Origin: Treponema sp.
GTDB taxonomy: Bacteria > Spirochaetota > Spirochaetia > Treponematales > Breznakiellaceae
Reading direction: 5' to 3'
NCBI GenBank assembly: GCA_009777735.1
Contig: WRLF01000014.1
Location: 1-64,000, forward strand
DNA length: 64,000 nt
This document shows positions 1-64,000 of the stretch, piece by piece (position 1 is the stretch's first letter; each line of letters starts with the position of its first letter). The position numbers were made by a program, and so were the translations under genes. The notes under the pieces were generated by a model. It saw nothing but the letters and a program-made list of their open reading frames with translations. It had not been told where the DNA came from and ran no database searches.

Positions 1-179
1 GTCAGGCTCTGGGTCAGGTTCGGGTTCAGGCTCTGGCTCAGGTTCAGGTTCAGGTTCGGGTTCAGGCTCTGGCTCAGGTTCAGGTTCAGGTTCGGGTTCA
101 GGTTCAGGCTCAGGTTCGGGTTCAGGCTCTGGCTCAGGTTCAGGTTCAGGTTCGGGTTCAGGTTCAGGCTCAGGTTCGG
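1..179. repeat. Tandem repeat encoding Glu-Pro, 60-bp higher-order unit
   Basis: Hexamers of the type GGTTCA/GGCTCT/GGTTCG encode Pro-Glu on the minus strand. Bases 61-119 and 121-179 are identical, giving a 60-bp super-unit (10 dipeptides). Bases 31-60 match 67-96. The identity at synonymous positions suggests recent unit duplication or strand slippage. Confidence 0.9.
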
Positions 180-378
180 CAAATGCTAATGTATTTTCGT
201 ATTCTTCAGGAGTGGTTTCATCGACAAGAACTTGTACCTCTGTCTCGGTGATAACAGATTCGTTACTGGGTGCAATTTCCTGCAACAGGTTTGATTCGCC
301 CTGACTCCGGGGATCGGTGGCACAAGAAGCAATCAACCATGCCAGTATAAGAAAACTAATAATTGTTGCATTTTTCAA
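1..378 (-). CDS. Glu-Pro repeat lipoprotein (C-terminus beyond window)
   Basis: The frame is open from a TTG at 378 to the window edge (126 codons). The TTG overlaps the TGA of the upstream gene (TTGA) and has GGAGA seven bases before it, so translation is probably coupled. The N-terminus is a lipoprotein signal (hydrophobic stretch, then LIASC). About 40 ordinary residues follow, and then alternating Glu-Pro to the edge. Extended Glu-Pro tracts are rigid and often span the periplasm or stand a domain off the membrane. Function is unknown because the C-terminal part is not visible. The start and lipobox are seen; the spacer role is inferred. Confidence 0.75.
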   Translation of the reverse strand, partial: MKNATIISFLILAWLIASCATDPRSQGESNLLQEIAPSNESVITETEVQVLVDETTPEEYENTLAFAEPEPEPEPEPEPEPEPEPEPEPEPEPEPEPEPEPEPEPEPEPEPEPEPEPEPEPDPEPD

Positions 379-890
379 GGGACATTCTCCATGATTTCGT
401 TTATGGTTCTTTCAATCTGATTCCGCCACACCTGTTCGCCGCTTCTGAGCGGATCCTGCCAATAAGGTGCAGCATCTTCAGAAGTCCATATTGAACGCTG
501 CTCTCTTTCAAGAAGGACACCAGGTATAAAGTCCGGTTCATCAGGAAGAAATAACTCGTCCGGCTGTATAATGATCCTTTGTGGTGTCGGGACATTCTCC
601 GTTACCGAAACTCTCTGTTCGCCGGATGTATCATTACTCACCAATGACGCTCCAATAATAATCAACAGAAATAGGGCAAAAGCTCCGAGTGCAATTGCCA
701 ATACCATGCGCCGTTTACTCAGTGGTATCCAGCCCGGCAGTTTGTCGGCTGCCAGTGCCATTATGTCACGTAATCCTGCCATTATATCAGCCAACCTTCG
801 GGTAAAAACGCTCCGGATTGTCTTTCCGGGAGAGGTTACTGTAATTATCGGCACAGACAAACATGCTATAAAGCGTGATAAAATGGACAT
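375..890 (-). CDS. Single-pass membrane protein of unknown function
   Basis: A basic N-terminal part is followed by one strong membrane segment (about 20 residues after a KRR) and a C-terminal domain of about 90 residues rich in Pro, Glu and Asp. The orientation is probably N-in with the C-terminal part outside the cytoplasm. The start is uncertain: GTG 902, ATG 890 and ATG 782 are in frame, and only 782 has a GAAGG upstream, 12 bases away. It is followed with overlap by the Glu-Pro lipoprotein, so the two probably act together at the envelope. I do not recognise the family. Confidence 0.6.
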   Translation of the reverse strand: MSILSRFIACLSVPIITVTSPGKTIRSVFTRRLADIMAGLRDIMALAADKLPGWIPLSKRRMVLAIALGAFALFLLIIIGASLVSNDTSGEQRVSVTENVPTPQRIIIQPDELFLPDEPDFIPGVLLEREQRSIWTSEDAAPYWQDPLRSGEQVWRNQIERTINEIMENVP

Positions 891-939
891 ATTCAAAAAC
901 ACTATAGCATAATATATGTTTTGGTGCTATGCTTCACCA

Positions 940-2127
940 ATGACTAAACGCCTATCATATGTATTAGTAACTCCCTACACTATTGTCAAAAGCAGGACCG
1001 GCGGGGTTCTGTCAAGATTGTTGGCACGTACAGATTTGGAATTGGCCGGAGCGCAAATGTTCGCTGCCGATAAACAGTTTGCATTTGAATTCGCCAAATT
1101 GCTGCGGGATCGTTCGCCGGAAAATAAAATCATGCTGCTTGCGGACTATATCGAGAAAAACATGACGCCTTCAGGCGGCAGACCGCACCGGACACTGTTG
1201 CTGTTATTCAGGGGGGAAAACCCCTGCGAGCAGCTTCACACTACTTGCGGGCATCTGTATATGCAAAATGTTGAACTGGATGCGCTGTCCGGAGAAACCA
1301 TCAGGGATACGTACTCCGATATGATTTTTTCGCAGGATAATCCCGAGGAAGTTACCTATTTTGAACCTGCCGTTCTTACTCCCCGCAATCAGAATGAAGC
1401 GGACGATGACCTGCTTAAATTGGCAAATTTTCTCGAGGGAAGGGGTAATATCGTGCAAAATGTCACGTATTCTGACCCCTCAAAAATTGAACAGACACTG
1501 GTTGTCATTAAACCCGATAACTGGGAACACCATCCATCCCGTCCCGGCGCAATTATTGATATGTTCTCCCGCACCGGGCTGAGGATCATTGGTATTAAGG
1601 TCCATCGTTTTTCGCTGGCGCAAGCCATGGATTTTTACGGTGCTGTGGGGGAAGGACTAAAAGAGAAACTTGCTCCGGGTTTTGCTCTGCGGGCAAAAAG
1701 AATACTGGAAAAACAGTTCCGGTTCAGGTTAAGTGATGAATCCCTAAATGCCCTGACAAACTCTTTTGGTGCTGAATGTGCACAGGATCAATATGCCAAA
1801 CTGGTAAAATTTATGACCGGTAAACGGTTGCCGCTTGCCGGAGGCGGCTCTTACTCTCAGGAAGAACTCAACAAGCCCGGTGATGTAGAGTGCATGATTC
1901 TCGTCTACGAAGGTGAAAACGCGATTAAAAAAATCCGCGATGTATTGGGCCCCACCAATCCGCTTGAAGCGCCGAAAGGTACTGTCCGCAGGGAATTCGG
2001 TTCAAACATTATGGTTAATACCGCCCATGCCTCGGATTCGGCAGAAAGTTATATCAGGGAAAAAACCATTCTCAAAATCGACGAAAATCCCCTTGTTAAT
2101 ATTATACGAGAACACTTGGGAAGGTAG
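940..2127 (+). CDS. ndk: Tandem nucleoside diphosphate kinase, N-terminal copy degenerate
   Basis: About 395 residues, against about 140-150 for ordinary Ndk. The C-terminal half has Ndk hallmarks: TLVVIKPD, a Lys-rich middle, ENAIKKIRDVLGPTNP and NTAHASDS with the phosphorylated His (residue 363 from this start). The N-terminal half follows the same order (SYVLVTPYTIV, then GETIRDTYSDMIF) but has no His at the active site. It is best read as a fused second Ndk fold that has lost catalysis and may serve structure or regulation. Ndk transfers the gamma phosphate between nucleoside tri- and diphosphates. ATG 916 is also in frame, but ATG 940 starts at the domain edge; neither has a clear SD. 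Confidence 0.8.
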   Translation: MTKRLSYVLVTPYTIVKSRTGGVLSRLLARTDLELAGAQMFAADKQFAFEFAKLLRDRSPENKIMLLADYIEKNMTPSGGRPHRTLLLLFRGENPCEQLHTTCGHLYMQNVELDALSGETIRDTYSDMIFSQDNPEEVTYFEPAVLTPRNQNEADDDLLKLANFLEGRGNIVQNVTYSDPSKIEQTLVVIKPDNWEHHPSRPGAIIDMFSRTGLRIIGIKVHRFSLAQAMDFYGAVGEGLKEKLAPGFALRAKRILEKQFRFRLSDESLNALTNSFGAECAQDQYAKLVKFMTGKRLPLAGGGSYSQEELNKPGDVECMILVYEGENAIKKIRDVLGPTNPLEAPKGTVRREFGSNIMVNTAHASDSAESYIREKTILKIDENPLVNIIREHLGR

Positions 2128-2222
2128 AGGGGTATGTTAGAGACGAGGGACAAGGGATCGGGGATCAGGGATCATTCAATCCCCTATTCCCGGTCCCTGG
2201 TTCCTGGTCCCCGATCCCTATT
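2122..2222. repeat. Inverted pair of period-7 arrays
   Basis: From 2122 to 2177 the sequence runs in heptads (AGGTAGA, GGGGTAT, then ACGAGGG, ACAAGGG, ATCGGGG, ATCAGGG). From 2181 to 2222 pyrimidine heptads follow (CCCCTAT, TCCCGGT, CCCTGGT, TCCTGGT, CCCCGAT, CCCTATT). The arms are nearly complementary (16 of 17 for the outer block), so a long imperfect hairpin can form. It starts at the ndk stop codon and enters the 5' end of the next ORF. Confidence 0.8.
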
Positions 2223-3609
2223 CTTCATTTTTCTTTTTTCTTTTTTTTCTTTTCACTTGATTTCCCAGGATTTCGGATTCGGGTTTGATGATGAAGCGGA
2301 TTTTGCGGACAGCGGCGGCAGTTCTTTTGCGTTTTCTGCGGGCGGCGAAGTATCAGCATCCCTTATTGGATATGTTGATGATTTTTCCAAAGGGGCGGAG
2401 CATACCGCTCTGGGAGATATTTTTTCCGGTAAGCTTAATTTTTCTGCAAGTACACCATATGCCGAAGGGGTCATAAAATTAAATTTGATACCTGCGGAAA
2501 TGCCTGTCAGCCTTGATGAGGCATATATGCGTGTTTTTTTAGGCAGATTCGATATAACAGCGGGCTTGAGGAAACTTACCTGGGGAAAAGCAGACAGTTT
2601 TGGCCCGCTTGATGTGATTAACCCTCTGGATTATTCGCAGATATTCATTGAAATGTCTGATAACATCAGTTTGATAAATATAAAAACTGCTCGCCCTCTT
2701 ATTCATGCCGCATTCAGGCTGGGAGATTTTTCAAAAATTGAAGGGGTGTTTATTCCCTGGTTTGAGCCGCATTTTATTCCCCGGTCAGGAAAATGGGCAG
2801 TTGCTCAAGTGGAAATGCTTGCAATGGAAAATTTATCGATGGTTCACCCTCAGTTTGGTTTGATTACAATACCAATAACGGTACATGAACCGGAAACAAC
2901 AACATTTAATTATGCACAAGCCGGGCTCAGATTTACCACTACCATTGGCAGTGCGGATCTCGGCGCACAGTATTATTATGGGCGGTTGCCTCAACCATCG
3001 GCTGAAATAAATGTCAATGTTATCAGTATGATCCCTTTTGATGCTGAATCTGAAATAACTGTGGTGTACAACCCTTATCACCAGATCGGGTTTGATTATG
3101 CACAAGTATTATTTGGATTTAATACTCGTGCGGAATTTGCGGTCAATATAACCGAGGACCTCAATGGCGATGACGGATCGGTGTACAATCCGTTCATATC
3201 CTGGTCTTTAGGGTTTGATCGTGACATTGCCTGGGGGATAAATCTTAACATTCAGGTCAATGAAAGTATTCGTTTGATGCACAGTAAACTGGGTGATGAA
3301 ATTGATGCAGATAATCCCATGAGTTTAATGAACGGTAATTTTGACATCGAAGGCGGCCGGCCGGGAACAGCAACCCGTCTGACAGCGGCTGTTTCCCGGA
3401 AATTTTTCCGTGAGGAACTTGAACTGCGGGCTGCGGTTGTCTGGGGCATGGAAGACAGGGACTGTGCCATTATGCCGGCGTTTATCTGGTCAAAAGACAA
3501 TTTCCGCGCTTCTTTTTCCGGCGGCTTTTTTGCCGGCAATACCAACGGCCAGCTTGGTCAATACCGGGATAATGATTTTCTTAAAATAGCTCTCATTTAT
3601 ACATTTTGA
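2134..3609 (+). CDS. Outer-membrane beta-barrel protein
   Basis: About 490 residues. An odd basic leader encoded by the heptad array is followed by a hydrophobic signal (FFIFLFSFFSFHLIS) and probable cleavage before QDFGFGF. The rest is rich in alternating hydrophobic/polar strands, Gly and aromatic residues, and it ends with a terminal aromatic (IALIYTF), typical of outer-membrane barrels. It resembles the large spirochaetal barrel families, but I cannot name it. ATG 2134 is the only ATG ahead of the signal; no SD is evident, so the true start may be a non-ATG codon near the signal. Substrate unknown. Confidence 0.65.
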   Translation: MLETRDKGSGIRDHSIPYSRSLVPGPRSLFFIFLFSFFSFHLISQDFGFGFDDEADFADSGGSSFAFSAGGEVSASLIGYVDDFSKGAEHTALGDIFSGKLNFSASTPYAEGVIKLNLIPAEMPVSLDEAYMRVFLGRFDITAGLRKLTWGKADSFGPLDVINPLDYSQIFIEMSDNISLINIKTARPLIHAAFRLGDFSKIEGVFIPWFEPHFIPRSGKWAVAQVEMLAMENLSMVHPQFGLITIPITVHEPETTTFNYAQAGLRFTTTIGSADLGAQYYYGRLPQPSAEINVNVISMIPFDAESEITVVYNPYHQIGFDYAQVLFGFNTRAEFAVNITEDLNGDDGSVYNPFISWSLGFDRDIAWGINLNIQVNESIRLMHSKLGDEIDADNPMSLMNGNFDIEGGRPGTATRLTAAVSRKFFREELELRAAVVWGMEDRDCAIMPAFIWSKDNFRASFSGGFFAGNTNGQLGQYRDNDFLKIALIYTF

Positions 3610-3610
3610 T

Positions 3611-3624
3611 GCTTACCTCTTACC
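3611..3624. repeat. Two period-7 units after stop codon
   Basis: GCTTACC then TCTTACC directly after the TGA of the barrel gene. This resembles the longer arrays at 6605, 43674, 50226 and 50318. Confidence 0.5.
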
Positions 3625-3654
3625 TTGACACACCTGCCGTATCATGGTGATAAT
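3625..3654 (+). promoter_or_regulatory. Sigma-70-type promoter for the EF-G-like gene
   Basis: A perfect -35 TTGACA (3625-3630), an 18-base spacer and -10 GATAAT (3649-3654). It lies about 70 bases before the GTG start at 3723. Confidence 0.7.
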
Positions 3655-3722
3655 ATCAGCAAGCAAAACGAGGAAAGCGCGCTGCGCCTGTGCGTCAGAG
3701 CGGCTTTCAAAAAGGAGACCCT

Positions 3723-5804
3723 GTGAGCTACGCAACAGACAATATTAAAAATGTCGCCATAGCCGGACATGGACAAACCGGTAAAACCACACTTTTTGAG
3801 CATGTACTGCTTGCAGGAGGGGTAATACCCCGTGCAGAAACATTGGAATCCGGTAAAACGGTCAGTGATTCCAGCCCGGAGGAAATTGAACGAAAAATTT
3901 CCATAAATACCGCAATGGGCCATGTAGAGCGGAACGGGACGAAAATAAATATTTTTGACACCCCTGGTTCGTCTGACTTTTCCGGGAACGTAATTTCCAG
4001 TTTTCGTGCTTCTGAATTTGCCCTGCTGATGGTAGACGGCCGTTCCGGAGTGCAGATCGAAACTGTTAAGCTCTGGCGGAATTTAGATGAGCGTAAAAAG
4101 CCGCGAGGCGTTTTCATTGCCAAACTGGATAATGATCTTGCGGATTTTAACAAGGCTTTGGATGATATAAAAGAAAAATTTAAAATTGAGCCGGTTCCGG
4201 TGACGCTGCCAATGGGAAACGGCAGCGGATTCAAAGGCGTTATAGATGTATTGCACGACAAGGCCTGGCTTGCCGGCGGTGATTCTGTTGAAAAAGAATG
4301 TCCCATTCCCGATGAATACAAGGATGCGGCAGCGGCAGCCCGTGAAAGGCTTATCGAAGCTGCAGCAGACGGTGATGACACCCTCATGGACAAATACCTT
4401 GAGCAAGGCACCCTTTCGCCGGAAGAAATGAAAACCGGGCTCGTTAAGGCGCTGGCAGAAAATAAATACGTTCCCGCTTTTGCCGGCGTTGCGTTGAACA
4501 ATTCCGGCATTATACCCATGCTTGATTTTATCGCCGATGTGGGGCCAAACCCCCGCACTTCGCAAGATGCCGTTCTTGATGCAGAAGGCAAAGAGCTGCA
4601 GGCTCCCATTGATCCGGACAAACCGCTTGCGGCGTTAATTATCAAAACCACTTACGATCAATTTTCGGGAAAACTTTCCTGGGTAAAAGTTATAACAGGC
4701 AAACTAGCGGCGGACTCTGAGGCATATAATGTCTCTGAAAGTAAAAAAGAACGTATCGGCAAGCTTTTTACCTGCCAGGGCAAAAAGCTCGAAGAAATAA
4801 AGGAACTCAATGCCGGCGATGTAGGCATTATCACTAAGTCCGCTACTCTGAAAACCAACGACACCCTTGCTGCAGGAGACGGCGCTCTTGCTTTTGTTCC
4901 GCTGCACTTGCCCGAACCGGTACATTCAATAGCGGTCGCTGCGCTGGCAAAAAAAGATGATGACAAGCTCGGCGAATTCCTTGTTCGCGCCGCCGAGGAA
5001 GATAAAACTTTCCGGTATATTTATAACGGCGAGACGAAGGAAACGGTCATTTCCGGCATGGGTGAACTTCAAATCAATATTATTCTGGATAAAATAAAAA
5101 CAAATCAAAAAGTTGAAGTAGAAACCCGTGTCCCCAAGGTAGCCTACCGGGAAACAATTACGAAGAAAGCTGCCGCAGAGTATACCCATAAAAAGCAAAC
5201 CGGCGGCCATGGACAGTACGGCAAAGTAATGCTGGAAATTGCCCCCCTGCCCCGAGGCGAAGATTACCAGTTTATCTGGGCCATTTTCGGCGGGTCTATA
5301 CCCAAGAACTATCTCCCCGGAGTGGAAAAAGGCATTATTGAAGGTAAAGCACACGGAACCGTGGCGCAATACCCGGTAGTTGACGTTGAAGTCAAAATCA
5401 CTGACGGCAAGTATCACCCCGTCGATTCTTCGGAGCTTTCGTTCAAGCTGGCAGCGCGCAACGCTTTCCGCGATGCGATGAAGCAGGCCGCACCGACCTT
5501 GCTGGAACCAATCATGAACCTGACCGTTTTTGTCGAGGAAAAGTACCTTGGTGATGTCATGAGCGACCTGTCCGGCAAACGGGGAAAGATCCTTGGGCAG
5601 GATTCAGCGGGCGGCATTGCCGAAGTACGCGCTGAAGTTCCCCAGGGCGAACTGCTCCGTTATTCGATTGACCTGCGCTCAATTACCTCCGGTACCGGCT
5701 CATTCTCCGTGGCGTTCAGCCATTACTCCCCGATTTCCGGCCGCATCGCCGATGATGTCATCAAGGCACGGGAATCGTTCAAGCTGCAGGAAGCGGACGA
5801 GTAA
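3723..5804 (+). CDS. EF-G-like translational GTPase (second EF-G type)
   Basis: 693 residues with the EF-G domain order. The G1 loop is GHGQTGKT, switch I is around SINTAMG and G3 is DTPG. The G4 motif is AKLD, where canonical EF-G has NKxD. Domain IV includes GGHGQYGKV and the later HPVDSSELSFKLAARNAF region. The GTG start at 3723 has AAAGGAG six bases upstream; longer ORF starts lack this. Bacteria with several EF-Gs often split translocation and recycling roles, or keep a copy of unclear function. The altered G4 and the unusual P-loop suggest this is the divergent copy, not the housekeeping one. Its own promoter precedes it. Confidence 0.85.
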   Translation: MSYATDNIKNVAIAGHGQTGKTTLFEHVLLAGGVIPRAETLESGKTVSDSSPEEIERKISINTAMGHVERNGTKINIFDTPGSSDFSGNVISSFRASEFALLMVDGRSGVQIETVKLWRNLDERKKPRGVFIAKLDNDLADFNKALDDIKEKFKIEPVPVTLPMGNGSGFKGVIDVLHDKAWLAGGDSVEKECPIPDEYKDAAAAARERLIEAAADGDDTLMDKYLEQGTLSPEEMKTGLVKALAENKYVPAFAGVALNNSGIIPMLDFIADVGPNPRTSQDAVLDAEGKELQAPIDPDKPLAALIIKTTYDQFSGKLSWVKVITGKLAADSEAYNVSESKKERIGKLFTCQGKKLEEIKELNAGDVGIITKSATLKTNDTLAAGDGALAFVPLHLPEPVHSIAVAALAKKDDDKLGEFLVRAAEEDKTFRYIYNGETKETVISGMGELQINIILDKIKTNQKVEVETRVPKVAYRETITKKAAAEYTHKKQTGGHGQYGKVMLEIAPLPRGEDYQFIWAIFGGSIPKNYLPGVEKGIIEGKAHGTVAQYPVVDVEVKITDGKYHPVDSSELSFKLAARNAFRDAMKQAAPTLLEPIMNLTVFVEEKYLGDVMSDLSGKRGKILGQDSAGGIAEVRAEVPQGELLRYSIDLRSITSGTGSFSVAFSHYSPISGRIADDVIKARESFKLQEADE

Positions 5805-5807
5805 GGT

Positions 5808-6221
5808 TCATTTGTACACATTCCGTATTTTTTCCTTTCCCGGCAGGCGGTAGACATCAAAGTCTTTGTCCAGGCTGACTATTTTCTTGACGCCGGTTTT
5901 CTCGGCGGTTATTACCAGAGTTGCATCGGCAAAGTCCATGGGGAGATCGGCGTATTTGGCGGTTAATTCCATGATCCGGGGTATGTCGTGCTGGTTGATC
6001 TCACTGATGATTACCCCCTTGAGCATTACCCATTCATAAAAATCCTGCTGTGCCTTTACACTGAAATTGAGCAGATGAGAAACTTCGGTAAATACCGCAA
6101 GGGTGCTAATGAAAGAATATTGATGCCTGGTTAAAAAATCCCGAACTCTTTTGTGATATGTATCATCAACATCAAATAAGGCGATAAGAGGGCCTGAGTC
6201 AATAAGAATTCTGCCTTGCAC
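5808..6221 (-). CDS. vapC: VapC-type PIN-domain ribonuclease toxin
   Basis: 137 residues matching a PIN domain: ILIDSGPL with the first acidic residue, FTEV with the second, and DFADATLV with the third, plus SLDKDFD near the end. The four acidic residues would bind Mg2+/Mn2+ for RNA cleavage. The start is GTG, inside the upstream antitoxin gene (23-base overlap), as is usual for toxin-antitoxin pairs. It is tail-to-tail with the EF-G-like gene. VapC toxins typically cut tRNA or rRNA; the target here is unknown. Confidence 0.85.
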   Translation of the reverse strand: MQGRILIDSGPLIALFDVDDTYHKRVRDFLTRHQYSFISTLAVFTEVSHLLNFSVKAQQDFYEWVMLKGVIISEINQHDIPRIMELTAKYADLPMDFADATLVITAEKTGVKKIVSLDKDFDVYRLPGKEKIRNVYK

Positions 6222-6462
6222 GAAGTTTCTCTCTTAAGCGTTCTTTATATGTTGTTGAGAGTTCGCCTTGCCCCGATCCGTACTTGCCAAAATAAGGCAG
6301 GCCCAGGGTGTAGGAATCTATCCCGCTTTCCTCGCGCTCATAGTACATATCAATGGACTCTTTGATGATGTCCGACTTTGTCTTGCCCTTGAGCCTGGAA
6401 AGAACAAGAAGCCTGTTACGGGTTTCCGCAGAAAGCCTCGCGGTGGTTACCTGGCTTGTCAT
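6199..6462 (-). CDS. vapB: VapB-type antitoxin, ribbon-helix-helix
   Basis: 87 residues from ATG 6462, which has GGAGG eight bases upstream; a longer frame to 6498 has no such site. The N-terminal TTARLSAETRNRL and the following KTKSDIIKESI form a ribbon-helix-helix DNA-binding fold. The C-terminal half would wrap the toxin. It precedes and overlaps vapC. It probably represses its own promoter as a complex with the toxin. Confidence 0.8.
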   Translation of the reverse strand: MTSQVTTARLSAETRNRLLVLSRLKGKTKSDIIKESIDMYYEREESGIDSYTLGLPYFGKYGSGQGELSTTYKERLREKLRARQNSY

Positions 6463-6604
6463 AACGCCTCCATAATACACAATGTAATACAAACACAAGA
6501 GAAAATCAAGTGTTACAAGAGATAAAATGTAAGCGGGTTATCATCAAAGATATGACTATTGTCTATGCTTTGACGGCAATTCGCCTGGCTTTCATACAAC
6601 GACA

Positions 6605-6639
6605 CTTTTACCTTTTACTTCTTACCTTATACCTTATTA
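6605..6639. repeat. Period-7 array abutting a stop codon
   Basis: Five heptads on the plus strand: CTTTTAC, CTTTTAC, TTCTTAC, CTTATAC, CTTATTA. The array ends exactly at the stop codon (6637-6639) of the leftward acyl-CoA ligase, so on that gene's strand it is a purine-rich array following the gene. Confidence 0.75.
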
Positions 6640-8340
6640 CCCCTCGTTTCTAATCTGCACTCTGCGAATCTTGCCGGAAATGGTTTTGGGAAGCTCGGTG
6701 ACAAATTCTACAATGCGGGGGTATTTGTACGGGGCGGTGGTTTGCTTGACGTGGTTTTGGAGTTCAAGCTTGAGTTCGTCGGAAGGAGTATAACCTTTGG
6801 CAAGCACCACTGTTGCTTTTACGACTGCACCCCGGTCGGGATCGGGAACGCCGGTTATTGCACATTCCAGGACGGCCGGATGTTCCAGAAGGGCGCTTTC
6901 AACTTCAAATGGGCCTATCCGGTAGCCGGAACTTTTTATAACATCATCGTAACGGCCGACAAACCAGAAATAACCGTCTTCATCTTTCCATGCAACATCA
7001 CCGGTATAATAAATATCATTGTTCCATACACTGTTCGTTAAGGCTTCGTCGCGGTAATAGCCGCCAAACATGCCCCAGGGCTTGCCTGGCAAGCCAGGCT
7101 TGCACTTGCCGGTACGGACAACGATTTGCCCTTCCTCACCCATGTTGCATGAGGAGCCGTCTTCACGGAGTATATCAATGTCATACCCCGGCGCGGGCTT
7201 TCCCATTGAGCCCGGTTTCGGAGTCAGCCAGGGCCATGTGCAGAGGGTGACGGTTAGTTCTGTTTGACCGTAACATTCCCGCAGCTTGATTCCCGTGCCG
7301 GCAAGAAACTGCTCGTAAATTTCCGGATTTAAGGGTTCACCGGCAACAACAGCGTGTTTTAGAGCAGAAAAATCGTATGCGGCCAGATCCTCTTTTATAA
7401 AAAAACGGTAAATTGTCGGTGGGGCGCAGAAGCTGGTAAGACGGTATTTGCCGAATAATTCCAGCATGACTGAAGGCACAAAGCGGTCGTAGTCATAAAT
7501 AAATATCCCTGCCCCGCATAGCCACTGCCCATAGAGGCAGCCCCAGGCGGATTTAGCCCAGCCGGTATCGGCAACAGTATAATGCAGGCCATCCGGCACG
7601 ACCTGGTGCCAGTACTTTGCCGTAACAATATGTCCCAGGGGGTAGACATAGTTATGGCGGACCATCTTGGGCATGCCGGTTGTGCCGGATGTAAAATACA
7701 GCAGCATAATATCGTCGTTTGTGTTTTTCTGTACCGGCCGTTTGAATTCTTTCGAAGCGTTTTCCATGAGAAGACTGAAATCGGCCCAGTTATTGTCTCC
7801 GCCGGGGGAGAAATCTTTTGGGTTGTGAACCGAACGGACAAAAGCCTTGTACCGCAGATCGGCTGCTCCGCCCTTTTTTTTCACTTCATCAATCCGGTTA
7901 ATAACATCCGGATCATCGACACAGATAATGGCGGCAATGTCTGCGGCTGCACAGCGGTACTCAATATCCTTAACGGTTAACAAGTGTGTAGCGGGAATTG
8001 TTATTGCACCAAGCTTGTGCAGCGCAAGAATGATGGGCCAGTATTCCCAGCGGCGCTTAAGTATCAGCATCACCGGATCGCCTTTTCCAATTCCGGCATC
8101 GGTAAGCACATTGGCCGCCTGGTCAGAAAGGGTTTTCATTTGAGCAAAAGTAAATGCCGCTTCGGCGCCGTTTTCATCACACCACACGAGCGCCCGTTTG
8201 CTGCCTTGTTCTTCGGCAAGAGCGTCAACCACATCATAAGCAAAGTTGAAATTATCCGGGGTGTTAATCGTAAAATTCGCGGAAAAATCCTCGTATGAGT
8301 CAAATTCTGTTTTTGGTAAATATGTGTCAAGAAGTTTCAT
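6637..8340 (-). CDS. AMP-forming acyl-CoA ligase (medium-chain/acetyl type)
   Basis: 567 residues of the adenylate-forming superfamily. Visible motifs are the phosphate loop YFTSGTTGMPK, the GYGQTE-like ECYGQTE, the A8 hinge region TGDVAWKDEDGY...GRYDDVIKSSGYRIGP, and the catalytic lysine in TISGKIRR near the C-terminus. The enzyme would activate a carboxylic acid to acyl-AMP and then acyl-CoA; the acid is not known. It is last in the leftward operon aroDE-rpiA-regulator-ligase, 23 bases after an XRE/cupin regulator gene. A paralogous ligase lies at 26379, also behind an XRE/cupin gene. Confidence 0.88.
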   Translation of the reverse strand: MKLLDTYLPKTEFDSYEDFSANFTINTPDNFNFAYDVVDALAEEQGSKRALVWCDENGAEAAFTFAQMKTLSDQAANVLTDAGIGKGDPVMLILKRRWEYWPIILALHKLGAITIPATHLLTVKDIEYRCAAADIAAIICVDDPDVINRIDEVKKKGGAADLRYKAFVRSVHNPKDFSPGGDNNWADFSLLMENASKEFKRPVQKNTNDDIMLLYFTSGTTGMPKMVRHNYVYPLGHIVTAKYWHQVVPDGLHYTVADTGWAKSAWGCLYGQWLCGAGIFIYDYDRFVPSVMLELFGKYRLTSFCAPPTIYRFFIKEDLAAYDFSALKHAVVAGEPLNPEIYEQFLAGTGIKLRECYGQTELTVTLCTWPWLTPKPGSMGKPAPGYDIDILREDGSSCNMGEEGQIVVRTGKCKPGLPGKPWGMFGGYYRDEALTNSVWNNDIYYTGDVAWKDEDGYFWFVGRYDDVIKSSGYRIGPFEVESALLEHPAVLECAITGVPDPDRGAVVKATVVLAKGYTPSDELKLELQNHVKQTTAPYKYPRIVEFVTELPKTISGKIRRVQIRNEG

Positions 8341-8363
8341 TGTCTGTTCCTTATTAAGTTTAT

Positions 8364-8918
8364 TTATAAAACGACCGCCATAAAACGGGCGGCTTTTCCG
8401 CCAAGGGCTTTCATCCCGTGGGGTTCCTGGGAATCGTAGTACACACAGTCGCCGGGACCAAGTTCCAGTTCATGCCCGCCGATAGAAAGCAGCAAACGGC
8501 CTTCAAGCACATAGTTAAATTCCTGCCCGGGATGGGTATTCAGGCTTATGGGCTTGCTTTCCGTTTCGCTGCTTGCCTCCACAATAAAAGGTTCCGCTTT
8601 TTTCCGGTGAAAATTATAAGCGAGGTTCCAATAGGCATACATGGGCCGGCGGCTTACTTCCGGGGCTTGTCCGGCTTTCGTATAACAAAATGTTTTCAGT
8701 TTTGGGGTTGATCCGGCGATCAGTTCGGAAAGATCAACTTTGAAGCGCGCAGCAATCTCTACGAGCGCTCCTACCGGGAATTCTTTTTCTCCCGATTCCC
8801 ACGCATTGTAATCGGCCGGATTAAAACCCAGTTCTGCCGCGAGTTTATCGGCTGTTATTTCTTCAATTTCCCTCAGCTCGCGCACTCTGGCGATAATTTC
8901 CTTTATATTTTCTTTCAT
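8364..8918 (-). CDS. XRE-family regulator with C-terminal cupin
   Basis: 184 residues. Residues about 8-65 form an XRE helix-turn-helix (VRELREIEEITADKLAAELG, then NAWESGEKEFP). Residues about 105-184 form a cupin barrel (HPGQEFNYVLEGRLLLSIGG, then GDCVYYDSQEPHGMKA) with His and Glu ligand candidates. Such proteins sense a small ligand with the cupin and control adjacent metabolic genes. It sits directly before the acyl-CoA ligase and is paralogous to the regulator at 25818, so it probably controls the ligase in response to its acid or CoA product (inferred). Confidence 0.88.
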   Translation of the reverse strand: MKENIKEIIARVRELREIEEITADKLAAELGFNPADYNAWESGEKEFPVGALVEIAARFKVDLSELIAGSTPKLKTFCYTKAGQAPEVSRRPMYAYWNLAYNFHRKKAEPFIVEASSETESKPISLNTHPGQEFNYVLEGRLLLSIGGHELELGPGDCVYYDSQEPHGMKALGGKAARFMAVVL

Positions 8919-8934
8919 TGTTCCTCCAATTTAA

Positions 8935-9669
8935 TTATTGCCTGATTTCTATTGTTCCGTCTGAATGAGCAACATATATTACAGGATGCTTACGGGTAAA
9001 AAAACCGTTTTCCACGACTCCGGGAATGTGGTTAATTTCATGTTCCATTTTGGCAGGATCAACGGGAAATGTAAAGCGGATATCCAGTATAAGATTACCG
9101 TGTTCGGTAATAACCGGCCCGGCTTTGCGAATCCCTTCTCTGAGCGTGACTGTTGCCCCCAGATCAATAAGCGCTTTTGTTACGGTAATTCTTGCCACAG
9201 GAACAACTTCCACCGGAACGGGAAAGCCGGTGCCGAGACTGCTGCTGCCGTCTGTGCAACCGACTATTTTTGACTCATCAACTATGATGGCGTATAAGCC
9301 GGAATTGTAGGCAGTTATCTTTTCTATCAACATGGCACCGCCGCCGCCTTTGATCAGGAAGTTCTGCGGATCAACTTCGTCCGCGCCGTCAATGGTCAGA
9401 TCAAGGCAGCCTGATAGTTCCCTTGAACTCAGAGGGTAATACGGGATACCTGTTTTCTCACATTCTATCTCAGCCTGAAAACTTGTTGCAAAGGCGCTGA
9501 TGTCGCGTAACATTCCCTGCGCCAGCAGTTCGCCAACCCTGCGTATCGCATGAATTGCGGTGGAGCCGGTGCCAAGGCCCAGCTTCATGCCGTTTTTTAC
9601 CAAATTGTCAACCGCTGTTTTGCCTGCCGCTTTTTTCATCTGTAAAACTTTATCTGATTGCTGTTCCAT
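8935..9669 (-). CDS. rpiA: Ribose-5-phosphate isomerase A
   Basis: 244 residues. The motifs LGLGTGSTA, DGADEVDP and KGGGGAMLIEKI match RpiA, with catalytic Asp, Glu and Lys in the second and third. It interconverts ribose-5-phosphate and ribulose-5-phosphate in the pentose phosphate pathway, in the cytoplasm. It lies 22 bases after aroDE and 16 before the XRE/cupin gene, on the same strand. Linking pentose phosphates with the shikimate enzyme is reasonable because erythrose-4-phosphate feeds that pathway. Confidence 0.95.
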   Translation of the reverse strand: MEQQSDKVLQMKKAAGKTAVDNLVKNGMKLGLGTGSTAIHAIRRVGELLAQGMLRDISAFATSFQAEIECEKTGIPYYPLSSRELSGCLDLTIDGADEVDPQNFLIKGGGGAMLIEKITAYNSGLYAIIVDESKIVGCTDGSSSLGTGFPVPVEVVPVARITVTKALIDLGATVTLREGIRKAGPVITEHGNLILDIRFTFPVDPAKMEHEINHIPGVVENGFFTRKHPVIYVAHSDGTIEIRQ

Positions 9670-9691
9670 AATGCTCCCTGTTAAATTCGGC

Positions 9692-11242
9692 TCATTCGCC
9701 GAATCGTACCCGTGACAAAAGGTGTTCCGGAAATTCTTTTCCGGTAAAATGAGTGTATTGATACTTTGCCTGGCGGATTAGCATATCAAAACCGTTTTGA
9801 ACCCGGCACCCGGCATTGGCAGCTCTCGTGAGAAAGGGTGTCATTTCCGGTTTGTAAATTATATCCATTACATCTTCCCTCCCGCAGAAACTGTACATAG
9901 CCAAAGGATCGTCAAAGCTTCCGCTTCCGGCAGAAGCTGTGCCTCCGTTGGAGGTGTTTCCCTGCATTCCTGCCGAAGTGGTCTGGATTATTATATCACG
10001 GTATTTATTAATCATTTCTATGCTCCTGGTGTCAAGGCCGCCCCAGGAGAATCTGTAGGGAGCGGCAAGATCGCGGGCTTTGTAGGCGGTACGGTTTAAG
10101 ATGAGTACTTTTGCGCCCAGCCGGTACAGTTCACTGACAACAGCCCGTGCGGAACCGCCTGCTCCGATAACAGTAATCCGTTGTCTTTTAAGGTGTGTCC
10201 TGCCGGTAAATGCCAAAAGTGAATCGGAAAAACCTTTGGCATCAGTGTTAATTCCCGACCATCCTTGTGAATCAAGACTTATGGTATTACAGGCGCCAAT
10301 ATCCTGCACATTGGCAGTTTGTCCGTCAAGAAATGATATAACCGTTTCTTTGTAGGGAACCGTTATTGAAAGGCCCTTAACATTAAGTTCACGCATGAGT
10401 TCCATGCAAATATTTATGGAATCGGCGGGAAAGGGGACATAGACCGCGTCAATTTCCTCGATCCTGAAGATCGCGTTAAAAAACCGGGGGCTTTCAGTGG
10501 AAAAAAGGGGATAGCCGGTAACGCCGTACACTTTTGTCGCATGGGTTATGTTACGAAACCGGTACAATTGATCCAGTTCCCGTACATCAATTTGCCCCGG
10601 CGCGGCTTGTGGAATTTCCGGCTCGGAATATGCGCTTGTGTAGCTCAGAAATGAACCGAATTGTTCGGCGAGAATTCTGCTGCATACACCATAATGCCCC
10701 ATCGCGATAAGGATTTTTTCCTGTTCCGGATTTTCTTTTCCCGCGCGAAAAAGTTTAAGCACATCCCTTATGGATTTAGTCATTATTGCAATTTTTACGA
10801 TATCGCCTGCTGAATGGCGCATTGTGCGAATCTTTGCCGGTAAGTCTATATCCGTATCGGCTAAATTGTGGTATGAGCGGATTATCCTTGTGCCGAATGT
10901 ATGAGCGGCTTCTTCCAGGCTGGGAACATTCATATCTTCTTCTATGTCAAGGTAGGCAAAGTTACGGCGCTTGTCCGCATCGGCATAAGCCAGCCCCCTG
11001 GCCATCAGATTGATTCGCGCTCCTTCGCCCGATTCAAAAAAACCGCCGTCAACTGTCCTCCGTATTGCCAGTATTACCGGCAGACCTGCCTGTTCGGGAA
11101 AACGCCGTATTAAAAGCCGCTCATCCGGCTCAAGGCAGTCAACCCGCAGTTCTGCAATGTCAGCGAATTTTCGGTATTTGTCGAGTATTTCTAGATTACG
11201 GCTGAGTGTTTTTGCTGTAAGAGTAAGACAGATTTTTGCCAC
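9692..11242 (-). CDS. aroDE: Bifunctional 3-dehydroquinate dehydratase / shikimate dehydrogenase
   Basis: 516 residues, two fused enzymes. The N-terminal ~220 residues are a type I dehydroquinase: ELRVDCLEP, IIRSYHN with the catalytic His, and DIVKIAIM with the Schiff-base Lys. The C-terminal ~290 residues are shikimate dehydrogenase: substrate loop VTGYPLFSTESP, VPYKE with the catalytic Lys, GINTDAKG with the Asp, and the NADP-binding VIGAGGSARAV. It performs two consecutive steps of aromatic amino-acid synthesis. The start is GTG 11242 with an imperfect SD. This is the first gene of the leftward four-gene operon. Confidence 0.93.
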   Translation of the reverse strand: MAKICLTLTAKTLSRNLEILDKYRKFADIAELRVDCLEPDERLLIRRFPEQAGLPVILAIRRTVDGGFFESGEGARINLMARGLAYADADKRRNFAYLDIEEDMNVPSLEEAAHTFGTRIIRSYHNLADTDIDLPAKIRTMRHSAGDIVKIAIMTKSIRDVLKLFRAGKENPEQEKILIAMGHYGVCSRILAEQFGSFLSYTSAYSEPEIPQAAPGQIDVRELDQLYRFRNITHATKVYGVTGYPLFSTESPRFFNAIFRIEEIDAVYVPFPADSINICMELMRELNVKGLSITVPYKETVISFLDGQTANVQDIGACNTISLDSQGWSGINTDAKGFSDSLLAFTGRTHLKRQRITVIGAGGSARAVVSELYRLGAKVLILNRTAYKARDLAAPYRFSWGGLDTRSIEMINKYRDIIIQTTSAGMQGNTSNGGTASAGSGSFDDPLAMYSFCGREDVMDIIYKPEMTPFLTRAANAGCRVQNGFDMLIRQAKYQYTHFTGKEFPEHLLSRVRFGE

Positions 11243-11275
11243 AGGTTTCCCTATATTTGAAAATAACAGATAAAT

Positions 11276-11303
11276 GGGTTAGGCGCTAGGGGCCGGGAAA
11301 GGC
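11276..11303. repeat. Weak G-rich period-7 tract
   Basis: GGGTTAG, GCGCTAG, GGGCCGG, GAAAGGC in phase, upstream of aroDE. It is less regular than the other arrays, so it is only a candidate member. Confidence 0.3.
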
Positions 11304-11347
11304 AGGAGCATTTTACGAGCATGTAAATTTTATAGTACTTTTGTACC

Positions 11348-11376
11348 TTGCTTTTTTTAGAAAAGAGTGGTATAAT
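11348..11376 (+). promoter_or_regulatory. Promoter of the secreted-protein cluster
   Basis: -35 TTGCTT (11348-11353), a 17-base spacer and a perfect -10 TATAAT (11371-11376) with an upstream TGG giving an extended -10. The predicted transcript starts near 11383, leaving a leader of about 125 bases. Confidence 0.75.
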
Positions 11377-11408
11377 TACCATAATAATTGTATATATTAA
11401 AGGTATTT

Positions 11409-11498
11409 ATGAGACCACAGAGAAAACCAGCTTTTTTCTCAATCGTATACCCCGGGAATTTTAAGGATTCCGGGGTATTTTTATTAAATAATATTTAG
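11409..11498 (+). CDS. Possible 29-residue leader peptide
   Basis: ATG 11409 follows AAAGG by five bases. The frame stops at TAG 11496-11498, which itself forms part of the SD (TAGGAGG) of the next gene. It runs through both leader hairpins. It could be a leader peptide coupled to attenuation, or an accidental ORF; I cannot tell from sequence alone. Confidence 0.3.
   Translation: MRPQRKPAFFSIVYPGNFKDSGVFLLNNI
11447..11482 (+). terminator. Terminator-like hairpin in 5' leader (possible attenuator)
   Basis: The arm ATACCCCGG (11447-11455) pairs perfectly with CCGGGGTAT (11470-11478). AAT/ATT extends the stem after a one-base bulge, and a T-rich tail (TTTTTATT) follows. It lies between the promoter at 11371 and the first gene at 11508, so it may attenuate the cluster. 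A weaker hairpin GAGAAAA...TTTTCTC lies just before it. Confidence 0.65.
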
Positions 11499-11507
11499 GA
11501 GGAATTC

Positions 11508-13736
11508 ATGAAAAACCAAAAATGGTTTGTCTGGGCAATCGTAATACTGCTCTGTTCCGTATTTATTGCCTGTGTGGATGACAATGTAGTAATAATGATT
11601 TCTACGAAATCGCAGACACCAACGGCGGATATTATCCATGTTGTCAAATCGTCAGAAAGCCCCCGTGTAGTGGAGTTTCAATTAACAAGCTCCCATCCCG
11701 GCACATCACCGCAGGGGTTATGGAAAGTGTATGACGATGAGTTTGAAGGGGTTAATTTAGAGGTTACCATCCGGTTGGACTACGATGAAAATACGTTTGA
11801 ATTAAGAATAACCGACCGAAGATCACCTGCCGCTAACCCCGATGGACTTGCTACCGGCGTTTACTGGGTATCGGTTACAGAACCCGGTTATTCCGAAAGC
11901 GATCGGCTCGGCCTGTTTGTTCACGAGCCGGGGTCATTGGCAACGCCGGTACCTGAAGTTGATGATGATACCTTTGTAAAGACAATGGTTGAGCAGAAAT
12001 CAGTAACTTTTCTCTTGATATCTACACATACCGGTATTTGGAGACTGTATGATGCGCCAAACGGCGGCGCTCCGGTTGACATTACCGGATCATTCGATGC
12101 TGCCTCCGGCATTCTTACATTTACCGCAGAAGACGATGATATTCCCGGCGGTACGTACTATGTAACGGTACAGGCCGACGAACCCGGCAGATGGGAAAGC
12201 GGCCCAAGGATTGCTCTGACTATCCTGCAGCCGGTTTCAGGTACTCCCTCGGCAACGACGGCAAATGCCTCTGTTCGCAAAACAGTTTTCCCCCAGGCAT
12301 CGGCAGCATTTTCCCTTACTTCCACGAACAACGGTATCTGGAGGGTGTATAATGATTCGGGTTTATTACTTCCCTTCATTACGGCCTCATTTGCCAACGG
12401 TATCCTTACTTTGACAGATGACCTAAATATTCCCACCGGCTCTTACTTTGTGTCGGTAGAAGAAGCCGGCAAGAGGGAAAGCGATACATTGGAACTAACC
12501 ATTCTTGATGCCATTATGTCGACTGTACCTACAGCCAGCGTTACCAGTCTCAACAAAACCGATTCCCCGCAAAAAGCAATAACATTTGCCCTTACCAGCA
12601 GCCATGCCGCCGGATCGTGGCATGTGTACTCCGCCGCCGGCGGCAGTGCGCTTGCCCCGGTAACCGCAGCTTTCAGCGGAGGCAATCTTACTTTAACAGC
12701 TGACGGTGCCGATATCGCCTCATCAACGTATTATGTGACGTTTATTGAACCCGGCCTCATGGAAAGTACCCCAAGGCTGGCCCTGACCGTTGTTTCCCAA
12801 TTAGTTTCCATCCCGCCGCAGGTCATCAGCCGTGTTGTACATAAAACATCACTTGCCCAGACAACGGCAGAATATACCCTGACCACTACCCATGACCTCA
12901 ACGCTGAATTCTTTGTGTACGGTCATCATAGCAATGTAACGGTGCTTTCGGATGTCACCATATCACGAGCCGGAAATGTCTTAACCTTAACGTCAAGCTC
13001 CGGAGCCCTGGCAGGCGATACATATTATGTGTCGGTTAAGGAACCCCAAAGAGCAGAAAGCAGCGGTATCAATAATACTGCCGCCGGGATCCACAATGGC
13101 CGGCTTGAACTGAACGTAGGCGAATATGTTATTCCCGGCAGCCAGTCGCCCACACCGGTTTTTAATTCGCACGAAGTTGTTAAAACTGACTTTACCCAGA
13201 AATCGGTAGCATTTACCCTAACCCGTCCTTATGTTGCCAATGATATGTTCAGTGTATATTTCGCAAGAACAGGCGGAGCAGCTCTTTCAATTGTAACTGC
13301 CTCCCTTGGAGCTGATCTTGTTACACTTACGCTGACTGCAAGCGGCGCAAATATTGATCCGGGCGACTATTATGTTTCGGTACGGGAAATATCTCAGAGC
13401 CTTTCTGAAAGCCCAAGAGCGCGGCTTACCGTAACGCCCGCCCCGCCGGGAGGGACTATTAACATATTATTCGGCGGATTGCCGTCCGATACGGTAACCG
13501 TTACCGGAAATACAACCATTTCCAAACAGATTGGCAGTTTTACCGTCGTTGTGGACAATCCCGGTATATTTACCTCTTTTGCATGGTCGTTAGGTACAAC
13601 ATTTTTTAATGAAACCGGATCGGCCTGCGTGATTGATGTTTCCGGGCTGCCGCTGGGGCTGCACCGGTTAATGGTTGTAGCATACAATGGCTCAGTTCCT
13701 TTCTCGACGGAATTGGCATTTACCGTAACGAATTAA
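11508..13736 (+). CDS. Lipoprotein with six Ig-like repeats
   Basis: 742 residues. The lipobox is VFIAC with Cys22. The mature part has about six repeats of roughly 95-105 residues. Each has a KT...Q...FxLTS start, a W/F-x-VY strand, an LTLT strand, an IPxGTYYVSV strand and an E(P)G..ES end. A non-repeat C-terminal domain of about 90 residues follows. The repeats are probably beta-sandwich modules extending from the membrane for binding or scaffolding. The start has AGGAGG five bases upstream. It is the first gene of the cluster, 10 bases before the LamG-type lipoprotein. No catalytic motif was seen. Confidence 0.75.
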   Translation: MKNQKWFVWAIVILLCSVFIACVDDNVVIMISTKSQTPTADIIHVVKSSESPRVVEFQLTSSHPGTSPQGLWKVYDDEFEGVNLEVTIRLDYDENTFELRITDRRSPAANPDGLATGVYWVSVTEPGYSESDRLGLFVHEPGSLATPVPEVDDDTFVKTMVEQKSVTFLLISTHTGIWRLYDAPNGGAPVDITGSFDAASGILTFTAEDDDIPGGTYYVTVQADEPGRWESGPRIALTILQPVSGTPSATTANASVRKTVFPQASAAFSLTSTNNGIWRVYNDSGLLLPFITASFANGILTLTDDLNIPTGSYFVSVEEAGKRESDTLELTILDAIMSTVPTASVTSLNKTDSPQKAITFALTSSHAAGSWHVYSAAGGSALAPVTAAFSGGNLTLTADGADIASSTYYVTFIEPGLMESTPRLALTVVSQLVSIPPQVISRVVHKTSLAQTTAEYTLTTTHDLNAEFFVYGHHSNVTVLSDVTISRAGNVLTLTSSSGALAGDTYYVSVKEPQRAESSGINNTAAGIHNGRLELNVGEYVIPGSQSPTPVFNSHEVVKTDFTQKSVAFTLTRPYVANDMFSVYFARTGGAALSIVTASLGADLVTLTLTASGANIDPGDYYVSVREISQSLSESPRARLTVTPAPPGGTINILFGGLPSDTVTVTGNTTISKQIGSFTVVVDNPGIFTSFAWSLGTTFFNETGSACVIDVSGLPLGLHRLMVVAYNGSVPFSTELAFTVTN

Positions 13737-13746
13737 GGAGAAGGCT

Positions 13747-16700
13747 ATGAAAAGAAATACACTTATAAAGCTTGCATTCCTTGCTGCACTGACAGGACTT
13801 ATCGTTAGTTGCTGGAATCCATCTGTTCTCGGTGTGGATCCCGATGATATTCAGGAACTTCCGGAAGGAACAACTCTGGTAAACATCCACCTGGGTTCCG
13901 GCGGGGGAAGAACCCTGCTGCCGGCGGATCCGGTATTTGCCAGGTACTCACTTTCATTCAGCCATGAACAGGGCAATACCCATGATCCTGTTGTGAATAT
14001 TACAGGGGAAGAACTTGTCGCGGGAGTTACTGTCCCGCTTTCCGGCGGCGGCTTGTGGACAATAACCGCTGTCGGTTATGTCGATCTTTCCGGTGTGACC
14101 GGGATGGATACTTCACCGGACGCAGAACAGGGAATGTTACCGGGGTTGTACCCCGCCGCAAAAAGCAGTGTAATGGTCGATCTGACCCCGCAATGGCCTT
14201 ACCAGGATGTGCCTTATGTAAGAGATGTTGCAATTACGATTAACGCCATCAGCGAAACCGGTGAGGGCATACTTGACTACGACATAACCCTGCCGGGATA
14301 TACCTCAACTGCCATGTTGAGCGTCCTTAATTTGCAGGGCAATGCACTAATTCCGCCAATATCCATAAACCTCATGGGAGCGGGGAACAACGCCGGTTCC
14401 CGTGCAATACCGTCCGGGTACCATATTTTACAGGTAAGCGTAGCGGGACACGGCGACGATGCCGCGGTAAAACGAACCATCTTGCATATTTATTCAGGTC
14501 TGCGTACTTCCGCAATAATGACGGACGATTTTAATATTATTAAAAATGCAATAGTGGACGATCCTGCTGCTTATGATCTTACCGGCTTGATTACCCCGCC
14601 GGCTGCCGATGCAGTCGCGCAGACACAGTTGCATAACGAATGGTTCTCCGGAGCTATTACCTGGCGGGAGTCTGACCGGACAACCGGCACATTGCTCACC
14701 GGCAATTTATTTGGCTGGAACCGGCAGTATACCGCAACAATAAACATCACCGCGAACGAGGGGATTTCCTTCGGGGATGTTGCCGCCGATGCCTTTACCA
14801 GTACTGATCCCGGCATGACGGTTTCCAATGCGGCGGGAAGCTTCACCGTATCCGTTGTGTTCCAGGATGCTACGGCAATACCCGACAGAATAGTGTACGC
14901 CGTTGATAATGTTAGCGGGACAAATGTTTTCAGGGGAACGGCAACATATACCGATGGGGACAGTGTTATTGTTCCTGCCGGAACGCTCACCGCAAATACT
15001 GCGCCGGTTGATTTAAACAGCCTGGGAATAGTTAATTTCCCCACGGCAAATTCAAGTGAAGTAGCCCTTGATTCCCGCCTGGGCGGTTTCTTTTACGGCA
15101 ACGGCGATTGGTCCATGGAACTGATTGTTAAAAATACAGCCACCAGCACCGCCAACAGGGATGTTGTGGTATTTTCCCCCAATTCACGAACGGGGAATGC
15201 CGAGGCCAACCAGGCCGGTTCTTTCTTTATCAGGGCCGCCGGCACTGCCACAGTTCCCACCTGGACATATACAACGAACCCTGCTTCAACCGGTCAGTTT
15301 TCGGTAACGCCGGCCGCCGCCCTCGGTACATGGGGGCAGTTAATTATTGTTAAATCGGGAAGCACGCTGACCGTATATCGTAACGGCGAACAGCAAAATA
15401 CATCTGCCGGTTACACCGGTTTTGCCAATGCTGCGTTTAATAATATTGCCTTTGCCCGCATTGGCCGGTTCACCGGCGCCAGTTCCCAGGTTTTCCGGTT
15501 CTCCCTGCAGCCAAGGGCGTTAACCGCTGCCGAAGTTTCGGCGGAATATACCGCGCAATCGGCAAATTTGGCAATTCTGAACCAGCAGGAACAACCTGTT
15601 ATTACTGTACAGCCCGTAGGCGGCACATATACCCTGTTCTCATCAAATGCTCTGACCATTGCCGCTGCCCCGTTAAATGACGGCGGCACCTTGTCGTACC
15701 GGTGGTACGAGGTTGATCCGGTCTGGGGTGATGATACAATTGCCGGAACCGGTGCAAGTTTCTTACCTGCTGTTTCCGGCTCATATTACGCAATGGCTGT
15801 TAATACCAGAGGGGTTACGGAACTTGCTACCAGGAGCGAGACTGTTGCAGTTACCACGATAATGCCCGATCTGCCCCTCATTTACCGGGTTCCCTCAGAG
15901 CCGTCTGCAGGTACCGGAACCGTTGCATTCCGGGGCACTTTTGCAAGCGGCGAAACAGTTAATGCGGTTATAGCAAACGGAACGTCTACCGCTGCTGCCA
16001 ATGTAATTGCAGTTCAGAGAGCCTGGCTTCCCGGAGCAACTTCCAATACCACGGCCGGACGTCCCTGGGTGCTCAGGACCGGTAATAGCACTACCGCTGC
16101 TCAAAACGGGTGGATTGCGCTTGGGGATGTACCAGGTGTGTTGCTAAAGAACCTGCCCGAATGGAGCATTGAGGTATATGTCCATATTCCTACCGGATCT
16201 GCTATTGACTCGGATGCACGGATGATTTGGGGCATGGCGCACGATAATATTATTACCAGCGGCGCTGCCGGCGGTCCGAGTATGTGGCTTTTCCCCAATG
16301 TTATTCAGTTAAAACATGCCACTACAGGCTGGGGCGGCATATCAACTCAAACCATTGCGACTCCTGCGAATCCCGGCGGTAATGCCATGAGGGGAAGATG
16401 GCGGCATTTAATGGTTGCCAATGATGGAACTGCCCTCTCGGTGTATATGGACGGCTCACTGGTCAGCCGGCACGCCCAGGCTAATTTAAATACCTCGCTG
16501 GGTACTCATGCTCAGTTTATATATGCATATCTGGGTAGGTCTATATTCCATGGTAACGGAGATGCTCAATTAAGAAATTCCCAGTACTACCAGTTTGGTA
16601 TATACGACGAGGCTCTGGATCAGGAAAAAATTCTGGCCCTTGGTATCGCCGATACCCTCTTTTTATTAAACCAAAATAATCCGCCGGTAACCAGCGTTGC

Positions 16701-17715
16701 ATTATCAACAATTCCCGGTGTGTCGGCAGGCTTGACCTCCGGCTCTGCAGTGGGTACATTAGCCGCAGGCGGCGGTATAGGACCGTATACCTATGCTTTA
16801 GTGGCTGGTACCGGCAGTACAAATAACGGCGAATTTACTATTGTTGGATCTGAACTGAGAGTAGGGGCATCAACGCTTACCCACGGCAGAAAATCAATAC
16901 GGGTAACGGCAACCGATGTAAATAATCAATCCTTTACCCAGGCGATTACTCTTAGCATACCGCGAGTGTCTGTCCCGTACAGCCTGAGGTATGACTTTAA
17001 CAGTGAAGGAATAAGAAATCGTACCGGATCTACGGGAGGGGTTACTGTGGAGGACGAAACAGGATTGCATACCGGAACATTGATGACTACCAGTGCCTCT
17101 ACTACTACTCAGGTAAACGGACGTTATGTTCTTACTTTGGCCGGCACCACCGCAAGCTGCTTCTTTAACTTAGGTGCAACGGCAGGCAACATTCTCTTCG
17201 AAAACAATGCCATGACCGTTTCTGTAGTTGCCTGGGTACCGACTGGTAGTGCTCCTACATATAACGCTGCCGCCTGGCTCTGGGGACTCTCTGCGACAAA
17301 CGGTGCCGCCGAAAGCAACACAGCCGTAAGAATATACCATCAGTTCACAAACTCTACTAACCAGGAGATTAATGTATCGGGCGGATCTAATAGGAGATGG
17401 CATTATTGGGGTCCCGCTTTCCCGCGGGGGAATTGGACCACTGTAGTGTTTACATTATCCGGCACCGTTGGTGTTGCGTATATTAACGGATCGGAAACAT
17501 CGTATGTATCCAACAACGACAATGTCGCCAACTGGTCCAACCGGAATCTCCAGTATAACTACCTTGGCAGAAATACCTTGAGTTCTACCGGTTACCTGCG
17601 CAACGGGGTACGATACGCCGACTTCCGTATTTACAACAGGGCGCTTGAAGGCGATGAGATGGCAACGCTTTTTGCGGAACTGAACGCAATCCGCAGCCAG
17701 CTCAACGGTAACTAA
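13747..17715 (+). CDS. Large lipoprotein with concanavalin/LamG-like domains
   Basis: 1322 residues. The lipobox is LIVSC with Cys22. After an N-terminal region of about 330 residues, three LamG/concanavalin-A-like modules are visible by their recurrent pattern: a W/M-x-x-E-V start, a WxxLIIV or WxHLMVAND strand, a V/AYxNG or VYxDG turn, a xxLGR strand, and an ending FRIYNRAL or FGIYDEAL. An Ig-like segment and a cadherin-like segment lie between the second and third. Such modules bind carbohydrates. It probably captures polysaccharide at the cell surface for the GH30 enzyme encoded downstream (inferred). The SD AAGGAG precedes the ATG. Confidence 0.78.
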   Translation: MKRNTLIKLAFLAALTGLIVSCWNPSVLGVDPDDIQELPEGTTLVNIHLGSGGGRTLLPADPVFARYSLSFSHEQGNTHDPVVNITGEELVAGVTVPLSGGGLWTITAVGYVDLSGVTGMDTSPDAEQGMLPGLYPAAKSSVMVDLTPQWPYQDVPYVRDVAITINAISETGEGILDYDITLPGYTSTAMLSVLNLQGNALIPPISINLMGAGNNAGSRAIPSGYHILQVSVAGHGDDAAVKRTILHIYSGLRTSAIMTDDFNIIKNAIVDDPAAYDLTGLITPPAADAVAQTQLHNEWFSGAITWRESDRTTGTLLTGNLFGWNRQYTATINITANEGISFGDVAADAFTSTDPGMTVSNAAGSFTVSVVFQDATAIPDRIVYAVDNVSGTNVFRGTATYTDGDSVIVPAGTLTANTAPVDLNSLGIVNFPTANSSEVALDSRLGGFFYGNGDWSMELIVKNTATSTANRDVVVFSPNSRTGNAEANQAGSFFIRAAGTATVPTWTYTTNPASTGQFSVTPAAALGTWGQLIIVKSGSTLTVYRNGEQQNTSAGYTGFANAAFNNIAFARIGRFTGASSQVFRFSLQPRALTAAEVSAEYTAQSANLAILNQQEQPVITVQPVGGTYTLFSSNALTIAAAPLNDGGTLSYRWYEVDPVWGDDTIAGTGASFLPAVSGSYYAMAVNTRGVTELATRSETVAVTTIMPDLPLIYRVPSEPSAGTGTVAFRGTFASGETVNAVIANGTSTAAANVIAVQRAWLPGATSNTTAGRPWVLRTGNSTTAAQNGWIALGDVPGVLLKNLPEWSIEVYVHIPTGSAIDSDARMIWGMAHDNIITSGAAGGPSMWLFPNVIQLKHATTGWGGISTQTIATPANPGGNAMRGRWRHLMVANDGTALSVYMDGSLVSRHAQANLNTSLGTHAQFIYAYLGRSIFHGNGDAQLRNSQYYQFGIYDEALDQEKILALGIADTLFLLNQNNPPVTSVALSTIPGVSAGLTSGSAVGTLAAGGGIGPYTYALVAGTGSTNNGEFTIVGSELRVGASTLTHGRKSIRVTATDVNNQSFTQAITLSIPRVSVPYSLRYDFNSEGIRNRTGSTGGVTVEDETGLHTGTLMTTSASTTTQVNGRYVLTLAGTTASCFFNLGATAGNILFENNAMTVSVVAWVPTGSAPTYNAAAWLWGLSATNGAAESNTAVRIYHQFTNSTNQEINVSGGSNRRWHYWGPAFPRGNWTTVVFTLSGTVGVAYINGSETSYVSNNDNVANWSNRNLQYNYLGRNTLSSTGYLRNGVRYADFRIYNRALEGDEMATLFAELNAIRSQLNGN

Positions 17716-17732
17716 AGTTAATCACCCGGCTG

Positions 17733-17802
17733 CTTACCTGACTACCCATTGGGTAGTCAACAGGCAGGCGGCCAGGTAACATTTCCGCAGTACGGCGGAA
17801 TT
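17733..17802. promoter_or_regulatory. Hairpins in the gap before the barrel gene
   Basis: GACTACCC...GGGTAGTC (17739-17757) forms a perfect 8-bp stem, with partly complementary flanks (GCTTACCTG before, CAGGTAAC after). A second hairpin, TTCCGC-(6)-GCGGAA (17783-17800), is followed by TTTATTTTAT. They may be partial terminators or processing sites setting different expression levels within the cluster. Confidence 0.5.
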
Positions 17803-17828
17803 TATTTTATGTCATAAGGAGATATTTT

Positions 17829-19496
17829 GTGAAAAAAATTATCGCGTTGTGCATCATTGCTATTCTTTGCTGCGGCGTTGTTCTTACAGCCCAGGAAGAA
17901 ACCACGGGCGAATATACGCCCATTCAATTCAGCGCTTACGCCAGGGCTTTATGGGCACCTTTAGTATATCGGGGCCGGGCGATTAGGGAAGATCTCTCCA
18001 ATAAAGACGTAGACGGTCCAGGTTATGGTGTCGGAGGCGGTCCGGGCTGGGAAAATAATATATCTGCCGCCGTAGGGCTGCGGATATTTGGCAACGACCC
18101 GAGCGGCAATATTGGCTTTGATCTTTCGCTCAGAGCGGTTCCTCCCAACCGAAGCGCCAGCAGTACCAGCCATTGGATTGACGGTATTGACCGGAACGCC
18201 CATATCTGGGCGCGGCCGTTCCTGTCAAACGCGCTACGGATTCAATTTGGAATGTTCCAGTGGAACGAAATGGAAGGGAGAATTGGCGGTGTCGGCGATG
18301 TGGCGGGCGGCTATGGCGGCGGTGAAGGTGATATCTTCCGGGGTGTACACTCGGCGGACGCCTTAGGCGCATTGTTTGTGATTAAACCGGAGTATTTCGG
18401 TATCTCCGCACTTCAGGGATTGACGCTTTTTACTTCATTCGGCGTTTCGGGCGGCATTGACGGCTTAACGGATTGGAAAGGCCGTGATTTTTCCGCTCAG
18501 GCTAAGGAAGCCCTTGAAGTTGTGTATTCCACCCCCCATGTTGGCATTGGTTATGAAAACGATGCCTTCGGGTTTGCCCGCGCCCAGTTTATTGCCAGTA
18601 ACTACCACTGGGGAAAAGGGCTTGATGACAGGGATGAATATGCCAGGATGCTGTATTACCCTTGGTACGGTACTACAGAGCAGACCCTTTTTTGGCTTCC
18701 CGCGCAAGCGCGTGAAGCCCATGTGATTCAGGCAGCGGTCAATCTTACCATGCTGTCCCATATGGGTATAAACCTCGACATTGGCGTGGGGATCCCTTTC
18801 AGCCGAGAAGTCGTAATGCGCGGCGTAACTCCAATGGGAGTTGGTCCTAAATGGGAAGAAAGAGGCAACCGCTCCCAGATAGGTTCTTTTGTTGAACGTG
18901 ATAACCTTATGGCAGGTTCTCCGGGCGATGTCTGGCAGCCCGCATACAACATTGCTCTGGGCGCGGACTGGACACCCGAGGGATCGGATTTTGGTCTCAG
19001 GTTCCGTACCAGAATGGAGTTCGGCGAACAGTTTGCCTTTGCCGAAAGTGAAGAGCATAATAAAAATGACCGTTACAGAACCGGTCTAATCTTTGAGTTA
19101 GGTCTGGAACCCCGGTATACATTTGTTAATGTAGGAACCGTTGCCCTTGCCCTTGGTCTGAAGGTAGAGACAAAAGATGAATACAATAACTCAAAAACAT
19201 TCGCCAGTCCCCTCGATCCCACCCGGCATTTGATCATAACCCGCACACTCAGCGCCGAGCATAAAAGCCGTATCGATCTGGGACTGGGGGCGTTTTTTAC
19301 CCGGCCGTTCAGCGCGGGCAATTTCATCAAGGTAGGGATAGCGGCAAATCTTCCTCTGGGCGGCGACCGGTACACCTGGTCGGATGACGATCTCCCTATA
19401 ATCGGCGCCGAAACATTTTGGACGAATACAACGGAAGCATACAAAAAATTGAACACTTATTTTAGTGTTCCAATTATATTAGAACTAAATCTTTAG
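17829..19496 (+). CDS. Outer-membrane porin-like beta-barrel
   Basis: 555 residues. It has a Sec signal (MKKIIALCIIAILCCGVVLTAQ) and a mature part of alternating beta strands with many Gly, Trp and Tyr, ending with EL-N-L hydrophobics typical of a last strand. The start is GTG with AAGGAG upstream. It lies between the LamG-type lipoprotein and the GH30 gene, 10 bases from the latter, so it is a candidate channel for the glycan fragments released. I do not recognise SusC/TonB-receptor features (no plug). It resembles large spirochaetal barrels seen near sugar genes, but this is not certain. Confidence 0.7.
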   Translation: MKKIIALCIIAILCCGVVLTAQEETTGEYTPIQFSAYARALWAPLVYRGRAIREDLSNKDVDGPGYGVGGGPGWENNISAAVGLRIFGNDPSGNIGFDLSLRAVPPNRSASSTSHWIDGIDRNAHIWARPFLSNALRIQFGMFQWNEMEGRIGGVGDVAGGYGGGEGDIFRGVHSADALGALFVIKPEYFGISALQGLTLFTSFGVSGGIDGLTDWKGRDFSAQAKEALEVVYSTPHVGIGYENDAFGFARAQFIASNYHWGKGLDDRDEYARMLYYPWYGTTEQTLFWLPAQAREAHVIQAAVNLTMLSHMGINLDIGVGIPFSREVVMRGVTPMGVGPKWEERGNRSQIGSFVERDNLMAGSPGDVWQPAYNIALGADWTPEGSDFGLRFRTRMEFGEQFAFAESEEHNKNDRYRTGLIFELGLEPRYTFVNVGTVALALGLKVETKDEYNNSKTFASPLDPTRHLIITRTLSAEHKSRIDLGLGAFFTRPFSAGNFIKVGIAANLPLGGDRYTWSDDDLPIIGAETFWTNTTEAYKKLNTYFSVPIILELNL

Positions 19497-19506
19497 GAGG
19501 AAATGT

Positions 19507-22500
19507 ATGAAAAGCATTTGGAAAAATGTTTTCAAGGTCGCTGCCATACTCATGGCAGTTTGTCTGACGTTCTTCACCTGTACAATAGAAGCAGGCGGAG
19601 GGATTGCTGCTGTAGTAGATCCCTGGGAAGGTATACTTGATATACTGGCCCTGGACATGTCTCTTGCCGCTCCGGCAGCCGGCGCTCTACCGGCTTTGGA
19701 AGCGGACCCTACGGGCGCTACTGCCCTTCAATATACTGCTGATGTAACATGGGAGCCGTCACATACGGTGTTCCTGGAAGGAGTAGAATACACTGCTACC
19801 ATCACGATACATGCTCATCCGGACTACAACCTCACGACAGTTGCCGAGCAAATTATCCGGATCAACGGGCTTGTGGCTGACGGGGAGATGATATCTATCG
19901 TATCCCAATCAGCCGGAATACTTGTTTTATCCTACAATTTCCCGGGGACAGCGCCGGAAGTATACGAAATTACATTAAATTCGAATCCGATCAAAATGGA
20001 TTATACGCACGGCGAAACACTTGACCTGTCCGGGCTTGCGGCACAGCTTGTTTTTTATGATGACACAATCCAGGTTATTGATTTTAGTGAATTTGGCAGT
20101 TATGGTATTACAACAACACCTGCCAACAACGCTTTACTATCCCGCGCCGTGCATGACGGCACCCCCATTGTTGTGCGTCAGGGAATCGAGACAATGTTAA
20201 CGGCAAATTTAATAGTTGACCCCAGGGCTATTACCTTCGTTATTGATGATATTCCCGGACTGGCGCAGGCATCTGTGGGAGCGGCAGTTGAACCTGTTGT
20301 TGCCGTATGGGACGGTCCCCTGCAGCTTACCCTGGACACGGACTATACCGTTTTGTACACAAACAATACCGCTCCCGGCACTGCTACGGCAAGTGTTACC
20401 GGCATAGGTAATTATGATGGAAGCTCCGGCAGCAGAACTTATAGGGTCTTCGCTCCCAATGATATTACCGGGACTCCTATATCCTATGATGCAGCTTTTT
20501 TATCTCAGAATAACGGATTTAGAGTGAATATCAACTTTAATCAGGAATTCCAGACAATGAAAGGGTTTGGCGCCTCAGACTGCTGGTCTGGCAATTTTGT
20601 CGGCCGCTGGGGTACTACATGGACCACACGAAGTACGGTGGCAGGGAGGGGGTCAATAGACCTTACGTCAAGCATTGTAAATGTGGAACAGACAAAACAG
20701 CAAATGGCCGACTGGCTGTTCAGCCAGGATTTTGATTCCCAGGGCAATCCTCTGGGAATAGGGCTTTCAGAATGGCGGGTAAATTTCGGTTCGGGAAGCT
20801 GGGAACAGGCATGGGAGAAAAACTGGAATTCAAAAATCGGCACGAGATATGGTGGTAACAGCAACGGGGCGGTCAGGAGCTGGGATAATATGCAGGCAAG
20901 CTGGGAACGAAATGCAGAAAGCTTCCTGTATGATGTTGCCGCTCCTTATGTAAACAGTACGCCGATAACTACATTTAACGGTACATTAACCGGTACCCGC
21001 CCCGCCGCCGGCGGCCGCATACGGTACGACTGGCCGCAGATAGAACGGGGAGCTGACGGAGTAAGTGTCGTTTCCATGTCGGGCAGGCAGGCAGGCCAAT
21101 TGTACTGGATGGAAGAAGCAAAGAAACGAGGGGTAGAGGCCCTGGTAGGTTTCGCCAACAGCCCGCCGGTAAGCTGGACATTAAGCCGCACCGGGAACAA
21201 TGCTACGCATACATCCAATGTAAATAGTAGCGGCAGGTATACCCAGATATTTACCGGTGGTAATCTGCCGGACGGCGGCGGAAATGCTCTGGGCAGTGCG
21301 CCGGCTGCGCAAAACCAGATTAACCATTATGAAACATTTGCCACATATCTGGCTGATATAGCGCAGGAGTTCGGCAGTCGTACCATTACTGACTTACGCG
21401 GCAACCAGCAGTCTTTACGGTTTAACTATATTTCGCCGGTCAACGAGCCGCAATGGGAATGGAACGAGGATAAACAGGAAGGTACCCAGATGTCCAATGC
21501 CAATATTGCCCGCATGACCAGAGCGGCAGATGCGGCTATTCGGGGCGTTGACGTATCACACTACACCCGGCCCAATGTCAATGCAACAAACACAAAATTA
21601 ATGATGCCGGAATCCTGTCAGTGGCAGTTCCTGTACGAAGGTTCTGCAACTAACACTCGCGACCAGATAAATACATTTTTTCAATCGAGCAGCGGGAATT
21701 ATATTGGCGGCCTTCCCACCATGCAGCCGTGGATAATGGCTGCCCATACATATTTTAGCCATGGATCTGACAGCAGTACACGATCTATCCGGCAAAGTGC
21801 AAGAGCCAGAGCTAACCTGCGTACCCAGCCGGAAACCGGTGAACCCATACATCTGTGGAGTACTGAGTGGTGCGGTCTTGACGGAGGTGATGGAATATCT
21901 ACAATTGCGGGCGCTTATTTTGATGTTGGCCTGTTTATGGCTAAATTGGCGTATGCGGACATTATTCACGCCGGTTCACAGACATTCTCATTCTGGACGG
22001 CGTTTGACATGGAACGGGGCGGGGCAAGCCGCTATTCCATGATTGCCTATGCCCCTAACCAGGCAGTCTGGAATGATACCGGCCACCTGACTAATCCGAT
22101 TTTTAGACCCGGTCAAATTAAATCGCAGCCCACCCTGTGGTCCATGGGTCACTACAGCCTCTTTGTCCGCCCTAATTTTAAGCGGATACAAATAAATCCG
22201 GGCCCCGGTCTGGCTATGTCTGTCGGGCAGTATCCCGGTTCCGGAACTTCCTGGCAATCAGAATCACTTACCGGGCTTATGGCCACCGCATACAAATCAC
22301 CTCCCGGATACCGGGATTTTATTGACGACATGCCGGTTAACCGCATAGTAGTTGTATATGTCAACATGCTCAGTCAGGAACGTGTTGTTGCGGCGGATTT
22401 TGCCGGAGATGTAAAACCCATTCGTGTCAGGGTTTTCCGGACAAGGGAACAGGATACGAACAATGCTACCCGTCACACAGCGCTGGGAATGCGTTCAGTT

Positions 22501-22590
22501 CCTGTTGTCGGCGGCGGTGTTGTCACCATTCCTGCACGGTCATTGGTTACCGTGGTATATGATTTCCCGACTGCTGTTAACCTGCATTAA
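19507..22590 (+). CDS. GH30-type glycoside hydrolase lipoprotein
   Basis: 1027 residues. The signal has LTFFTC (Cys25), a loose lipobox. Residues about 40-325 are beta domains, including a Big-type Ig module (residues about 230-315, NNTAPGTATASVTGIGNYDG). From about 335 a GH30-like catalytic domain begins with QTMKGFGASDCW. ISPVNEPQWEW holds the acid/base Glu647 and WSTEWCGL the nucleophile Glu787; ANSPPVSW also fits the family. A small C-terminal beta domain follows. The GH30 family includes beta-1,6-galactanases and xylanases; the arrangement looks closest to the endo-beta-1,6-galactanase-like branch, but specificity is inferred. AGGAGG overlaps the stop of the barrel gene. Confidence 0.83.
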   Translation: MKSIWKNVFKVAAILMAVCLTFFTCTIEAGGGIAAVVDPWEGILDILALDMSLAAPAAGALPALEADPTGATALQYTADVTWEPSHTVFLEGVEYTATITIHAHPDYNLTTVAEQIIRINGLVADGEMISIVSQSAGILVLSYNFPGTAPEVYEITLNSNPIKMDYTHGETLDLSGLAAQLVFYDDTIQVIDFSEFGSYGITTTPANNALLSRAVHDGTPIVVRQGIETMLTANLIVDPRAITFVIDDIPGLAQASVGAAVEPVVAVWDGPLQLTLDTDYTVLYTNNTAPGTATASVTGIGNYDGSSGSRTYRVFAPNDITGTPISYDAAFLSQNNGFRVNINFNQEFQTMKGFGASDCWSGNFVGRWGTTWTTRSTVAGRGSIDLTSSIVNVEQTKQQMADWLFSQDFDSQGNPLGIGLSEWRVNFGSGSWEQAWEKNWNSKIGTRYGGNSNGAVRSWDNMQASWERNAESFLYDVAAPYVNSTPITTFNGTLTGTRPAAGGRIRYDWPQIERGADGVSVVSMSGRQAGQLYWMEEAKKRGVEALVGFANSPPVSWTLSRTGNNATHTSNVNSSGRYTQIFTGGNLPDGGGNALGSAPAAQNQINHYETFATYLADIAQEFGSRTITDLRGNQQSLRFNYISPVNEPQWEWNEDKQEGTQMSNANIARMTRAADAAIRGVDVSHYTRPNVNATNTKLMMPESCQWQFLYEGSATNTRDQINTFFQSSSGNYIGGLPTMQPWIMAAHTYFSHGSDSSTRSIRQSARARANLRTQPETGEPIHLWSTEWCGLDGGDGISTIAGAYFDVGLFMAKLAYADIIHAGSQTFSFWTAFDMERGGASRYSMIAYAPNQAVWNDTGHLTNPIFRPGQIKSQPTLWSMGHYSLFVRPNFKRIQINPGPGLAMSVGQYPGSGTSWQSESLTGLMATAYKSPPGYRDFIDDMPVNRIVVVYVNMLSQERVVAADFAGDVKPIRVRVFRTREQDTNNATRHTALGMRSVPVVGGGVVTIPARSLVTVVYDFPTAVNLH

Positions 22591-22599
22591 AAAACGGTT

Positions 22600-22634
22600 T
22601 AACTACCCTGTTGTTCATGAACAGCAGGGTAGTT
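22600..22634. promoter_or_regulatory. Hairpin between GH30 and last lipoprotein gene
   Basis: AACTACCCTG (22600-22609) pairs with CAGGGTAGTT (22625-22634), and the inner GTTC/GAAC extends the stem. It shares the ACTACCC/GGGTAGT core and an adjacent TGCTTACCTG with the hairpin at 17739. There is no T tract, so it is not an obvious terminator. Confidence 0.55.
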
Positions 22635-22682
22635 GCTTACCTGTTACAACAAAAGTATGACCTTATGACCTGGAGGCAGAAT

Positions 22683-24902
22683 ATGAAAAAAATTACCAAA
22701 ATTGGTGTTGCGCTGCTTTTTGCAGCCTGTGCGTTGTCGGCATTAGTAACCGGTTGTACCAATGAACCAGCAGAAATACGCATAATTAACCGGGGAATTG
22801 AGGTCAACGTAACTGTTCATTTGGAATTTGGTAGTTATTCAACAGGCCCCCTGCAACAGGGGCTAACCGCCGGGCAATGGGAAACATTACCTGATTCGGC
22901 GGAAGAAATGCCGGAGAATTTTTTGCCTATACTTCCCCGTGAGTTCGGCTCAAATAATCAGATAGATAATATACCAGTTAATGTTCATGTAATTACAGAC
23001 GGCACAGTAACAATAGATTACGCATTATCCGTTGACGGATCGAAACCGGTAGATAACTGGAGTACGGACAATATTTTTTATTTGATACATGGCCAGTATA
23101 TTTATCTCAGAGTAACTGTCGAAAATGTAGAGGAGTGGTTGTTAACGGAAACATATTACCGGGTACTGATACACGAACTGGAAGACGACTCCACTTTGGT
23201 TGGTATTTACATTACCAGTCTTAATGACATGGATACCGGTGTTCAACCGACAGATTCGGCGAACTCGTGGATCGGGGTTAATCCCCAACGTGTCATTTTG
23301 GATTTTATTACCGAGTCTACGGCAGTGGAGTTTGAAGCAATTCCCAAAGATTTTTCTTCCCGTGTTGAATATGCATATTATCGCTACAGGGAGACCGGCA
23401 ACCCGGTTTTCGGCAGCGCGAACACATTTAATCTTGAAAACGGCGACAGGGTATTCGTTCGTGTAACACCCTTGAATCCTGATGTTCCCCCGCGGTACTA
23501 CGGAATAATCGCAGACACACCGCAGCGTCTTTCCGAAGTAAACATAAGCGGGAATATTATAACCATTGAGCCGTTAGATTACGGCAGACCCTCAATAGAC
23601 GATCATGGTCCAATAAAAATAGGCATGGTATTACAGGCCCTAACGGATGAGTTTTCAGCGACCGTCATCCCCGGTGTTAGTGTTGAATATGCGATGATCC
23701 CGCCCAGTACCAACAGGATTACCGTCTTTTCCGAGCTGGATGACGATACAGAACTTAAATTGGAATACCCGGGTGTTAACCAGCTTTTCATTAAAACCAT
23801 AGTAGAGGGCTTTCAGGACAGGTATTACCGGTTTGAATTAGGTATGGCTAGTACGAACTGTACGGTTACCGGGATAAATTTTAACGGCACCCCGGCCGAA
23901 ATAACCGCAGGCACCGGCAGTGAAACCGACTATGTCGGCGCCGCAGCGCGGGGAACCATAGCCCTTGCGACATCTCAGGCCAGACAGGGCCCTGTGGTGG
24001 TGATATTTGAAGAAAATACTGCCAATGTTACCGGTTGGGCGATTGTGGAAGATACAGACGGTGCAGTTACCTACAACAATATTGTCCCGCCGGGAAAAAC
24101 ATTCAGCACAGCAGCAGCAATTACCAATGGTCAAAACCTGGCATTGCGCGTCGTGGCTGAATACGGCAATGAGTACCATTACCGGCTTGTTGCCACTGTG
24201 CGGAGCAACGATGCCGCCCTTGTTTCAGTTGCAGTCGGCGGTGTAACGGCGTTACGTCTTGGAACTCCGTCTGTAACAGCGGGAAATGCTTCAACAGGCG
24301 CGGTGGGAATATCTCCGGCCGTCCTGTCAGCAGGAAATATTGATTTAGACATAACCCCCATTGATAATTTTTCTGTCCAGACATTTGCTGTTACAGCTAC
24401 AACTTCCCCGCCCGCGCTTTCCGCGTATGCACCCATAGCTACCATCCCGGTTCTTGCGGCAGGCAATCATATCTGGATCAGGTCTGTTTCCGAAGACGGA
24501 AGCAGCACCCTGTTTTACCGGTTAGTGGTTGAAGTGAGGTTCAACGATCCGACAATTCAGGCCTTAACCATCCGTTCGGTAAGCAGTGATACCCTCGGTG
24601 TCGGCAGAACTACCGTTGAGTTAGCTGCCGGTAATCCGGGAGCTATTACCATTACCGCAGCGCAGGCCGCTTCCGGCGCGGTTATAACCGCCACGCCAAC
24701 ATCAGGCGGCAATGGCAGGGTAACGGGTTATGCAGTCGCGGCTGCCTCAAACCATGACCCAACATTCGCTACCCCCTCTGCCGGCGGTACCTATACAACC
24801 ACCGCACCCATAACGAACGGTCAGCATGTATTTGTCAGGGTTGTTGCCGAAAACGGCACAACCATTCTCTACTACCGGGTTGTGGTCACCGTAACCCCGT
24901 AA
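22683..24902 (+). CDS. Beta-sandwich repeat lipoprotein
   Basis: 739 residues. The start is ATG 22683 with GGAGG six bases upstream; a longer frame to 22611 runs through the hairpin and lacks a signal. The lipobox is LVTGC. The mature protein contains several similar modules of about 110-130 residues with the pattern ALRVVAEYGNEYHYRLV, IWIRSVSEDG..LFYRLVVEV or VFVRVVAENG..LYYRVVV. These look like cadherin-like beta-sandwich domains found in surface proteins. It is the last gene of the cluster before a strong terminator. The role is probably adhesive or glycan-binding (inferred). Confidence 0.72.
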   Translation: MKKITKIGVALLFAACALSALVTGCTNEPAEIRIINRGIEVNVTVHLEFGSYSTGPLQQGLTAGQWETLPDSAEEMPENFLPILPREFGSNNQIDNIPVNVHVITDGTVTIDYALSVDGSKPVDNWSTDNIFYLIHGQYIYLRVTVENVEEWLLTETYYRVLIHELEDDSTLVGIYITSLNDMDTGVQPTDSANSWIGVNPQRVILDFITESTAVEFEAIPKDFSSRVEYAYYRYRETGNPVFGSANTFNLENGDRVFVRVTPLNPDVPPRYYGIIADTPQRLSEVNISGNIITIEPLDYGRPSIDDHGPIKIGMVLQALTDEFSATVIPGVSVEYAMIPPSTNRITVFSELDDDTELKLEYPGVNQLFIKTIVEGFQDRYYRFELGMASTNCTVTGINFNGTPAEITAGTGSETDYVGAAARGTIALATSQARQGPVVVIFEENTANVTGWAIVEDTDGAVTYNNIVPPGKTFSTAAAITNGQNLALRVVAEYGNEYHYRLVATVRSNDAALVSVAVGGVTALRLGTPSVTAGNASTGAVGISPAVLSAGNIDLDITPIDNFSVQTFAVTATTSPPALSAYAPIATIPVLAAGNHIWIRSVSEDGSSTLFYRLVVEVRFNDPTIQALTIRSVSSDTLGVGRTTVELAAGNPGAITITAAQAASGAVITATPTSGGNGRVTGYAVAAASNHDPTFATPSAGGTYTTTAPITNGQHVFVRVVAENGTTILYYRVVVTVTP

Positions 24903-24920
24903 ACTAACATTTCCGGCTTA

Positions 24921-24949
24921 ACCCGGCGTACAATGCGCCGGGTTTTTTA
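24921..24949 (+). terminator. Rho-independent terminator of the secreted cluster
   Basis: AACCCGGCG (24921-24929) pairs perfectly with CGCCGGGTT (24937-24945), seven-base loop, followed by a run of T. Confidence 0.9.
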
Positions 24950-24971
24950 TGCCGCTCAAAGAGCTAGGGTC

Positions 24972-25002
24972 TTGATAAATACGATGTTGTATCGTATATA
25001 AT
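24972..25002 (+). promoter_or_regulatory. Promoter with inverted-repeat operator in the spacer
   Basis: -35 TTGATA (24972-24977) and -10 TATATA (24995-25000, spacer 17) or TATAAT (24997-25002, spacer 19). Between them ATACGAT-(5)-ATCGTAT (24979-24997) is a perfect 7-bp inverted repeat. A repressor bound there would block RNA polymerase. The XRE/cupin regulator encoded in the same operon is the natural candidate (inferred). Confidence 0.6.
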
Positions 25003-25015
25003 ACCAGAGATCTTT

Positions 25016-25807
25016 ATGAGTTACTTGTACGAAACCCACCTGCATACCAGCTTCTCAAGTGCGTGCGGAAATACAAAAGGATCACGGTATGTCCGGCTTT
25101 ATCAGGATATGGGGTATTCCGGTATAATAGTTACCGATCATTTTTTCAGGGGAAACACAGCCGTTTCCCGCAGTCTTCCCTGGACGGAATGGGTAAAACA
25201 ATTCTGCCGGGGATATGAAGAGGCCCTGAACGAAGGAATAAAGCGGGGCTTTGACGTGTTTTTCGGCTGGGAAGAAACATTTGACAGTTGTGATGATTAT
25301 CTGGTATACGGGCTTGATAAAGAATGGCTGCTGGAACACCCCGAAGCAAAAAAATGGACCAGGGGCGAGCAATACCAAGCAGTAAAGGCTGCGGGCGGCT
25401 GTGTCGTACAGGCACATCCGTTCAGGCAGCACAGCTATATCAGGAAAGTTATCCTTTCGTCCGGTTGTGTTGACGCGGTGGAAGCGGCCAACGCGACAAA
25501 TTACGAACAGTCCTATGACGCGCTGGCAATGCGTTATGCGCTAAAACTGGGGCTTCCGGTTACTGCCGGATCAGACATGCATGATGAACGGTATTTTTGG
25601 AGTGAAGGGGTTTTCGGCATTTATACCGGGAAAAAATTTCATTCCATAGTTGATTATGTTAACGCCGTTTGCAATAATCATATCAACGGTATTAAAATCA
25701 ACAAAGGCCGCTGTGATTATTACGGCGATGAAAAAGTGATTCTTCCGGTTGAAGTCCGGGATGCCAATGACAAGAGTACCGATATACACTGGCATGATAT
25801 TATTTAA
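25016..25807 (+). CDS. PHP-domain phosphoesterase-like protein
   Basis: 263 residues. Metal-binding motifs of the PHP superfamily are present in order: THLHTSFSSACG, VTDHF, the Glu in GWEETFD, QAHPFR and GSDMHDE. This points to a trinuclear-metal hydrolase, usually a phosphoesterase; the substrate is unknown. The SD is poor. It is the first gene of a three-gene operon with an XRE/cupin regulator (10 bases on) and an acyl-CoA ligase. The protein at 30010 has the same superfamily motifs. Confidence 0.82.
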   Translation: MSYLYETHLHTSFSSACGNTKGSRYVRLYQDMGYSGIIVTDHFFRGNTAVSRSLPWTEWVKQFCRGYEEALNEGIKRGFDVFFGWEETFDSCDDYLVYGLDKEWLLEHPEAKKWTRGEQYQAVKAAGGCVVQAHPFRQHSYIRKVILSSGCVDAVEAANATNYEQSYDALAMRYALKLGLPVTAGSDMHDERYFWSEGVFGIYTGKKFHSIVDYVNAVCNNHINGIKINKGRCDYYGDEKVILPVEVRDANDKSTDIHWHDII

Positions 25808-25817
25808 GGAGAAAACG

Positions 25818-26366
25818 ATGGTTCCCGGCAGGATTAAAGAGTTAAGGGAAATTCTTGAAATCAGCGCGATGGACATGGCATCCGATATTCACGTCTCTCT
25901 GGAAATATACAGTAAATACGAGAGCGGCGAGCTGGACATTCCCATCAGCGCACTGAACAGTATTGCCGGCAGGCTTGGTACGGATGTAACGGTACTCATG
26001 ACCGGTGAAGGCCCCCGAATAGACAGTGCTGCAGTATGCCGGAAGGGGAAAGGAGTTCAGGTTGAGCGCTACCCCGGCTATGAGTTTTCCAGCCTTGCCT
26101 ATAACTTCAAAGGCAGGACGCTGGAACCGCTGCTGGTACACCTTGATACATCCCATCCGGCGGCGGCACAGGTGTCGCATTCCGGGCAGGAGTTCAACTA
26201 TGTGGTTGAAGGCCGGATGAAAATAACGGTCGGCAGTGCTGAGTATATCCTTGCCGAGGGCGATTCGATTTACTTTGACGCAACCCTGCCGCACGGCCAG
26301 AGTGCAATTCCTGCTTGCGATGGCGGCACCGGCAGTGCGATTTTTATTACTATTATCCAAAAATAG
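25818..26366 (+). CDS. XRE-family regulator with C-terminal cupin (second copy)
   Basis: 182 residues from ATG 25818, which has AAGGAG upstream; the frame extends further left but without such a site. The N-terminal HTH (IKELREILEISAMDMASDI, KYESGELDIP) is followed by a cupin (SGQEFNYVVEGRMKITVG, EGDSIYFDATLPHGQ). It is clearly paralogous to the regulator at 8364-8918 and again stands directly before an AMP-forming ligase. It probably controls this operon through the inverted repeat at 24979 (inferred). Confidence 0.88.
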   Translation: MVPGRIKELREILEISAMDMASDIHVSLEIYSKYESGELDIPISALNSIAGRLGTDVTVLMTGEGPRIDSAAVCRKGKGVQVERYPGYEFSSLAYNFKGRTLEPLLVHLDTSHPAAAQVSHSGQEFNYVVEGRMKITVGSAEYILAEGDSIYFDATLPHGQSAIPACDGGTGSAIFITIIQK

Positions 26367-26378
26367 AGGCATTTTTAC

Positions 26379-28115
26379 ATGAACGATATTATTTCACGCT
26401 ATTGCCCCCGCATGGAATTTGACAGTTACGAAGATTTTTATGCAAACTACCGCTGCAATGTACCGGATAATTTTAACTTTGCCCGTGATGTGGTTGACGA
26501 ATGGGCGCGGATTTGGCCGGAAAAACAGGCCCTCCTGTGGACCGATGATTCGGGGATAGTAAAATCCTTCACATTTGCCGGCATGAAACACCTGTCCGAC
26601 AAAGCGGCAAATGCCCTGCTTGAGCTGGGTATACACAAAGGCGATGTGGTAATGCTGATACTCAAGCAGCGGCCCGAAGTATGGGTGATGATGTGTGCGC
26701 TGGAAAAAATCGGCGCAATCTGCATACCCGGCACATATCAGTTAACGGCAAAGGACCTTGAATACCGCTGTAATATTGCCGATGTCAAGCTGCTTGTTAC
26801 CGTTGATGATCCTGCATTGCTGCCGGAAATTGCCTCGGCACGGCCACACTGCGAAAAACTGGAACACATTGCCGTCATTGGCTCAGCCAATGCACAGGCA
26901 GCTGCTTCCGGTTACATAGACTTGCCGGCAGAAATCGAAAAGGCAAGTGATAAATTTCAATATGCGGAAACAAAAACCGAAGAGCCCATGCTTATCTATT
27001 TCTCCTCCGGCACAACCGGCATGCCCAAAATGGTATTGCACAACCACAGTCTGCCGCTCGGGCATATTGTCACCGCCAGGTACTGGCAATGCGTTGAAGA
27101 CAATGCCGTACACCTGACCCAGACCGATTCCGGGTGGGCAAAATTTGCCTGGGGCAAAATTTACGGTCAGTGGATATGCGGTGCTGCAGTCGGTGTATAC
27201 GACACGGAAAAATTTGTCCCCGGAGGAATGTTAGACGCAATACAGCGGCTGCGTCCGGCAACATTATGCGTCCCTGCAACGATATTCCGTTACCTCATCA
27301 AGGAAGACCTTTCCGGTTATGACTTCGGTTTTATCCGCCGAGTATCGGTAGCGGGCGAGCCTCTAAGCCCCGAAGTGTATAACCGGTTTAAGGCATTAAC
27401 AGGTCTGGAGATTCATGAAGGTTTTGGCCAGTCGGAAACTTCGGTAATGGCGGCAGTGTTCAAATGGCTGCCGGTAAAGCCCGGTTCCATGGGCAAACCC
27501 GCGCCGTTATTTAACCTGCGTCTTCTTGATGAAAACGGTGATGTGTGTGATGACGGCCTGGTCGGCAACATGAGCATTACTGCGGCAGGAAAAAATATGT
27601 ACGACCTGACCACTCCCGCCTGGCTGCTCGGGAGTGGTCAGGTCGGGCTGTCTGACTCACCCGGGTTGTTCCGGGGGTACTGGAAAGACAAGGACGTTAC
27701 CGCATCAGCGTGGAGCGGCGGCACGTACCGGACGGGCGACATGGCCTGGCGGGATGGTGATGGCTATCTGTGGTTTGTCGGCAGAAACGATGATGTGATC
27801 AAATGCTCAGGCTACCGCATCGGTCCTTTTGAAGTTGAAAGTGCCCTCATGGAGCATCCTTCGGTTCTGGAGTGCGCCGTCACTGCAGCCCCCGACCCCA
27901 TGCGCGGCCAGGTGGTCAAGGCAAGTATTGTACTGGCTAAAGGTTTTTCCCCTTCGGATGAACTAACCCGCGAATTGCAAAATCACGTCAAGCGGGTAAC
28001 CGCCCCGTACAAATACCCCCGCATCGTGGAGTTTGTTCCGGAATTGCCTAAAACAATCAGTGGTAAAATACGGCGAGTGGAGATTAGGGCAATGAACAAT
28101 GAACAGGAAAAATAA
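26379..28115 (+). CDS. AMP-forming acyl-CoA ligase (second copy)
   Basis: 578 residues, paralogous throughout to the enzyme at 6637-8340. Motifs are YFSSGTTGMPK, GFGQSE, RTGDMAWRDGDGY, GRNDDVIKCSGYRIGP and catalytic Lys in TISGKIRR. It would form an acyl-CoA from a carboxylate via acyl-AMP. It is longer than its paralogue mainly at a segment around residues 405-425, where the DNA holds a perfect 17-bp inverted repeat (27602-27645). Differences in the substrate region (CVPATIFRYLIKED against CAPPTIYRFFIKED) may change the acid used. Confidence 0.88.
   Translation: MNDIISRYCPRMEFDSYEDFYANYRCNVPDNFNFARDVVDEWARIWPEKQALLWTDDSGIVKSFTFAGMKHLSDKAANALLELGIHKGDVVMLILKQRPEVWVMMCALEKIGAICIPGTYQLTAKDLEYRCNIADVKLLVTVDDPALLPEIASARPHCEKLEHIAVIGSANAQAAASGYIDLPAEIEKASDKFQYAETKTEEPMLIYFSSGTTGMPKMVLHNHSLPLGHIVTARYWQCVEDNAVHLTQTDSGWAKFAWGKIYGQWICGAAVGVYDTEKFVPGGMLDAIQRLRPATLCVPATIFRYLIKEDLSGYDFGFIRRVSVAGEPLSPEVYNRFKALTGLEIHEGFGQSETSVMAAVFKWLPVKPGSMGKPAPLFNLRLLDENGDVCDDGLVGNMSITAAGKNMYDLTTPAWLLGSGQVGLSDSPGLFRGYWKDKDVTASAWSGGTYRTGDMAWRDGDGYLWFVGRNDDVIKCSGYRIGPFEVESALMEHPSVLECAVTAAPDPMRGQVVKASIVLAKGFSPSDELTRELQNHVKRVTAPYKYPRIVEFVPELPKTISGKIRRVEIRAMNNEQEK
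27602..27645. repeat. Perfect 17-bp inverted repeat inside the ligase gene
   Basis: CGACCTGACCACTCCCG (27602-27618) pairs with its exact reverse complement (27629-27645) over a 10-base loop. It is read in frame as part of the ligase, in a segment longer than in the paralogue at 6637. Confidence 0.85.
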
Positions 28116-28122
28116 GAAAAAC

Positions 28123-28151
28123 TTGAAAATATAAAACATGTGCGGTATATT
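28123..28151 (+). promoter_or_regulatory. Promoter of the lipoprotein/radical SAM pair
   Basis: -35 TTGAAA (28123-28128), a 17-base spacer and -10 TATATT (28146-28151), about 30 bases before the lipoprotein start. Confidence 0.7.
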
Positions 28152-28181
28152 ATTTAGTAAGGCTCTCATGCGGAGGTTGCA

Positions 28182-28367
28182 ATGAAGAAATTGTCTGAAA
28201 AAGGCAGAAAACTGCTCAGAAATGTTCTCTTGACTTTGGGCGCGGGTGCGGTATCTCTCATATTTGCGGCATGTTACGGAATGCCTGTGGATTGGGAGGA
28301 AGATCCCTATCAAGATGACATATCAACAGAAATTATAGAGGAAGATTCTTCGCTTTCTGATGATTAA
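28182..28367 (+). CDS. Small lipoprotein, likely partner of the radical SAM enzyme
   Basis: 61 residues. A basic N-terminus and hydrophobic stretch lead to IFAAC (Cys31). The mature peptide is only 31 residues, begins CYGMPVDW and is very acidic (12 Asp/Glu). GGAGG precedes the ATG. Its last eight bases overlap the radical SAM gene, so the two are translationally coupled. From memory, a genome-mining class called rSAM/lipoprotein systems (TIGR04134 lipoprotein with TIGR04133 enzyme) has the same layout and a C-YG-P start; I could not check this. The lipoprotein is probably the modification substrate, with Tyr, Trp, Met and acidic residues as possible targets. Confidence 0.8.
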   Translation: MKKLSEKGRKLLRNVLLTLGAGAVSLIFAACYGMPVDWEEDPYQDDISTEIIEEDSSLSDD

Positions 28368-29421
28368 TACATCTCAGTTTCTTTTCAATATATTTAAAAA
28401 AAACGAAACGGCGCTCCATGAATTAACGTACCTCTTTTGGGAATGTACCCTGCGCTGTAATTTGAACTGCCTGCACTGCGGAAGCGATTGCACCGCAAAT
28501 GCAATGATTCCCGATCTTCCCTTTGATGATTTTCTCAAGGCCATACTGCCTCTCAAAAAAAAGTATAAACCTGATACCATAACCGTGGCCATTACCGGAG
28601 GCGAGCCGGTATTACGTAAGGATTTACCGGATTGCGGCAGAACCCTGCGCCGTCATGGGTTTCGCTGGGGGATTGTTACCAATGGATACGATTATACTTC
28701 GAAAATACACGGTATGCTGCTGGATGCGGGTATGGGGTCCCTCACCCTGAGTCTTGACGGGCTCGAAGCCAGCCACAACTGGCTGCGGGCCAATGACAGG
28801 AGTTTTAGCCGGGCAGTTAATGCATTGGCATTAATCACCGCTTCCCAACGGTTGATTTATGATGTTGTTACCTGCGTGAATCAAAGAAATATCAATGAAT
28901 TGAATCAACTTAAAGAATTCTTGATCGATCGGAACGTCAAGGCATGGCGCCTGTTTACCATTTCACCGATTGGAAGAGCAACTGAAAACAATGAACTCTT
29001 TCTTAATCCGAATCAGCTTAAACAACTCATGGAATTTATCGTTGAGGCCCGTGCCGAAAAACGGATGCGGGTAACATTTAGTTGTGAAGCCTGGCTTGGT
29101 GAATACGAAAGAAAAGTCCGTGACGCTTGCTTTTTTTGCCGCGCCGGTATTCAAATAGCCTCAGTCCTGGTTGACGGTTCCATATCGGCGTGCCCGAATA
29201 TCAACCGGAGCTTTATTCAGGGTAATATTTACCGGGATGATTTCCTGGATGTCTGGGAAAACCGCTTTCGTATTATGCGTGACCGCCGCTGGACAAAAAC
29301 AGGAATATGTCAGGATTGCAGGGAATACAAACATTGCCAGGGCGGCGCCATGCATCTGTGGGATGAAAAAAAAGATGGTGTTTTAACCTGTATTTATAGG
29401 CAATTATCAATTAACAAGTAA
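28360..29421 (+). CDS. Radical SAM/SPASM maturase-type enzyme
   Basis: 353 residues. The SAM/[4Fe-4S] motif CNLNCLHC (Cys33, Cys37, Cys40) follows an extra Cys29. The TGGEP motif lies near residue 80, and SLDG follows. The C-terminal part carries SPASM-type cysteines: CFFC, then ACPNINR, then CQDCREYKHC and a last Cys in LTCIY, enough for auxiliary FeS clusters. The GNI..DDFLDVW segment is typical of SPASM proteins. It probably makes a radical modification on the peptide encoded just upstream (8-base overlap). The overall pattern strongly resembles peptide-modifying SPASM enzymes; the reaction is unknown. Confidence 0.88.
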   Translation: MINTSQFLFNIFKKNETALHELTYLFWECTLRCNLNCLHCGSDCTANAMIPDLPFDDFLKAILPLKKKYKPDTITVAITGGEPVLRKDLPDCGRTLRRHGFRWGIVTNGYDYTSKIHGMLLDAGMGSLTLSLDGLEASHNWLRANDRSFSRAVNALALITASQRLIYDVVTCVNQRNINELNQLKEFLIDRNVKAWRLFTISPIGRATENNELFLNPNQLKQLMEFIVEARAEKRMRVTFSCEAWLGEYERKVRDACFFCRAGIQIASVLVDGSISACPNINRSFIQGNIYRDDFLDVWENRFRIMRDRRWTKTGICQDCREYKHCQGGAMHLWDEKKDGVLTCIYRQLSINK

Positions 29422-29446
29422 CAGATACCTGTTACTTGTTAATTTT
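29411..29446. terminator. Bidirectional terminator between convergent genes
   Basis: TTAACAAGTAACAG (29411-29424) pairs perfectly with CTGTTACTTGTTAA (29429-29442) over four bases. T-rich sequence follows on the plus strand. It overlaps the ends of both the radical SAM gene and the leftward lipoprotein gene, serving both. Confidence 0.8.
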
Positions 29447-29945
29447 CTGCTTGTTCTGCCGACAGCGCTTGTATCAGCGCTTCCTGTGCCGTTTCCAGCC
29501 GGATGCGGGCGTCATCAAGCATGGTTGTCAGTATCGCCAGTTCACCTTCCAGCACTTGCCCGCTTTCGGAAAGAACTTCAAGTAATTCCATAACAGCCTC
29601 GTTGCCGGGAAAACGCCGCCTTTCACTTCGGGACTCCCGGTCTGGGCCTTCTGCATCATCCTCGTCGGAGGATGCCTGTCTTTCTCTCCGTTCGGGGCGT
29701 CCTCCGCGAAGGCGTTGCTGCCACATCTCCGGATCAGATAACATTGCAACTGCCACGGAAAATAATTCGGACAGTTCTGTCTGTGCTGCTTCAATTTCAG
29801 CCTGTAATCCCGTAATTAATTCATTGTTATTTAGCTGTATTGCTTCCGCCGGTTCCTCTTTGCCGGTACAATCGATCATCATGGCTGATCCTGTCAATAA
29901 TATTACAAGTCCGATGACACATTGCTTTTTTGCCGTTATTATCAT
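29439..29945 (-). CDS. Putative lipoprotein with charged coiled-coil region
   Basis: 168 residues. It has a hydrophobic N-terminus ending at MMIDC (weak lipobox), then helical segments and a strongly charged middle (Arg, Glu, Asp with RRERQ and DEDDAEG-like runs). Alternating Leu/Ala-rich helices at the C-terminus suggest a coiled coil. The start has GAGGAG upstream. I do not recognise a family. It is convergent with the radical SAM gene; no functional link is evident. Confidence 0.6.
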   Translation of the reverse strand: MIITAKKQCVIGLVILLTGSAMMIDCTGKEEPAEAIQLNNNELITGLQAEIEAAQTELSELFSVAVAMLSDPEMWQQRLRGGRPERRERQASSDEDDAEGPDRESRSERRRFPGNEAVMELLEVLSESGQVLEGELAILTTMLDDARIRLETAQEALIQALSAEQAEN

Positions 29946-30009
29946 TGAAAACTCCTCTGATTAAAGGTACCATAGAATTAATAATTCGTATACTTCACGG
30001 AGATGTTGT

Positions 30010-30780
30010 GTGCCGTTACTGACCGATTTACATAACCATTCCTGCCTTTCTCCCTGTGGCTCACTGGAATTGTCACCCCGCCGTATATTGGAAATTGCCG
30101 CCGCGAAAAACCTGCAGGTCATGGCATTAACCGATCATAATTCAAGCCTAAACTGCCCGGCATTCGCCAAACTCTGCCCCGAATTCGGCATTGTCCCCAT
30201 TTTTGGCATGGAAGCGTCCACAAACGAGGAAATTCATGTATTGTGTCTTTTTACCGATTTGGAAGCAAGCCTTGCCTTCAGCGAATTCACCTATTCTATT
30301 TTAACCCCGTTTCTCAATAATCCCGATAAAACCGGCGATCAGGTTTATGTTGATGAAAATGACAGCATTGAAGGTGAAGTAGAATACTACCTTGTAAACC
30401 CGCTCGATATTTCCATTGAGGATATAGGAGCAAAAACGGCAGAGTACGGCGGCATAGTCATTCCCGCACATGTTGATCGCCCTGCTTTTTCCATGACAAG
30501 CCAGTTAGGTACAGTAACCCCCGGCCCCTGGGCTGCTATAGAGTGCGTCCGTATTCCGCCATCCCTTGGCGGCTCGCCACCCGGAGGTGGCAGGCCTCTG
30601 GATACCCTGGGTTTCCCCCTTATTACATCATCCGATGCCCATGTTCCGGAGCATATTGCCCGCCGCCCTTTTCACCTGGCCATTACACTTGAAGAACTCC
30701 GGCCCGGCGGACCCGGCACCGAAGCTGACATGGAAGCATTCAGGCAGGCGCTGAAAATGTCTGCGGCGAAAATAAAATAA
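30010..30780 (+). CDS. PHP-domain phosphoesterase-like protein (second)
   Basis: 256 residues from GTG with ACGGAG upstream. PHP metal motifs are DLHNHSCLSPCGS, LTDHNS, GMEAST, IPAHVDR and SSDAHVPE. A PHP hydrolase such as a 3',5'-nucleoside bisphosphate phosphatase or a related phosphoesterase is possible; the substrate is unknown. Two short inverted repeats (around 30558-30595) sit in the coding sequence where it reads IPPSLGGSPPGGG. It stands alone between leftward genes. Confidence 0.82.
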   Translation: MPLLTDLHNHSCLSPCGSLELSPRRILEIAAAKNLQVMALTDHNSSLNCPAFAKLCPEFGIVPIFGMEASTNEEIHVLCLFTDLEASLAFSEFTYSILTPFLNNPDKTGDQVYVDENDSIEGEVEYYLVNPLDISIEDIGAKTAEYGGIVIPAHVDRPAFSMTSQLGTVTPGPWAAIECVRIPPSLGGSPPGGGRPLDTLGFPLITSSDAHVPEHIARRPFHLAITLEELRPGGPGTEADMEAFRQALKMSAAKIK

Positions 30781-30796
30781 AAACTATAATATTAAT

Positions 30797-31390
30797 CTAA
30801 CGGCTGCTTTGGTTACTCAAATACATATAGGAAATTCCCCCGGGAAAATGTCCTGCGCCGATAAACCTATGCTCAGGCGATAATATATAATTACGGTGCC
30901 CTTCGGAATTCATCCAGCCGTTTACGAGAAACTCGGCAGACAGGTTTCCGCTGCTGTACCAATTGCCTCCGTTCCAGCGCAAACGCCCGCCAAAGGCTGC
31001 CGCCACATTTGCAGATGCACCATGAGTTGCGGATTGGTTGTCAGCATAAGGCCCGAAGTTATGTCCCCCTCTGTAGCCTAATCCCCTTAAGTCCCAGGCT
31101 TGCTGTGCGTAGAATCGGGCAGCCATCATGAGAGCATCATCTCTTGCCACCTGGCTTAGACTGTTATTTGCCCTTACGTTGTTTATGAGTCTAATCACTT
31201 CCAGTTCAACAGTTGTTGGACCGCCAAATTTCCGGTAATCTGCAATCCATGCGTTTCTTTCCGCATCTGTAATGCGTCTATCAGGCAGTGTTATGGAAGA
31301 TTGGGCGATAGTAGGCGGCGGCACTTCAATGCCTCCCCCGTCCGCATCACAACCAATAAATATACAAGCAAGAAGAATGAGACCTATCAT
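30797..31390 (-). CDS. CAP (SCP/PR1) domain lipoprotein
   Basis: 197 residues. A very short signal leads to IFIGC (Cys14). The CAP fold is recognisable by EVIRLINNVRANN, a helix with ALMMAARFYAQ, the GHNFGPY...SATHGASANV segment and a GWMNSEGHRNYILSP motif with the cavity His and Glu. CAP proteins in bacteria are secreted; their biochemical role is mostly unclear. A stop lies directly upstream in frame, so ATG 31390 is the earliest start. It is downstream of the phoR side of the phosphate operon. Confidence 0.82.
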   Translation of the reverse strand: MIGLILLACIFIGCDADGGGIEVPPPTIAQSSITLPDRRITDAERNAWIADYRKFGGPTTVELEVIRLINNVRANNSLSQVARDDALMMAARFYAQQAWDLRGLGYRGGHNFGPYADNQSATHGASANVAAAFGGRLRWNGGNWYSSGNLSAEFLVNGWMNSEGHRNYILSPEHRFIGAGHFPGGISYMYLSNQSSR

Positions 31391-31411
31391 AGGGATTTAT
31401 TACACTTGATT

Positions 31412-32380
31412 CTATTTTACCGATACATATACCAATGTTTGATTTACCAACTGATAGGCAATTTCGCCGAAGGTAATCGGTCCTGAAAACGCTTCGATTT
31501 TCTTGTTTTCAAGCTCACCGTAAAGAAAATTCAAGATACAGTTGCAGGAAAAATCGGCTGTTATGCCTTTATGTCCGGCGATGTAATCGTTAAATAATTT
31601 TTCGTAGTTTGAAACGGCTTTAGCCGTTCTGTATTTTATGCCGCTGAACACCGGAGCGTAGAAGTTAACAACCCCATTCTCAATGGATTTGAACGAGATG
31701 TTGACGCCGTTCCCCGAATAATCCCCGACAATGGGGAGTTTCGTGTCTATGGATTTTTCTGTTATATAGTCGGCAAATACGACTTCTTTGCCATCTACCC
31801 GGCATTTTTTGACAGAAAACCCTTCTTCCGAAAATTCAATTACCGGTGAAGCGGTATCCTGCTCAAAAATATTGATTATATTCACAGATACTGTTTTATT
31901 CTCAGGTACTTGCATATGCAGCGCAATGGCCTTGTCTGAAAATGTTTCCGATGTGCTTCCGTTGACAGTTATCGGTGTTTGTCCCGGTATGTTCAGATTG
32001 AGACCGGAAATCCAGCCCACAATGTTCCGCAGAAACATTTTTTCATATTTAGCGGCATTTTGCGCGTATTCTTTATGTACGGCGCTGTCAAATGGTATGA
32101 TCAACAGGGAAAAGCCGTTGTCAAAGGAATCCGCCGTCACCTGGCTGATATTCTGGGCATTATACGATTTAAATTGGTAATTCTCATATGGGAATTCGGT
32201 AACAAATAATAAATCACCTGAAACTGTACCGCCGTCTTTTGCCATAAAATACTCGGTGGATCCGCCGATCCATTTCCCTTTCGGCAGTTTTTTGAGCAGC
32301 GCTTCCGTTCCGGCGATATGGAGCAGCTTACCGTCTTGAATTAGTTTTGATGTTGCATCGTATGTCATTAACATATACAT
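31412..32380 (-). CDS. Conserved-looking protein of unknown function
   Basis: 322 residues with no signal or membrane segment, so probably cytoplasmic. The N-terminal region has GKLLHIAGTEALLKKLPKGK and WIGGSTEYFM, followed by mixed alpha/beta sequence. There are several Cys near the C-terminus (ADFSCNCILNFLYGE). The end FLYGELENKK...PITFGEIAYQLVNQTLVYV resembles the tail of FIST-type sensory domains, but this is only an impression. It is 20 bases after the 71-residue gene with GGAGG near its ATG, so the two form an operon. Confidence 0.6.
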   Translation of the reverse strand: MYMLMTYDATSKLIQDGKLLHIAGTEALLKKLPKGKWIGGSTEYFMAKDGGTVSGDLLFVTEFPYENYQFKSYNAQNISQVTADSFDNGFSLLIIPFDSAVHKEYAQNAAKYEKMFLRNIVGWISGLNLNIPGQTPITVNGSTSETFSDKAIALHMQVPENKTVSVNIINIFEQDTASPVIEFSEEGFSVKKCRVDGKEVVFADYITEKSIDTKLPIVGDYSGNGVNISFKSIENGVVNFYAPVFSGIKYRTAKAVSNYEKLFNDYIAGHKGITADFSCNCILNFLYGELENKKIEAFSGPITFGEIAYQLVNQTLVYVSVK

Positions 32381-32400
32381 TCCTCCTCATAATGGTTTAT

Positions 32401-32616
32401 TTATAATTGCGCGATTAAGGCAAAGTCATCAGCCATAATCGTATGGTATTTTTTTAGAAATGCGTTAATATCGGCAGTACAGCTTTCAAGCGTCGGCTGA
32501 GATGGATCTTTTGAATACAGTTCTTTCAAATGCGTTAACATCATGGAAAATGCATACAGTTTAAATTTTTGAACTCCCTGTAATAGTTTTTCTGTTTGTT
32601 GATAAGTCACGTTCAT
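32401..32616 (-). CDS. Small helical protein, unknown
   Basis: 71 residues, predicted mostly helical, no signal or Cys pair. GGGGGAAA lies just before the ATG. It is 20 bases upstream of the 322-residue unknown gene and 84 bases after phoR on the same strand. I do not recognise it; a helper or partner of the next gene is possible. Confidence 0.55.
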   Translation of the reverse strand: MNVTYQQTEKLLQGVQKFKLYAFSMMLTHLKELYSKDPSQPTLESCTADINAFLKKYHTIMADDFALIAQL

Positions 32617-32700
32617 AGTTAATTTCCCCCTTCATATATACCCGTAAAATGGCTGAATTTTGACTAGTTACAGTTATTTAATCATTTTTTTGGGGATCTG

Positions 32701-34491
32701 TCAAGTAGCCAAAGGGATTCTAATCTTGAAAATTGAGCCTTCGCCGAAATGGCTTTCTACTTCGGCTGTTCCCCGGTGCAGCAAGGAAATGTGGCGGACG
32801 ATGGAAAGGCCAAGGCCGGTTCCGCCGGCCTTTCGGCTTCTCGAACGGTCAACACGGTAAAATCGTTCGAATATCCGTTCCTGATGCTCTGCGGAAATCC
32901 CAATTCCTTTATCACGTACTTCAAAGATCAATTCTCTTTCATCGGCAGATGTATCTATGTATGCGTTTATCCATACCTTTGATTTGGGCGGTGAATATTT
33001 GATGCCATTATCAATCAAATTAATCAATGCCTGTATTATTAATGAACCATATAAAACCGCTTTCAAATCGTGCGGACAGTCTACCTTGATCTCAATTTGA
33101 TTATTTTTTACCTGCATCCCTGCCGAAGAAACCGCTTCGTCAATAATTGACGCAATATATAGTTCTTCCTTGCTGTGCCCGTTGCTGGAATTGTTTTCCA
33201 AATCAGCGAGTATCAAAAGATCATTCGTAAGGTTTTCCATGATACCGGCGTTTTTTTGGATTATATCCGTAAAATGGATTATTTGTTTAATATCATCGTT
33301 TTTCTGTTCTGAAACAGTGTCCAGCAGCGTTTCGGCAAATCCTTTGATAAGCTGAATGGGTGTACGAAGTTCATGTGATACATTGGCGACAAAATCTTTG
33401 CGTATTCTTTCCAGTTTTACCAGCCGGGTGATATCCTGTAAAACAATAACAAGACCGCTTTTTTTTCCGGAAAGGGGAGACAGATACACCTGAAAAGTTT
33501 TTTCAGCGCCTATATGAAATGTAAGGTCCATTTCTGTAGGCACATCAGAAACAAGCGCTTTTTTGGCAGCTTCCGTCAATTCAGCTGAACGTGTCGCTTC
33601 CAGCAGGGACAAACCGCTGACATTCCCGTTTCCCAGATTGAATAATTCCCTTGCACGGGGGTTTACCAGATGCAATATAAGATCGCTGTCCATTGCAAAC
33701 AGCGCCTCGGACATTCCATTAAGTATCGCTTCAAGACGGCTGCCTTCTTCTCTGGCCTGTTCCAGTTTGCAATTAAGTTCATGGACAAAAGCTTTTATGG
33801 TTTTTTCCAGACTTCTGAATTCAGGGGCTATCTTTTCTTCCGATTCGGGGCCGGAAAGCAGCGGGGTGCCTGCCTGTGCAATTGTTACCAGCTTGCCAAG
33901 CGATGTTGATAAAGAACGGTAGAATGTAACAATGACCCACATTACAGCAAAAACTACAAGCAGCGTAAAAATTATAAATGGATACAATACAGAAGAAATT
34001 CGCGTTCCAAACCTCGGTATTGATAATGAAAGCCGAAATACGCCAATGACGGCATTATCCCTGCCAAAAACAGGCATCGCATAATAAAGCAAATTCATTC
34101 CGGTGCTTATGGAATTTCTGCGTGTGCTTGATTCCCTGCCTTCAAGAGCGGCTATTATTTCATCACGGTCAATGTGGTTTACCAGCCTGTTTGTTATATG
34201 CGAATCCCACAGTACATAACCGGAAGGGGCAATAAGGGTAAGGCGGTATGCGCTTGCGGCATTAACCGGAATATCAATCTCTCTAAGATGTTCATTTTCA
34301 TCGGAAATAAATATTTCTGTTATACGATCATCCCCGATTGCAGCCAGCAGGGTAAGCGCGGTATTTTTCAATCCTGTAGTATTTACTTCGTAATATAGTG
34401 AATTCATAAATACCAGTATGGTAACTGCCAGTACCGTGATAAAACCAAGAGCCGAAAGCCCCAGGATAAGCAATGTTTTTTTTAGTGTCAT
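32701..34491 (-). CDS. phoR: Phosphate-type sensor histidine kinase
   Basis: 596 residues. The order is a membrane segment (about 8-30), an extracytoplasmic sensing domain of about 150 residues, a second membrane segment (about 183-205), a linker, a PAS domain (about 245-345), HisKA with phospho-acceptor His in VSHELRTP, and HATPase with NLIDNGIKYS, DKGIGI and GTGLGLSIV. It would phosphorylate PhoB when phosphate is low and dephosphorylate it when Pst/PhoU signals sufficiency. The ATG overlaps the phoB stop (ATGA). It is the last gene of the seven-gene phosphate operon. Confidence 0.92.
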   Translation of the reverse strand: MTLKKTLLILGLSALGFITVLAVTILVFMNSLYYEVNTTGLKNTALTLLAAIGDDRITEIFISDENEHLREIDIPVNAASAYRLTLIAPSGYVLWDSHITNRLVNHIDRDEIIAALEGRESSTRRNSISTGMNLLYYAMPVFGRDNAVIGVFRLSLSIPRFGTRISSVLYPFIIFTLLVVFAVMWVIVTFYRSLSTSLGKLVTIAQAGTPLLSGPESEEKIAPEFRSLEKTIKAFVHELNCKLEQAREEGSRLEAILNGMSEALFAMDSDLILHLVNPRARELFNLGNGNVSGLSLLEATRSAELTEAAKKALVSDVPTEMDLTFHIGAEKTFQVYLSPLSGKKSGLVIVLQDITRLVKLERIRKDFVANVSHELRTPIQLIKGFAETLLDTVSEQKNDDIKQIIHFTDIIQKNAGIMENLTNDLLILADLENNSSNGHSKEELYIASIIDEAVSSAGMQVKNNQIEIKVDCPHDLKAVLYGSLIIQALINLIDNGIKYSPPKSKVWINAYIDTSADERELIFEVRDKGIGISAEHQERIFERFYRVDRSRSRKAGGTGLGLSIVRHISLLHRGTAEVESHFGEGSIFKIRIPLAT

Positions 34492-35186
34492 TCCGATACC
34501 TTGAACCGGTAACCAACGCCGCGGACAGTTTCGATCATATCTCCCGCCTTCTTGCCCAGTTTTTTCCGTAAACCAAGTATCTGAACATCTACTGAACGGT
34601 CGGTAACCGGGTAATCCGGCCCTTTTATCGCTTTGATAATCTGGCTGCGCGAAAATACTATTTCCGGATTTGATATAAAATGTTTAAGCAGCGCAAATTC
34701 GGTGGCAAAAAGGTCAAGATGCCTGCCGCCGTAATAAGCGGTATGGCGGGCGGCATCAAGTTTTAATTCTCCCTGCTGCCATGAGGTTACACTCTTGTCT
34801 TTCACGCTTTCTTCCTGCCGCCTTAAAGCCGCCCTGATTCGTGCAATCAATACTTTGGGGCTGTATGGTTTGACAACATAATCATCGGCGCCCAATTCAA
34901 GACCGGTAATGATATCCGCATCTTCACCTTTTGCCGTAGTCATTATCACCGGAATATTCCGGCATTGTTCAATATCTTTAATTTTTTTTAGAATACTAAA
35001 ACCGTCTGTTCCCGGCAGCATAATATCCAGTAATATACAGTCAGCTTTTTTGTTTTTTAAAACTTTTAACCCCTCTTCCCCGGTTGTTACCTGAAGAAGT
35101 TTCCATCCTTCCTTTGCCAATGCAAGGAACAGCAATTCCTGAATTTGGGGATCATCTTCGATAATTAAAATGACAGCTTTATTCAT
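34488..35186 (-). CDS. phoB: OmpR-family response regulator
   Basis: 232 residues. The receiver has IEDD near the N-terminus, the phospho-acceptor Asp in DCILLDIMLPG, and the conserved Thr and Lys (TTAKGED, VVKPY). The C-terminal winged helix ends with RSVDVQILGLRKKLG and TVRGVGYRF, typical of OmpR/PhoB. It overlaps phoU by eight bases and phoR by four. It presumably binds the direct repeats at 39552-39580 upstream of pstS. Confidence 0.93.
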   Translation of the reverse strand: MNKAVILIIEDDPQIQELLFLALAKEGWKLLQVTTGEEGLKVLKNKKADCILLDIMLPGTDGFSILKKIKDIEQCRNIPVIMTTAKGEDADIITGLELGADDYVVKPYSPKVLIARIRAALRRQEESVKDKSVTSWQQGELKLDAARHTAYYGGRHLDLFATEFALLKHFISNPEIVFSRSQIIKAIKGPDYPVTDRSVDVQILGLRKKLGKKAGDMIETVRGVGYRFKVSE

Positions 35187-35844
35187 TTAATTCCTCATGT
35201 TTGCCTTCAATCATATAAATGATAGCTTCACAAATATTGGTGACATGATCTCCCAGGCGTTCAAGCTGGTTTGATGTTTTTAGGATTTGAAAAGCCCCTT
35301 TTACTAAATCCGGGTACTTCTTCATTAGGTTTAACACATCTTCGGTAAGCGCCTTATGCTCTGCGTCTATTTTACTGTCCATTGCCGCGGCATCGCGCGC
35401 TGCCTGCACATCCTGCCGTAAAAATGCGGATATGGCGGCGCGAAGCATTTCCCGTCCGGTTTCGGCCATCCGCTCCAGATGCTCCTGCGCCCTGAAAGGA
35501 GAATCCCCGCGTTTAGCAAGTTTTTTTGCCGCTCGTGCAAGATGCACCGCATGATCCCCAACCCTTTCTATATTACTGGTGAGCTTAAAAATTGCCACAA
35601 TTTCCCGCATGTCGCGTGCAACAGGCTGCTGGGTAGCAATTAACATAGCGGCGTCATCTTCAATATTTATCTGCAATGCGTCAATCTCTGCATCATATGC
35701 ACGGACTTCATCCGCCAGACCTGTATTGTTTGTTTTTAGGGCAGTAAGCGCCTTGCCAAGGTTTTCTTCCGCCCTTGTTGACATTGCCAGAATATCGTGC
35801 CGCAGACGTTTTAATTCTTCGGAAAAGAACAATCGTGTATTCAT
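35179..35844 (-). CDS. phoU: Phosphate signalling protein PhoU
   Basis: 221 residues, two three-helix repeats with the PhoU signatures of the type TSNIERVGDHAVHLA and TSNQLERLGDHVTNICE. PhoU links the Pst transporter with PhoR and limits phosphate uptake and Pho activation. It is 12 bases after pstB and overlaps phoB. Confidence 0.95.
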   Translation of the reverse strand: MNTRLFFSEELKRLRHDILAMSTRAEENLGKALTALKTNNTGLADEVRAYDAEIDALQINIEDDAAMLIATQQPVARDMREIVAIFKLTSNIERVGDHAVHLARAAKKLAKRGDSPFRAQEHLERMAETGREMLRAAISAFLRQDVQAARDAAAMDSKIDAEHKALTEDVLNLMKKYPDLVKGAFQILKTSNQLERLGDHVTNICEAIIYMIEGKHEELNE

Positions 35845-35856
35845 TTTTTTCTACTC

Positions 35857-36612
35857 TCAACCAAATCTTCCGGAAATGTAATCTTCTGTCCGTTTGTCCT
35901 TTGGATTGGTAAAGACCTCCCTTGTATTGTTATATTCAATTAAATCACCCAGCAGAAAAAAACCTGTCATATTGCTGACCCTTGAAGCCTGATGCATCGC
36001 ATGGGTAACAATAACAATAGTATATTCTTTTTTTAAATTTCCAATCAACTCTTCAATCCGGCCTGTAGCAATGGGATCAAGGGCGCTGGTCGGTTCGTCC
36101 ATCAAAATAACCTCCGGCTCCATCGCGATGCTTCGCGCGATGCAAAGGCGCTGCTGCTGTCCTCCGGAAAGTGCCTGCGCCGGTTTTTTCAATCTGTCCC
36201 TGACTTCGTTCCACAGAGCGGCTTTAATAAGGGAATTTTCTACAATGTCCGCTAGCTTTCCTTTATCTTTTACTCCCTGCATCCGTTTTCCGTAAGCGAC
36301 ATTGTCAAAAACGGTCATGTTAAACGGGTTTGGTTTTTGAAACACCATTCCCACACGGCTGCGAAGTTCGGTAACATCCATTGCCCCGTAAATGTCCTGT
36401 CCGTCAAGCAAAACATCGCCGGTTATGCGGCATGACGGTATCAGGTCGTTCATGCGGTTAAGTATGCGGATAAACGTAGACTTACCGCAGCCGGAAGGCC
36501 CGATGAGAGCAGTCACATCATGCTGTGCGATTGACATATTGATGTTTTTTAACGCCTGAAAATCCCCGTAAAAAAGATCCAGACCTGTTACTTCTATTTT
36601 GCTGCCGATCAT
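35857..36612 (-). CDS. pstB: Phosphate ABC transporter ATPase
   Basis: 251 residues. Walker A is GPSGCGKST, the signature is ALSGGQQQR, Walker B is [12 protein letters not shown], and the switch His is in VTHAMHQA. The FQKPNPF motif after the Q-loop is typical of PstB. The ATG overlaps the pstA stop (ATGA). It powers phosphate import through PstCA. Confidence 0.97.
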
Positions 36613-37451
36613 GTTGTCTCTCCGATTTTTTTTCTGAAATTGGCGGCGATTAACTTGGCCGAAGTGTTTATCACCATAACGAGTATCACCAGCACCGATG
36701 CAGTGGCAAAAGCAATGCCAAAATCTTCGGGACGCACCGCTTCGTTCGTCAGATAATACAGGTGAATCGTAAGCGTTCGCCCGGATTCAAAAATGGTACG
36801 CGGCAAATTCTTTGAAATGCCGACTGTCAGCAATACCGGCGCTGATTCTCCCACAACACGGCCTATCGCAAGAATCACCGAAGTCAGTATTCCCGGCAGG
36901 GCTGACGGTAAAACCACATGAACAATGGTTTGAAACTTCGTTGCGCCCAATGCCAGGGATCCTTCACGAAAAGTGTCGGGGATGGATTTAAGGGATTCTT
37001 CGGTGGTGCGGATAATAACGGGCAGTACCATAATGCTTAAAGTGAACGCACCGGCAATTATTGACTGGCCAAAACCCAAAAGGCGGCAGAACATCAAAAG
37101 GCCAAAAAGCCCGTAGATAATAGACGGAATCCCTGCGAGGGTTTCGATTGCAAGGCGTAATATCCGTATGAGCTTTGAATTACCGGAGTATTCATTTAAA
37201 AAAATCGCGCTGGCTATTCCGACCGGCAGTGCAACGGCGATTGATACAAGTACCACATACATGGTGGTTACAATCATGGGAAGAATACCGGCTTCTGCGC
37301 TGGTAAGAAACGAAACATTAAGAAAACCGGCCTGCGATCTGAATATATACAGTATGACAAATAACAGGGCGATAATAACGCCCCCCATTGCCGCCGCCAT
37401 GACACCGTACATTATTCTGTCAATTATTTTTTGTTTCTTGATTTTTTTCAT
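36609..37451 (-). CDS. pstA: Phosphate ABC transporter permease PstA
   Basis: 280 residues from ATG 37451, which overlaps the pstC stop (ATGA); a longer frame to 37481 is inside pstC. About six membrane segments and the EAA-type loop ([20 protein letters not shown]) identify an ABC permease. It forms the phosphate channel with PstC. Confidence 0.95.
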
Positions 37452-38638
37452 AACTCTACTTCCATGCGGCGGCGGTACCATAAAATCAAATTGTTAAGAA
37501 TCAGAATAATCGAAAACAGGGCAACGCCGATGGAAAACAACATCTCGCTGTGCCTGCCTGATGCGTACCCCATTTCCATGGCGATTGTGGCCGTAAGCGT
37601 TCTGACACTTTCCAGGGGGTTAAATGTCAAGTGGGGCGAATTTCCCGCAACCAGAATAACCGCCATGGTTTCGCCCACTGCACGGGAAATCCCCAGGATA
37701 ATTCCGGCAATCACCCCCGAATTGGCATGGGGCAGTACAACATTCCACGCGGTCTGCATTCTGCTGGCACCAAGCGAAAGGCTTGCTTCCCGTACCGACA
37801 GCGGAACTGCACGCAGGGATGTTTCCGCGATGGTAATCACCGTAGGCAGTATCATCAGCGCCAGCACAATGATTGCCGAAAGCAGTGTATTGCCGGACGG
37901 TATGTTAAATGTATTTCGAACAAACGGTACTATTACCATAAGGCCGAAAAACCCGTACACCACCGAAGGGATTCCTGCCAGTAGCTCTACGCCCGCCCGT
38001 ACAACGGCAGCATGTTTTGATTTAAGAAATTCCGCCATAAAAAGAGCGCATAACAAGGCAATGGGAACCCCAAGCACAATCGCACCAAAACTTGCCATTA
38101 AAGTCCCTGCAATCATCGGCAGAATGCCGTACACTTTGTCCTTGTTCGGACGCCATGTTAGTCCGGCAAGAAACCCGCCAATGCTGTAGGGCGGTTCCGG
38201 CAAGATAATGTATATTCTTTTTTCAAGCGCGGCAATGGCTGCCGGCCAGCTTACCGTATGTACATAACTTTCCGGGTAGGTTGCCGTTACTTCGCTGCTT
38301 GCTGAAAATCCGAGTTTTTTCTGCGGGTCTTTTTCATTGTCGTAAACGGTTATTACAAGTGATTCTTCACCGTCTGTTACCGGAAATTTTATTGCAATAA
38401 TTTCTGTGTTTTTTGGAATGGTAATGAAAGAAGAATGATTAAGATATAATTCTCCGTTTACGGTAAGCTCGTCAATGCGCTGTGGTACAAGACGGATGCC
38501 CGCAGCTGTGGGAGTAAAAAAAGGTACTGTTCCCTGAATAAAAACAAACAGTAAAATAGCTCCCAATGCCAATACGGAAAAGAGGGCTACAATGCTGAAC
38601 AGATGTTTAAAAAAAACATCGGTGAATTTTCGATTCAC
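37448..38638 (-). CDS. pstC: Phosphate ABC transporter permease PstC
   Basis: 396 residues, longer than the usual ~300. The N-terminal membrane segment is followed by an extracytoplasmic insert of about 130 residues before the permease core, which has the EAA-type loop SLSLGASRMQTAWNVVLPHA. Larger periplasmic loops occur in some PstC proteins. It starts two bases after the pstS stop. Confidence 0.95.
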   Translation of the reverse strand: MNRKFTDVFFKHLFSIVALFSVLALGAILLFVFIQGTVPFFTPTAAGIRLVPQRIDELTVNGELYLNHSSFITIPKNTEIIAIKFPVTDGEESLVITVYDNEKDPQKKLGFSASSEVTATYPESYVHTVSWPAAIAALEKRIYIILPEPPYSIGGFLAGLTWRPNKDKVYGILPMIAGTLMASFGAIVLGVPIALLCALFMAEFLKSKHAAVVRAGVELLAGIPSVVYGFFGLMVIVPFVRNTFNIPSGNTLLSAIIVLALMILPTVITIAETSLRAVPLSVREASLSLGASRMQTAWNVVLPHANSGVIAGIILGISRAVGETMAVILVAGNSPHLTFNPLESVRTLTATIAMEMGYASGRHSEMLFSIGVALFSIILILNNLILWYRRRMEVEL

Positions 38639-38640
38639 AT

Positions 38641-39486
38641 TTACCTTACACTGATCCAGCTTCTGCTGACGATAGCCTGGCCTGCGGAAGTAAGCATCCA
38701 GTCAACAAAAGCTGCACTTTCCGCATGAATATTGTCTCCGGTAAGTACGATAAACGGCCGGGCAATTCTGTAGGAACCGTTAACAACATTTGCGCTTTCC
38801 GGTGCAGAACCGTCTACAGAAAGGGTTTTAATGGTGTTATCCACCGAACCGATTGAGATATATCCGATTGCATCTTCGTTTTGAGCGACACTGGCCTTGA
38901 TTGCGCCGGTGCTTGTTGACTCATTGGCCCCCGCAACCAGCCTGTCCTGGAACCCTACAATTTCTTCAAAAGCGCCCCTTGTTCCAGATCCTGCCTCGCG
39001 GCTTATAACGGCAATTCTTCCGCTCTTTGTGCCGCCGGAAACCTGGCTCCAGTCGGTTACTGCTCCTGTGTAAATGTCCCGTATTTGATCAACGGTCAGA
39101 TTGCCCACCGGATTACCGTTATTCACGATTACTGCAATTCCGTCAATAGCGACAGTGATTTCGTTTAAACCCTGCCCCTGCTCGGCAGGAGTCAAGTCGC
39201 GGCTGGACATACCAATTTGGTACAAGATTCCTGCATTCCTGATCCCGTCGCCGGAACCGGTTCCGTTAATGTTCACCCTGATGTGGGGATGCAGTGTCTG
39301 GTATTCTGCTGCAAACAATTCCATGAGGGGGGTTACCGAAGTAGAACCGCCAACCTCTATTGTATATGGGACAGCTTGCTGCACCGGTGCAGCCTGGCTC
39401 ACCGAAGCATCCCTGTTTCTGTTACAGGCAATCATGCTTGTCAAAACAATACTAACCGCAAAAATGGCTAAAAACGTGTTCTTCAT
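38641..39486 (-). CDS. pstS: Phosphate-binding lipoprotein PstS
   Basis: 281 residues. The lipobox is SMIAC (Cys21). The mature part shows phosphate-binding protein motifs: GGSTSVTP near the start, NGTGSGDGI, and SREAGSGTRGAFEE that contact phosphate. It delivers phosphate to PstCA from the periplasm. It is the first gene of the operon, with AGGAGTA before the ATG. Confidence 0.95.
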   Translation of the reverse strand: MKNTFLAIFAVSIVLTSMIACNRNRDASVSQAAPVQQAVPYTIEVGGSTSVTPLMELFAAEYQTLHPHIRVNINGTGSGDGIRNAGILYQIGMSSRDLTPAEQGQGLNEITVAIDGIAVIVNNGNPVGNLTVDQIRDIYTGAVTDWSQVSGGTKSGRIAVISREAGSGTRGAFEEIVGFQDRLVAGANESTSTGAIKASVAQNEDAIGYISIGSVDNTIKTLSVDGSAPESANVVNGSYRIARPFIVLTGDNIHAESAAFVDWMLTSAGQAIVSRSWISVR

Positions 39487-39551
39487 ACTTTACTCCTTGG
39501 AATAAGAATAAAGAAACCATAAACATACTTAATTAATAATCGATGAAAGAA

Positions 39552-39580
39552 TTGTTAGTTTATTGTTAATCTGTTACAGT
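39552..39580 (-). promoter_or_regulatory. Pho-box-like direct repeats upstream of pstS
   Basis: Read on the pst strand: ACTGTAA-4-TTAACAA-4-CTAACAA, with A/T-rich four-base spacers and an 11-base period, the layout of PhoB/PhoP boxes. It lies 66-94 bases before the pstS start. A possible -10 (TATTAA) is about 13 bases further downstream. Confidence 0.6.
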
Positions 39581-39590
39581 GATAGACACC

Positions 39591-42500
39591 ATGCAGCAAG
39601 CAATTATTGCAAAAGAATCAATTACGATACCAACTTATGAACTTGATGATACGGAACAATCGCCGGTTTTTCATGAAATGCGTAATCATCAGGGAACGAG
39701 GGGGGCTATGTACCCCCTGCGGATGATTGATACATACCTTAACAAAAAATCAGATCGCCTGTATGAATCCATCAGGCTGGAGAACGAGTATATCCGTGTT
39801 GTTGCCCTGCCCGAACTGGGCGGTCGTATTTACGAAGGGTACGATAAAAAGCTGGACTATCATTTTGTTTATAAAAACAATGTAATCAAGCCTGCGATGA
39901 TAGGCCTTGCGGGGGCCTGGCTTTCCGGGGGGATTGAATTTAACTGGCCCACCCACCACCGGCCGACCACATTCATGCCTGTGGACGCGGTCATAGAAGA
40001 ACATGATGACGGTTCAAAGACCGCATGGATGGGTGAAATTGAACCGCTTTACGGGATGAAAGGAATGATTGGGGTGACAATACATCCGGATCGTTCCTGC
40101 CTGCTTGTAAAAACCCGGCTGTACAACCTCACTGCGAAAACCCAGACATTTCACTGGTGGGCAAACCTGGCGGTTCATGCGAACGAAAATTATCAGGTAA
40201 AGTTTCCGCCTGATATTGACTATATAACCCATCATTATAAAAACGTGGTGTCCCCGTATCCTTTCGCGCAGGGGTTATTCGGAAAATTGGTGTTTGATGC
40301 AACAACCGATATCACCTGGTATAAAAATATTCCTGCGGCTGCTTCATTTTTTATTTTTAATTCCAACTATGATTTTATGGGCGGCTACGATCACGGAAAA
40401 AACAGGGGGACAGTGCATGTCGCCGACCGGCACATTTCTCCGGGTAAAAAGTTTTTTACATGGGGTTTGAGCGATCACGGGAAAACATGGCAAAGAGAGC
40501 TGACGGACAATGACGGGCATTATCTGGAAATAATGACGGGATGTTATACCGACAATCAGCCGGATTTTGCCTTCATCCGGCCTGATGAAACCATTACTTT
40601 CGAGCAGCTATGGTATGCCACCGACAGGCTGCCGGATATAAAAAACGCAACCCGGCACGCAGCCGTAAGTCTTTCCGCCGAAGGCAATGTTGTTTCACTG
40701 GCCTTCAATGCCACAGAGACGTATACTAACGCACAAGTAACGCTCTGGGCGGAGGGCATTGTTATTTTTCAAAAAACCATTGATATTTGTCCGGGATCAC
40801 CGTTTTCCGCCGCCATAAAAACAGAAAAAACATATCCCATAGAATCACTTAAAGCGGCATTGCATGATTCCTGCGGCAATGTACTGGTAGAGTACGAATG
40901 GCGCCCGCTGTATTTTGCTGATAAAGAGGTGCCCAAAGAACATACACCGGCACGGGATCCCTGTACGATAGAAACCATTGAAGAACTGTACCTGGAGGGT
41001 CTGCAAATTGAGCAATACCGTCACCCCTTGCTTGATTCGGCAGGCTGGTACACAGAAGCCCTGCGCCGCGACCCCGGGGATAGCCGCTGCAATAACGCCA
41101 TGGGCAGGCGGGCCCTCAAATCCGGTGATTTTAAATCCGCCGTCAATTTTTTTCAAACCGCTGTCAAACGCCTGACCATAAGGAATCAAAATCCGCCAGA
41201 CGGGGAATCTTTTTACTATTTGGGCATTGCCCTTGCCCTCTGCGGTGATGATGAAAATGCGATAGCGGCTTTCAGAAAAGCCGCATGGAGCTTCGGATGG
41301 AGAGCGGCCGCTCTGAAAGAAGCCGTAAAACTGTACATTCGCCGGAGAGAGTACAACGCTGCCCTGCAATGCTGCGAAGAAGCATACCAGATCAATACCG
41401 GCAGCATTGGGCTGCGGCTTTTGTTCAGTGCTGTCTTGCGTAAACTCGGTAATTGTACCCGTGCCGAAATTCTTGCACGGGAAACAGCAGCCCTCGATCC
41501 TCTGGATATTGGCGCGCTGTTTGAATTGTCATTTGTATTGCAGAAGCAGGGGCCGGATGCCGGTGTGATTCACAGTATTACACGAGGGCGTTCTTCTTCG
41601 TTAATGGAACTCGCCGGATCGTATAGTGATGCCGGATTGTACCGGGAAGCACTTGCCGTGTTGTCGTATTGTAATGATGAGCCGCTGCGATGGTACTATG
41701 CCGCATGGTCTTATGGGAAACTGGGAGAGAAGGAAAGCGCGACAGAATCATTAATAAAAGCCGAAACTGCCGGCGGGAATTATTGCTTCCCTTCTAAAGA
41801 TAGGGAAATTGCCATTTTGCAATTTGCTCTTGAATATTGCTCCGCCGGCAGACGCGCTGCGTATTTTCTGGGCTTGCTGTACTACGGAAGGGGCAGTAGT
41901 GAAATGGCCGTTTTGAATTGGGAAGAAGCAGTCCGGCGCGATCCCGCCTGTTTTGAGGCTCATCGCTGTCTGGCTATTGCGTATCATGATAAATTTGATG
42001 ACAAATACGGCGCTCTCAAGGAAATGGAAACCGCATTTTCGCTGCACAAAGATTCCCGGTATCTTTTAGAACTTGTTCAAGTCTGCAAAGCCGCCGGTAA
42101 AACTGCGGCACAGCGGCTCAGGCTTCTGGAAGAACATAGCAGCCTGCTTGGCATTCGCGGCGATCTCTTCAATGAATATGTAACGCTTCTGAATCTGAAC
42201 GGAAAAGCCGAAGAAGCGGCACAGAAACTACAGGCTCATATTTTTCATCCATACGAGGGGGGCGAAGGCATTGTCATCCGGCAGCACATCCTGGCCCATA
42301 TTGAACTTGGCCGCAGGGCATTCGCAAAAAGTGACTACCATGAAGCTAAACGGCTGTACCAATGTGCCCTGGAGTACCCCGAAAACTACAATGAAGGCAG
42401 GCGGTTTCTCGCGCACGAAGCCCATGTGTATTATCACCTTGCCCAAACCTGTGAAAAATTGGGCGAAGAAAGCCAGTTCAAAGATTGTCTTGAAAAAGCA

Positions 42501-42878
42501 GCCGGTCAGGAAGATGATTTTGAAGAGCAGGGATTTTTCAAGGGGTTGGCATTACGGAAACTTGGCTATGCCTCCAAAGCACAAAAACTCTATAAAAACA
42601 TGCTTGATTGGGCTGATAAAGGGTTACAGGATCCCGGCAAGGTACTGTATTTTCCTGCCTTTCCGGCAGGATTGCCTTTTGAGCAAAATATTGGAAAGGC
42701 TAACACAATTAAGTATTTTTACGCCCGTCTTTTGGGACTCCTCGGCCTGGGCAATTTTGAAGAGTTTTACAAGACCAGGGAAGCTCTTGCATCACTTACC
42801 GATATTGGCCCGTGGATATACATTATCTTATCGGAAATGGGAATTGACTTAAATGCGACAAACAGCACTAAATGGTAG
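39591..42878 (+). CDS. DUF5107 domain protein with TPR repeats
   Basis: About 1095 residues. Residues about 25-340 match the DUF5107 pattern: RLENEYIRVVALPELGGRIYE, GGIEFNWPTHHRP, HWWANLAVHANENYQVKFP. This is a galactose-mutarotase-like beta sandwich, seen in sugar-related proteins. The rest (about 460-1090) is a long series of TPR helices such as SFYYLGIALALCGDDENAIAAF. No signal is present, so it is probably cytoplasmic. GTG 39579 is also in frame; neither start has a clear SD. It is divergent from pstS and shares the Pho-box region. The function is unknown, possibly carbohydrate processing. Confidence 0.8.
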   Translation: MQQAIIAKESITIPTYELDDTEQSPVFHEMRNHQGTRGAMYPLRMIDTYLNKKSDRLYESIRLENEYIRVVALPELGGRIYEGYDKKLDYHFVYKNNVIKPAMIGLAGAWLSGGIEFNWPTHHRPTTFMPVDAVIEEHDDGSKTAWMGEIEPLYGMKGMIGVTIHPDRSCLLVKTRLYNLTAKTQTFHWWANLAVHANENYQVKFPPDIDYITHHYKNVVSPYPFAQGLFGKLVFDATTDITWYKNIPAAASFFIFNSNYDFMGGYDHGKNRGTVHVADRHISPGKKFFTWGLSDHGKTWQRELTDNDGHYLEIMTGCYTDNQPDFAFIRPDETITFEQLWYATDRLPDIKNATRHAAVSLSAEGNVVSLAFNATETYTNAQVTLWAEGIVIFQKTIDICPGSPFSAAIKTEKTYPIESLKAALHDSCGNVLVEYEWRPLYFADKEVPKEHTPARDPCTIETIEELYLEGLQIEQYRHPLLDSAGWYTEALRRDPGDSRCNNAMGRRALKSGDFKSAVNFFQTAVKRLTIRNQNPPDGESFYYLGIALALCGDDENAIAAFRKAAWSFGWRAAALKEAVKLYIRRREYNAALQCCEEAYQINTGSIGLRLLFSAVLRKLGNCTRAEILARETAALDPLDIGALFELSFVLQKQGPDAGVIHSITRGRSSSLMELAGSYSDAGLYREALAVLSYCNDEPLRWYYAAWSYGKLGEKESATESLIKAETAGGNYCFPSKDREIAILQFALEYCSAGRRAAYFLGLLYYGRGSSEMAVLNWEEAVRRDPACFEAHRCLAIAYHDKFDDKYGALKEMETAFSLHKDSRYLLELVQVCKAAGKTAAQRLRLLEEHSSLLGIRGDLFNEYVTLLNLNGKAEEAAQKLQAHIFHPYEGGEGIVIRQHILAHIELGRRAFAKSDYHEAKRLYQCALEYPENYNEGRRFLAHEAHVYYHLAQTCEKLGEESQFKDCLEKAAGQEDDFEEQGFFKGLALRKLGYASKAQKLYKNMLDWADKGLQDPGKVLYFPAFPAGLPFEQNIGKANTIKYFYARLLGLLGLGNFEEFYKTREALASLTDIGPWIYIILSEMGIDLNATNSTKW

Positions 42879-42925
42879 TGAACGCTGACAGATGGCATTA
42901 TCTATCAAAATAACGAAATAACCTC

Positions 42926-42954
42926 TTGACAAAATTTTTAATTTTACTTATCTT
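42926..42954 (+). promoter_or_regulatory. Promoter of rex-serC-serA
   Basis: A perfect -35 TTGACA (42926-42931), a 17-base spacer and -10 TATCTT (42949-42954). The predicted start is near 42961, just at the Rex operator. Confidence 0.7.
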
Positions 42955-42963
42955 GACTTTGAA

Positions 42964-42981
42964 CTGTGAAATATTTCACAG
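42964..42981. promoter_or_regulatory. rex: Rex operator
   Basis: CTGTGAAATATTTCACAG is a perfect 18-bp palindrome with the core TGTGAAATATTTCACA, the known Rex binding consensus. It lies just downstream of the -10, where binding would block transcription. It precedes rex itself, so autoregulation is expected. Confidence 0.92.
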
Positions 42982-43031
42982 CCAAAGGCATATAGTGTCT
43001 TTAAATTGCGTCACCTTTTCGGGAGGGGAAC

Positions 43032-43697
43032 TTGACAAACATTTCCGGGCGGGCAAAAGAACGGCTGTTACAGCTTATGCTTATTCTTGAACAACATCGG
43101 CAGACTGGTAACAGTGGGCCGGTAACTTCCGCGCAGGCAGAGCAGTTAACCGGCTGGCCGAGGGATACGATCCGCAAGGATATATCTTGCCTGAGCCATT
43201 CTGCCGTCATGATGGCGGCCGGAAACAGTGCGCCGGGCGGGCATACAGGGTATGATCCGGAAATACTCATACCGCTCATAAAAAATGTCCTGGGGCTGAG
43301 CAGTAAACGAAAATTCTGTGTGGTGGGGCTGGGGCGGCTGGGGTCGGCGTACCTTAATTTTTCCCCGCCTGAACTTGCCGAATTTGAGCTTGCCGCCGGT
43401 TTTGACACCAATGTAAATCGGGTAGAAATGCTCCGGTCGTCATCGCCGCTGTACCCGGCATATAAACTTGCCGAGGTAATCAGCCGTTTTACGATTGAAA
43501 TTGCCCTGATCTGTGTTCCGGCAAATGCAGCCCAGGCAACTGCGGAAAAATGCGCTGCCGCCGGAATACGGGGTATTTTGAACTTTGCCCCTGTGGCGTT
43601 AAGTCTGCCGCCGGAAGTAGCCGTGCGGAATGTGTATATTGCGGATGAACTGAGAAGTCTGGCGATCAAATTAAATGGTAAGAGGTATGAGGTATGA
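43032..43697 (+). CDS. rex: Redox-sensing transcriptional repressor Rex
   Basis: 221 residues. The N-terminal winged helix includes GWPRDTIRKDISCL. The C-terminal Rossmann domain has VVGLGRLGSAYLNF and later GIRGILNFAPVALSLP, typical of Rex. It binds DNA when NAD+ is high and is released by NADH. The start is TTG with GGGAGGGG four bases before it. A matching operator lies upstream (42964). serC follows with ATGA overlap, so serine biosynthesis is under the same promoter. Confidence 0.93.
   Translation: MTNISGRAKERLLQLMLILEQHRQTGNSGPVTSAQAEQLTGWPRDTIRKDISCLSHSAVMMAAGNSAPGGHTGYDPEILIPLIKNVLGLSSKRKFCVVGLGRLGSAYLNFSPPELAEFELAAGFDTNVNRVEMLRSSSPLYPAYKLAEVISRFTIEIALICVPANAAQATAEKCAAAGIRGILNFAPVALSLPPEVAVRNVYIADELRSLAIKLNGKRYEV
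43674..43694. repeat. Three period-7 units at the rex-serC junction
   Basis: AATGGTA, AGAGGTA, TGAGGTA in phase. They encode the last residues of Rex and supply the AGAGG that serves as SD for serC. Confidence 0.55.
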
Positions 43698-44812
43698 AAC
43701 GAGTGTTTAATTTTTCTGCGGGGCCTTCTGTGCTGCCGCTGCCCGTTCTGGAAAAAGCGGCGGCGGAAATGTGCGATGCTAATGGCAGCGGACAGTCGGT
43801 CATGGAGATGAGCCACCGGTCAAAGGACTACAAACCGGTTATCGAAAAAACAGAATCCCTGCTGAGGGAACTGATGGATATTCCGTCAAATTACAAGGTG
43901 CTGTTTTTACAGGGCGGGGCATCACTCCAGTTTTCCATGGTTCCTCTGAATATTGCATGCTGCGGATCTGCCGGCGGAAAAAAAGCTGTCTACATTGATA
44001 CAGGTGTCTGGGCTGATAAAGCAGCAAAAGAAGCAGCGAAATTTACCGAAGTAGATGTTCGGGCAAGCTCTAAAGACCGCTCATATACGTATATTCCTGA
44101 CATCCCCCCTGGGGATGAGCCTGCCGCCTGTGCGGGAGATGCTTATTATCATATTACGCTGAATAATACCATTGTTGGCACTAAATGGACGCAGCTTCCC
44201 GATACGCCTGTCCCCCTCGTGTCGGACATATCCAGTTGCATTCTTTCCGAGCCGCTGGATGTTTCCCGATTTGGCATACTGTATGCAGGCGCTCAGAAAA
44301 ACCTGGGGCCGGCAGGAGTCACCGTGGTTATCATCCGCGAAGATTTAATCGGCCATGCACCGCCGGAAACTCCGGCCATGCTCCGCTATGACATCCATGC
44401 TGAGGAAGGCTCCATGTATAACACACCGCCGTGTTACAGCATTTACATGGTGGGCCTCGTGCTGGAATGGTTAAAAAACCTCGGCGGCATTCCGGCAATT
44501 ACCCGGTTGAACCATCAAAAAGCGGATATGTTCTACCAGTACCTCGATAACTCGGAACTGTTCTACTCACCCGTTGAAAAACCGTTCCGCAGCCTGATGA
44601 ATATCCCTTTCCTCGCAACGGCTGGTGATCCTGACAAACTTAAAGAACTGGAAACACGTTTTGTCAAAGAAGCAGCTGCTGCGGGCTTTGTGAACCTTGC
44701 CGGGCACCGGCTGGTTGGCGGGATGAGAGCCAGTATTTATAACGCTATGCCTGTTGAAGGGGTACAGGCGCTTATCCAATTTATGCAAAAATTTGAGAAA
44801 GGAGCTGTATGA
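43694..44812 (+). CDS. serC: Phosphoserine aminotransferase
   Basis: 372 residues, PLP-dependent. NFSAGPS at the start, EMSHRSK, LQGGASLQF and the Schiff-base Lys in YAGAQKNLGPAG match SerC; the RASIYNAMP end is also typical. It makes phosphoserine from 3-phosphohydroxypyruvate with glutamate. It overlaps rex (ATGA) and serA. Confidence 0.96.
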   Translation: MKRVFNFSAGPSVLPLPVLEKAAAEMCDANGSGQSVMEMSHRSKDYKPVIEKTESLLRELMDIPSNYKVLFLQGGASLQFSMVPLNIACCGSAGGKKAVYIDTGVWADKAAKEAAKFTEVDVRASSKDRSYTYIPDIPPGDEPAACAGDAYYHITLNNTIVGTKWTQLPDTPVPLVSDISSCILSEPLDVSRFGILYAGAQKNLGPAGVTVVIIREDLIGHAPPETPAMLRYDIHAEEGSMYNTPPCYSIYMVGLVLEWLKNLGGIPAITRLNHQKADMFYQYLDNSELFYSPVEKPFRSLMNIPFLATAGDPDKLKELETRFVKEAAAAGFVNLAGHRLVGGMRASIYNAMPVEGVQALIQFMQKFEKGAV

Positions 44813-45984
44813 TGTTTCGAATCAGAACAATGAACAAAATTTCCCCGTTCGGACTGGAATTATTTCCCTGGGATAAATATGAGATAGCAAGTGAAATTCC
44901 CAATCCCGATGCGATTTTGGTACGCAGCGCCGATCTGCATAAAACGGAAATTCCCGATTCGGTGCTGGCAATTGCCCGCGCCGGAGCCGGTGTAAACAAT
45001 ATTCCCATCCCTCAATGCAGCGAAAGGGGGGTAGTGGTGTTCAACACCCCCGGCGGAAATGCCAATGCGGTAAAAGAACTGGCCATTGCCTCTCTAATTC
45101 TTGCCTCTCGGGGCATTATCGACGGAATTCGCTGGACCGCGTCAATCGCCGATAAAGCGGATCAAGTCCCCGATCTTGTTGAGAAAGAAAAATCGAAATT
45201 CGAGGGGCCGGAACTGCTGGGTAAAACACTCGGTATTATCGGACTGGGGGCCATTGGTGTAATGGTGGCAAATGATGCGGTCTCGTTGGGGATGCACGTT
45301 ATCGGTTTCGATCCTTTTATTTCAGTTGATGCCGCCTGGAACCTTTCCCGCGAAGTAACCCGCGCAGATACGCTGGAGGGACTATTATCCCGTGCGGATT
45401 ACATCTCCCTGCATATTCCGTTAAGTGACGCGACAAAAGGCATGCTTGATGCGGAAAAATTCCGTCTGATGAAAAAAAATGCCCGCATAATCAACCTTTC
45501 AAGGGGCGGGCTTGTTAACGAATCAGCCGTCATCAATGCGCTCAATTCGGATAAACTTGCTGCTTATGTGACCGATTTTCCATCCGCCGAACTGCTTGCC
45601 TGCAAAAACGCTGTATGTATACCGCATCTGGGAGCGTCAACTCCCGAAGCGGAGGATAATTGTGCTGTCATGGCGGTAAAACAACTGATGAATTTTCTGG
45701 AAAACGGCGGAATTCGCAATTCGGTAAATTATCCCGGCTGCAGGATGGATCAGAGCGCACCATACCGGCTGCTTGTCTCAAACCGGAATATTCCCAACAT
45801 GGTCGGGCAAATTACCACGATTCTTGCCGGTGCAAATATAAATATTACCGATCTCATCAACCATCACCGGAATGATTTTGCCTACAATATTATTGACACT
45901 GAACAGCAAATACCCGATGCATCGCTGGATCAGCTCAGGCAGATCGATGGTGTAATTCGTGTCAGGGTTATTGAAAATGAGTAA
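44809..45984 (+). CDS. serA: D-3-phosphoglycerate dehydrogenase
   Basis: 391 residues. NAD-binding GLGAIGVMVANDA, the Arg in NLSRGGLVNE and the catalytic His in CIPHLGAS identify the dehydrogenase. The C-terminal ~70 residues form an ACT domain (VSNRNIPNMVGQITTILA), the usual serine feedback site. It oxidises 3-phosphoglycerate with NAD+, which gives Rex control a metabolic sense. The ATG overlaps the serC stop. ATG 44812 is equally possible. Confidence 0.96.
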   Translation: MMFRIRTMNKISPFGLELFPWDKYEIASEIPNPDAILVRSADLHKTEIPDSVLAIARAGAGVNNIPIPQCSERGVVVFNTPGGNANAVKELAIASLILASRGIIDGIRWTASIADKADQVPDLVEKEKSKFEGPELLGKTLGIIGLGAIGVMVANDAVSLGMHVIGFDPFISVDAAWNLSREVTRADTLEGLLSRADYISLHIPLSDATKGMLDAEKFRLMKKNARIINLSRGGLVNESAVINALNSDKLAAYVTDFPSAELLACKNAVCIPHLGASTPEAEDNCAVMAVKQLMNFLENGGIRNSVNYPGCRMDQSAPYRLLVSNRNIPNMVGQITTILAGANINITDLINHHRNDFAYNIIDTEQQIPDASLDQLRQIDGVIRVRVIENE

Positions 45985-46006
45985 CATAGGAAATTAGGAG
46001 GGGGTT

Positions 46007-46987
46007 TTGAACTATAAAAAGATTATTTTTAAGATGAAACTTTGGCAGCATGCGAACCGGAAATCACACAACAGAATCGAATGTAAATTAAATGTTTTGC
46101 AGCCGGAATTCCGTGAAATTCCGGTGTTTTTTGGTTGTCTGTGGTCATTGTTTTTGTGCGCTTTACTAACGGTACAATTAATCAAATTGCCGGTACAATT
46201 ACTATATCCGGCTGTACAGCTTGAAATAACAGATATTGCGCATGACTGTTTAGCTGAGACTGAGGAAGAATTCGATGCAATGTCTTATGATGAATTTGCC
46301 GGAGAAAATATAAACGGACATTTTTTTATCGCGGTTAATGCTCATTTATTTACCCAGTCTGAACCCGAATACGGTGATACCATCCTTGAGATGTATCGGC
46401 AGCCAAAAACACGCGATATTGTATTGGCTTTTTTTGGGGAACTTTGCCAGTCATCTGAGATTGCGGAAATAATTCTTGCCAATACGGATGTGTTTAATAT
46501 ACCGCCGGCTCTTGCCTTTGCCCTTGTCTGGGAAGAAAGCCGTTTCAATCCGCTGGCTGTAAACACCAGAAATAAAAATGAAACCGTTGACCGGGGGCTG
46601 TTTCAGTTAAACAGCCGTTCGTTTTCTCATTTGGAGCTTTCTGCCTTTTTCAATCCGCAGTTGAATGCTTATCACGGATTGAGATATTTGCGCTATTGCA
46701 TGGATACGGGCGGCACGGAGATTGCCGCACTTGCCATGTATAATGCAGGAACGGGCAGGGTAAGCAATACAGGCACGCCAAAATCGACTTTGGATTATGT
46801 CAGCCGCATTCTTTCCAACCGCAGTAAAATAGAAAACATCTTCTTTCAGATGGATTCACATTTTCAGGAAATGCTGAGTGAAGATGTTAATACAGAGCCT
46901 GAACTGGAAATCGAACTCGAACTTACCTATGAAGAACCTGAGCGTTCCCGGCTTGCCGCCCTTTTAGTGCCTCTGGGCATCCGGTAA
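46007..46987 (+). CDS. Membrane-anchored lytic transglycosylase (SLT type)
   Basis: 326 residues. One membrane segment lies about 40-65. The SLT-type domain (about 165-285) has the catalytic Glu in VWEESRFNPLAV, GLFQLN and ALAMYNAGTGRV. It would cleave peptidoglycan glycan strands in the periplasm. The C-terminus is acidic, with repeated Glu-Leu. The start is TTG with AGGAGGGGG upstream. It lies 22 bases after serA on the same strand. Confidence 0.88.
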   Translation: MNYKKIIFKMKLWQHANRKSHNRIECKLNVLQPEFREIPVFFGCLWSLFLCALLTVQLIKLPVQLLYPAVQLEITDIAHDCLAETEEEFDAMSYDEFAGENINGHFFIAVNAHLFTQSEPEYGDTILEMYRQPKTRDIVLAFFGELCQSSEIAEIILANTDVFNIPPALAFALVWEESRFNPLAVNTRNKNETVDRGLFQLNSRSFSHLELSAFFNPQLNAYHGLRYLRYCMDTGGTEIAALAMYNAGTGRVSNTGTPKSTLDYVSRILSNRSKIENIFFQMDSHFQEMLSEDVNTEPELEIELELTYEEPERSRLAALLVPLGIR

Positions 46988-46988
46988 T

Positions 46989-47240
46989 TCAGAATCGTTT
47001 GGCATATGTCTCGGCGTATGCCCTTAAAAATGCTTCTTCTGCTTCCCTAACCGCCTGTCTGATGTAGCCGGCGCCGTTATGATCTGCGGCCCAGGCATCC
47101 ATCAGGTCAATAGGCAAGGCATTGAGCTTTCCTATAAATGTTGTTCCCTGTTGCTCGAAAACAACTTCGATGTTACTGCCGTCATGCCGGCATTTAAGGT
47201 TTTCCGGATCAGGTATCCATTTTCCGTTAGTAGTTGTCAT
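46989..47240 (-). CDS. Small hypothetical protein
   Basis: 83 residues, soluble, no signal. GAGGG precedes the ATG, and a plausible promoter is present on this strand (TTGCTT at 47285-47290, 17 bases, TATATT at 47262-47267). The N-terminal half is beta-like, the C-terminal half helical (AVREAEEAFLRAYAETYA). No family recognised. Confidence 0.6.
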   Translation of the reverse strand: MTTTNGKWIPDPENLKCRHDGSNIEVVFEQQGTTFIGKLNALPIDLMDAWAADHNGAGYIRQAVREAEEAFLRAYAETYAKRF

Positions 47241-47261
47241 ATTCCCTCTCCCTATACTTAA

Positions 47262-47290
47262 AATATATGAATATTTTACTGCTAAAGCAA
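47262..47290 (-). promoter_or_regulatory. Promoter of the small hypothetical gene
   Basis: On the minus strand, -35 TTGCTT (47285-47290), a 17-base spacer and -10 TATATT (47262-47267). Confidence 0.55.
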
Positions 47291-47358
47291 ATTTCCGGGG
47301 ATATATTATTTTCCCCCCATCTCTTCCATTTCTTCTTTTTTTTACTTATACTAATACT

Positions 47359-48468
47359 GTGAAAACAAACAGGAATATACATATAGTTCTCGGAATTGTG
47401 TTTTTTTCCGTGTATTTTGTATGTGCGGCAAGGCCCATACCACAGGAGACGATTTTAATTCCCCGATGGCTTGTTTCCCTTGAATCGGGTAACCCTATAC
47501 CTCTGGGTGACAGTTCGTTAAGGGCGCTCCATAGGCAATGGGATGATCGCAGTTTGATCCCGTTTGAACTTGGCGGGCGGTTCGGATATTTTGACCGGGA
47601 AGGCCGTTTTTCCATCAATCGGGCAAAACGATTCAATGTTTCGCTGTCAGCGGATCGCTGGGCGGAATATAACGAGGAACCGGATAGCATTGAAATTTTC
47701 AGCAATAACGGTGAAATGCTGACAATAATCAATGATCCCAGGGGTTATCCGTTTTTTCTGGACGGAAGAACATTTCTTATCGGCAGTGATCAAACTGCCA
47801 TTTCGCAGGTTGATGATGCCGGCGCGGTAAATTGGGTTTATGAATTTGCCAGCCTGCTTATTGATGTAGATGCTGCAGCGGGTCTGGTACTTGCCGGATC
47901 TTTCGATGGCGTTGCGGGGGTATTGGACAGCAGCGGCCGGCAGGTGTTTTCTTTTGATCCCGGAGGATCCCGTTATGCGATTATTCTGGGATGTGCCATA
48001 TCCGGTGACGGTTCAAAAATAGCCCTGATTTCAGGTATTAATGCCCAGCGCTTTCTTTTACTGGAGCGGTTTGGCTCAACCGGCAGCGACTACAAAGTCG
48101 TTTATCATGAGTTTCTTACCAGTGATTTCCGGCGGCCTGTGAATGTCTCGTTTATTGATAATGATCGCTGGATAGTTTTTGAGCGCGAAAACGGCGTGGG
48201 TTTTTTTAATGTCGGCTCCAGGCGGTCGGGAAAAGTGAATTTAAAGGGGAATGTTATCACCGTTGATGGTTCAGGCGGTCAAAATCTGGTTTTTGCCATT
48301 GTCTCTTTGCCTTCGGGCGGCAAAGAACTCGTTGGCATTAAACTTCCCGACAAGGTAATAATTGAAGCCCCTTTTAAAAATGATGATGTTTTTTTGGGCA
48401 GGTTGGATTCGCGCCTGTTTATCGGAGGCGGACAGACTTTGATTTCATTTGATGTGGAAAAAAGGTAG
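47359..48468 (+). CDS. Exported beta-propeller-like protein
   Basis: About 369 residues from GTG 47359, the last start before a signal-like hydrophobic stretch (NIHIVLGIVFFSVYFVCAA). The frame extends further left, but that part overlaps the divergent small gene and promoter. The mature part alternates short beta strands with turns (VDDAGAVNWVYEF, AGVLDSSGRQVFSF, KIALISG), as in WD40/PQQ-like propellers. No enzyme motif was seen. It is followed after eight bases by the LytM-like gene, so both may act in the envelope. The start codon lacks a clear SD. Confidence 0.65.
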   Translation: MKTNRNIHIVLGIVFFSVYFVCAARPIPQETILIPRWLVSLESGNPIPLGDSSLRALHRQWDDRSLIPFELGGRFGYFDREGRFSINRAKRFNVSLSADRWAEYNEEPDSIEIFSNNGEMLTIINDPRGYPFFLDGRTFLIGSDQTAISQVDDAGAVNWVYEFASLLIDVDAAAGLVLAGSFDGVAGVLDSSGRQVFSFDPGGSRYAIILGCAISGDGSKIALISGINAQRFLLLERFGSTGSDYKVVYHEFLTSDFRRPVNVSFIDNDRWIVFERENGVGFFNVGSRRSGKVNLKGNVITVDGSGGQNLVFAIVSLPSGGKELVGIKLPDKVIIEAPFKNDDVFLGRLDSRLFIGGGQTLISFDVEKR

Positions 48469-48476
48469 AAAGATAC

Positions 48477-49358
48477 ATGAAGAATGAAGTTCAGAAAACA
48501 AGTCTGATAACAGTCTTGTTGTGTGTATGTGCCGTTGCATGGACAATGGAATGGCCTTTGCCGGAAGCGGAATTGATTCGAAATTTCGGCTATAACGATC
48601 GCGGCAGGCCGGTTCTCGGGTTTGTATTTGAAGGAGACGGGCAAGTGCTTGCCGCCGATACCGGAGAACTTATTTTTTCCCGGTCAGAGAAGAATACCGC
48701 TTCCCGCCTGCCGTCTGCGTTAGGCGCATGGTCGGCAATCGATCATGGTGACGGGCTGGTTAGTATTTACGGACGGTATAAAGATGAAGATACAGTACAA
48801 CCGCGGCAGCGTGTAAACACGGGAATGCCGGTTGCTACAGCGGGGAGATCCGGCTGGTCGGGAAGAGACGGTTTGTATTTTATGCTGTATGACCGCAGGG
48901 AACGGCGTTGGGTGAATGCATCCATGGTTATCAATCCTCTTCCCGATACCCAACCACCGCAGATCTTTGGAGTACAGCTTCGTAATACGGGGAACATGAC
49001 TGAAGACAGGGTTATTGAAGTCAACCAGCTGAGGAATATAGGCCAGGGCAGGTATGCTGTTTCGGTAAATACCATAGATACACAGTTTGAATCAAGGGGA
49101 TTACCGCTTGCGCCTCACAGGATTGTCTGTTCGATCAACGGCGAGGAAGTGGGGGTTTTATCATTTGAAACCATCAGTACATGGGATGGCCGGCTGATGG
49201 TTAACCGCAACGGACTGTTTCCGGCACAGCGTGTATATGCCAATCCGTTTGAAATTGCCGAGGTGCAGTTTAACAGGGGGCAGGCGCAGCTTGAAATAAT
49301 AGTGTATGACATTGCGGGTAATTCGCAAAACACCAATGTCCGGATAATTATTGATTGA
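48477..49358 (+). CDS. Exported LytM/M23-like protein without catalytic residues
   Basis: 293 residues. The signal ends near VAWTMEW. Residues about 38-110 resemble the core of M23 peptidases (GQVLAADTGELIFS, then AIDHGDGLVSIYGRY). Of the usual metal ligands, the HxH motif is broken (HGDGLVSIYGRY keeps the first His only), and no HxxxD was seen. Such degenerate LytM factors activate amidases in other bacteria. The C-terminal half is a beta domain. It is four bases before the methyltransferase gene and eight after the propeller gene. Confidence 0.68.
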   Translation: MKNEVQKTSLITVLLCVCAVAWTMEWPLPEAELIRNFGYNDRGRPVLGFVFEGDGQVLAADTGELIFSRSEKNTASRLPSALGAWSAIDHGDGLVSIYGRYKDEDTVQPRQRVNTGMPVATAGRSGWSGRDGLYFMLYDRRERRWVNASMVINPLPDTQPPQIFGVQLRNTGNMTEDRVIEVNQLRNIGQGRYAVSVNTIDTQFESRGLPLAPHRIVCSINGEEVGVLSFETISTWDGRLMVNRNGLFPAQRVYANPFEIAEVQFNRGQAQLEIIVYDIAGNSQNTNVRIIID

Positions 49359-49361
49359 CGA

Positions 49362-50261
49362 ATGGAGCGGGTGACGGTAAAAACATGGTCAACTCCGGTG
49401 GTAGCGGAGGAACAGGAACATATACCCTGCACCTTGTGCGGAGGTAATAAATTCAAGCCGTCTCTTTCCTGCAGCGGCTTTTCTTATGTTAAATGCTGTA
49501 AATGCAGCCTTGTTCAGGTTAACCCTCAGCCGCCGGCGGTTATTGTAGAAAGACGTTACAGTGAATTCTTTGGTAATGACTATTTATCCTATGAACTCAC
49601 CAATGAAGCTTCTTTTCTTGAACTGCAAAAACGCGGGCTTAAGGATGCCGGATTTTTTTATCATGAAAAAAAAATAATGAAAAAAAAAGAGACACCAGGT
49701 ATTTTGGATATTGGCTGCGCCACAGGGGCTTTGCTTGATTTTCTGAAAGAACGCGGCTGGCAAACCACAGGGGTTGAAATATCCCCTGCTGCCGAATATG
49801 CACGAACCCGCCGCATGCTTGACGTTAAGTCTGAGAACCTGGAAAAATGTCATTTTCCCGGCGAATCCTTCGACATGGTTCTGGCTTCACACTTGATAGA
49901 ACACCTTAACAATCCGATGGCGTTTTTACATGAGGTTTGGCGGATAATGCGTCCCGGCGCACGCCTCATGCTTACCACGCCAAACATTGACGGGATGCAG
50001 GCGCGGTTGTTTGGCAGCCGCTGGCGATCGGCTATTTTTGACCACTTGTATCTTTTTTCGGCACAAACCCTCAGGAAAATGCTCAAGGCGGCAGGTTTTG
50101 TTACGGAAGGAGTGTACACCTGGGGAGGCCTTGCTGCCGGAACGGCGCCGCTGCCGCTGAAACGCCTTGCCGATATAACCGCAAAGGCTTTAGGTTTTGG
50201 TGATGTTATGCTGGTAAAAGCACGGAAAGTTAAAAGGGAAGAGGGAAAAGTGAAAAGTTAA
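49362..50261 (+). CDS. SAM-dependent methyltransferase with N-terminal zinc-binding motif
   Basis: 299 residues. Residues about 22-55 hold CTLCGG and CCKCSLV, a zinc-ribbon-like pair. The class I methyltransferase core begins with LDIGCATGALLDFL and includes VLASHLIEHLNNP. This type (Methyltransf_11/23 with N-terminal Cys motif) often acts on sugars or lipid-linked glycans. The C-terminal residues KVKREEGKVKS are encoded by a period-7 array (50226-50260). Substrate unknown. Confidence 0.82.
   Translation: MERVTVKTWSTPVVAEEQEHIPCTLCGGNKFKPSLSCSGFSYVKCCKCSLVQVNPQPPAVIVERRYSEFFGNDYLSYELTNEASFLELQKRGLKDAGFFYHEKKIMKKKETPGILDIGCATGALLDFLKERGWQTTGVEISPAAEYARTRRMLDVKSENLEKCHFPGESFDMVLASHLIEHLNNPMAFLHEVWRIMRPGARLMLTTPNIDGMQARLFGSRWRSAIFDHLYLFSAQTLRKMLKAAGFVTEGVYTWGGLAAGTAPLPLKRLADITAKALGFGDVMLVKARKVKREEGKVKS
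50226..50260. repeat. Period-7 array, purine-rich, five units
   Basis: AAAGTTA, AAAGGGA, AGAGGGA, AAAGTGA, AAAGTTA in phase, ending at the methyltransferase stop codon. It is inverted relative to the array at 50318. Confidence 0.85.
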
Positions 50262-50317
50262 TGAACATGATTAGCAAGCCGATCTGGTTTACCACGGGCA
50301 GACTGCGTACAACAGCA

Positions 50318-50352
50318 CTCTAACCTTTTACCTTTTACCTCTTAACTTCTCC
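50318..50352. repeat. Period-7 array, pyrimidine-rich, five units
   Basis: CTCTAAC, CTTTTAC, CTTTTAC, CTCTTAA, CTTCTCC in phase, ending next to the stop codon of the leftward zinc-ribbon gene. With 50226-50260 it forms an imperfect inverted repeat around a 57-base centre; the pair could act as a bidirectional terminator. Confidence 0.85.
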
Positions 50353-50353
50353 T

Positions 50354-50644
50354 TTAGCCCTTTTTGGCTTTTTTAACCGGTGTTTTGGATTTTGCCTTTG
50401 CTGCCGCTTTTTTTTGTTTCGCGTATTTTCTGTTTAATACAAGCATATACTCGCAGCATTTTGTGCATAGGGTCCGGCTTTTTTTTGTCCTGCCGCCGCA
50501 GCGGGGGCATTTACCAAGGCTTAAGCGTTCCTGGTATCTTTCACGTCTTTTTTCATTTACTTCGTCTTTGTGTAATTTAAGGTATTTTCTTTGCCTGAGC
50601 CTGTTGTTTTCACGTGCTTTTGCCTCACGTGTTTTTTTATCCAT
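50354..50644 (-). CDS. Small basic zinc-ribbon protein
   Basis: 96 residues from ATG 50644, with AAGGAG upstream; the longer frame lacks an SD. The first half is a very basic helix (Arg, Lys, Glu). Then CPRCGG and CTKCC give two CxxC pairs for one zinc, followed by a Lys/Ala-rich tail. It is likely to bind nucleic acid. Similar zinc motifs with RRxER-type helices occur in HNH-associated and phage proteins, but no nuclease motif is present. Confidence 0.65.
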   Translation of the reverse strand: MDKKTREAKARENNRLRQRKYLKLHKDEVNEKRRERYQERLSLGKCPRCGGRTKKSRTLCTKCCEYMLVLNRKYAKQKKAAAKAKSKTPVKKAKKG

Positions 50645-50762
50645 AATTATGTACTCCTTATTAATATATTGTACCTTCTTTTTATGAAATTGCAAGCGGA
50701 AAACAGGTGCTGCCGCTTGTATTTTTTTTTCAAGCCTATTATAATAATAACATACGAGGTAA

Positions 50763-51575
50763 ATGATGAAACAATTAATGAGTAATAGCCTGTTATGTGC
50801 CATATTTTTCCTGATTCCCTCTGTTTTTGGTTTTGCAGAGTTTGAACCGGAATTATACGAACCCGATATGTTTTTCGAAGATACGGAAGCCGATCCTGTA
50901 CAGCCTCCTGCCCGGATAGTTGTGACGGGCGATAATGCGTCACAGCCTGTTGTTGTTATTCAAACTGAGTTTTCTGCCGGAGCAGATGAAGATAAACCGC
51001 CGCCGCCGCCCCTTCCTCTGCCGCTTCCCGAAGGTTTCCCTGCCGATCCGAATACTGCTGTGTCAATCAGGGTTATTATTTCAATAGACGGGCAAGATCA
51101 TGTTTTTGATACAAATGTTTCCAAGAATCCTTCTTCGGAATCACCGACTCAGCCGCCTCCTCCCCGGATGCCGCCGCAGGTTTCAGCGCCTACTTCACGA
51201 TTCCCTACTCGTGCGGCTGCAAGACCGGCAGCTCCCGAGCCTGTACGGTCAGCCATTCCTGAGACAGCGGTTCCTCCTCCTGAACCTGTGCTGCCGTCTC
51301 CCTCGCACACCGACAGGCTGTATTTTTCTGATTCTGCTGCCGAGACGGGGTTAAACCGGGTGCAGGTAGGCTCTTTTGCAATTCCCGTCCTTGCACAGAA
51401 TTATTTTAACAGCCTGCGAATAGCCGGTTTTACTGCAGCAGCCATTGAACATGAACACAATCAAAATGTGTACCGCGTTGTCATTCCGGGAGTAAGACCA
51501 GCGGACGTACCTCATTTGGTACAACGCCTGAGATACGCCGGTTTTGACGATATATGGATACGCAGGGAACCCTGA
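50763..51575 (+). CDS. SPOR-domain envelope protein
   Basis: 270 residues. A signal peptide (SLLCAIFFLIPSVFGFA) is followed by a Pro-rich region of about 150 residues and a C-terminal SPOR domain (about 197-268: NRVQVGSFAIPVLAQNYFNSLRIAGF, then YRVVIPGVRPADV). SPOR domains bind denuded glycan strands at the division septum. It probably acts in cell-wall division or remodelling. The start is ATG-ATG with GAGG just before. Confidence 0.82.
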   Translation: MMKQLMSNSLLCAIFFLIPSVFGFAEFEPELYEPDMFFEDTEADPVQPPARIVVTGDNASQPVVVIQTEFSAGADEDKPPPPPLPLPLPEGFPADPNTAVSIRVIISIDGQDHVFDTNVSKNPSSESPTQPPPPRMPPQVSAPTSRFPTRAAARPAAPEPVRSAIPETAVPPPEPVLPSPSHTDRLYFSDSAAETGLNRVQVGSFAIPVLAQNYFNSLRIAGFTAAAIEHEHNQNVYRVVIPGVRPADVPHLVQRLRYAGFDDIWIRREP

Positions 51576-51608
51576 AAAATTGCTTTGTCCTGAATTTTTA
51601 TTTGTTCC

Positions 51609-52421
51609 ATGACAGCAAATCAAAAAAAAAGCGGATCATTCCTTTACGGACTGGATCCCAGGACAAAACTGCTGTTGGTATTTGTATTTACTTTTTTGGT
51701 TTTTATTGTTGATTCCCTGCCGGTTGCCGCCGCTCAGATGTTGTTTTTTACCGTTCTTTGCCTTTCGGCGGGAATCCCCCTGAAAATAATATTTCCCCAC
51801 CGCAGATTTCTGATATTTTTATTAATATTTATAATTGTATTGCAAGTTCTCTTTGGAAGGGAGTCTCCCGAATCCCGGTATCTTATTTATCCCCTGATTC
51901 CCGACTGGGTACCCCTGCTTGGCGGAAAAGGATCACTCAAACTGAACGGCCTTTTTACCGGACTGATGATTAGCTGCCGCATTGCCGCGCTTACCGTTCT
52001 GCTGCCGGTTCTGACCATGACAACCGAAGCCCGTCATCTTGCCTGCGGTTTAACCAGGCTGGGATTTCCTTACCGTACTGCCCATATTATTACATCAACG
52101 CTTAATCTGATTCCCTCATTTGAAGAAGAAATACGCTGCATTATGGATGCCCGTAAATTGCGCGGAGTTAAGACATTTGAAGAAGGGAGATTTATCGCAA
52201 AACTGAAAGAATATCCCTTGCTTGTTCTTCCCTTGATGATCAAGGCAATGCGGAAAGCGCAGCTGGTCAGCCTCTCAATGGATGCAAGGGCTTTCGGTGC
52301 ATACAAGACCAGAACATGGCTGCCGGAAATCAGAATGTCCGTACGGGATTATTCGGTTTTATCGGCGGGAATTATCTATGCCGTAATGGCAGTAGCCCTG
52401 AATTTTTTTCTGCAAAAGTAA
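51609..52421 (+). CDS. ecfT: ECF transporter transmembrane component EcfT
   Basis: 270 residues, five to six membrane segments. Two conserved coupling motifs are visible, MDARKLRG (about 180) and MDARAFGA (about 226), that contact the ATPases. It is the membrane coupling part of an energy-coupling-factor importer. It is followed by two ATPase genes and a membrane S-component candidate. Confidence 0.92.
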   Translation: MTANQKKSGSFLYGLDPRTKLLLVFVFTFLVFIVDSLPVAAAQMLFFTVLCLSAGIPLKIIFPHRRFLIFLLIFIIVLQVLFGRESPESRYLIYPLIPDWVPLLGGKGSLKLNGLFTGLMISCRIAALTVLLPVLTMTTEARHLACGLTRLGFPYRTAHIITSTLNLIPSFEEEIRCIMDARKLRGVKTFEEGRFIAKLKEYPLLVLPLMIKAMRKAQLVSLSMDARAFGAYKTRTWLPEIRMSVRDYSVLSAGIIYAVMAVALNFFLQK

Positions 52422-52425
52422 ATAA

Positions 52426-53283
52426 ATGACGAATAACATAATCACATTGGATAATGTTTCATTTGCCTATGCCCGTGCGAACAGGTGGGCATTACAAAAC
52501 AACAGCGTGGAAATTGGAGAAGGGGATTTTATCGCGGTAATGGGTGCAAATGGCGCAGGAAAAACTACATTCTGCCGCCTCCTCAATGGATTAATCCCCC
52601 ATTCGCTGGCCGGAAAACTTTTGGGTACGGTAACGGTTGATGGTCTGCAAACCGCGTCAGTTTCGGCTGCGCGTCTTGCCGGAAAGACAGGAATGGCATT
52701 TGATGATCCCGAAGTGCAATTGTTTACCGCGAAAGTAAGCGATGAAGTATCATTTGCTCTGGAAAACCTGCTGATGCCGCCGGAAGAAATAAAAAAAAAG
52801 GTGCAATGGGCGCTGGATGCTGCCGGGCTTGCGGCGTATGCCGGATATGCCCCTTCGGCGCTTTCCGGCGGGCAAAAACAGCGCCTTGCCATCGCTGCTG
52901 CTGTCGCAATGGCCGATAAAGTTCTGGTACTTGACGAGCCAACGTCTCAGCTTGATCCCCGCGGAGCGGGAGAGGTTCTTTCGTTCATACGTGATCTTCG
53001 TGCCCGGCGGAGATTAACGGTTGTAATGGCCACGAACTGCGGCGATGAAGTGGCGGAATTTGCCGATAAAATAATTGTTCTTAAAGACGGCAGACTTGCA
53101 GCGTATGATACTCCGTACCGGGTTTTTGCCGACGGGACATTACTGGCGGACAATACACTGCAATGCCCCCAGGTATCCGAATTGGCCCGCCGCATGGCGT
53201 TTCTTGGCAAGCCTCTACCGTCGTTTCCCATTACAATTCATGAAGCGGAGAAGTCAGTTGTTAACTGGTACGGAAAATACTAA
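52426..53283 (+). CDS. ecfA1: ECF transporter ATPase, first subunit
   Basis: 285 residues. Walker A is GANGAGKTT and the signature is the standard LSGGQKQR, with Walker B VLVLDEPTSQLD. The Q-loop region reads AFDDPEVQ, without the usual Gln, and the switch-His position reads MATNCGDE, with Asn in place of His. So this subunit keeps its signature but has an altered nucleotide site of its own. It follows ecfT by four bases and overlaps the second ATPase gene. Confidence 0.92.
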   Translation: MTNNIITLDNVSFAYARANRWALQNNSVEIGEGDFIAVMGANGAGKTTFCRLLNGLIPHSLAGKLLGTVTVDGLQTASVSAARLAGKTGMAFDDPEVQLFTAKVSDEVSFALENLLMPPEEIKKKVQWALDAAGLAAYAGYAPSALSGGQKQRLAIAAAVAMADKVLVLDEPTSQLDPRGAGEVLSFIRDLRARRRLTVVMATNCGDEVAEFADKIIVLKDGRLAAYDTPYRVFADGTLLADNTLQCPQVSELARRMAFLGKPLPSFPITIHEAEKSVVNWYGKY

Positions 53284-54079
53284 CAGCGTCATTACCGTTG
53301 AGCAGGTGTTTTTTGGGTATAATGCCGGAAGGATTATTCTTGATGGTATTAATCTTTGTATTGCAGAAAATGAACTTGTAGTTATAATCGGACATAACGG
53401 GTCGGGTAAAACTACATTGCTTAAAAACATCAGCGGTCTTTTGCGTCCTTCACGCGGGCGGATTACCGTCAGAGGAAAAGACACAGCGCAGATGAGCGTT
53501 GCGGAAATTGCCGGGGAAACCGGTTTTGTAATGCAGGAATGCGACAGGCAGCTTTTTGAATCAACCGTCTATAATGAAGTTGCCTTTGCCCTGAAGCAAA
53601 ATGTTCCGGCAAAAGCAGAAGAAGCACTGATTGCTGTCGGCTTGCTGGATAAAAAAGATATTTTCCCCCTGGCATTAAACCGCAGTGACAGGGTAAAAAC
53701 CGTTTTTGCCGCTGTTTTGGCGATGGGCCCAAAAATACTGCTGCTTGACGAACCGTTAGCCGGGCAGGATAACCGGGACTGCCGCCTGATAATGGATCTT
53801 ATTGCCGGACTGCATCAGCAGGGTTATACGATAGTAATGGTGACGCATAATATAAGCGCGGCTGCGGAATACGGCAGGCGGATTGTGGTAATGAAAGACG
53901 GAAGTGTGTACATGGATGGGAGCCCGGAATCTGTTTTCGGACGCATTGACGAACTTGCCTCTGCGGGTATACTCCCGCCTCCCATTACACGGCTTTCCGC
54001 CGAACTCCGCAACAAGGGCATCCCGCTGGAAAAAAATGCCCTTTCACCCGATGAACTTGCCCGGATGCTTGTTAAGTAA
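53258..54079 (+). CDS. ecfA2: ECF transporter ATPase, second subunit, altered signature
   Basis: About 273 residues from TTG 53258 (GGAG upstream), overlapping the first ATPase gene by 26 bases; ATG 53240 is also possible. Walker A is GHNGSGKTT, the Q-loop VMQECDRQ keeps Gln, Walker B is LLLDEPLAGQD and the switch His is present in VTHNISAA. The signature LSGGQ is replaced by LNRSDRVK. The losses are opposite to those of the first subunit, so one of the two composite ATP sites is intact and the other degenerate. Confidence 0.9.
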   Translation: MLTGTENTNSVITVEQVFFGYNAGRIILDGINLCIAENELVVIIGHNGSGKTTLLKNISGLLRPSRGRITVRGKDTAQMSVAEIAGETGFVMQECDRQLFESTVYNEVAFALKQNVPAKAEEALIAVGLLDKKDIFPLALNRSDRVKTVFAAVLAMGPKILLLDEPLAGQDNRDCRLIMDLIAGLHQQGYTIVMVTHNISAAAEYGRRIVVMKDGSVYMDGSPESVFGRIDELASAGILPPPITRLSAELRNKGIPLEKNALSPDELARMLVK

Positions 54080-54129
54080 CCCTATATTGATTAAGTATTA
54101 AAATGATATTATGTAAAAAGGAGATTTTA

Positions 54130-54930
54130 TTGAAAAGAAAAAACCGGCTGGCTTTGCCTGAAAAAATACACCCTGCGGTAATTTCAGTATGGGCTGCCGT
54201 TGTTGCGGCAGCCCACTTGATTCCGGCGATACCGATGCTTGGTACGGGCAGTAATTTTTCGTTTGCCTCTGCATTATCGCCGCTTTCGGGAATACTGTTC
54301 GGTCCCATTGCCGGAGCATTATGCTCTGCTGCCGGCGGATTTATCGGCAGTCTTGTTGCACCTCATACCGCATGGATGGGGCTTTGGACATTTATAATCG
54401 GAACCGTCACTGCATTTACAACCGGCTGTATTGCATGGGGAGCATGGCCGCCCGTTTCCATTGATAAAAGGGGGAGTTTTATCATTAATGGCGGCATTAT
54501 CGTTTATCTGATTGGGACACTGTTATGGTTCAGCCAGGAAACAGGGCGCAGGCTCCCTCTTTTTCCGCTGGTGTATTACAGTGCAGGTTTTATTGCTTAT
54601 GGTATTGGCAGTGTAGTGTCGGGGAAATTGCTGGCAGGCAATAATACCGCGCTGAAATTCCCTGCCATTTGGCTGTGTGCTTTTGGCGGAATGGTTGGCG
54701 GTGCAACCATCGGTAACTTTTTTTCTCTTGTGCTGTACGACTTGCCAAAGGAAACCTGGTTTCTGTTGACATTTACGGCTCCGGTTGAAAGAACAATTTT
54801 TTCCATTGGAACGGCGCTGGTAGGCGTACCGCTCCTAACCGGCCTGCATAAAATCGGTATTTTTGCAGGGCCGCAACCGGAAGCGGACAAGAGTGTACTT
54901 GAACCGCCGGAAGGGACATTATTGGGGTAG
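54130..54930 (+). CDS. Probable ECF substrate-binding (S) component
   Basis: 266 residues from TTG 54130 with AAAAGGAG seven bases before; ATG 54103 has no SD. Six to seven membrane segments, with small residues and a SALSPLSGILFGPIAGALCSAAGGF segment split across helices 1-2, recalling S components. It follows the ECF ATPase genes by 50 bases. The substrate (a vitamin or metal) cannot be told from sequence. It is longer than most S components. Confidence 0.7.
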   Translation: MKRKNRLALPEKIHPAVISVWAAVVAAAHLIPAIPMLGTGSNFSFASALSPLSGILFGPIAGALCSAAGGFIGSLVAPHTAWMGLWTFIIGTVTAFTTGCIAWGAWPPVSIDKRGSFIINGGIIVYLIGTLLWFSQETGRRLPLFPLVYYSAGFIAYGIGSVVSGKLLAGNNTALKFPAIWLCAFGGMVGGATIGNFFSLVLYDLPKETWFLLTFTAPVERTIFSIGTALVGVPLLTGLHKIGIFAGPQPEADKSVLEPPEGTLLG

Positions 54931-54958
54931 AAAGTCCATATTTTTTTTTGAAAATCTC

Positions 54959-54987
54959 TTGACTTTCCCTTAAAATAATACTAAACT
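54959..54987 (+). promoter_or_regulatory. Promoter of the lipoprotein group at 55 kb
   Basis: -35 TTGACT (54959-54964), a 17-base spacer and -10 TAAACT (54982-54987), about 50 bases before the ATG at 55037. Confidence 0.55.
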
Positions 54988-55036
54988 ACGCCTATTGACC
55001 AGACGGCGGGAAAGACCGCGAAGGAGTGTTTTTCAC

Positions 55037-55555
55037 ATGCAAAGGAGATTAGGTTTGATTTTTGGCATTATTGGGGTAGCTTTTTTATTCCTGGGATGTT
55101 TTTCTACCGCTGTTCCGGCAGCGCCTATCAGTGACGGAATATCAGAATTAATTGTGCAAAGAGCCAATACGCGTTTTGCTTCAAATTTACCCATGAATGT
55201 ATATTTAAACGGCGAATTGCAGTTCTCAGTCGACAATGCGGAAAGCGGAAATGTTATGATTCCTAATGGCCAGCATACTGTCAATTTTACGATTGGCAGA
55301 ATCGAAAGCGGTAATTTGGCGGTTACCGCCAATTCAAACCAAATCGCTGTTTTAGCGACACCGAAATCGGGGTTTTTCAGGAATACCATTAATTTAGTCA
55401 CCGTTACCCGGTCAGATGTATCAATACGCCCGGCTCAAAATGACGATGGCCTTGCAGGAGGTACTGATGCTGTTGGTGCAGGTTCCGGCGGTATGGGCGC
55501 TACATCGGCATCAACTACCGGAGTTGGAGCCGCAGATGCCGGCGCTGTACAATAA
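55037..55555 (+). CDS. Lipoprotein with a PEGA-like domain
   Basis: 172 residues from ATG 55037 (AAGGAG upstream); the longer frame lacks a signal. The lipobox is LFLGC (Cys20). Residues about 45-115 form a beta domain (VYLNGELQFSV, IPNGQHTVNF, NLAVTANSNQIAV) also found in the next protein (VILNGALI, VPDGQHTLAV, NLTVNGEALQI). The C-terminus is Gly/Ser/Ala-rich. Envelope-located; function unknown. Confidence 0.72.
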   Translation: MQRRLGLIFGIIGVAFLFLGCFSTAVPAAPISDGISELIVQRANTRFASNLPMNVYLNGELQFSVDNAESGNVMIPNGQHTVNFTIGRIESGNLAVTANSNQIAVLATPKSGFFRNTINLVTVTRSDVSIRPAQNDDGLAGGTDAVGAGSGGMGATSASTTGVGAADAGAVQ

Positions 55556-55579
55556 AAATATTTTAATAAGGAGATTGTT

Positions 55580-56440
55580 ATGGTAAAAACCAAATATTAT
55601 CTGCCCTTTTTTATCTTGGCTGCTCTGGTTATGGCTTCATGCTTAACATTGGGAAAACAAGATGTGCAGCAGCCAAGCGCGCAATTTTTTGGCAGCAATT
55701 TACAGGCGACACGGGGTGAATCGGAAATTATTTTAAACAGCCTGCCAAACAATGGCAGATTAAGGGTTATATTAAACGGCGCCTTGATTCAAAATATGCA
55801 ACCTCAGGACAGGGTAAAAATAATTGTCCCCGACGGACAGCATACATTAGCTGTTGACTGGGAAACGAGAGATGATAGTAACAGAAACCTGACGGTAAAC
55901 GGTGAGGCATTGCAAATAAACGCCGCATCCATGCAGTATGTGTATAATATTACATTGCCTAATGTGACTTCCGGAATGATGATGATGGGCGTCAGGGTAA
56001 GATTGACTCCGGTCAGTGTAAATCCCCTGACCGGAAGGGCGGCTACCAGGGATTCCCAAACAATTGACGGGGCGATTATCAGGGCTTCTGAGTCTCTCAT
56101 TCCCCGGCTGCCGCAGGGTGCAGCAGTAGCGGTTCTCCATGTTTCGGCAGGAGACGCGGAGACATCTTCATCTGCTCTTGATCAGCTGGAATTCCAGATT
56201 TCCGGTTCCAACCGGTTCAGGCCGGTCAACAGAAATCAACTTGACCTTATCCGGAATGAATTTGATCATCAAATGTCAGGCTGGGTGAGCGATGAATCGC
56301 AGCGATCAATTGCCCAGGGATTAGGGGCTGATTTTATTATTACCGGAAATGTTACCGGATCGGGGACGGCGCGTGCATTAACGCTCAGGGCCCTGAATGT
56401 GGAAACCGGGGTTTACGAAATGGCAAGAGAGCCGTTTTAA
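55580..56440 (+). CDS. Lipoprotein with LpoB/CsgG-like C-terminal domain
   Basis: 286 residues. The lipobox is VMASC (Cys21). The N-terminal part shares a beta domain with the protein encoded at 55037. Residues about 155-286 resemble the LpoB/CsgG/FlgO fold: AAVAVLHVS, SRFRPVNRNQLDLIRNE-like helix (NRFRPVNRNQ), AQGLGADFIITGNV, TLRALNVETG. LpoB-type proteins activate peptidoglycan synthases; this is an inference. It lies 24 bases after the first lipoprotein gene. Confidence 0.75.
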   Translation: MVKTKYYLPFFILAALVMASCLTLGKQDVQQPSAQFFGSNLQATRGESEIILNSLPNNGRLRVILNGALIQNMQPQDRVKIIVPDGQHTLAVDWETRDDSNRNLTVNGEALQINAASMQYVYNITLPNVTSGMMMMGVRVRLTPVSVNPLTGRAATRDSQTIDGAIIRASESLIPRLPQGAAVAVLHVSAGDAETSSSALDQLEFQISGSNRFRPVNRNQLDLIRNEFDHQMSGWVSDESQRSIAQGLGADFIITGNVTGSGTARALTLRALNVETGVYEMAREPF

Positions 56441-56677
56441 TAGTATTTCCGCCGGAGGTAAGCTGGCGGTATTCGGGCGTACAGCTTTAATTCAGGAGGG
56501 TGTTAGAGTGTAATGAATTCCGGCAAACAGGATGATTATATTTAATCATGTAGTTTGCTGTATTGGCTGCTATTAAACCGCAGCTCTCATACCTTATATT
56601 AAGGTGCAATTTCAGTTTGACCTGGTCAAGCTAACAAAATGCCGGTGTATACCGGTTAAAATGCAAAGGAGTTTTCA
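56441..56677. other. Intergenic gap with two weak palindromes
   Basis: CCGCC-(11)-GGCGG (56449-56469) and CCGGT-(4)-ACCGG (56642-56655) are the only structures seen; neither has a T tract. No convincing promoter was found before the next gene, whose SD is AAAGGAG. Confidence 0.4.
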
Positions 56678-57223
56678 ATGAAAAACAAATTATTTTTCGT
56701 ATTCACGCTTATTATTATCACCGGTATGGTATTTGTAACTACCGGTTGTGTGTCCACCGAAACCGCAGGTGTCAGATTCTTTAATTACGGGGATTTTGGC
56801 GAACAAGTCCGTACACCCGCAAAAGATTTTGAGACAGTTGGTCTTGTTTTTGCCGATGCTGAATTTGAAGTAAGCAGCAGGGGCAGGGGCAGCGTGGACG
56901 GTCAAATATTCACATATCAAGCCCTGCTCAAGGAAGCTCAAAGGTTAAATGCAGATGCCATTATTAATGTAATAATTGACAGAAGAGTTATGACATCATC
57001 ATCAACACAAGGCTCTACCAGAACAGAAACATTCTATGGTTCAGCTCTTGCTATCAGGTACACAGCCACATTGAGAGAGAGCGGGTCCGTAGTATCCGGC
57101 AGCACCACTACTACAACCGATCGTGTTTATATGAACTCAGGCGTGACCGGCGGCCAGATTGGCGGCGGCGGTTCAGTTACTCAGGAATCCGGCGGATTGG
57201 GCGGATTATTCGGCGGCAGATAG
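56678..57223 (+). CDS. Lipoprotein of unknown function
   Basis: 181 residues. The lipobox is VTTGC (Cys24). The middle has a helix LLKEAQRLNADAIINVIIDRR followed by a strand FYGSALAIRYTA, a pattern seen in YbjQ/DUF-type heavy-metal or amphipathic repeat proteins, but I cannot assign it firmly. The tail is Gly/Ser/Thr-rich. It is the last gene before a strong terminator. Confidence 0.68.
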   Translation: MKNKLFFVFTLIIITGMVFVTTGCVSTETAGVRFFNYGDFGEQVRTPAKDFETVGLVFADAEFEVSSRGRGSVDGQIFTYQALLKEAQRLNADAIINVIIDRRVMTSSSTQGSTRTETFYGSALAIRYTATLRESGSVVSGSTTTTTDRVYMNSGVTGGQIGGGGSVTQESGGLGGLFGGR

Positions 57224-57242
57224 TAAGTAACTCACCATTTAT

Positions 57243-57298
57243 TCCGCAAACCGCATGAATATTACATACAGATTTCTGCGGTTTGCGGATTTTTTTTC
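57243..57298 (+). terminator. Rho-independent terminator
   Basis: TCCGCAAACCGCA (57243-57255) pairs perfectly with TGCGGTTTGCGGA (57277-57289) over a 21-base loop, followed by nine T. Confidence 0.9.
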
Positions 57299-57332
57299 CT
57301 GTTTCAAAATAAAAACAAATTCAAATCGCGAG

Positions 57333-57361
57333 TTGACAAATATATAAATGACCGGTAGCAT
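57333..57361 (+). promoter_or_regulatory. Promoter of the symporter gene
   Basis: A perfect -35 TTGACA (57333-57338), a 17-base spacer and -10 TAGCAT (57356-57361). The ATG is at 57380. Confidence 0.7.
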
Positions 57362-57379
57362 TACCATCAGGAGTTTCTC

Positions 57380-58945
57380 ATGGTCATCAAGATAGTTCTT
57401 CTGTTATTGTTCTTTGCTGTAACCGTTTTTGTCGGGTTATATTTCAGAAAAAGAGCATCCAGTGTTAATGATTTTGTGCTGGCAGGGCGTAATGTCGGCC
57501 CCTGGCTTACGGCATTTGCTTACGGCACGGCTTATTTTTCTGCCGTTATTTTTGTCGGTTTTGCAGGTCAATTCGGCTGGCGTTTCGGTACTGCCGCTAC
57601 ATGGATTGGCCTTGGTAATGCGTTTATCGGTTGTCTAATGCCCTGGTTTATATTGGGACGGCGTACCAGGATTATAACAAACCACTTAAAAAGCGCCACC
57701 ATGCCTGATTTTTTTGGTTCCCGGTTTTCATCAAATGCGTTAAAAATCGGAGCATCAATAATAATATTCATATTTTTAATCCCCTATACCGCATCATTGT
57801 ACAACGGGCTTTCCCGCCTTTTCCAAATGGCATTTGATATCCCGTTTGAATACTGTATTATTGCCATGGGTATATTAACTGCGATTTTTGTTGTTGCCGG
57901 CGGATATGTAGCATCTGTTGTCAATAATTTTATACAAGGCATGATCATGTTAACAGGTATCGTGCTTATAATAGCCATTGTCTTAAAAAATAACGGCGGC
58001 TTTATGGCAGCGATTGAAGGTATGGCAAGAATAGGCGAAAACGATTCGAATGTTATTCCCGGTGTATTTACATCATTCTTTGGTCCCCGGCCTTTGGATC
58101 TTTTGGGGGTAGTGATCCTTACTTCTTTGGGAACTTGGGGATTGCCTCAAATGGTTGGAAGGTTTTATTCATTAAAAAATGAAAACATGATAACAAAAGG
58201 CGCAATTGTTTCCACGGTTTTTGCTCTTTTTATTGCCGGCGGCTCTTATTTCCTTGGCAGCTTTGGCAGGCTGTATGAAAGTAAACTAATAGAAAATGGT
58301 GCCATAGACGGCGCTAACATCGCTTTTGATGCCATAATACCGACTATCCTGTCGGGAATGAGTGATGTAATGATAGGTTTGGTAATTGTATTGGTGTTTG
58401 CGGCTTCTATTTCTACCCTTGCATCTCTCGTCATGACTTCTGCATCGACTTTAACGCTGGATTTTTTAAAAGGAAATATCATTAAAATCATGAGCGATAA
58501 AAAACAGCTTGTTATTATCCGTATATTAATCGTGGTATTTATCGCTATATCTTCTGCCATTGCCATCGTTCAGGTAAATTCGCGTATTACCTTTATCGCC
58601 CAGCTCATGGGGATCTCCTGGGGGGCCCTTGCCGGGTCATTCCTTGCTCCCTTCCTTTACGGATTATACTGGAAGCGCACAACGAAGGCGGCGGTATGGT
58701 GCAGTTTTTTATTCAGCACCATCGTTATGACTCTCAACATCTTTTTCAGAAGCACATTCCCGGCGTTGTTACAGTCACCCATTAACGCAGGGGCTTTTAC
58801 CATGCTTGCCGGTCTGATTATTGTGCCGGCGGTAAGTTTGATTAGTAAAGCGCCTGACAAAAATACAGTGGATCAATGCTTCTCCTGTTATGACGAAGTG
58901 GTTAGCGTGCGGGTACGGGACGCTTTGGGGAGTGAGGACTCTTAA
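57380..58945 (+). CDS. Sodium:solute symporter (SSS family)
   Basis: 521 residues, about 13 membrane segments. The N-terminal NDFVLAGRNVGPW and GTAYFSAVIFVGFAG, the middle GYVASVVNNFIQGMIM and the GTWGLPQMVGRFYS segment match the SSS/NSS-like superfamily (solute:sodium symporters such as proline or pantothenate carriers). The substrate cannot be read from sequence. GGAG lies six bases before the ATG. It is one base from the convergent YibE/F gene. Confidence 0.9.
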   Translation: MVIKIVLLLLFFAVTVFVGLYFRKRASSVNDFVLAGRNVGPWLTAFAYGTAYFSAVIFVGFAGQFGWRFGTAATWIGLGNAFIGCLMPWFILGRRTRIITNHLKSATMPDFFGSRFSSNALKIGASIIIFIFLIPYTASLYNGLSRLFQMAFDIPFEYCIIAMGILTAIFVVAGGYVASVVNNFIQGMIMLTGIVLIIAIVLKNNGGFMAAIEGMARIGENDSNVIPGVFTSFFGPRPLDLLGVVILTSLGTWGLPQMVGRFYSLKNENMITKGAIVSTVFALFIAGGSYFLGSFGRLYESKLIENGAIDGANIAFDAIIPTILSGMSDVMIGLVIVLVFAASISTLASLVMTSASTLTLDFLKGNIIKIMSDKKQLVIIRILIVVFIAISSAIAIVQVNSRITFIAQLMGISWGALAGSFLAPFLYGLYWKRTTKAAVWCSFLFSTIVMTLNIFFRSTFPALLQSPINAGAFTMLAGLIIVPAVSLISKAPDKNTVDQCFSCYDEVVSVRVRDALGSEDS

Positions 58946-58946
58946 G

Positions 58947-60185
58947 TCAGTTTTTTTTCTCTTTATTCAGATAAAACACAGTGCTGAAAAAAGCGGTCAG
59001 CGGCAATGCTGAAAGAATGCCGAAACTGCCGGCGAGTGCCTGCAGAATTTCCACGATGATCATTTCCCTGTTGAACAATTCCAAAAGGGAATTGCTGTAC
59101 ACGCTTATTATTAATACTACCGATAGTGAACTGCCGATATACGCAAGAATTAATGTATTTGCCATGGAACCCATTATATCGCGGCCGATATTCAGGCCCG
59201 AACGGAAAAGGGTTTCAAATTTTATTGTTCCGGCTTTTTCTTTTATTTCCCATAATGAAGAAGCTATTGACATGGCGACATCCATAATCGCGCCCATCGC
59301 GCCGATAATTATACCGCCAAAAATGACGGCCTTAAGATTAATGGGAGTTGCAACAGGAAGTGATGCCAAATACCGTGAATGTTCATCAACAACACCGGTT
59401 AAAAGCAATATCCTGTCCATAATAACAGTTATTATTCCTGCGATTAATATACCGCTGATGCAGCCAATTGCCGCAGCAAGGGATTTTTTGTTATATCCCA
59501 TTACCAGTACCAAGGTCATTAATGTGGTATATACACATATCAGTATTGCCATTATATAAATGTTTTTTCCCGAAAGTATGGACGGAATAAATACGGCAAA
59601 AACAGCTGCGCAGGTTAAACAAAGGGAAAGAATGGTATTAAATCCCTTTTTACCGCCAAATAAGATAACGCATAGAATAAATAACGCTCCCAAAATAATT
59701 AGCTGGTTTATTTTTTCATATCCGTTAAAAAACCATTCTTCGTTATTAAAACTGATCAACAGAACAGAATTACCTTTTTTTATTTCTATTACCGGAAGGT
59801 TTAAAAAACTGACTAAATTTTGTGAAGCTGTTATTATTTCACCTTTATACGGCCCGCTTTTTATTTGCGCCTCAAAAATAATTCTTTCTCCCATCAGGGG
59901 TAAAAAATCATCAAAATCGTTAAAATCATCGAAATCAAAATGTTCATCATAATGTTCATCATAATCGTCAAAATCATCAAATTCACCAAATTCACCAAAT
60001 TCGTCCAACAGGTTAAATTGACTGTCAGGCTGAACCCGTTCAGTTATTTCCAGCACTTTGGCTCTTACATGTGTCTGAGAATCATCCTGAAAGACAAAAA
60101 GACCTGAAACTGCCATTCTGTGTCCGATAAAAACAAACAGCACTGCGATAATAACCGTTGCAAGATAGGAAATACTTATTTTCAT
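58947..60185 (-). CDS. YibE/F-family membrane protein with Asp-rich loop
   Basis: 412 residues, about eight membrane segments. The C-terminal half (GYNKKSLAAAIGCISGILIAG, then the GAMGAIMDVAMSIASSLWE segment) is typical of YibE/F proteins, whose biochemical function is not established. Between the first membrane segment and the second lies a periplasmic region with an acidic low-complexity stretch (residues about 60-95) of DDF, DEH and GEF repeats. Its ATG overlaps the stop of the OppF-type gene (ATGA), suggesting coupled translation. Confidence 0.85.
   Translation of the reverse strand: MKISISYLATVIIAVLFVFIGHRMAVSGLFVFQDDSQTHVRAKVLEITERVQPDSQFNLLDEFGEFGEFDDFDDYDEHYDEHFDFDDFNDFDDFLPLMGERIIFEAQIKSGPYKGEIITASQNLVSFLNLPVIEIKKGNSVLLISFNNEEWFFNGYEKINQLIILGALFILCVILFGGKKGFNTILSLCLTCAAVFAVFIPSILSGKNIYIMAILICVYTTLMTLVLVMGYNKKSLAAAIGCISGILIAGIITVIMDRILLLTGVVDEHSRYLASLPVATPINLKAVIFGGIIIGAMGAIMDVAMSIASSLWEIKEKAGTIKFETLFRSGLNIGRDIMGSMANTLILAYIGSSLSVVLIISVYSNSLLELFNREMIIVEILQALAGSFGILSALPLTAFFSTVFYLNKEKKN
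59904..60006. repeat. Low-complexity repeat encoding Asp/Glu/Phe/His
   Basis: Tandem ATCATCAAAATCGT-like and TTCATCATAATG-like units, as well as AATTCACCA units, encode alternating acidic and aromatic residues within the YibE/F gene. Confidence 0.7.
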
Positions 60186-61201
60186 TGCGCCTTCAAAGGG
60201 GAAGAAAAATTATGGCAGCGTACGGTATGGCTTGCCGTAACCTGAACCGCCGGGGGTTCTTGCGAAAAACAGCGTTCCGTTGCCTGGGGGCAGCGCTGTG
60301 CGAAAGCGCAATGAGCTTTTGCGTGAAGGCAGGGCAGGGCGTTTTCTTCAGTAGTTGGTACATGAGGTTTCAACTCCCAGGACTTCATCCCTGTAGCAGA
60401 AGCAAACAGCATCCTGGTATACGGGTGGCAGCCTTCATACATGAGGCTTGCAGCAGGCGCTTCTTCCACGAGTTTGCCCGAATACATTACCCCGATGCGG
60501 TCGCAGAAATAACATGCAACTTTCAGGTCATGGGCAATGAACAGAAATGACATTGTACGGTTGTCTGCGATTCTTTTTTCACGGATGTCAAGCAGCAGGT
60601 TTAATATTTGCGATTGAATCGAAACGTCAAGCGCCGATACTACTTCATCGCAGATGAGCAGTTCCGGCTGCGGAAGCAGGCTTCGCGCGATGGAGATGCG
60701 CTGGCGCTGTCCGCCGGAAAATTCTGACGGGCGTTTGTCCAGGTCTGTTGCGGCAAGGCCGACTTCCTCAAGGGCGGCAGCGGCTTTTTCCTTTAACTGT
60801 TTTTCCTTTCGGAGTGTCCCCTGATGCCGTAACCCGGATATCAGCACTTCGCAGATACTCATACGGGGATTTAACGAACGAGCCGGGTCCTGAAAAACAT
60901 ACTTTACCTTTTGCCGGTATGCCTTAAGTTCTTCTTTTTGAAGCGATGGTATATCAACTTCGCCGTTTTCTCCATTGTACCGGATTGTGCCGCTGTCGGC
61001 CTCATACATCCGTACCAGCAGACGCGCCGTTGTGGTTTTACCGCATCCTGACTCGCCGACAAGTCCGTATGTTTCGTTTTTCCCGATGGTAAATGATATG
61101 CCGTTGACGGCATTGACAAACCGTCCGAAACGGGCAAAAAAACCCGCTTCAAGGTTAAAGCTTTTATGCAGATCTGAAATGGTTAACAGCGGTGTGTGCA
61201 T
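60182..61201 (-). CDS. Oligopeptide-type ABC transporter ATPase (OppF/DppF)
   Basis: 339 residues. Walker A is GESGCGKTT, the signature is FSGGQRQR, Walker B is LLICDEVVSALD, and the switch His is in IAHDLKVA. The C-terminal region has CLHAKAHCAFAQRCPQA and a last Cys before the end, the oligo_HPY cysteines that can hold an FeS cluster in Dpp/Opp ATPases. No OppA, B, C or D gene is adjacent in the window, so its partners are elsewhere. The ATG lacks a clear SD. Confidence 0.87.
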   Translation of the reverse strand: MHTPLLTISDLHKSFNLEAGFFARFGRFVNAVNGISFTIGKNETYGLVGESGCGKTTTARLLVRMYEADSGTIRYNGENGEVDIPSLQKEELKAYRQKVKYVFQDPARSLNPRMSICEVLISGLRHQGTLRKEKQLKEKAAAALEEVGLAATDLDKRPSEFSGGQRQRISIARSLLPQPELLICDEVVSALDVSIQSQILNLLLDIREKRIADNRTMSFLFIAHDLKVACYFCDRIGVMYSGKLVEEAPAASLMYEGCHPYTRMLFASATGMKSWELKPHVPTTEENALPCLHAKAHCAFAQRCPQATERCFSQEPPAVQVTASHTVRCHNFSSPLKAQ

Positions 61202-61249
61202 TAAAGTAATGTTATCAGGTTTTTTGGTATTAATCCATACATAATTTGA

Positions 61250-64000
61250 TTAAAATTCCCGGCTCCTTATATTTTCCATAACTTCAACGGCGGCGTCATA
61301 ATCCATTACCAGCACGGCGTCTTTAATTTTTTCGATTACTTCTTTCAGCGGGCCTTCCGGATTGAATGCATTGAGGCTTTTTATTCCTTCATCTATTGCG
61401 GAAAAATCCGTTTCGGTAAAAGCGGCTTCCAGTTGATCAAAAATGGGAAGCAGTGCCTTTGCCAGTTCAGGTGTCACTTCCGGCGCGCCATGCAGCTTCT
61501 GCGTTTTTTCCGCAAACGCTTCTTCAAGTTTTTCACGCAGAACACTCAGCCTTTCCAGAAATGCCGGCAGATGATCGGCGCAGAAAGATATATCATCATT
61601 ATTGGCCGCATTTTCAAGTTCAAGCGCCAGGGCGGAAAGCTCTGCGGCGCCTATGCCGGTTAAAGAACCTTTCATGCTGTGCGCTTCAATGGTAAAGCCG
61701 CGCATATTCGCAGATGATAAAAATTTATTTAAGTTTTTATCGCATTTTTCAATTTCTTTTATCGCTAATTTAAGGGATTTTTCGTAAACATCCCGCTGGC
61801 CCGAAACCATATCCAACCCTGTCCGTATCGAAAGCCCTTCAATGGATTCTATCTTTTGCCAAAATGTATCTGCTGTCATAACCAACGCTTCAGTCCTGCC
61901 CGCATCAGGCAGTATTCCCGGCATTTTGATGCATTTTTCTGCGGGCAGCCAACGAATGAGCATATTATTGAATAATGCCTTTACTATGGGTTTTGTAAGC
62001 ACATCATTCATGCCGGCGGCAAGAAATTCATCCTTTGCGTCTGCTATGGCGTTGGCGGTAAGCGCTATTATTGGTACGGTAATACCGGATGCGCGGATGA
62101 TCTTTGAAGTTTCCACGCCGTCCAGCTCGGGCATCATGTGATCCATAAACACAAGGTCATATTGTTTTTGCATAATCATCTCAATTGCCTGTCTGCCGGA
62201 TACGGCTGTATCTGCGTTTATTTGACTAAGCTGTAAGAGTCCGCAGGCCACATTCAAATTGATTGTATTGTCATCAACTACCAGCACATTTGCATCAGGC
62301 GCAAGTATGGTAATTTCGTTTTTTCTGTTGTCTTTGCGAATCTGTGTCTCATCACCTAAAATTTTGGGAATTGTAACATGGAATACCGACCCCTTACCGT
62401 ATTCGCTTTCTACCCGTATATCGCCGCCCATTTCATCTATCAGAGATTTGGCGATTGACAGACCAAGGCCTGATCCCTCTTTACTGCGGGTTCTTTGCAT
62501 ATCAACTTGTGTAAAAACATTAAAAAGCACCGGGATGTCATTTTCCGAAATGCCTATACCGGAGTCGCTGATGTCAAATTCGATATTTGCATCCGTGGCT
62601 CTGACATTTAACCGCACAAAACCTTCGTTGGTAAATTTAACTGCATTGCCGAGTAAATTAAGGAGTACCTGTCTCAACCGGACATCATCCCCGTACAGGC
62701 AGCCGGGAAGTTCTCCTTCTGTTAACAAAGTGAATGATAATGTTTTGTTTTTTATCAGAAAAACCACCTGTGAATTGATATTTTCAAGAAACACAGGAAA
62801 ATCGAAATGTACATTCACCAGTTCAAGCCTGTCAGCCTGTATTTTGGAAAAATCCAATATATCATTAATTAAATTCAAAAGTGCCATGGCGGATACATGT
62901 ATATCATGTGCATAGCTCATGTGGCGGCCGCAGGTTTGATTTTGAATGTTCGGGCTTTCTGAAAGGAGCAGTTCGGACATGCCAATTATGGCGTTCATGG
63001 GAGTTCGGATTTCATGGCTCATTGCGGCCAAAAAATCTGATTTTGCCTGATTTGCTTTCTCAGCGGCTTCCCGTGCCAGGCGCCGTTCGGATCCGGATAT
63101 GGCAAGGGCCATTAAATCGGCAAGGGAAGAAGCAAAATTTTGCTCTTCTATCAGCCATTCACGTTTTGAGGGATATTTTTCACAGCGGTCCTGTTCCAAA
63201 CAAACAACCCCGGTCAGCTTGCCGTCTATACGTATGGGAACATCAATCATTGCGCATGACTTTGGGGCATAAAATTCCAGCAAGTCCGAAAGTATTGGGG
63301 ATGTACTGACATCTTCTGTGACAATCAGACGTTCGGTTTCAAGTAGTCTTCTGTATTCTTTGCGGTTTGATATATCAAAATCGTCCTGCAAATAATATTC
63401 ACCGGTAGAATTCTCATAACAAGAGATACTTTTAAGCTTGTTTCCATCATTTAAAAAACTCCATATACCCACCCGGGAGACATCCAGAATATCGCACCCT
63501 TCACGCGCTATCATTTCTGCGGCATCTTTTAAAAATCCGGCGGAAATTGTAGGCGACATGGTTATTTTTGACAATGTCCTGCTTAATTTTTTGGCGTATT
63601 CATAGCCGGATGCTTCTGCTTCAAGCCTGGTAATATCCCGTAAATCCTTTGTATATCCAACAACAAGAAAATCCGTTTTGTAATTTACCCTTACCAAAGT
63701 GACTTCTGCGGGTAATGGTGTACCATCAGGCATTTGATGCATCCAGAAAGAAACACATGTCCCTTCGTCAAATGCCTTGTTTACCATCAATACTGCCTTT
63801 TTTTCGGATCGCTCACCGTCCGGCTGGTATTCGGGCGAGCAGTCATTAATAAACCTCTCTATATACTCCTGTTTATCATTAAAACCATAAAGTTTTACCG
63901 CCGCTTCATTACAATCAATCGTATTAAGATTTCTGTCCCATAGCTGGGTGCACAGCGGGGATGTATCCAGCATGAGCATTGCCTGTTCATGGGTTTTTTT
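61250..64000 (-). CDS. Hybrid histidine kinase (N-terminus beyond window)
   Basis: The frame is open to the window edge. ATG 63979 is the first visible Met, but the residues before it (HEQA) fit a PAS linker, so the protein probably starts outside. In order: PAS ([20 protein letters not shown]), a GAF-like domain ([14 protein letters not shown]), HisKA with the phospho-acceptor His in [14 protein letters not shown], HATPase ([21 protein letters not shown]), a receiver with Asp in [12 protein letters not shown], and an HPt domain with His in AHSMKGSL. The His-Asp-His relay is complete apart from a partner regulator. The signal is unknown. Confidence 0.9.

What the first reader, a model, noticed from the sequence alone, without database searches (positions are those of the whole stretch)
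28123..29446. Coupled small lipoprotein and radical SAM/SPASM enzyme
A 61-residue lipoprotein with a 31-residue acidic mature part (C-YG-P start) overlaps by eight bases a SPASM enzyme with a full CxxxCxxC and six or more extra Cys. It has its own promoter and a perfect terminator, so it is a self-contained unit. The layout matches what I recall as rSAM/lipoprotein systems, whose chemistry and purpose are, to my knowledge, not described. A radical modification of a surface lipopeptide would be unusual.
Basis: partly seen in the sequence, partly recalled or inferred. Interest (0 to 1): 0.78.

Follow-up and report, generated by a model that had tools for sequence, protein, structure and literature searches.

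The report
Radical SAM enzyme paired with lipoprotein
A spirochaete carries a two-gene unit in which a radical enzyme, related to enzymes that cut a tyrosine out of a protein chain and reseal it, sits next to a tiny membrane-anchored protein with the matching tyrosine-glycine tag, which suggests a testable job for an enzyme family of unknown function.

Summary
The pair is real. The 353-aa enzyme passes TIGR04133 (468 bits, cut-off 425): an rSAM/lipoprotein system. The 61-aa lipoprotein matches no family and is not TIGR04134. By hand tally, 105 of 112 related loci have a secreted or lipo-protein with Tyr-Gly beside or near the gene; 3 have Tyr without Tyr-Gly, 2 are cut by a contig end, 2 have none. 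Chosen blind to the motif, 78 of 82 adjacent lipobox ORFs carry Tyr-Gly, against 12 of 94 elsewhere. The passenger part switches long/short at least 16 times on a quick tree while Tyr-Gly stays. XYG is the published site of PlpXY 'spliceases'. TIGR04133 forms a clade with PlpX-type and GDL enzymes (98/93), shares six residues with them, and five of those six enzymes lie beside YG peptides. Best explanation: a stand-alone splicease that removes tyramine from Cys-Tyr-Gly of the pro-lipoprotein, leaving a ketoamide at the lipid-bearing Cys. The chemistry is inferred; the enzyme lacks one SPASM Cys, and no PlpY was seen. A key 2022 survey was not held.

The parts
28182..28367 (+). 61-aa pro-lipoprotein, proposed substrate (signal peptide, lipobox FAAC, CYGMP, acidic tail)
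   Evidence: the leader profile finds it at E 3.2e-22 in the own genome (it is a row of that profile)
28182..28271 (+). signal peptide with a conserved n-region (EKxRKxLR), proposed recognition leader
   Evidence: alignment A5 of 12 spirochaete-type partners: R9 and R13 invariant
28272..28286 (+). Cys31-Tyr32-Gly33-Met34-Pro35: lipobox Cys plus the XYGxP motif, proposed splice site
   Evidence: Y32 and G33 invariant in A5; motif counts; XYG site of PlpXY in PMC10533398 (passages)
28287..28364 (+). short acidic tail, in place of the CarboxypepD_reg-like domain of many relatives
   Evidence: 12 D/E in the mature part; long forms; 14 of 78 blind-chosen YG partners are 80 aa or less
28360..29421 (+). 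TIGR04133 radical SAM/SPASM enzyme, 353 aa, proposed splicease
   Evidence: AlphaFold2 mean pLDDT 91.1; fold matches to SPASM peptide enzymes
28456..28479 (+). CxxxCxxC (C33, C37, C40) of the radical SAM [4Fe-4S] cluster; followed by Gly-Ser (HCGS)
29137..29391 (+). SPASM region C260 to C344, with Gly329 where PlpX/GDL-type rows have Cys
28172..28176 (+). GGAGG, likely ribosome binding site of the lipoprotein gene (by eye)
   Evidence: sequence
28123..28151 (+). promoter-like TTGAAA-17-TATATT; not above chance in this region
29409..29444 (.). perfect 16-bp palindrome, possible weak terminator between converging genes

Best explanation
The two genes form a minimal rSAM/lipoprotein system. The pro-lipoprotein is made first and, by the 8-base overlap, the enzyme is made beside it. 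In the cytosol the TIGR04133 enzyme recognises the unusual signal peptide (which doubles as a RiPP-type leader, no PlpY/PqqD-type protein being seen) and acts at Cys31-Tyr32-Gly33. [quoted passage not shown] The edited protein is then exported by Sec, lipidated on the Cys thiol by Lgt, cut by Lsp, and displayed as a roughly 30-residue acidic lipopeptide with an electrophilic ketoamide at its anchor; in relatives with EYG, MYG, LYG or KYG sites and a CarboxypepD_reg-like domain it would be a tethered ketoamide, perhaps a surface protease trap. Shown: gene pairing, motif conservation, clade with PlpX-type/GDL enzymes. Inferred: order of events, leader recognition, tyramine excision, lipidation, role.
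For: TIGR04133 over cut-off, TIGR04103 next best. Hand tally of 112 loci: 105 with a YG protein (99 same strand within about 150 bases or overlapping, 4 divergent at 31-520 bases, 2 at about 0.5 and 1 kb). Blind choice: 78 of 82 adjacent lipobox ORFs have YG within 60 aa of the Cys, against 12 of 94 control ORFs. The leader profile hits 11 of 36 same-genus genomes strongly; 10 carry the enzyme over cut-off, and in the 11th (G001) the contig ends inside the lipoprotein gene. Passenger form changes at least 16 times on a quick tree. Published: PlpXY acts at XYG, natural sites MYG and LYG, tags with LYGLP and GYGVV (PMC10533398 passages; PMC11002830 passage). A Nostoc TIGR04103 member (853 bits, cut-off 725) lies beside a Nif11 precursor ending LYGLPPELF. 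Three DUF1843-associated relatives and the Agathobacter one lie beside small peptides with YG. Tree: 18 TIGR04133 + 6 PlpX/GDL-type rows are one side of a branch, 98/93 (86/90). Residues G41, S42, W196, A207, L215, E250: at least 80% in both halves, at most 19% in the 16 other rows.
Against: 114.7 bits against a TIGR04103 cut-off of 725, with NirJ2 (109.8) and TIGR03913 (109.7) close behind; 25-28% identity to four PlpX/GDL-type rows. Gly329 in place of a SPASM Cys that six of six PlpX/GDL-type rows have, and four Cys they mostly lack, so the auxiliary clusters may differ. PlpX works with PlpY; none is seen here and no PqqD match in the own, 83% complete genome. Gly is not always kept: L112 CYAPGG, L118 and L119 Y-x-G-P; only 4 of 8 DUF1843 peptides in three GDL-type loci have YG near the N-terminus, the other four have Tyr without it; no YG peptide was found at Tropicibacter. 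Two loci have no partner (L072, L082). XYG alone does not suffice for PlpXY: only two of the FtsZ-tag variants were spliced. X = Cys at a lipid anchor has no characterised precedent that I know. Pleurocapsa PlpX and NirJ2 were not in the tree, and PqqE, MftC and NirJ are long branches in it. No biochemistry.
Confidence: 0.66

Rival explanations
1. The enzyme modifies the Tyr-Gly site of the lipoprotein, but by another radical reaction (Tyr-centred crosslink, epimerisation, dehydrogenation or side-chain loss), not by tyramine excision.
For: Its Cys pattern differs from the PlpX/GDL-type rows (Gly329; C29, C44, C172, C242); three divergent loci keep Tyr but not the following Gly; enzymes of the same fold do many reactions (matches to SuiB, ChlB, anSME, PqqE).
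Against: The sister group includes a TIGR04103 enzyme with an LYGLP precursor, and five of its six members lie beside YG peptides. A crosslink from the ring to the third residue is unlikely as a general rule: that residue is Gly in 5 of 101 motifs and otherwise variable.
Confidence: 0.25
2. The lipoprotein is not a substrate: the enzyme makes or modifies something else, and the lipoprotein is a partner that anchors or senses that product.
For: The passenger domain of many partners (CarboxypepD_reg-like) could bind a ligand; some loci have two or three partners or one about 1 kb away.
Against: The passenger is replaced at least 16 times on the tree and may be just an acidic tail, while Tyr-Gly persists; 19 of 82 blind-chosen partners carry two or three motifs.
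Confidence: 0.07
3. Chance neighbourhood: a small ORF that happens to precede an rSAM gene.
For: The promoter-like site is at chance level; the ORF has no family match.
Against: 78 of 82 against 12 of 94 (Fisher p 1.6e-31; loci are not independent); RefSeq annotates such a pair in Parabacteroides distasonis and Treponema saccharophilum.
Confidence: 0.02

Closest known systems
rSAM/lipoprotein system (TIGR04133 enzyme with TIGR04134 lipoprotein)
   Same: Enzyme over the TIGR04133 cut-off; overlapping lipoprotein gene; YGxP after the lipobox
   Different: Lipoprotein is 61 aa with an acidic tail and no TIGR04134 match; of ten other partners scanned, four are over the TIGR04134 cut-off, four under it, two without match
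PlpXY-type splicease / spliceotides (TIGR04103 with Nif11-type precursors)
   Same: XYG site, common clade, shared G41, S42, W196, A207, L215, E250
   Different: No PlpY seen, a Sec/lipoprotein signal peptide instead of a Nif11 leader, altered SPASM Cys set, product expected to stay on the envelope
GDL-motif rSAM systems (TIGR03913 with DUF1843 peptides)
   Same: Same clade; 4 of 8 peptides in three loci carry YG near the N-terminus
   Different: Enzymes with a C-terminal extension (474-518 aa), peptides without signal sequence (by eye), Gly after Tyr not constant
Mycofactocin MftC and PQQ PqqE
   Different: Outside the clade, on long branches; HCGS not present (alignment)

Membership tests
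TIGR04133 rSAM_w_lipo | score over the curated cut-off of 425 bits | tested here: met
   468.1 bits, E 1.5e-140
TIGR04133 rSAM_w_lipo | lipoprotein gene adjacent | tested here: met
   28182-28367 overlaps the enzyme gene by 8 bases
TIGR04134 lipo_with_rSAM | match to the TIGR04134 model (cut-off 39.8 bits) | tested here: not met
   no match in the own genome at E<=10, none in the scan of the protein at E<=1
TIGR04134 lipo_with_rSAM | lipobox Cys with YGxP close behind (my description from the partners seen, not the model's text) | tested here: met
   FAAC-YGMP
PlpX-type splicease (TIGR04103) | score over the TIGR04103 cut-off of 725 bits | tested here: not met
   114.7 bits
PlpX-type splicease (TIGR04103) | common clade with TIGR04103/TIGR03913 apart from MftC, NirJ, TIGR04053, AhbD, PqqE | tested here: met
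   24 of 40 rows one side of a branch, 98/93; NirJ2 and Pleurocapsa PlpX not included
PlpX-type splicease (TIGR04103) | XYG in the adjacent substrate | tested here: met
   Cys31-Tyr32-Gly33
PlpX-type splicease (TIGR04103) | RRE partner PlpY | tested here: inconclusive
   no convincing small same-strand gene at the locus; PF05402 has no match in the 83% complete own genome at E<=1, but PlpY is a truncated RRE that this model may miss
PlpX-type splicease (TIGR04103) | complete SPASM Cys set | tested here: not met
   Gly329; six of six PlpX/GDL-type rows have Cys there, none of 18 TIGR04133 rows
PlpX-type splicease (TIGR04103) | tyramine excision with ketoamide product | not testable with these tools
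   needs mass spectrometry
Radical SAM/SPASM proteins (PF04055, PF13186) | both Pfam domains over gathering scores, CxxxCxxC | tested here: met
   50.0 bits (29.5) and 35.0 bits (21.5); C33/C37/C40

The most novel reading that the evidence does not exclude
Probability: 0.5. Interest if true: 0.86.

Novelty: new variant of a known kind. Interest (0 to 1): 0.72.

Why it matters
TIGR04133 is still filed as a hypothetical equivalog ('rSAM_w_lipo'), although places encoding it turn up in many Bacteroidota, Spirochaetota and Fibrobacterota. A specific reaction, site and mass change would turn that open question into one co-expression experiment. If true, bacteria write reactive ketoamides into exported, membrane-anchored proteins and not only into peptides; that would matter for protease control at the cell surface, for lipoprotein sorting, and as a two-gene route to site-specific labelling (ketoamide ligation is already used with PlpXY, PMC10533398). 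The window's 61-aa lipoprotein is among the shortest partners seen here (14 of 78 are 80 aa or less).

Tried and rejected
Reading the lipoprotein as TIGR04134: rejected. Reading the unit as having a proven promoter and terminator: not supported. A test of YG excess over composition was dropped, because the set had been picked for YG; the blind choice replaces it. A first automatic tally (92 of 112 with a partner) was set aside, because it let in spurious ORFs and missed partners without a lipobox; the hand tally replaces it. Two further hits of an ACYGxxP-coding pattern in the own genome (as many as the reversed control pattern gives) do not lie in frame in a lipoprotein ORF. A NirJ2 search of 59 genomes gave no sequence.

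Literature: TIGR04133/TIGR04134/rSAM-lipoprotein phrases gave 0 papers. 'radical SAM-associated' or 'putative lipoprotein' or 'TIGR04133 family' gave 858, 10 listed, none of the 10 with the first or third term. TIGR04103/TIGR03913/IPR026482/GDL motif gave 2: one passage of PMC11002830 was seen, the other only in the listing. Splicease/spliceotide searches showed 20 of 850, 23 of 27, 25 of 203 and 10 of 561 papers; among those shown none holds both splicease or spliceotide and lipoprotein, where both were searched. Two papers on Bacteroidales RiPPs and graspetides were seen in passages only and do not mention this system there. Passages only were seen of PMC10533398, PMC11002830, PMC10373908, PMC10885120, PMC11117315, PMC8868522 and PMC9415263. 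Scott et al. [quoted passage not shown] That IPR026482 (named for PlpX in PMC11002830) equals TIGR04103 is recalled, as is the name CteB for 5wgg/5why.

Near-duplicate pairs by tree or partner sequence: L027/L033, L031/L035, L036/L038, L088/L093, L111/L122. The control ORFs are mechanical. For one search, short/long labels were given by hand and 10 of 113 rows were left uncounted; 16 is a parsimony count on a quick tree. In one search L019 gave no match and was left out; L132 and L135 were dropped as long rows and 4 of the 6 fetched AhbD loci added.

Full report
OBSERVATION. The window encodes, on the + strand, a 61-aa lipoprotein (28182-28367) and a 353-aa radical SAM/SPASM protein (28360-29421) whose genes overlap by eight bases. 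The mature lipoprotein is CYGMPVDWEEDPYQDDISTEIIEEDSSLSDD: 31 residues, 12 acidic, none basic. The enzyme has CxxxCxxC at 33/37/40 and 15 Cys in all, and both Pfam domains are over their cut-offs. The promoter-like site is at chance level (4 found, mean 3.1 in shuffles) and follows a same-strand acyl-CoA synthetase gene with 7 bases between; the perfect 16-bp palindrome has only four G-C pairs and a poor T tract. So the pair is real; its transcriptional independence is not shown.

HOST. G239, placed in the same order as the window's genome, encodes the same enzyme and lipoprotein as the plasmid of Treponema saccharophilum (L111 and L122), so the host is most likely a spirochaete of that order.

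IDENTITY. The enzyme matches NCBIfam TIGR04133 (rSAM_w_lipo) at 468 bits, above the cut-off of 425; the next families are TIGR04103 (nif11-class maturase 3, 114.7), NirJ2 (109.8) and TIGR03913 (GDL, 109.7). The lipoprotein matches no TIGR04134. Of ten other partners scanned, four are over the TIGR04134 cut-off of 39.8 bits (L050, L068, L092, L122), four under it (L021, L024, L040, L041) and two have no match (L032, L077); eight of the ten match a CarboxypepD_reg model at E<1, only L021 over Pfam's cut-off. The window partner is a short form with an acidic tail where that domain would be; 14 of 78 blind-chosen YG partners are 80 aa or less.

RELATIVES. In 59 genomes of relatives, 12 pass the TIGR04133 cut-off; in an even draw of 296 genomes of the phylum, 11 do. 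Of the 36 genomes of the window's genus (own one included), 11 do: a patchy trait, though many of these genomes are incomplete. A genome-contig scan returned the best 80 of 558 confirmed places, mostly Bacteroidota, also Spirochaetota, Fibrobacterota and a few others by title. Reading 112 loci by hand: 99 have a same-strand secreted or lipo-protein with Tyr-Gly within about 150 bases, up- or downstream; 4 have it divergent, 31-520 bases away (L057, L061, L076, L081); 2 at about 0.5 and 1 kb (L090, L080); 3 have a partner with Tyr but no Tyr-Gly motif (L112, L118, L119); 2 are cut by the contig end (L046, L073); 2 have none (L072, L082). In L086 the start of the partner, and so its signal peptide, is not seen.

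IS IT MORE THAN CHANCE. I chose, without looking at the motif, the nearest ORF with a strict lipobox ending within 300 bases upstream: 82 of 112 loci have one, and 78 of the 82 carry YG within 60 aa of the Cys; of 94 mechanical lipobox ORFs away from the enzyme in the same loci and the window, 12 do (Fisher p 1.6e-31, loci not independent). The four misses are L112, L118, L119 and L097, the last by a misplaced Cys (it has MYGC). In the 101 motifs so found, X is Cys 50 times, Glu 16, Met 13; Pro stands second after YG in 72. A profile of the leader region finds a strong match in 11 genomes of the genus; 10 carry the enzyme over cut-off, and in the eleventh (G001) the contig ends inside the lipoprotein gene, so no orphan lipoprotein of this type was seen; the weak match in G017 (E 0.006) is another ORF. 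G013 has the enzyme with a YG partner that this profile misses (L001).

WHAT IS CONSERVED. In twelve spirochaete-type partners only M1, R9, R13, Y32 and G33 are invariant, with L12, G20, A30 and C31 nearly so (L006 has Ala in place of Cys). Other groups have other leaders, so the leader is a group feature and Tyr-Gly the common one. Long and short passengers alternate: at least 16 changes on a quick tree of 113 enzymes, 10 rows uncounted, and the window (short) is next to L005 (long, enzyme 77% identical). Fibrobacter partners carry several YG motifs in low-complexity sequence (L077, L090). This points to Tyr-Gly, with the leader, as what the enzyme sees. By eye some partners have a plain signal peptide without Cys (L006, L021, L022, L069, L094), so lipidation is usual, not essential.

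THE MECHANISM LEAD. Passages of PMC10533398 state that PlpXY converts XYG by excising a tyramine equivalent (C8H9NO) and fusing the tyrosine carbonyl to the preceding residue, that the natural sites are MYG and LYG, and list tags with LYGLP and GYGVV; they also say that only two FtsZ variants were spliced, so XYG alone is not enough. A passage of PMC11002830 places PlpX in IPR026482. I found a TIGR04103 enzyme on a Nostoc plasmid (853 bits, cut-off 725) beside a Nif11 precursor ending IALYGLPPELF. A TIGR03913 enzyme of Azospirillum lipoferum (763 bits, cut-off 592), one annotated as such in Azospirillum B510, and a relative in Aureibacter (535 bits, under the cut-off) lie beside eight DUF1843 peptides; four have YG near the N-terminus (MLYGGA, KPYGVA, RPYGPA, QPYGAG), four have Tyr without it (MYMAT twice, LYAAG, MYAAS). 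The Agathobacter enzyme follows an unannotated 68-codon ORF ending VMYGTGVRM; none was found at Tropicibacter. In a tree of 40 enzymes the 18 TIGR04133 and these 6 stand on one side of a branch (98/93), against four AhbD, two TIGR04053, one each of NirJ, MftC, PqqE and a Paenibacillus rSAM, and six unnamed ones; PqqE, MftC and NirJ are long branches. Without AhbD and with two more long rows it was 86/90. Six residues reach 80% in both halves and at most 19% outside: G41, S42, W196, A207, L215, E250.

CONCLUSION. That the enzyme acts on the Tyr-Gly site of the lipoprotein: about 0.9. That the reaction is tyramine excision: about 0.66. In the window X is the lipobox Cys, so the product would be a lipopeptide whose anchor residue carries the ketoamide. 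Role: in EYG/MYG/LYG/KYG partners a surface protease trap is plausible (a passage of PMC11117315 calls spliceotide products protease inhibitors); for CYG partners, with nothing N-terminal of the lipidated residue, a role in anchoring or sorting is as likely. Both roles are inference. Novelty is limited by the named family and by a 2022 survey that I could not read.

Noticed in passing
window 6637-8340 (-) and 26379-28115 (+): Two similar acyl-CoA synthetase-like genes with closely matching starts (by eye); the second, matching AMP-binding families, lies directly upstream of the lipoprotein.
   Followed up: no
window 25016-25807 (+) and 30010-30780 (+): Two PHP-domain-like proteins on either side of the unit; PF02811 is over cut-off in the second only.
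   Followed up: no
   Followed up: partly
L115: Three tandem short lipoproteins with YG before one divergent enzyme.
   Followed up: no
L077, L083, L085, L090, L097 (Fibrobacter): Partners with YG motifs in low-complexity, sometimes Ser-rich sequence; seven YG in L077.
   Followed up: partly
L069 4036-4953 (+): A 305-aa Fibrobacter partner with three YG, without a lipobox and with what looks like a C-terminal sorting tail (by eye).
   Followed up: no
L124, L125, L134: DUF1843 peptides beside GDL-type rSAM genes; 4 of 8 have YG near the N-terminus, so some may be splicease substrates too.
   Followed up: partly
L127 1243-1449 (+): Unannotated 68-codon ORF ending VMYGTGVRM just upstream of a splicease-like enzyme on an Agathobacter plasmid.
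   Followed up: no
L049, L056, L007, L060, L096, L103, L114: Tandem partners of different length or different X residue before one enzyme.
   Followed up: no
window 32701-37481 (-): A phosphate-regulon-like run (sensor kinase, response regulator, PhoU-, PstB-, PstA-like), judged by eye from the ORF list.
   Followed up: no
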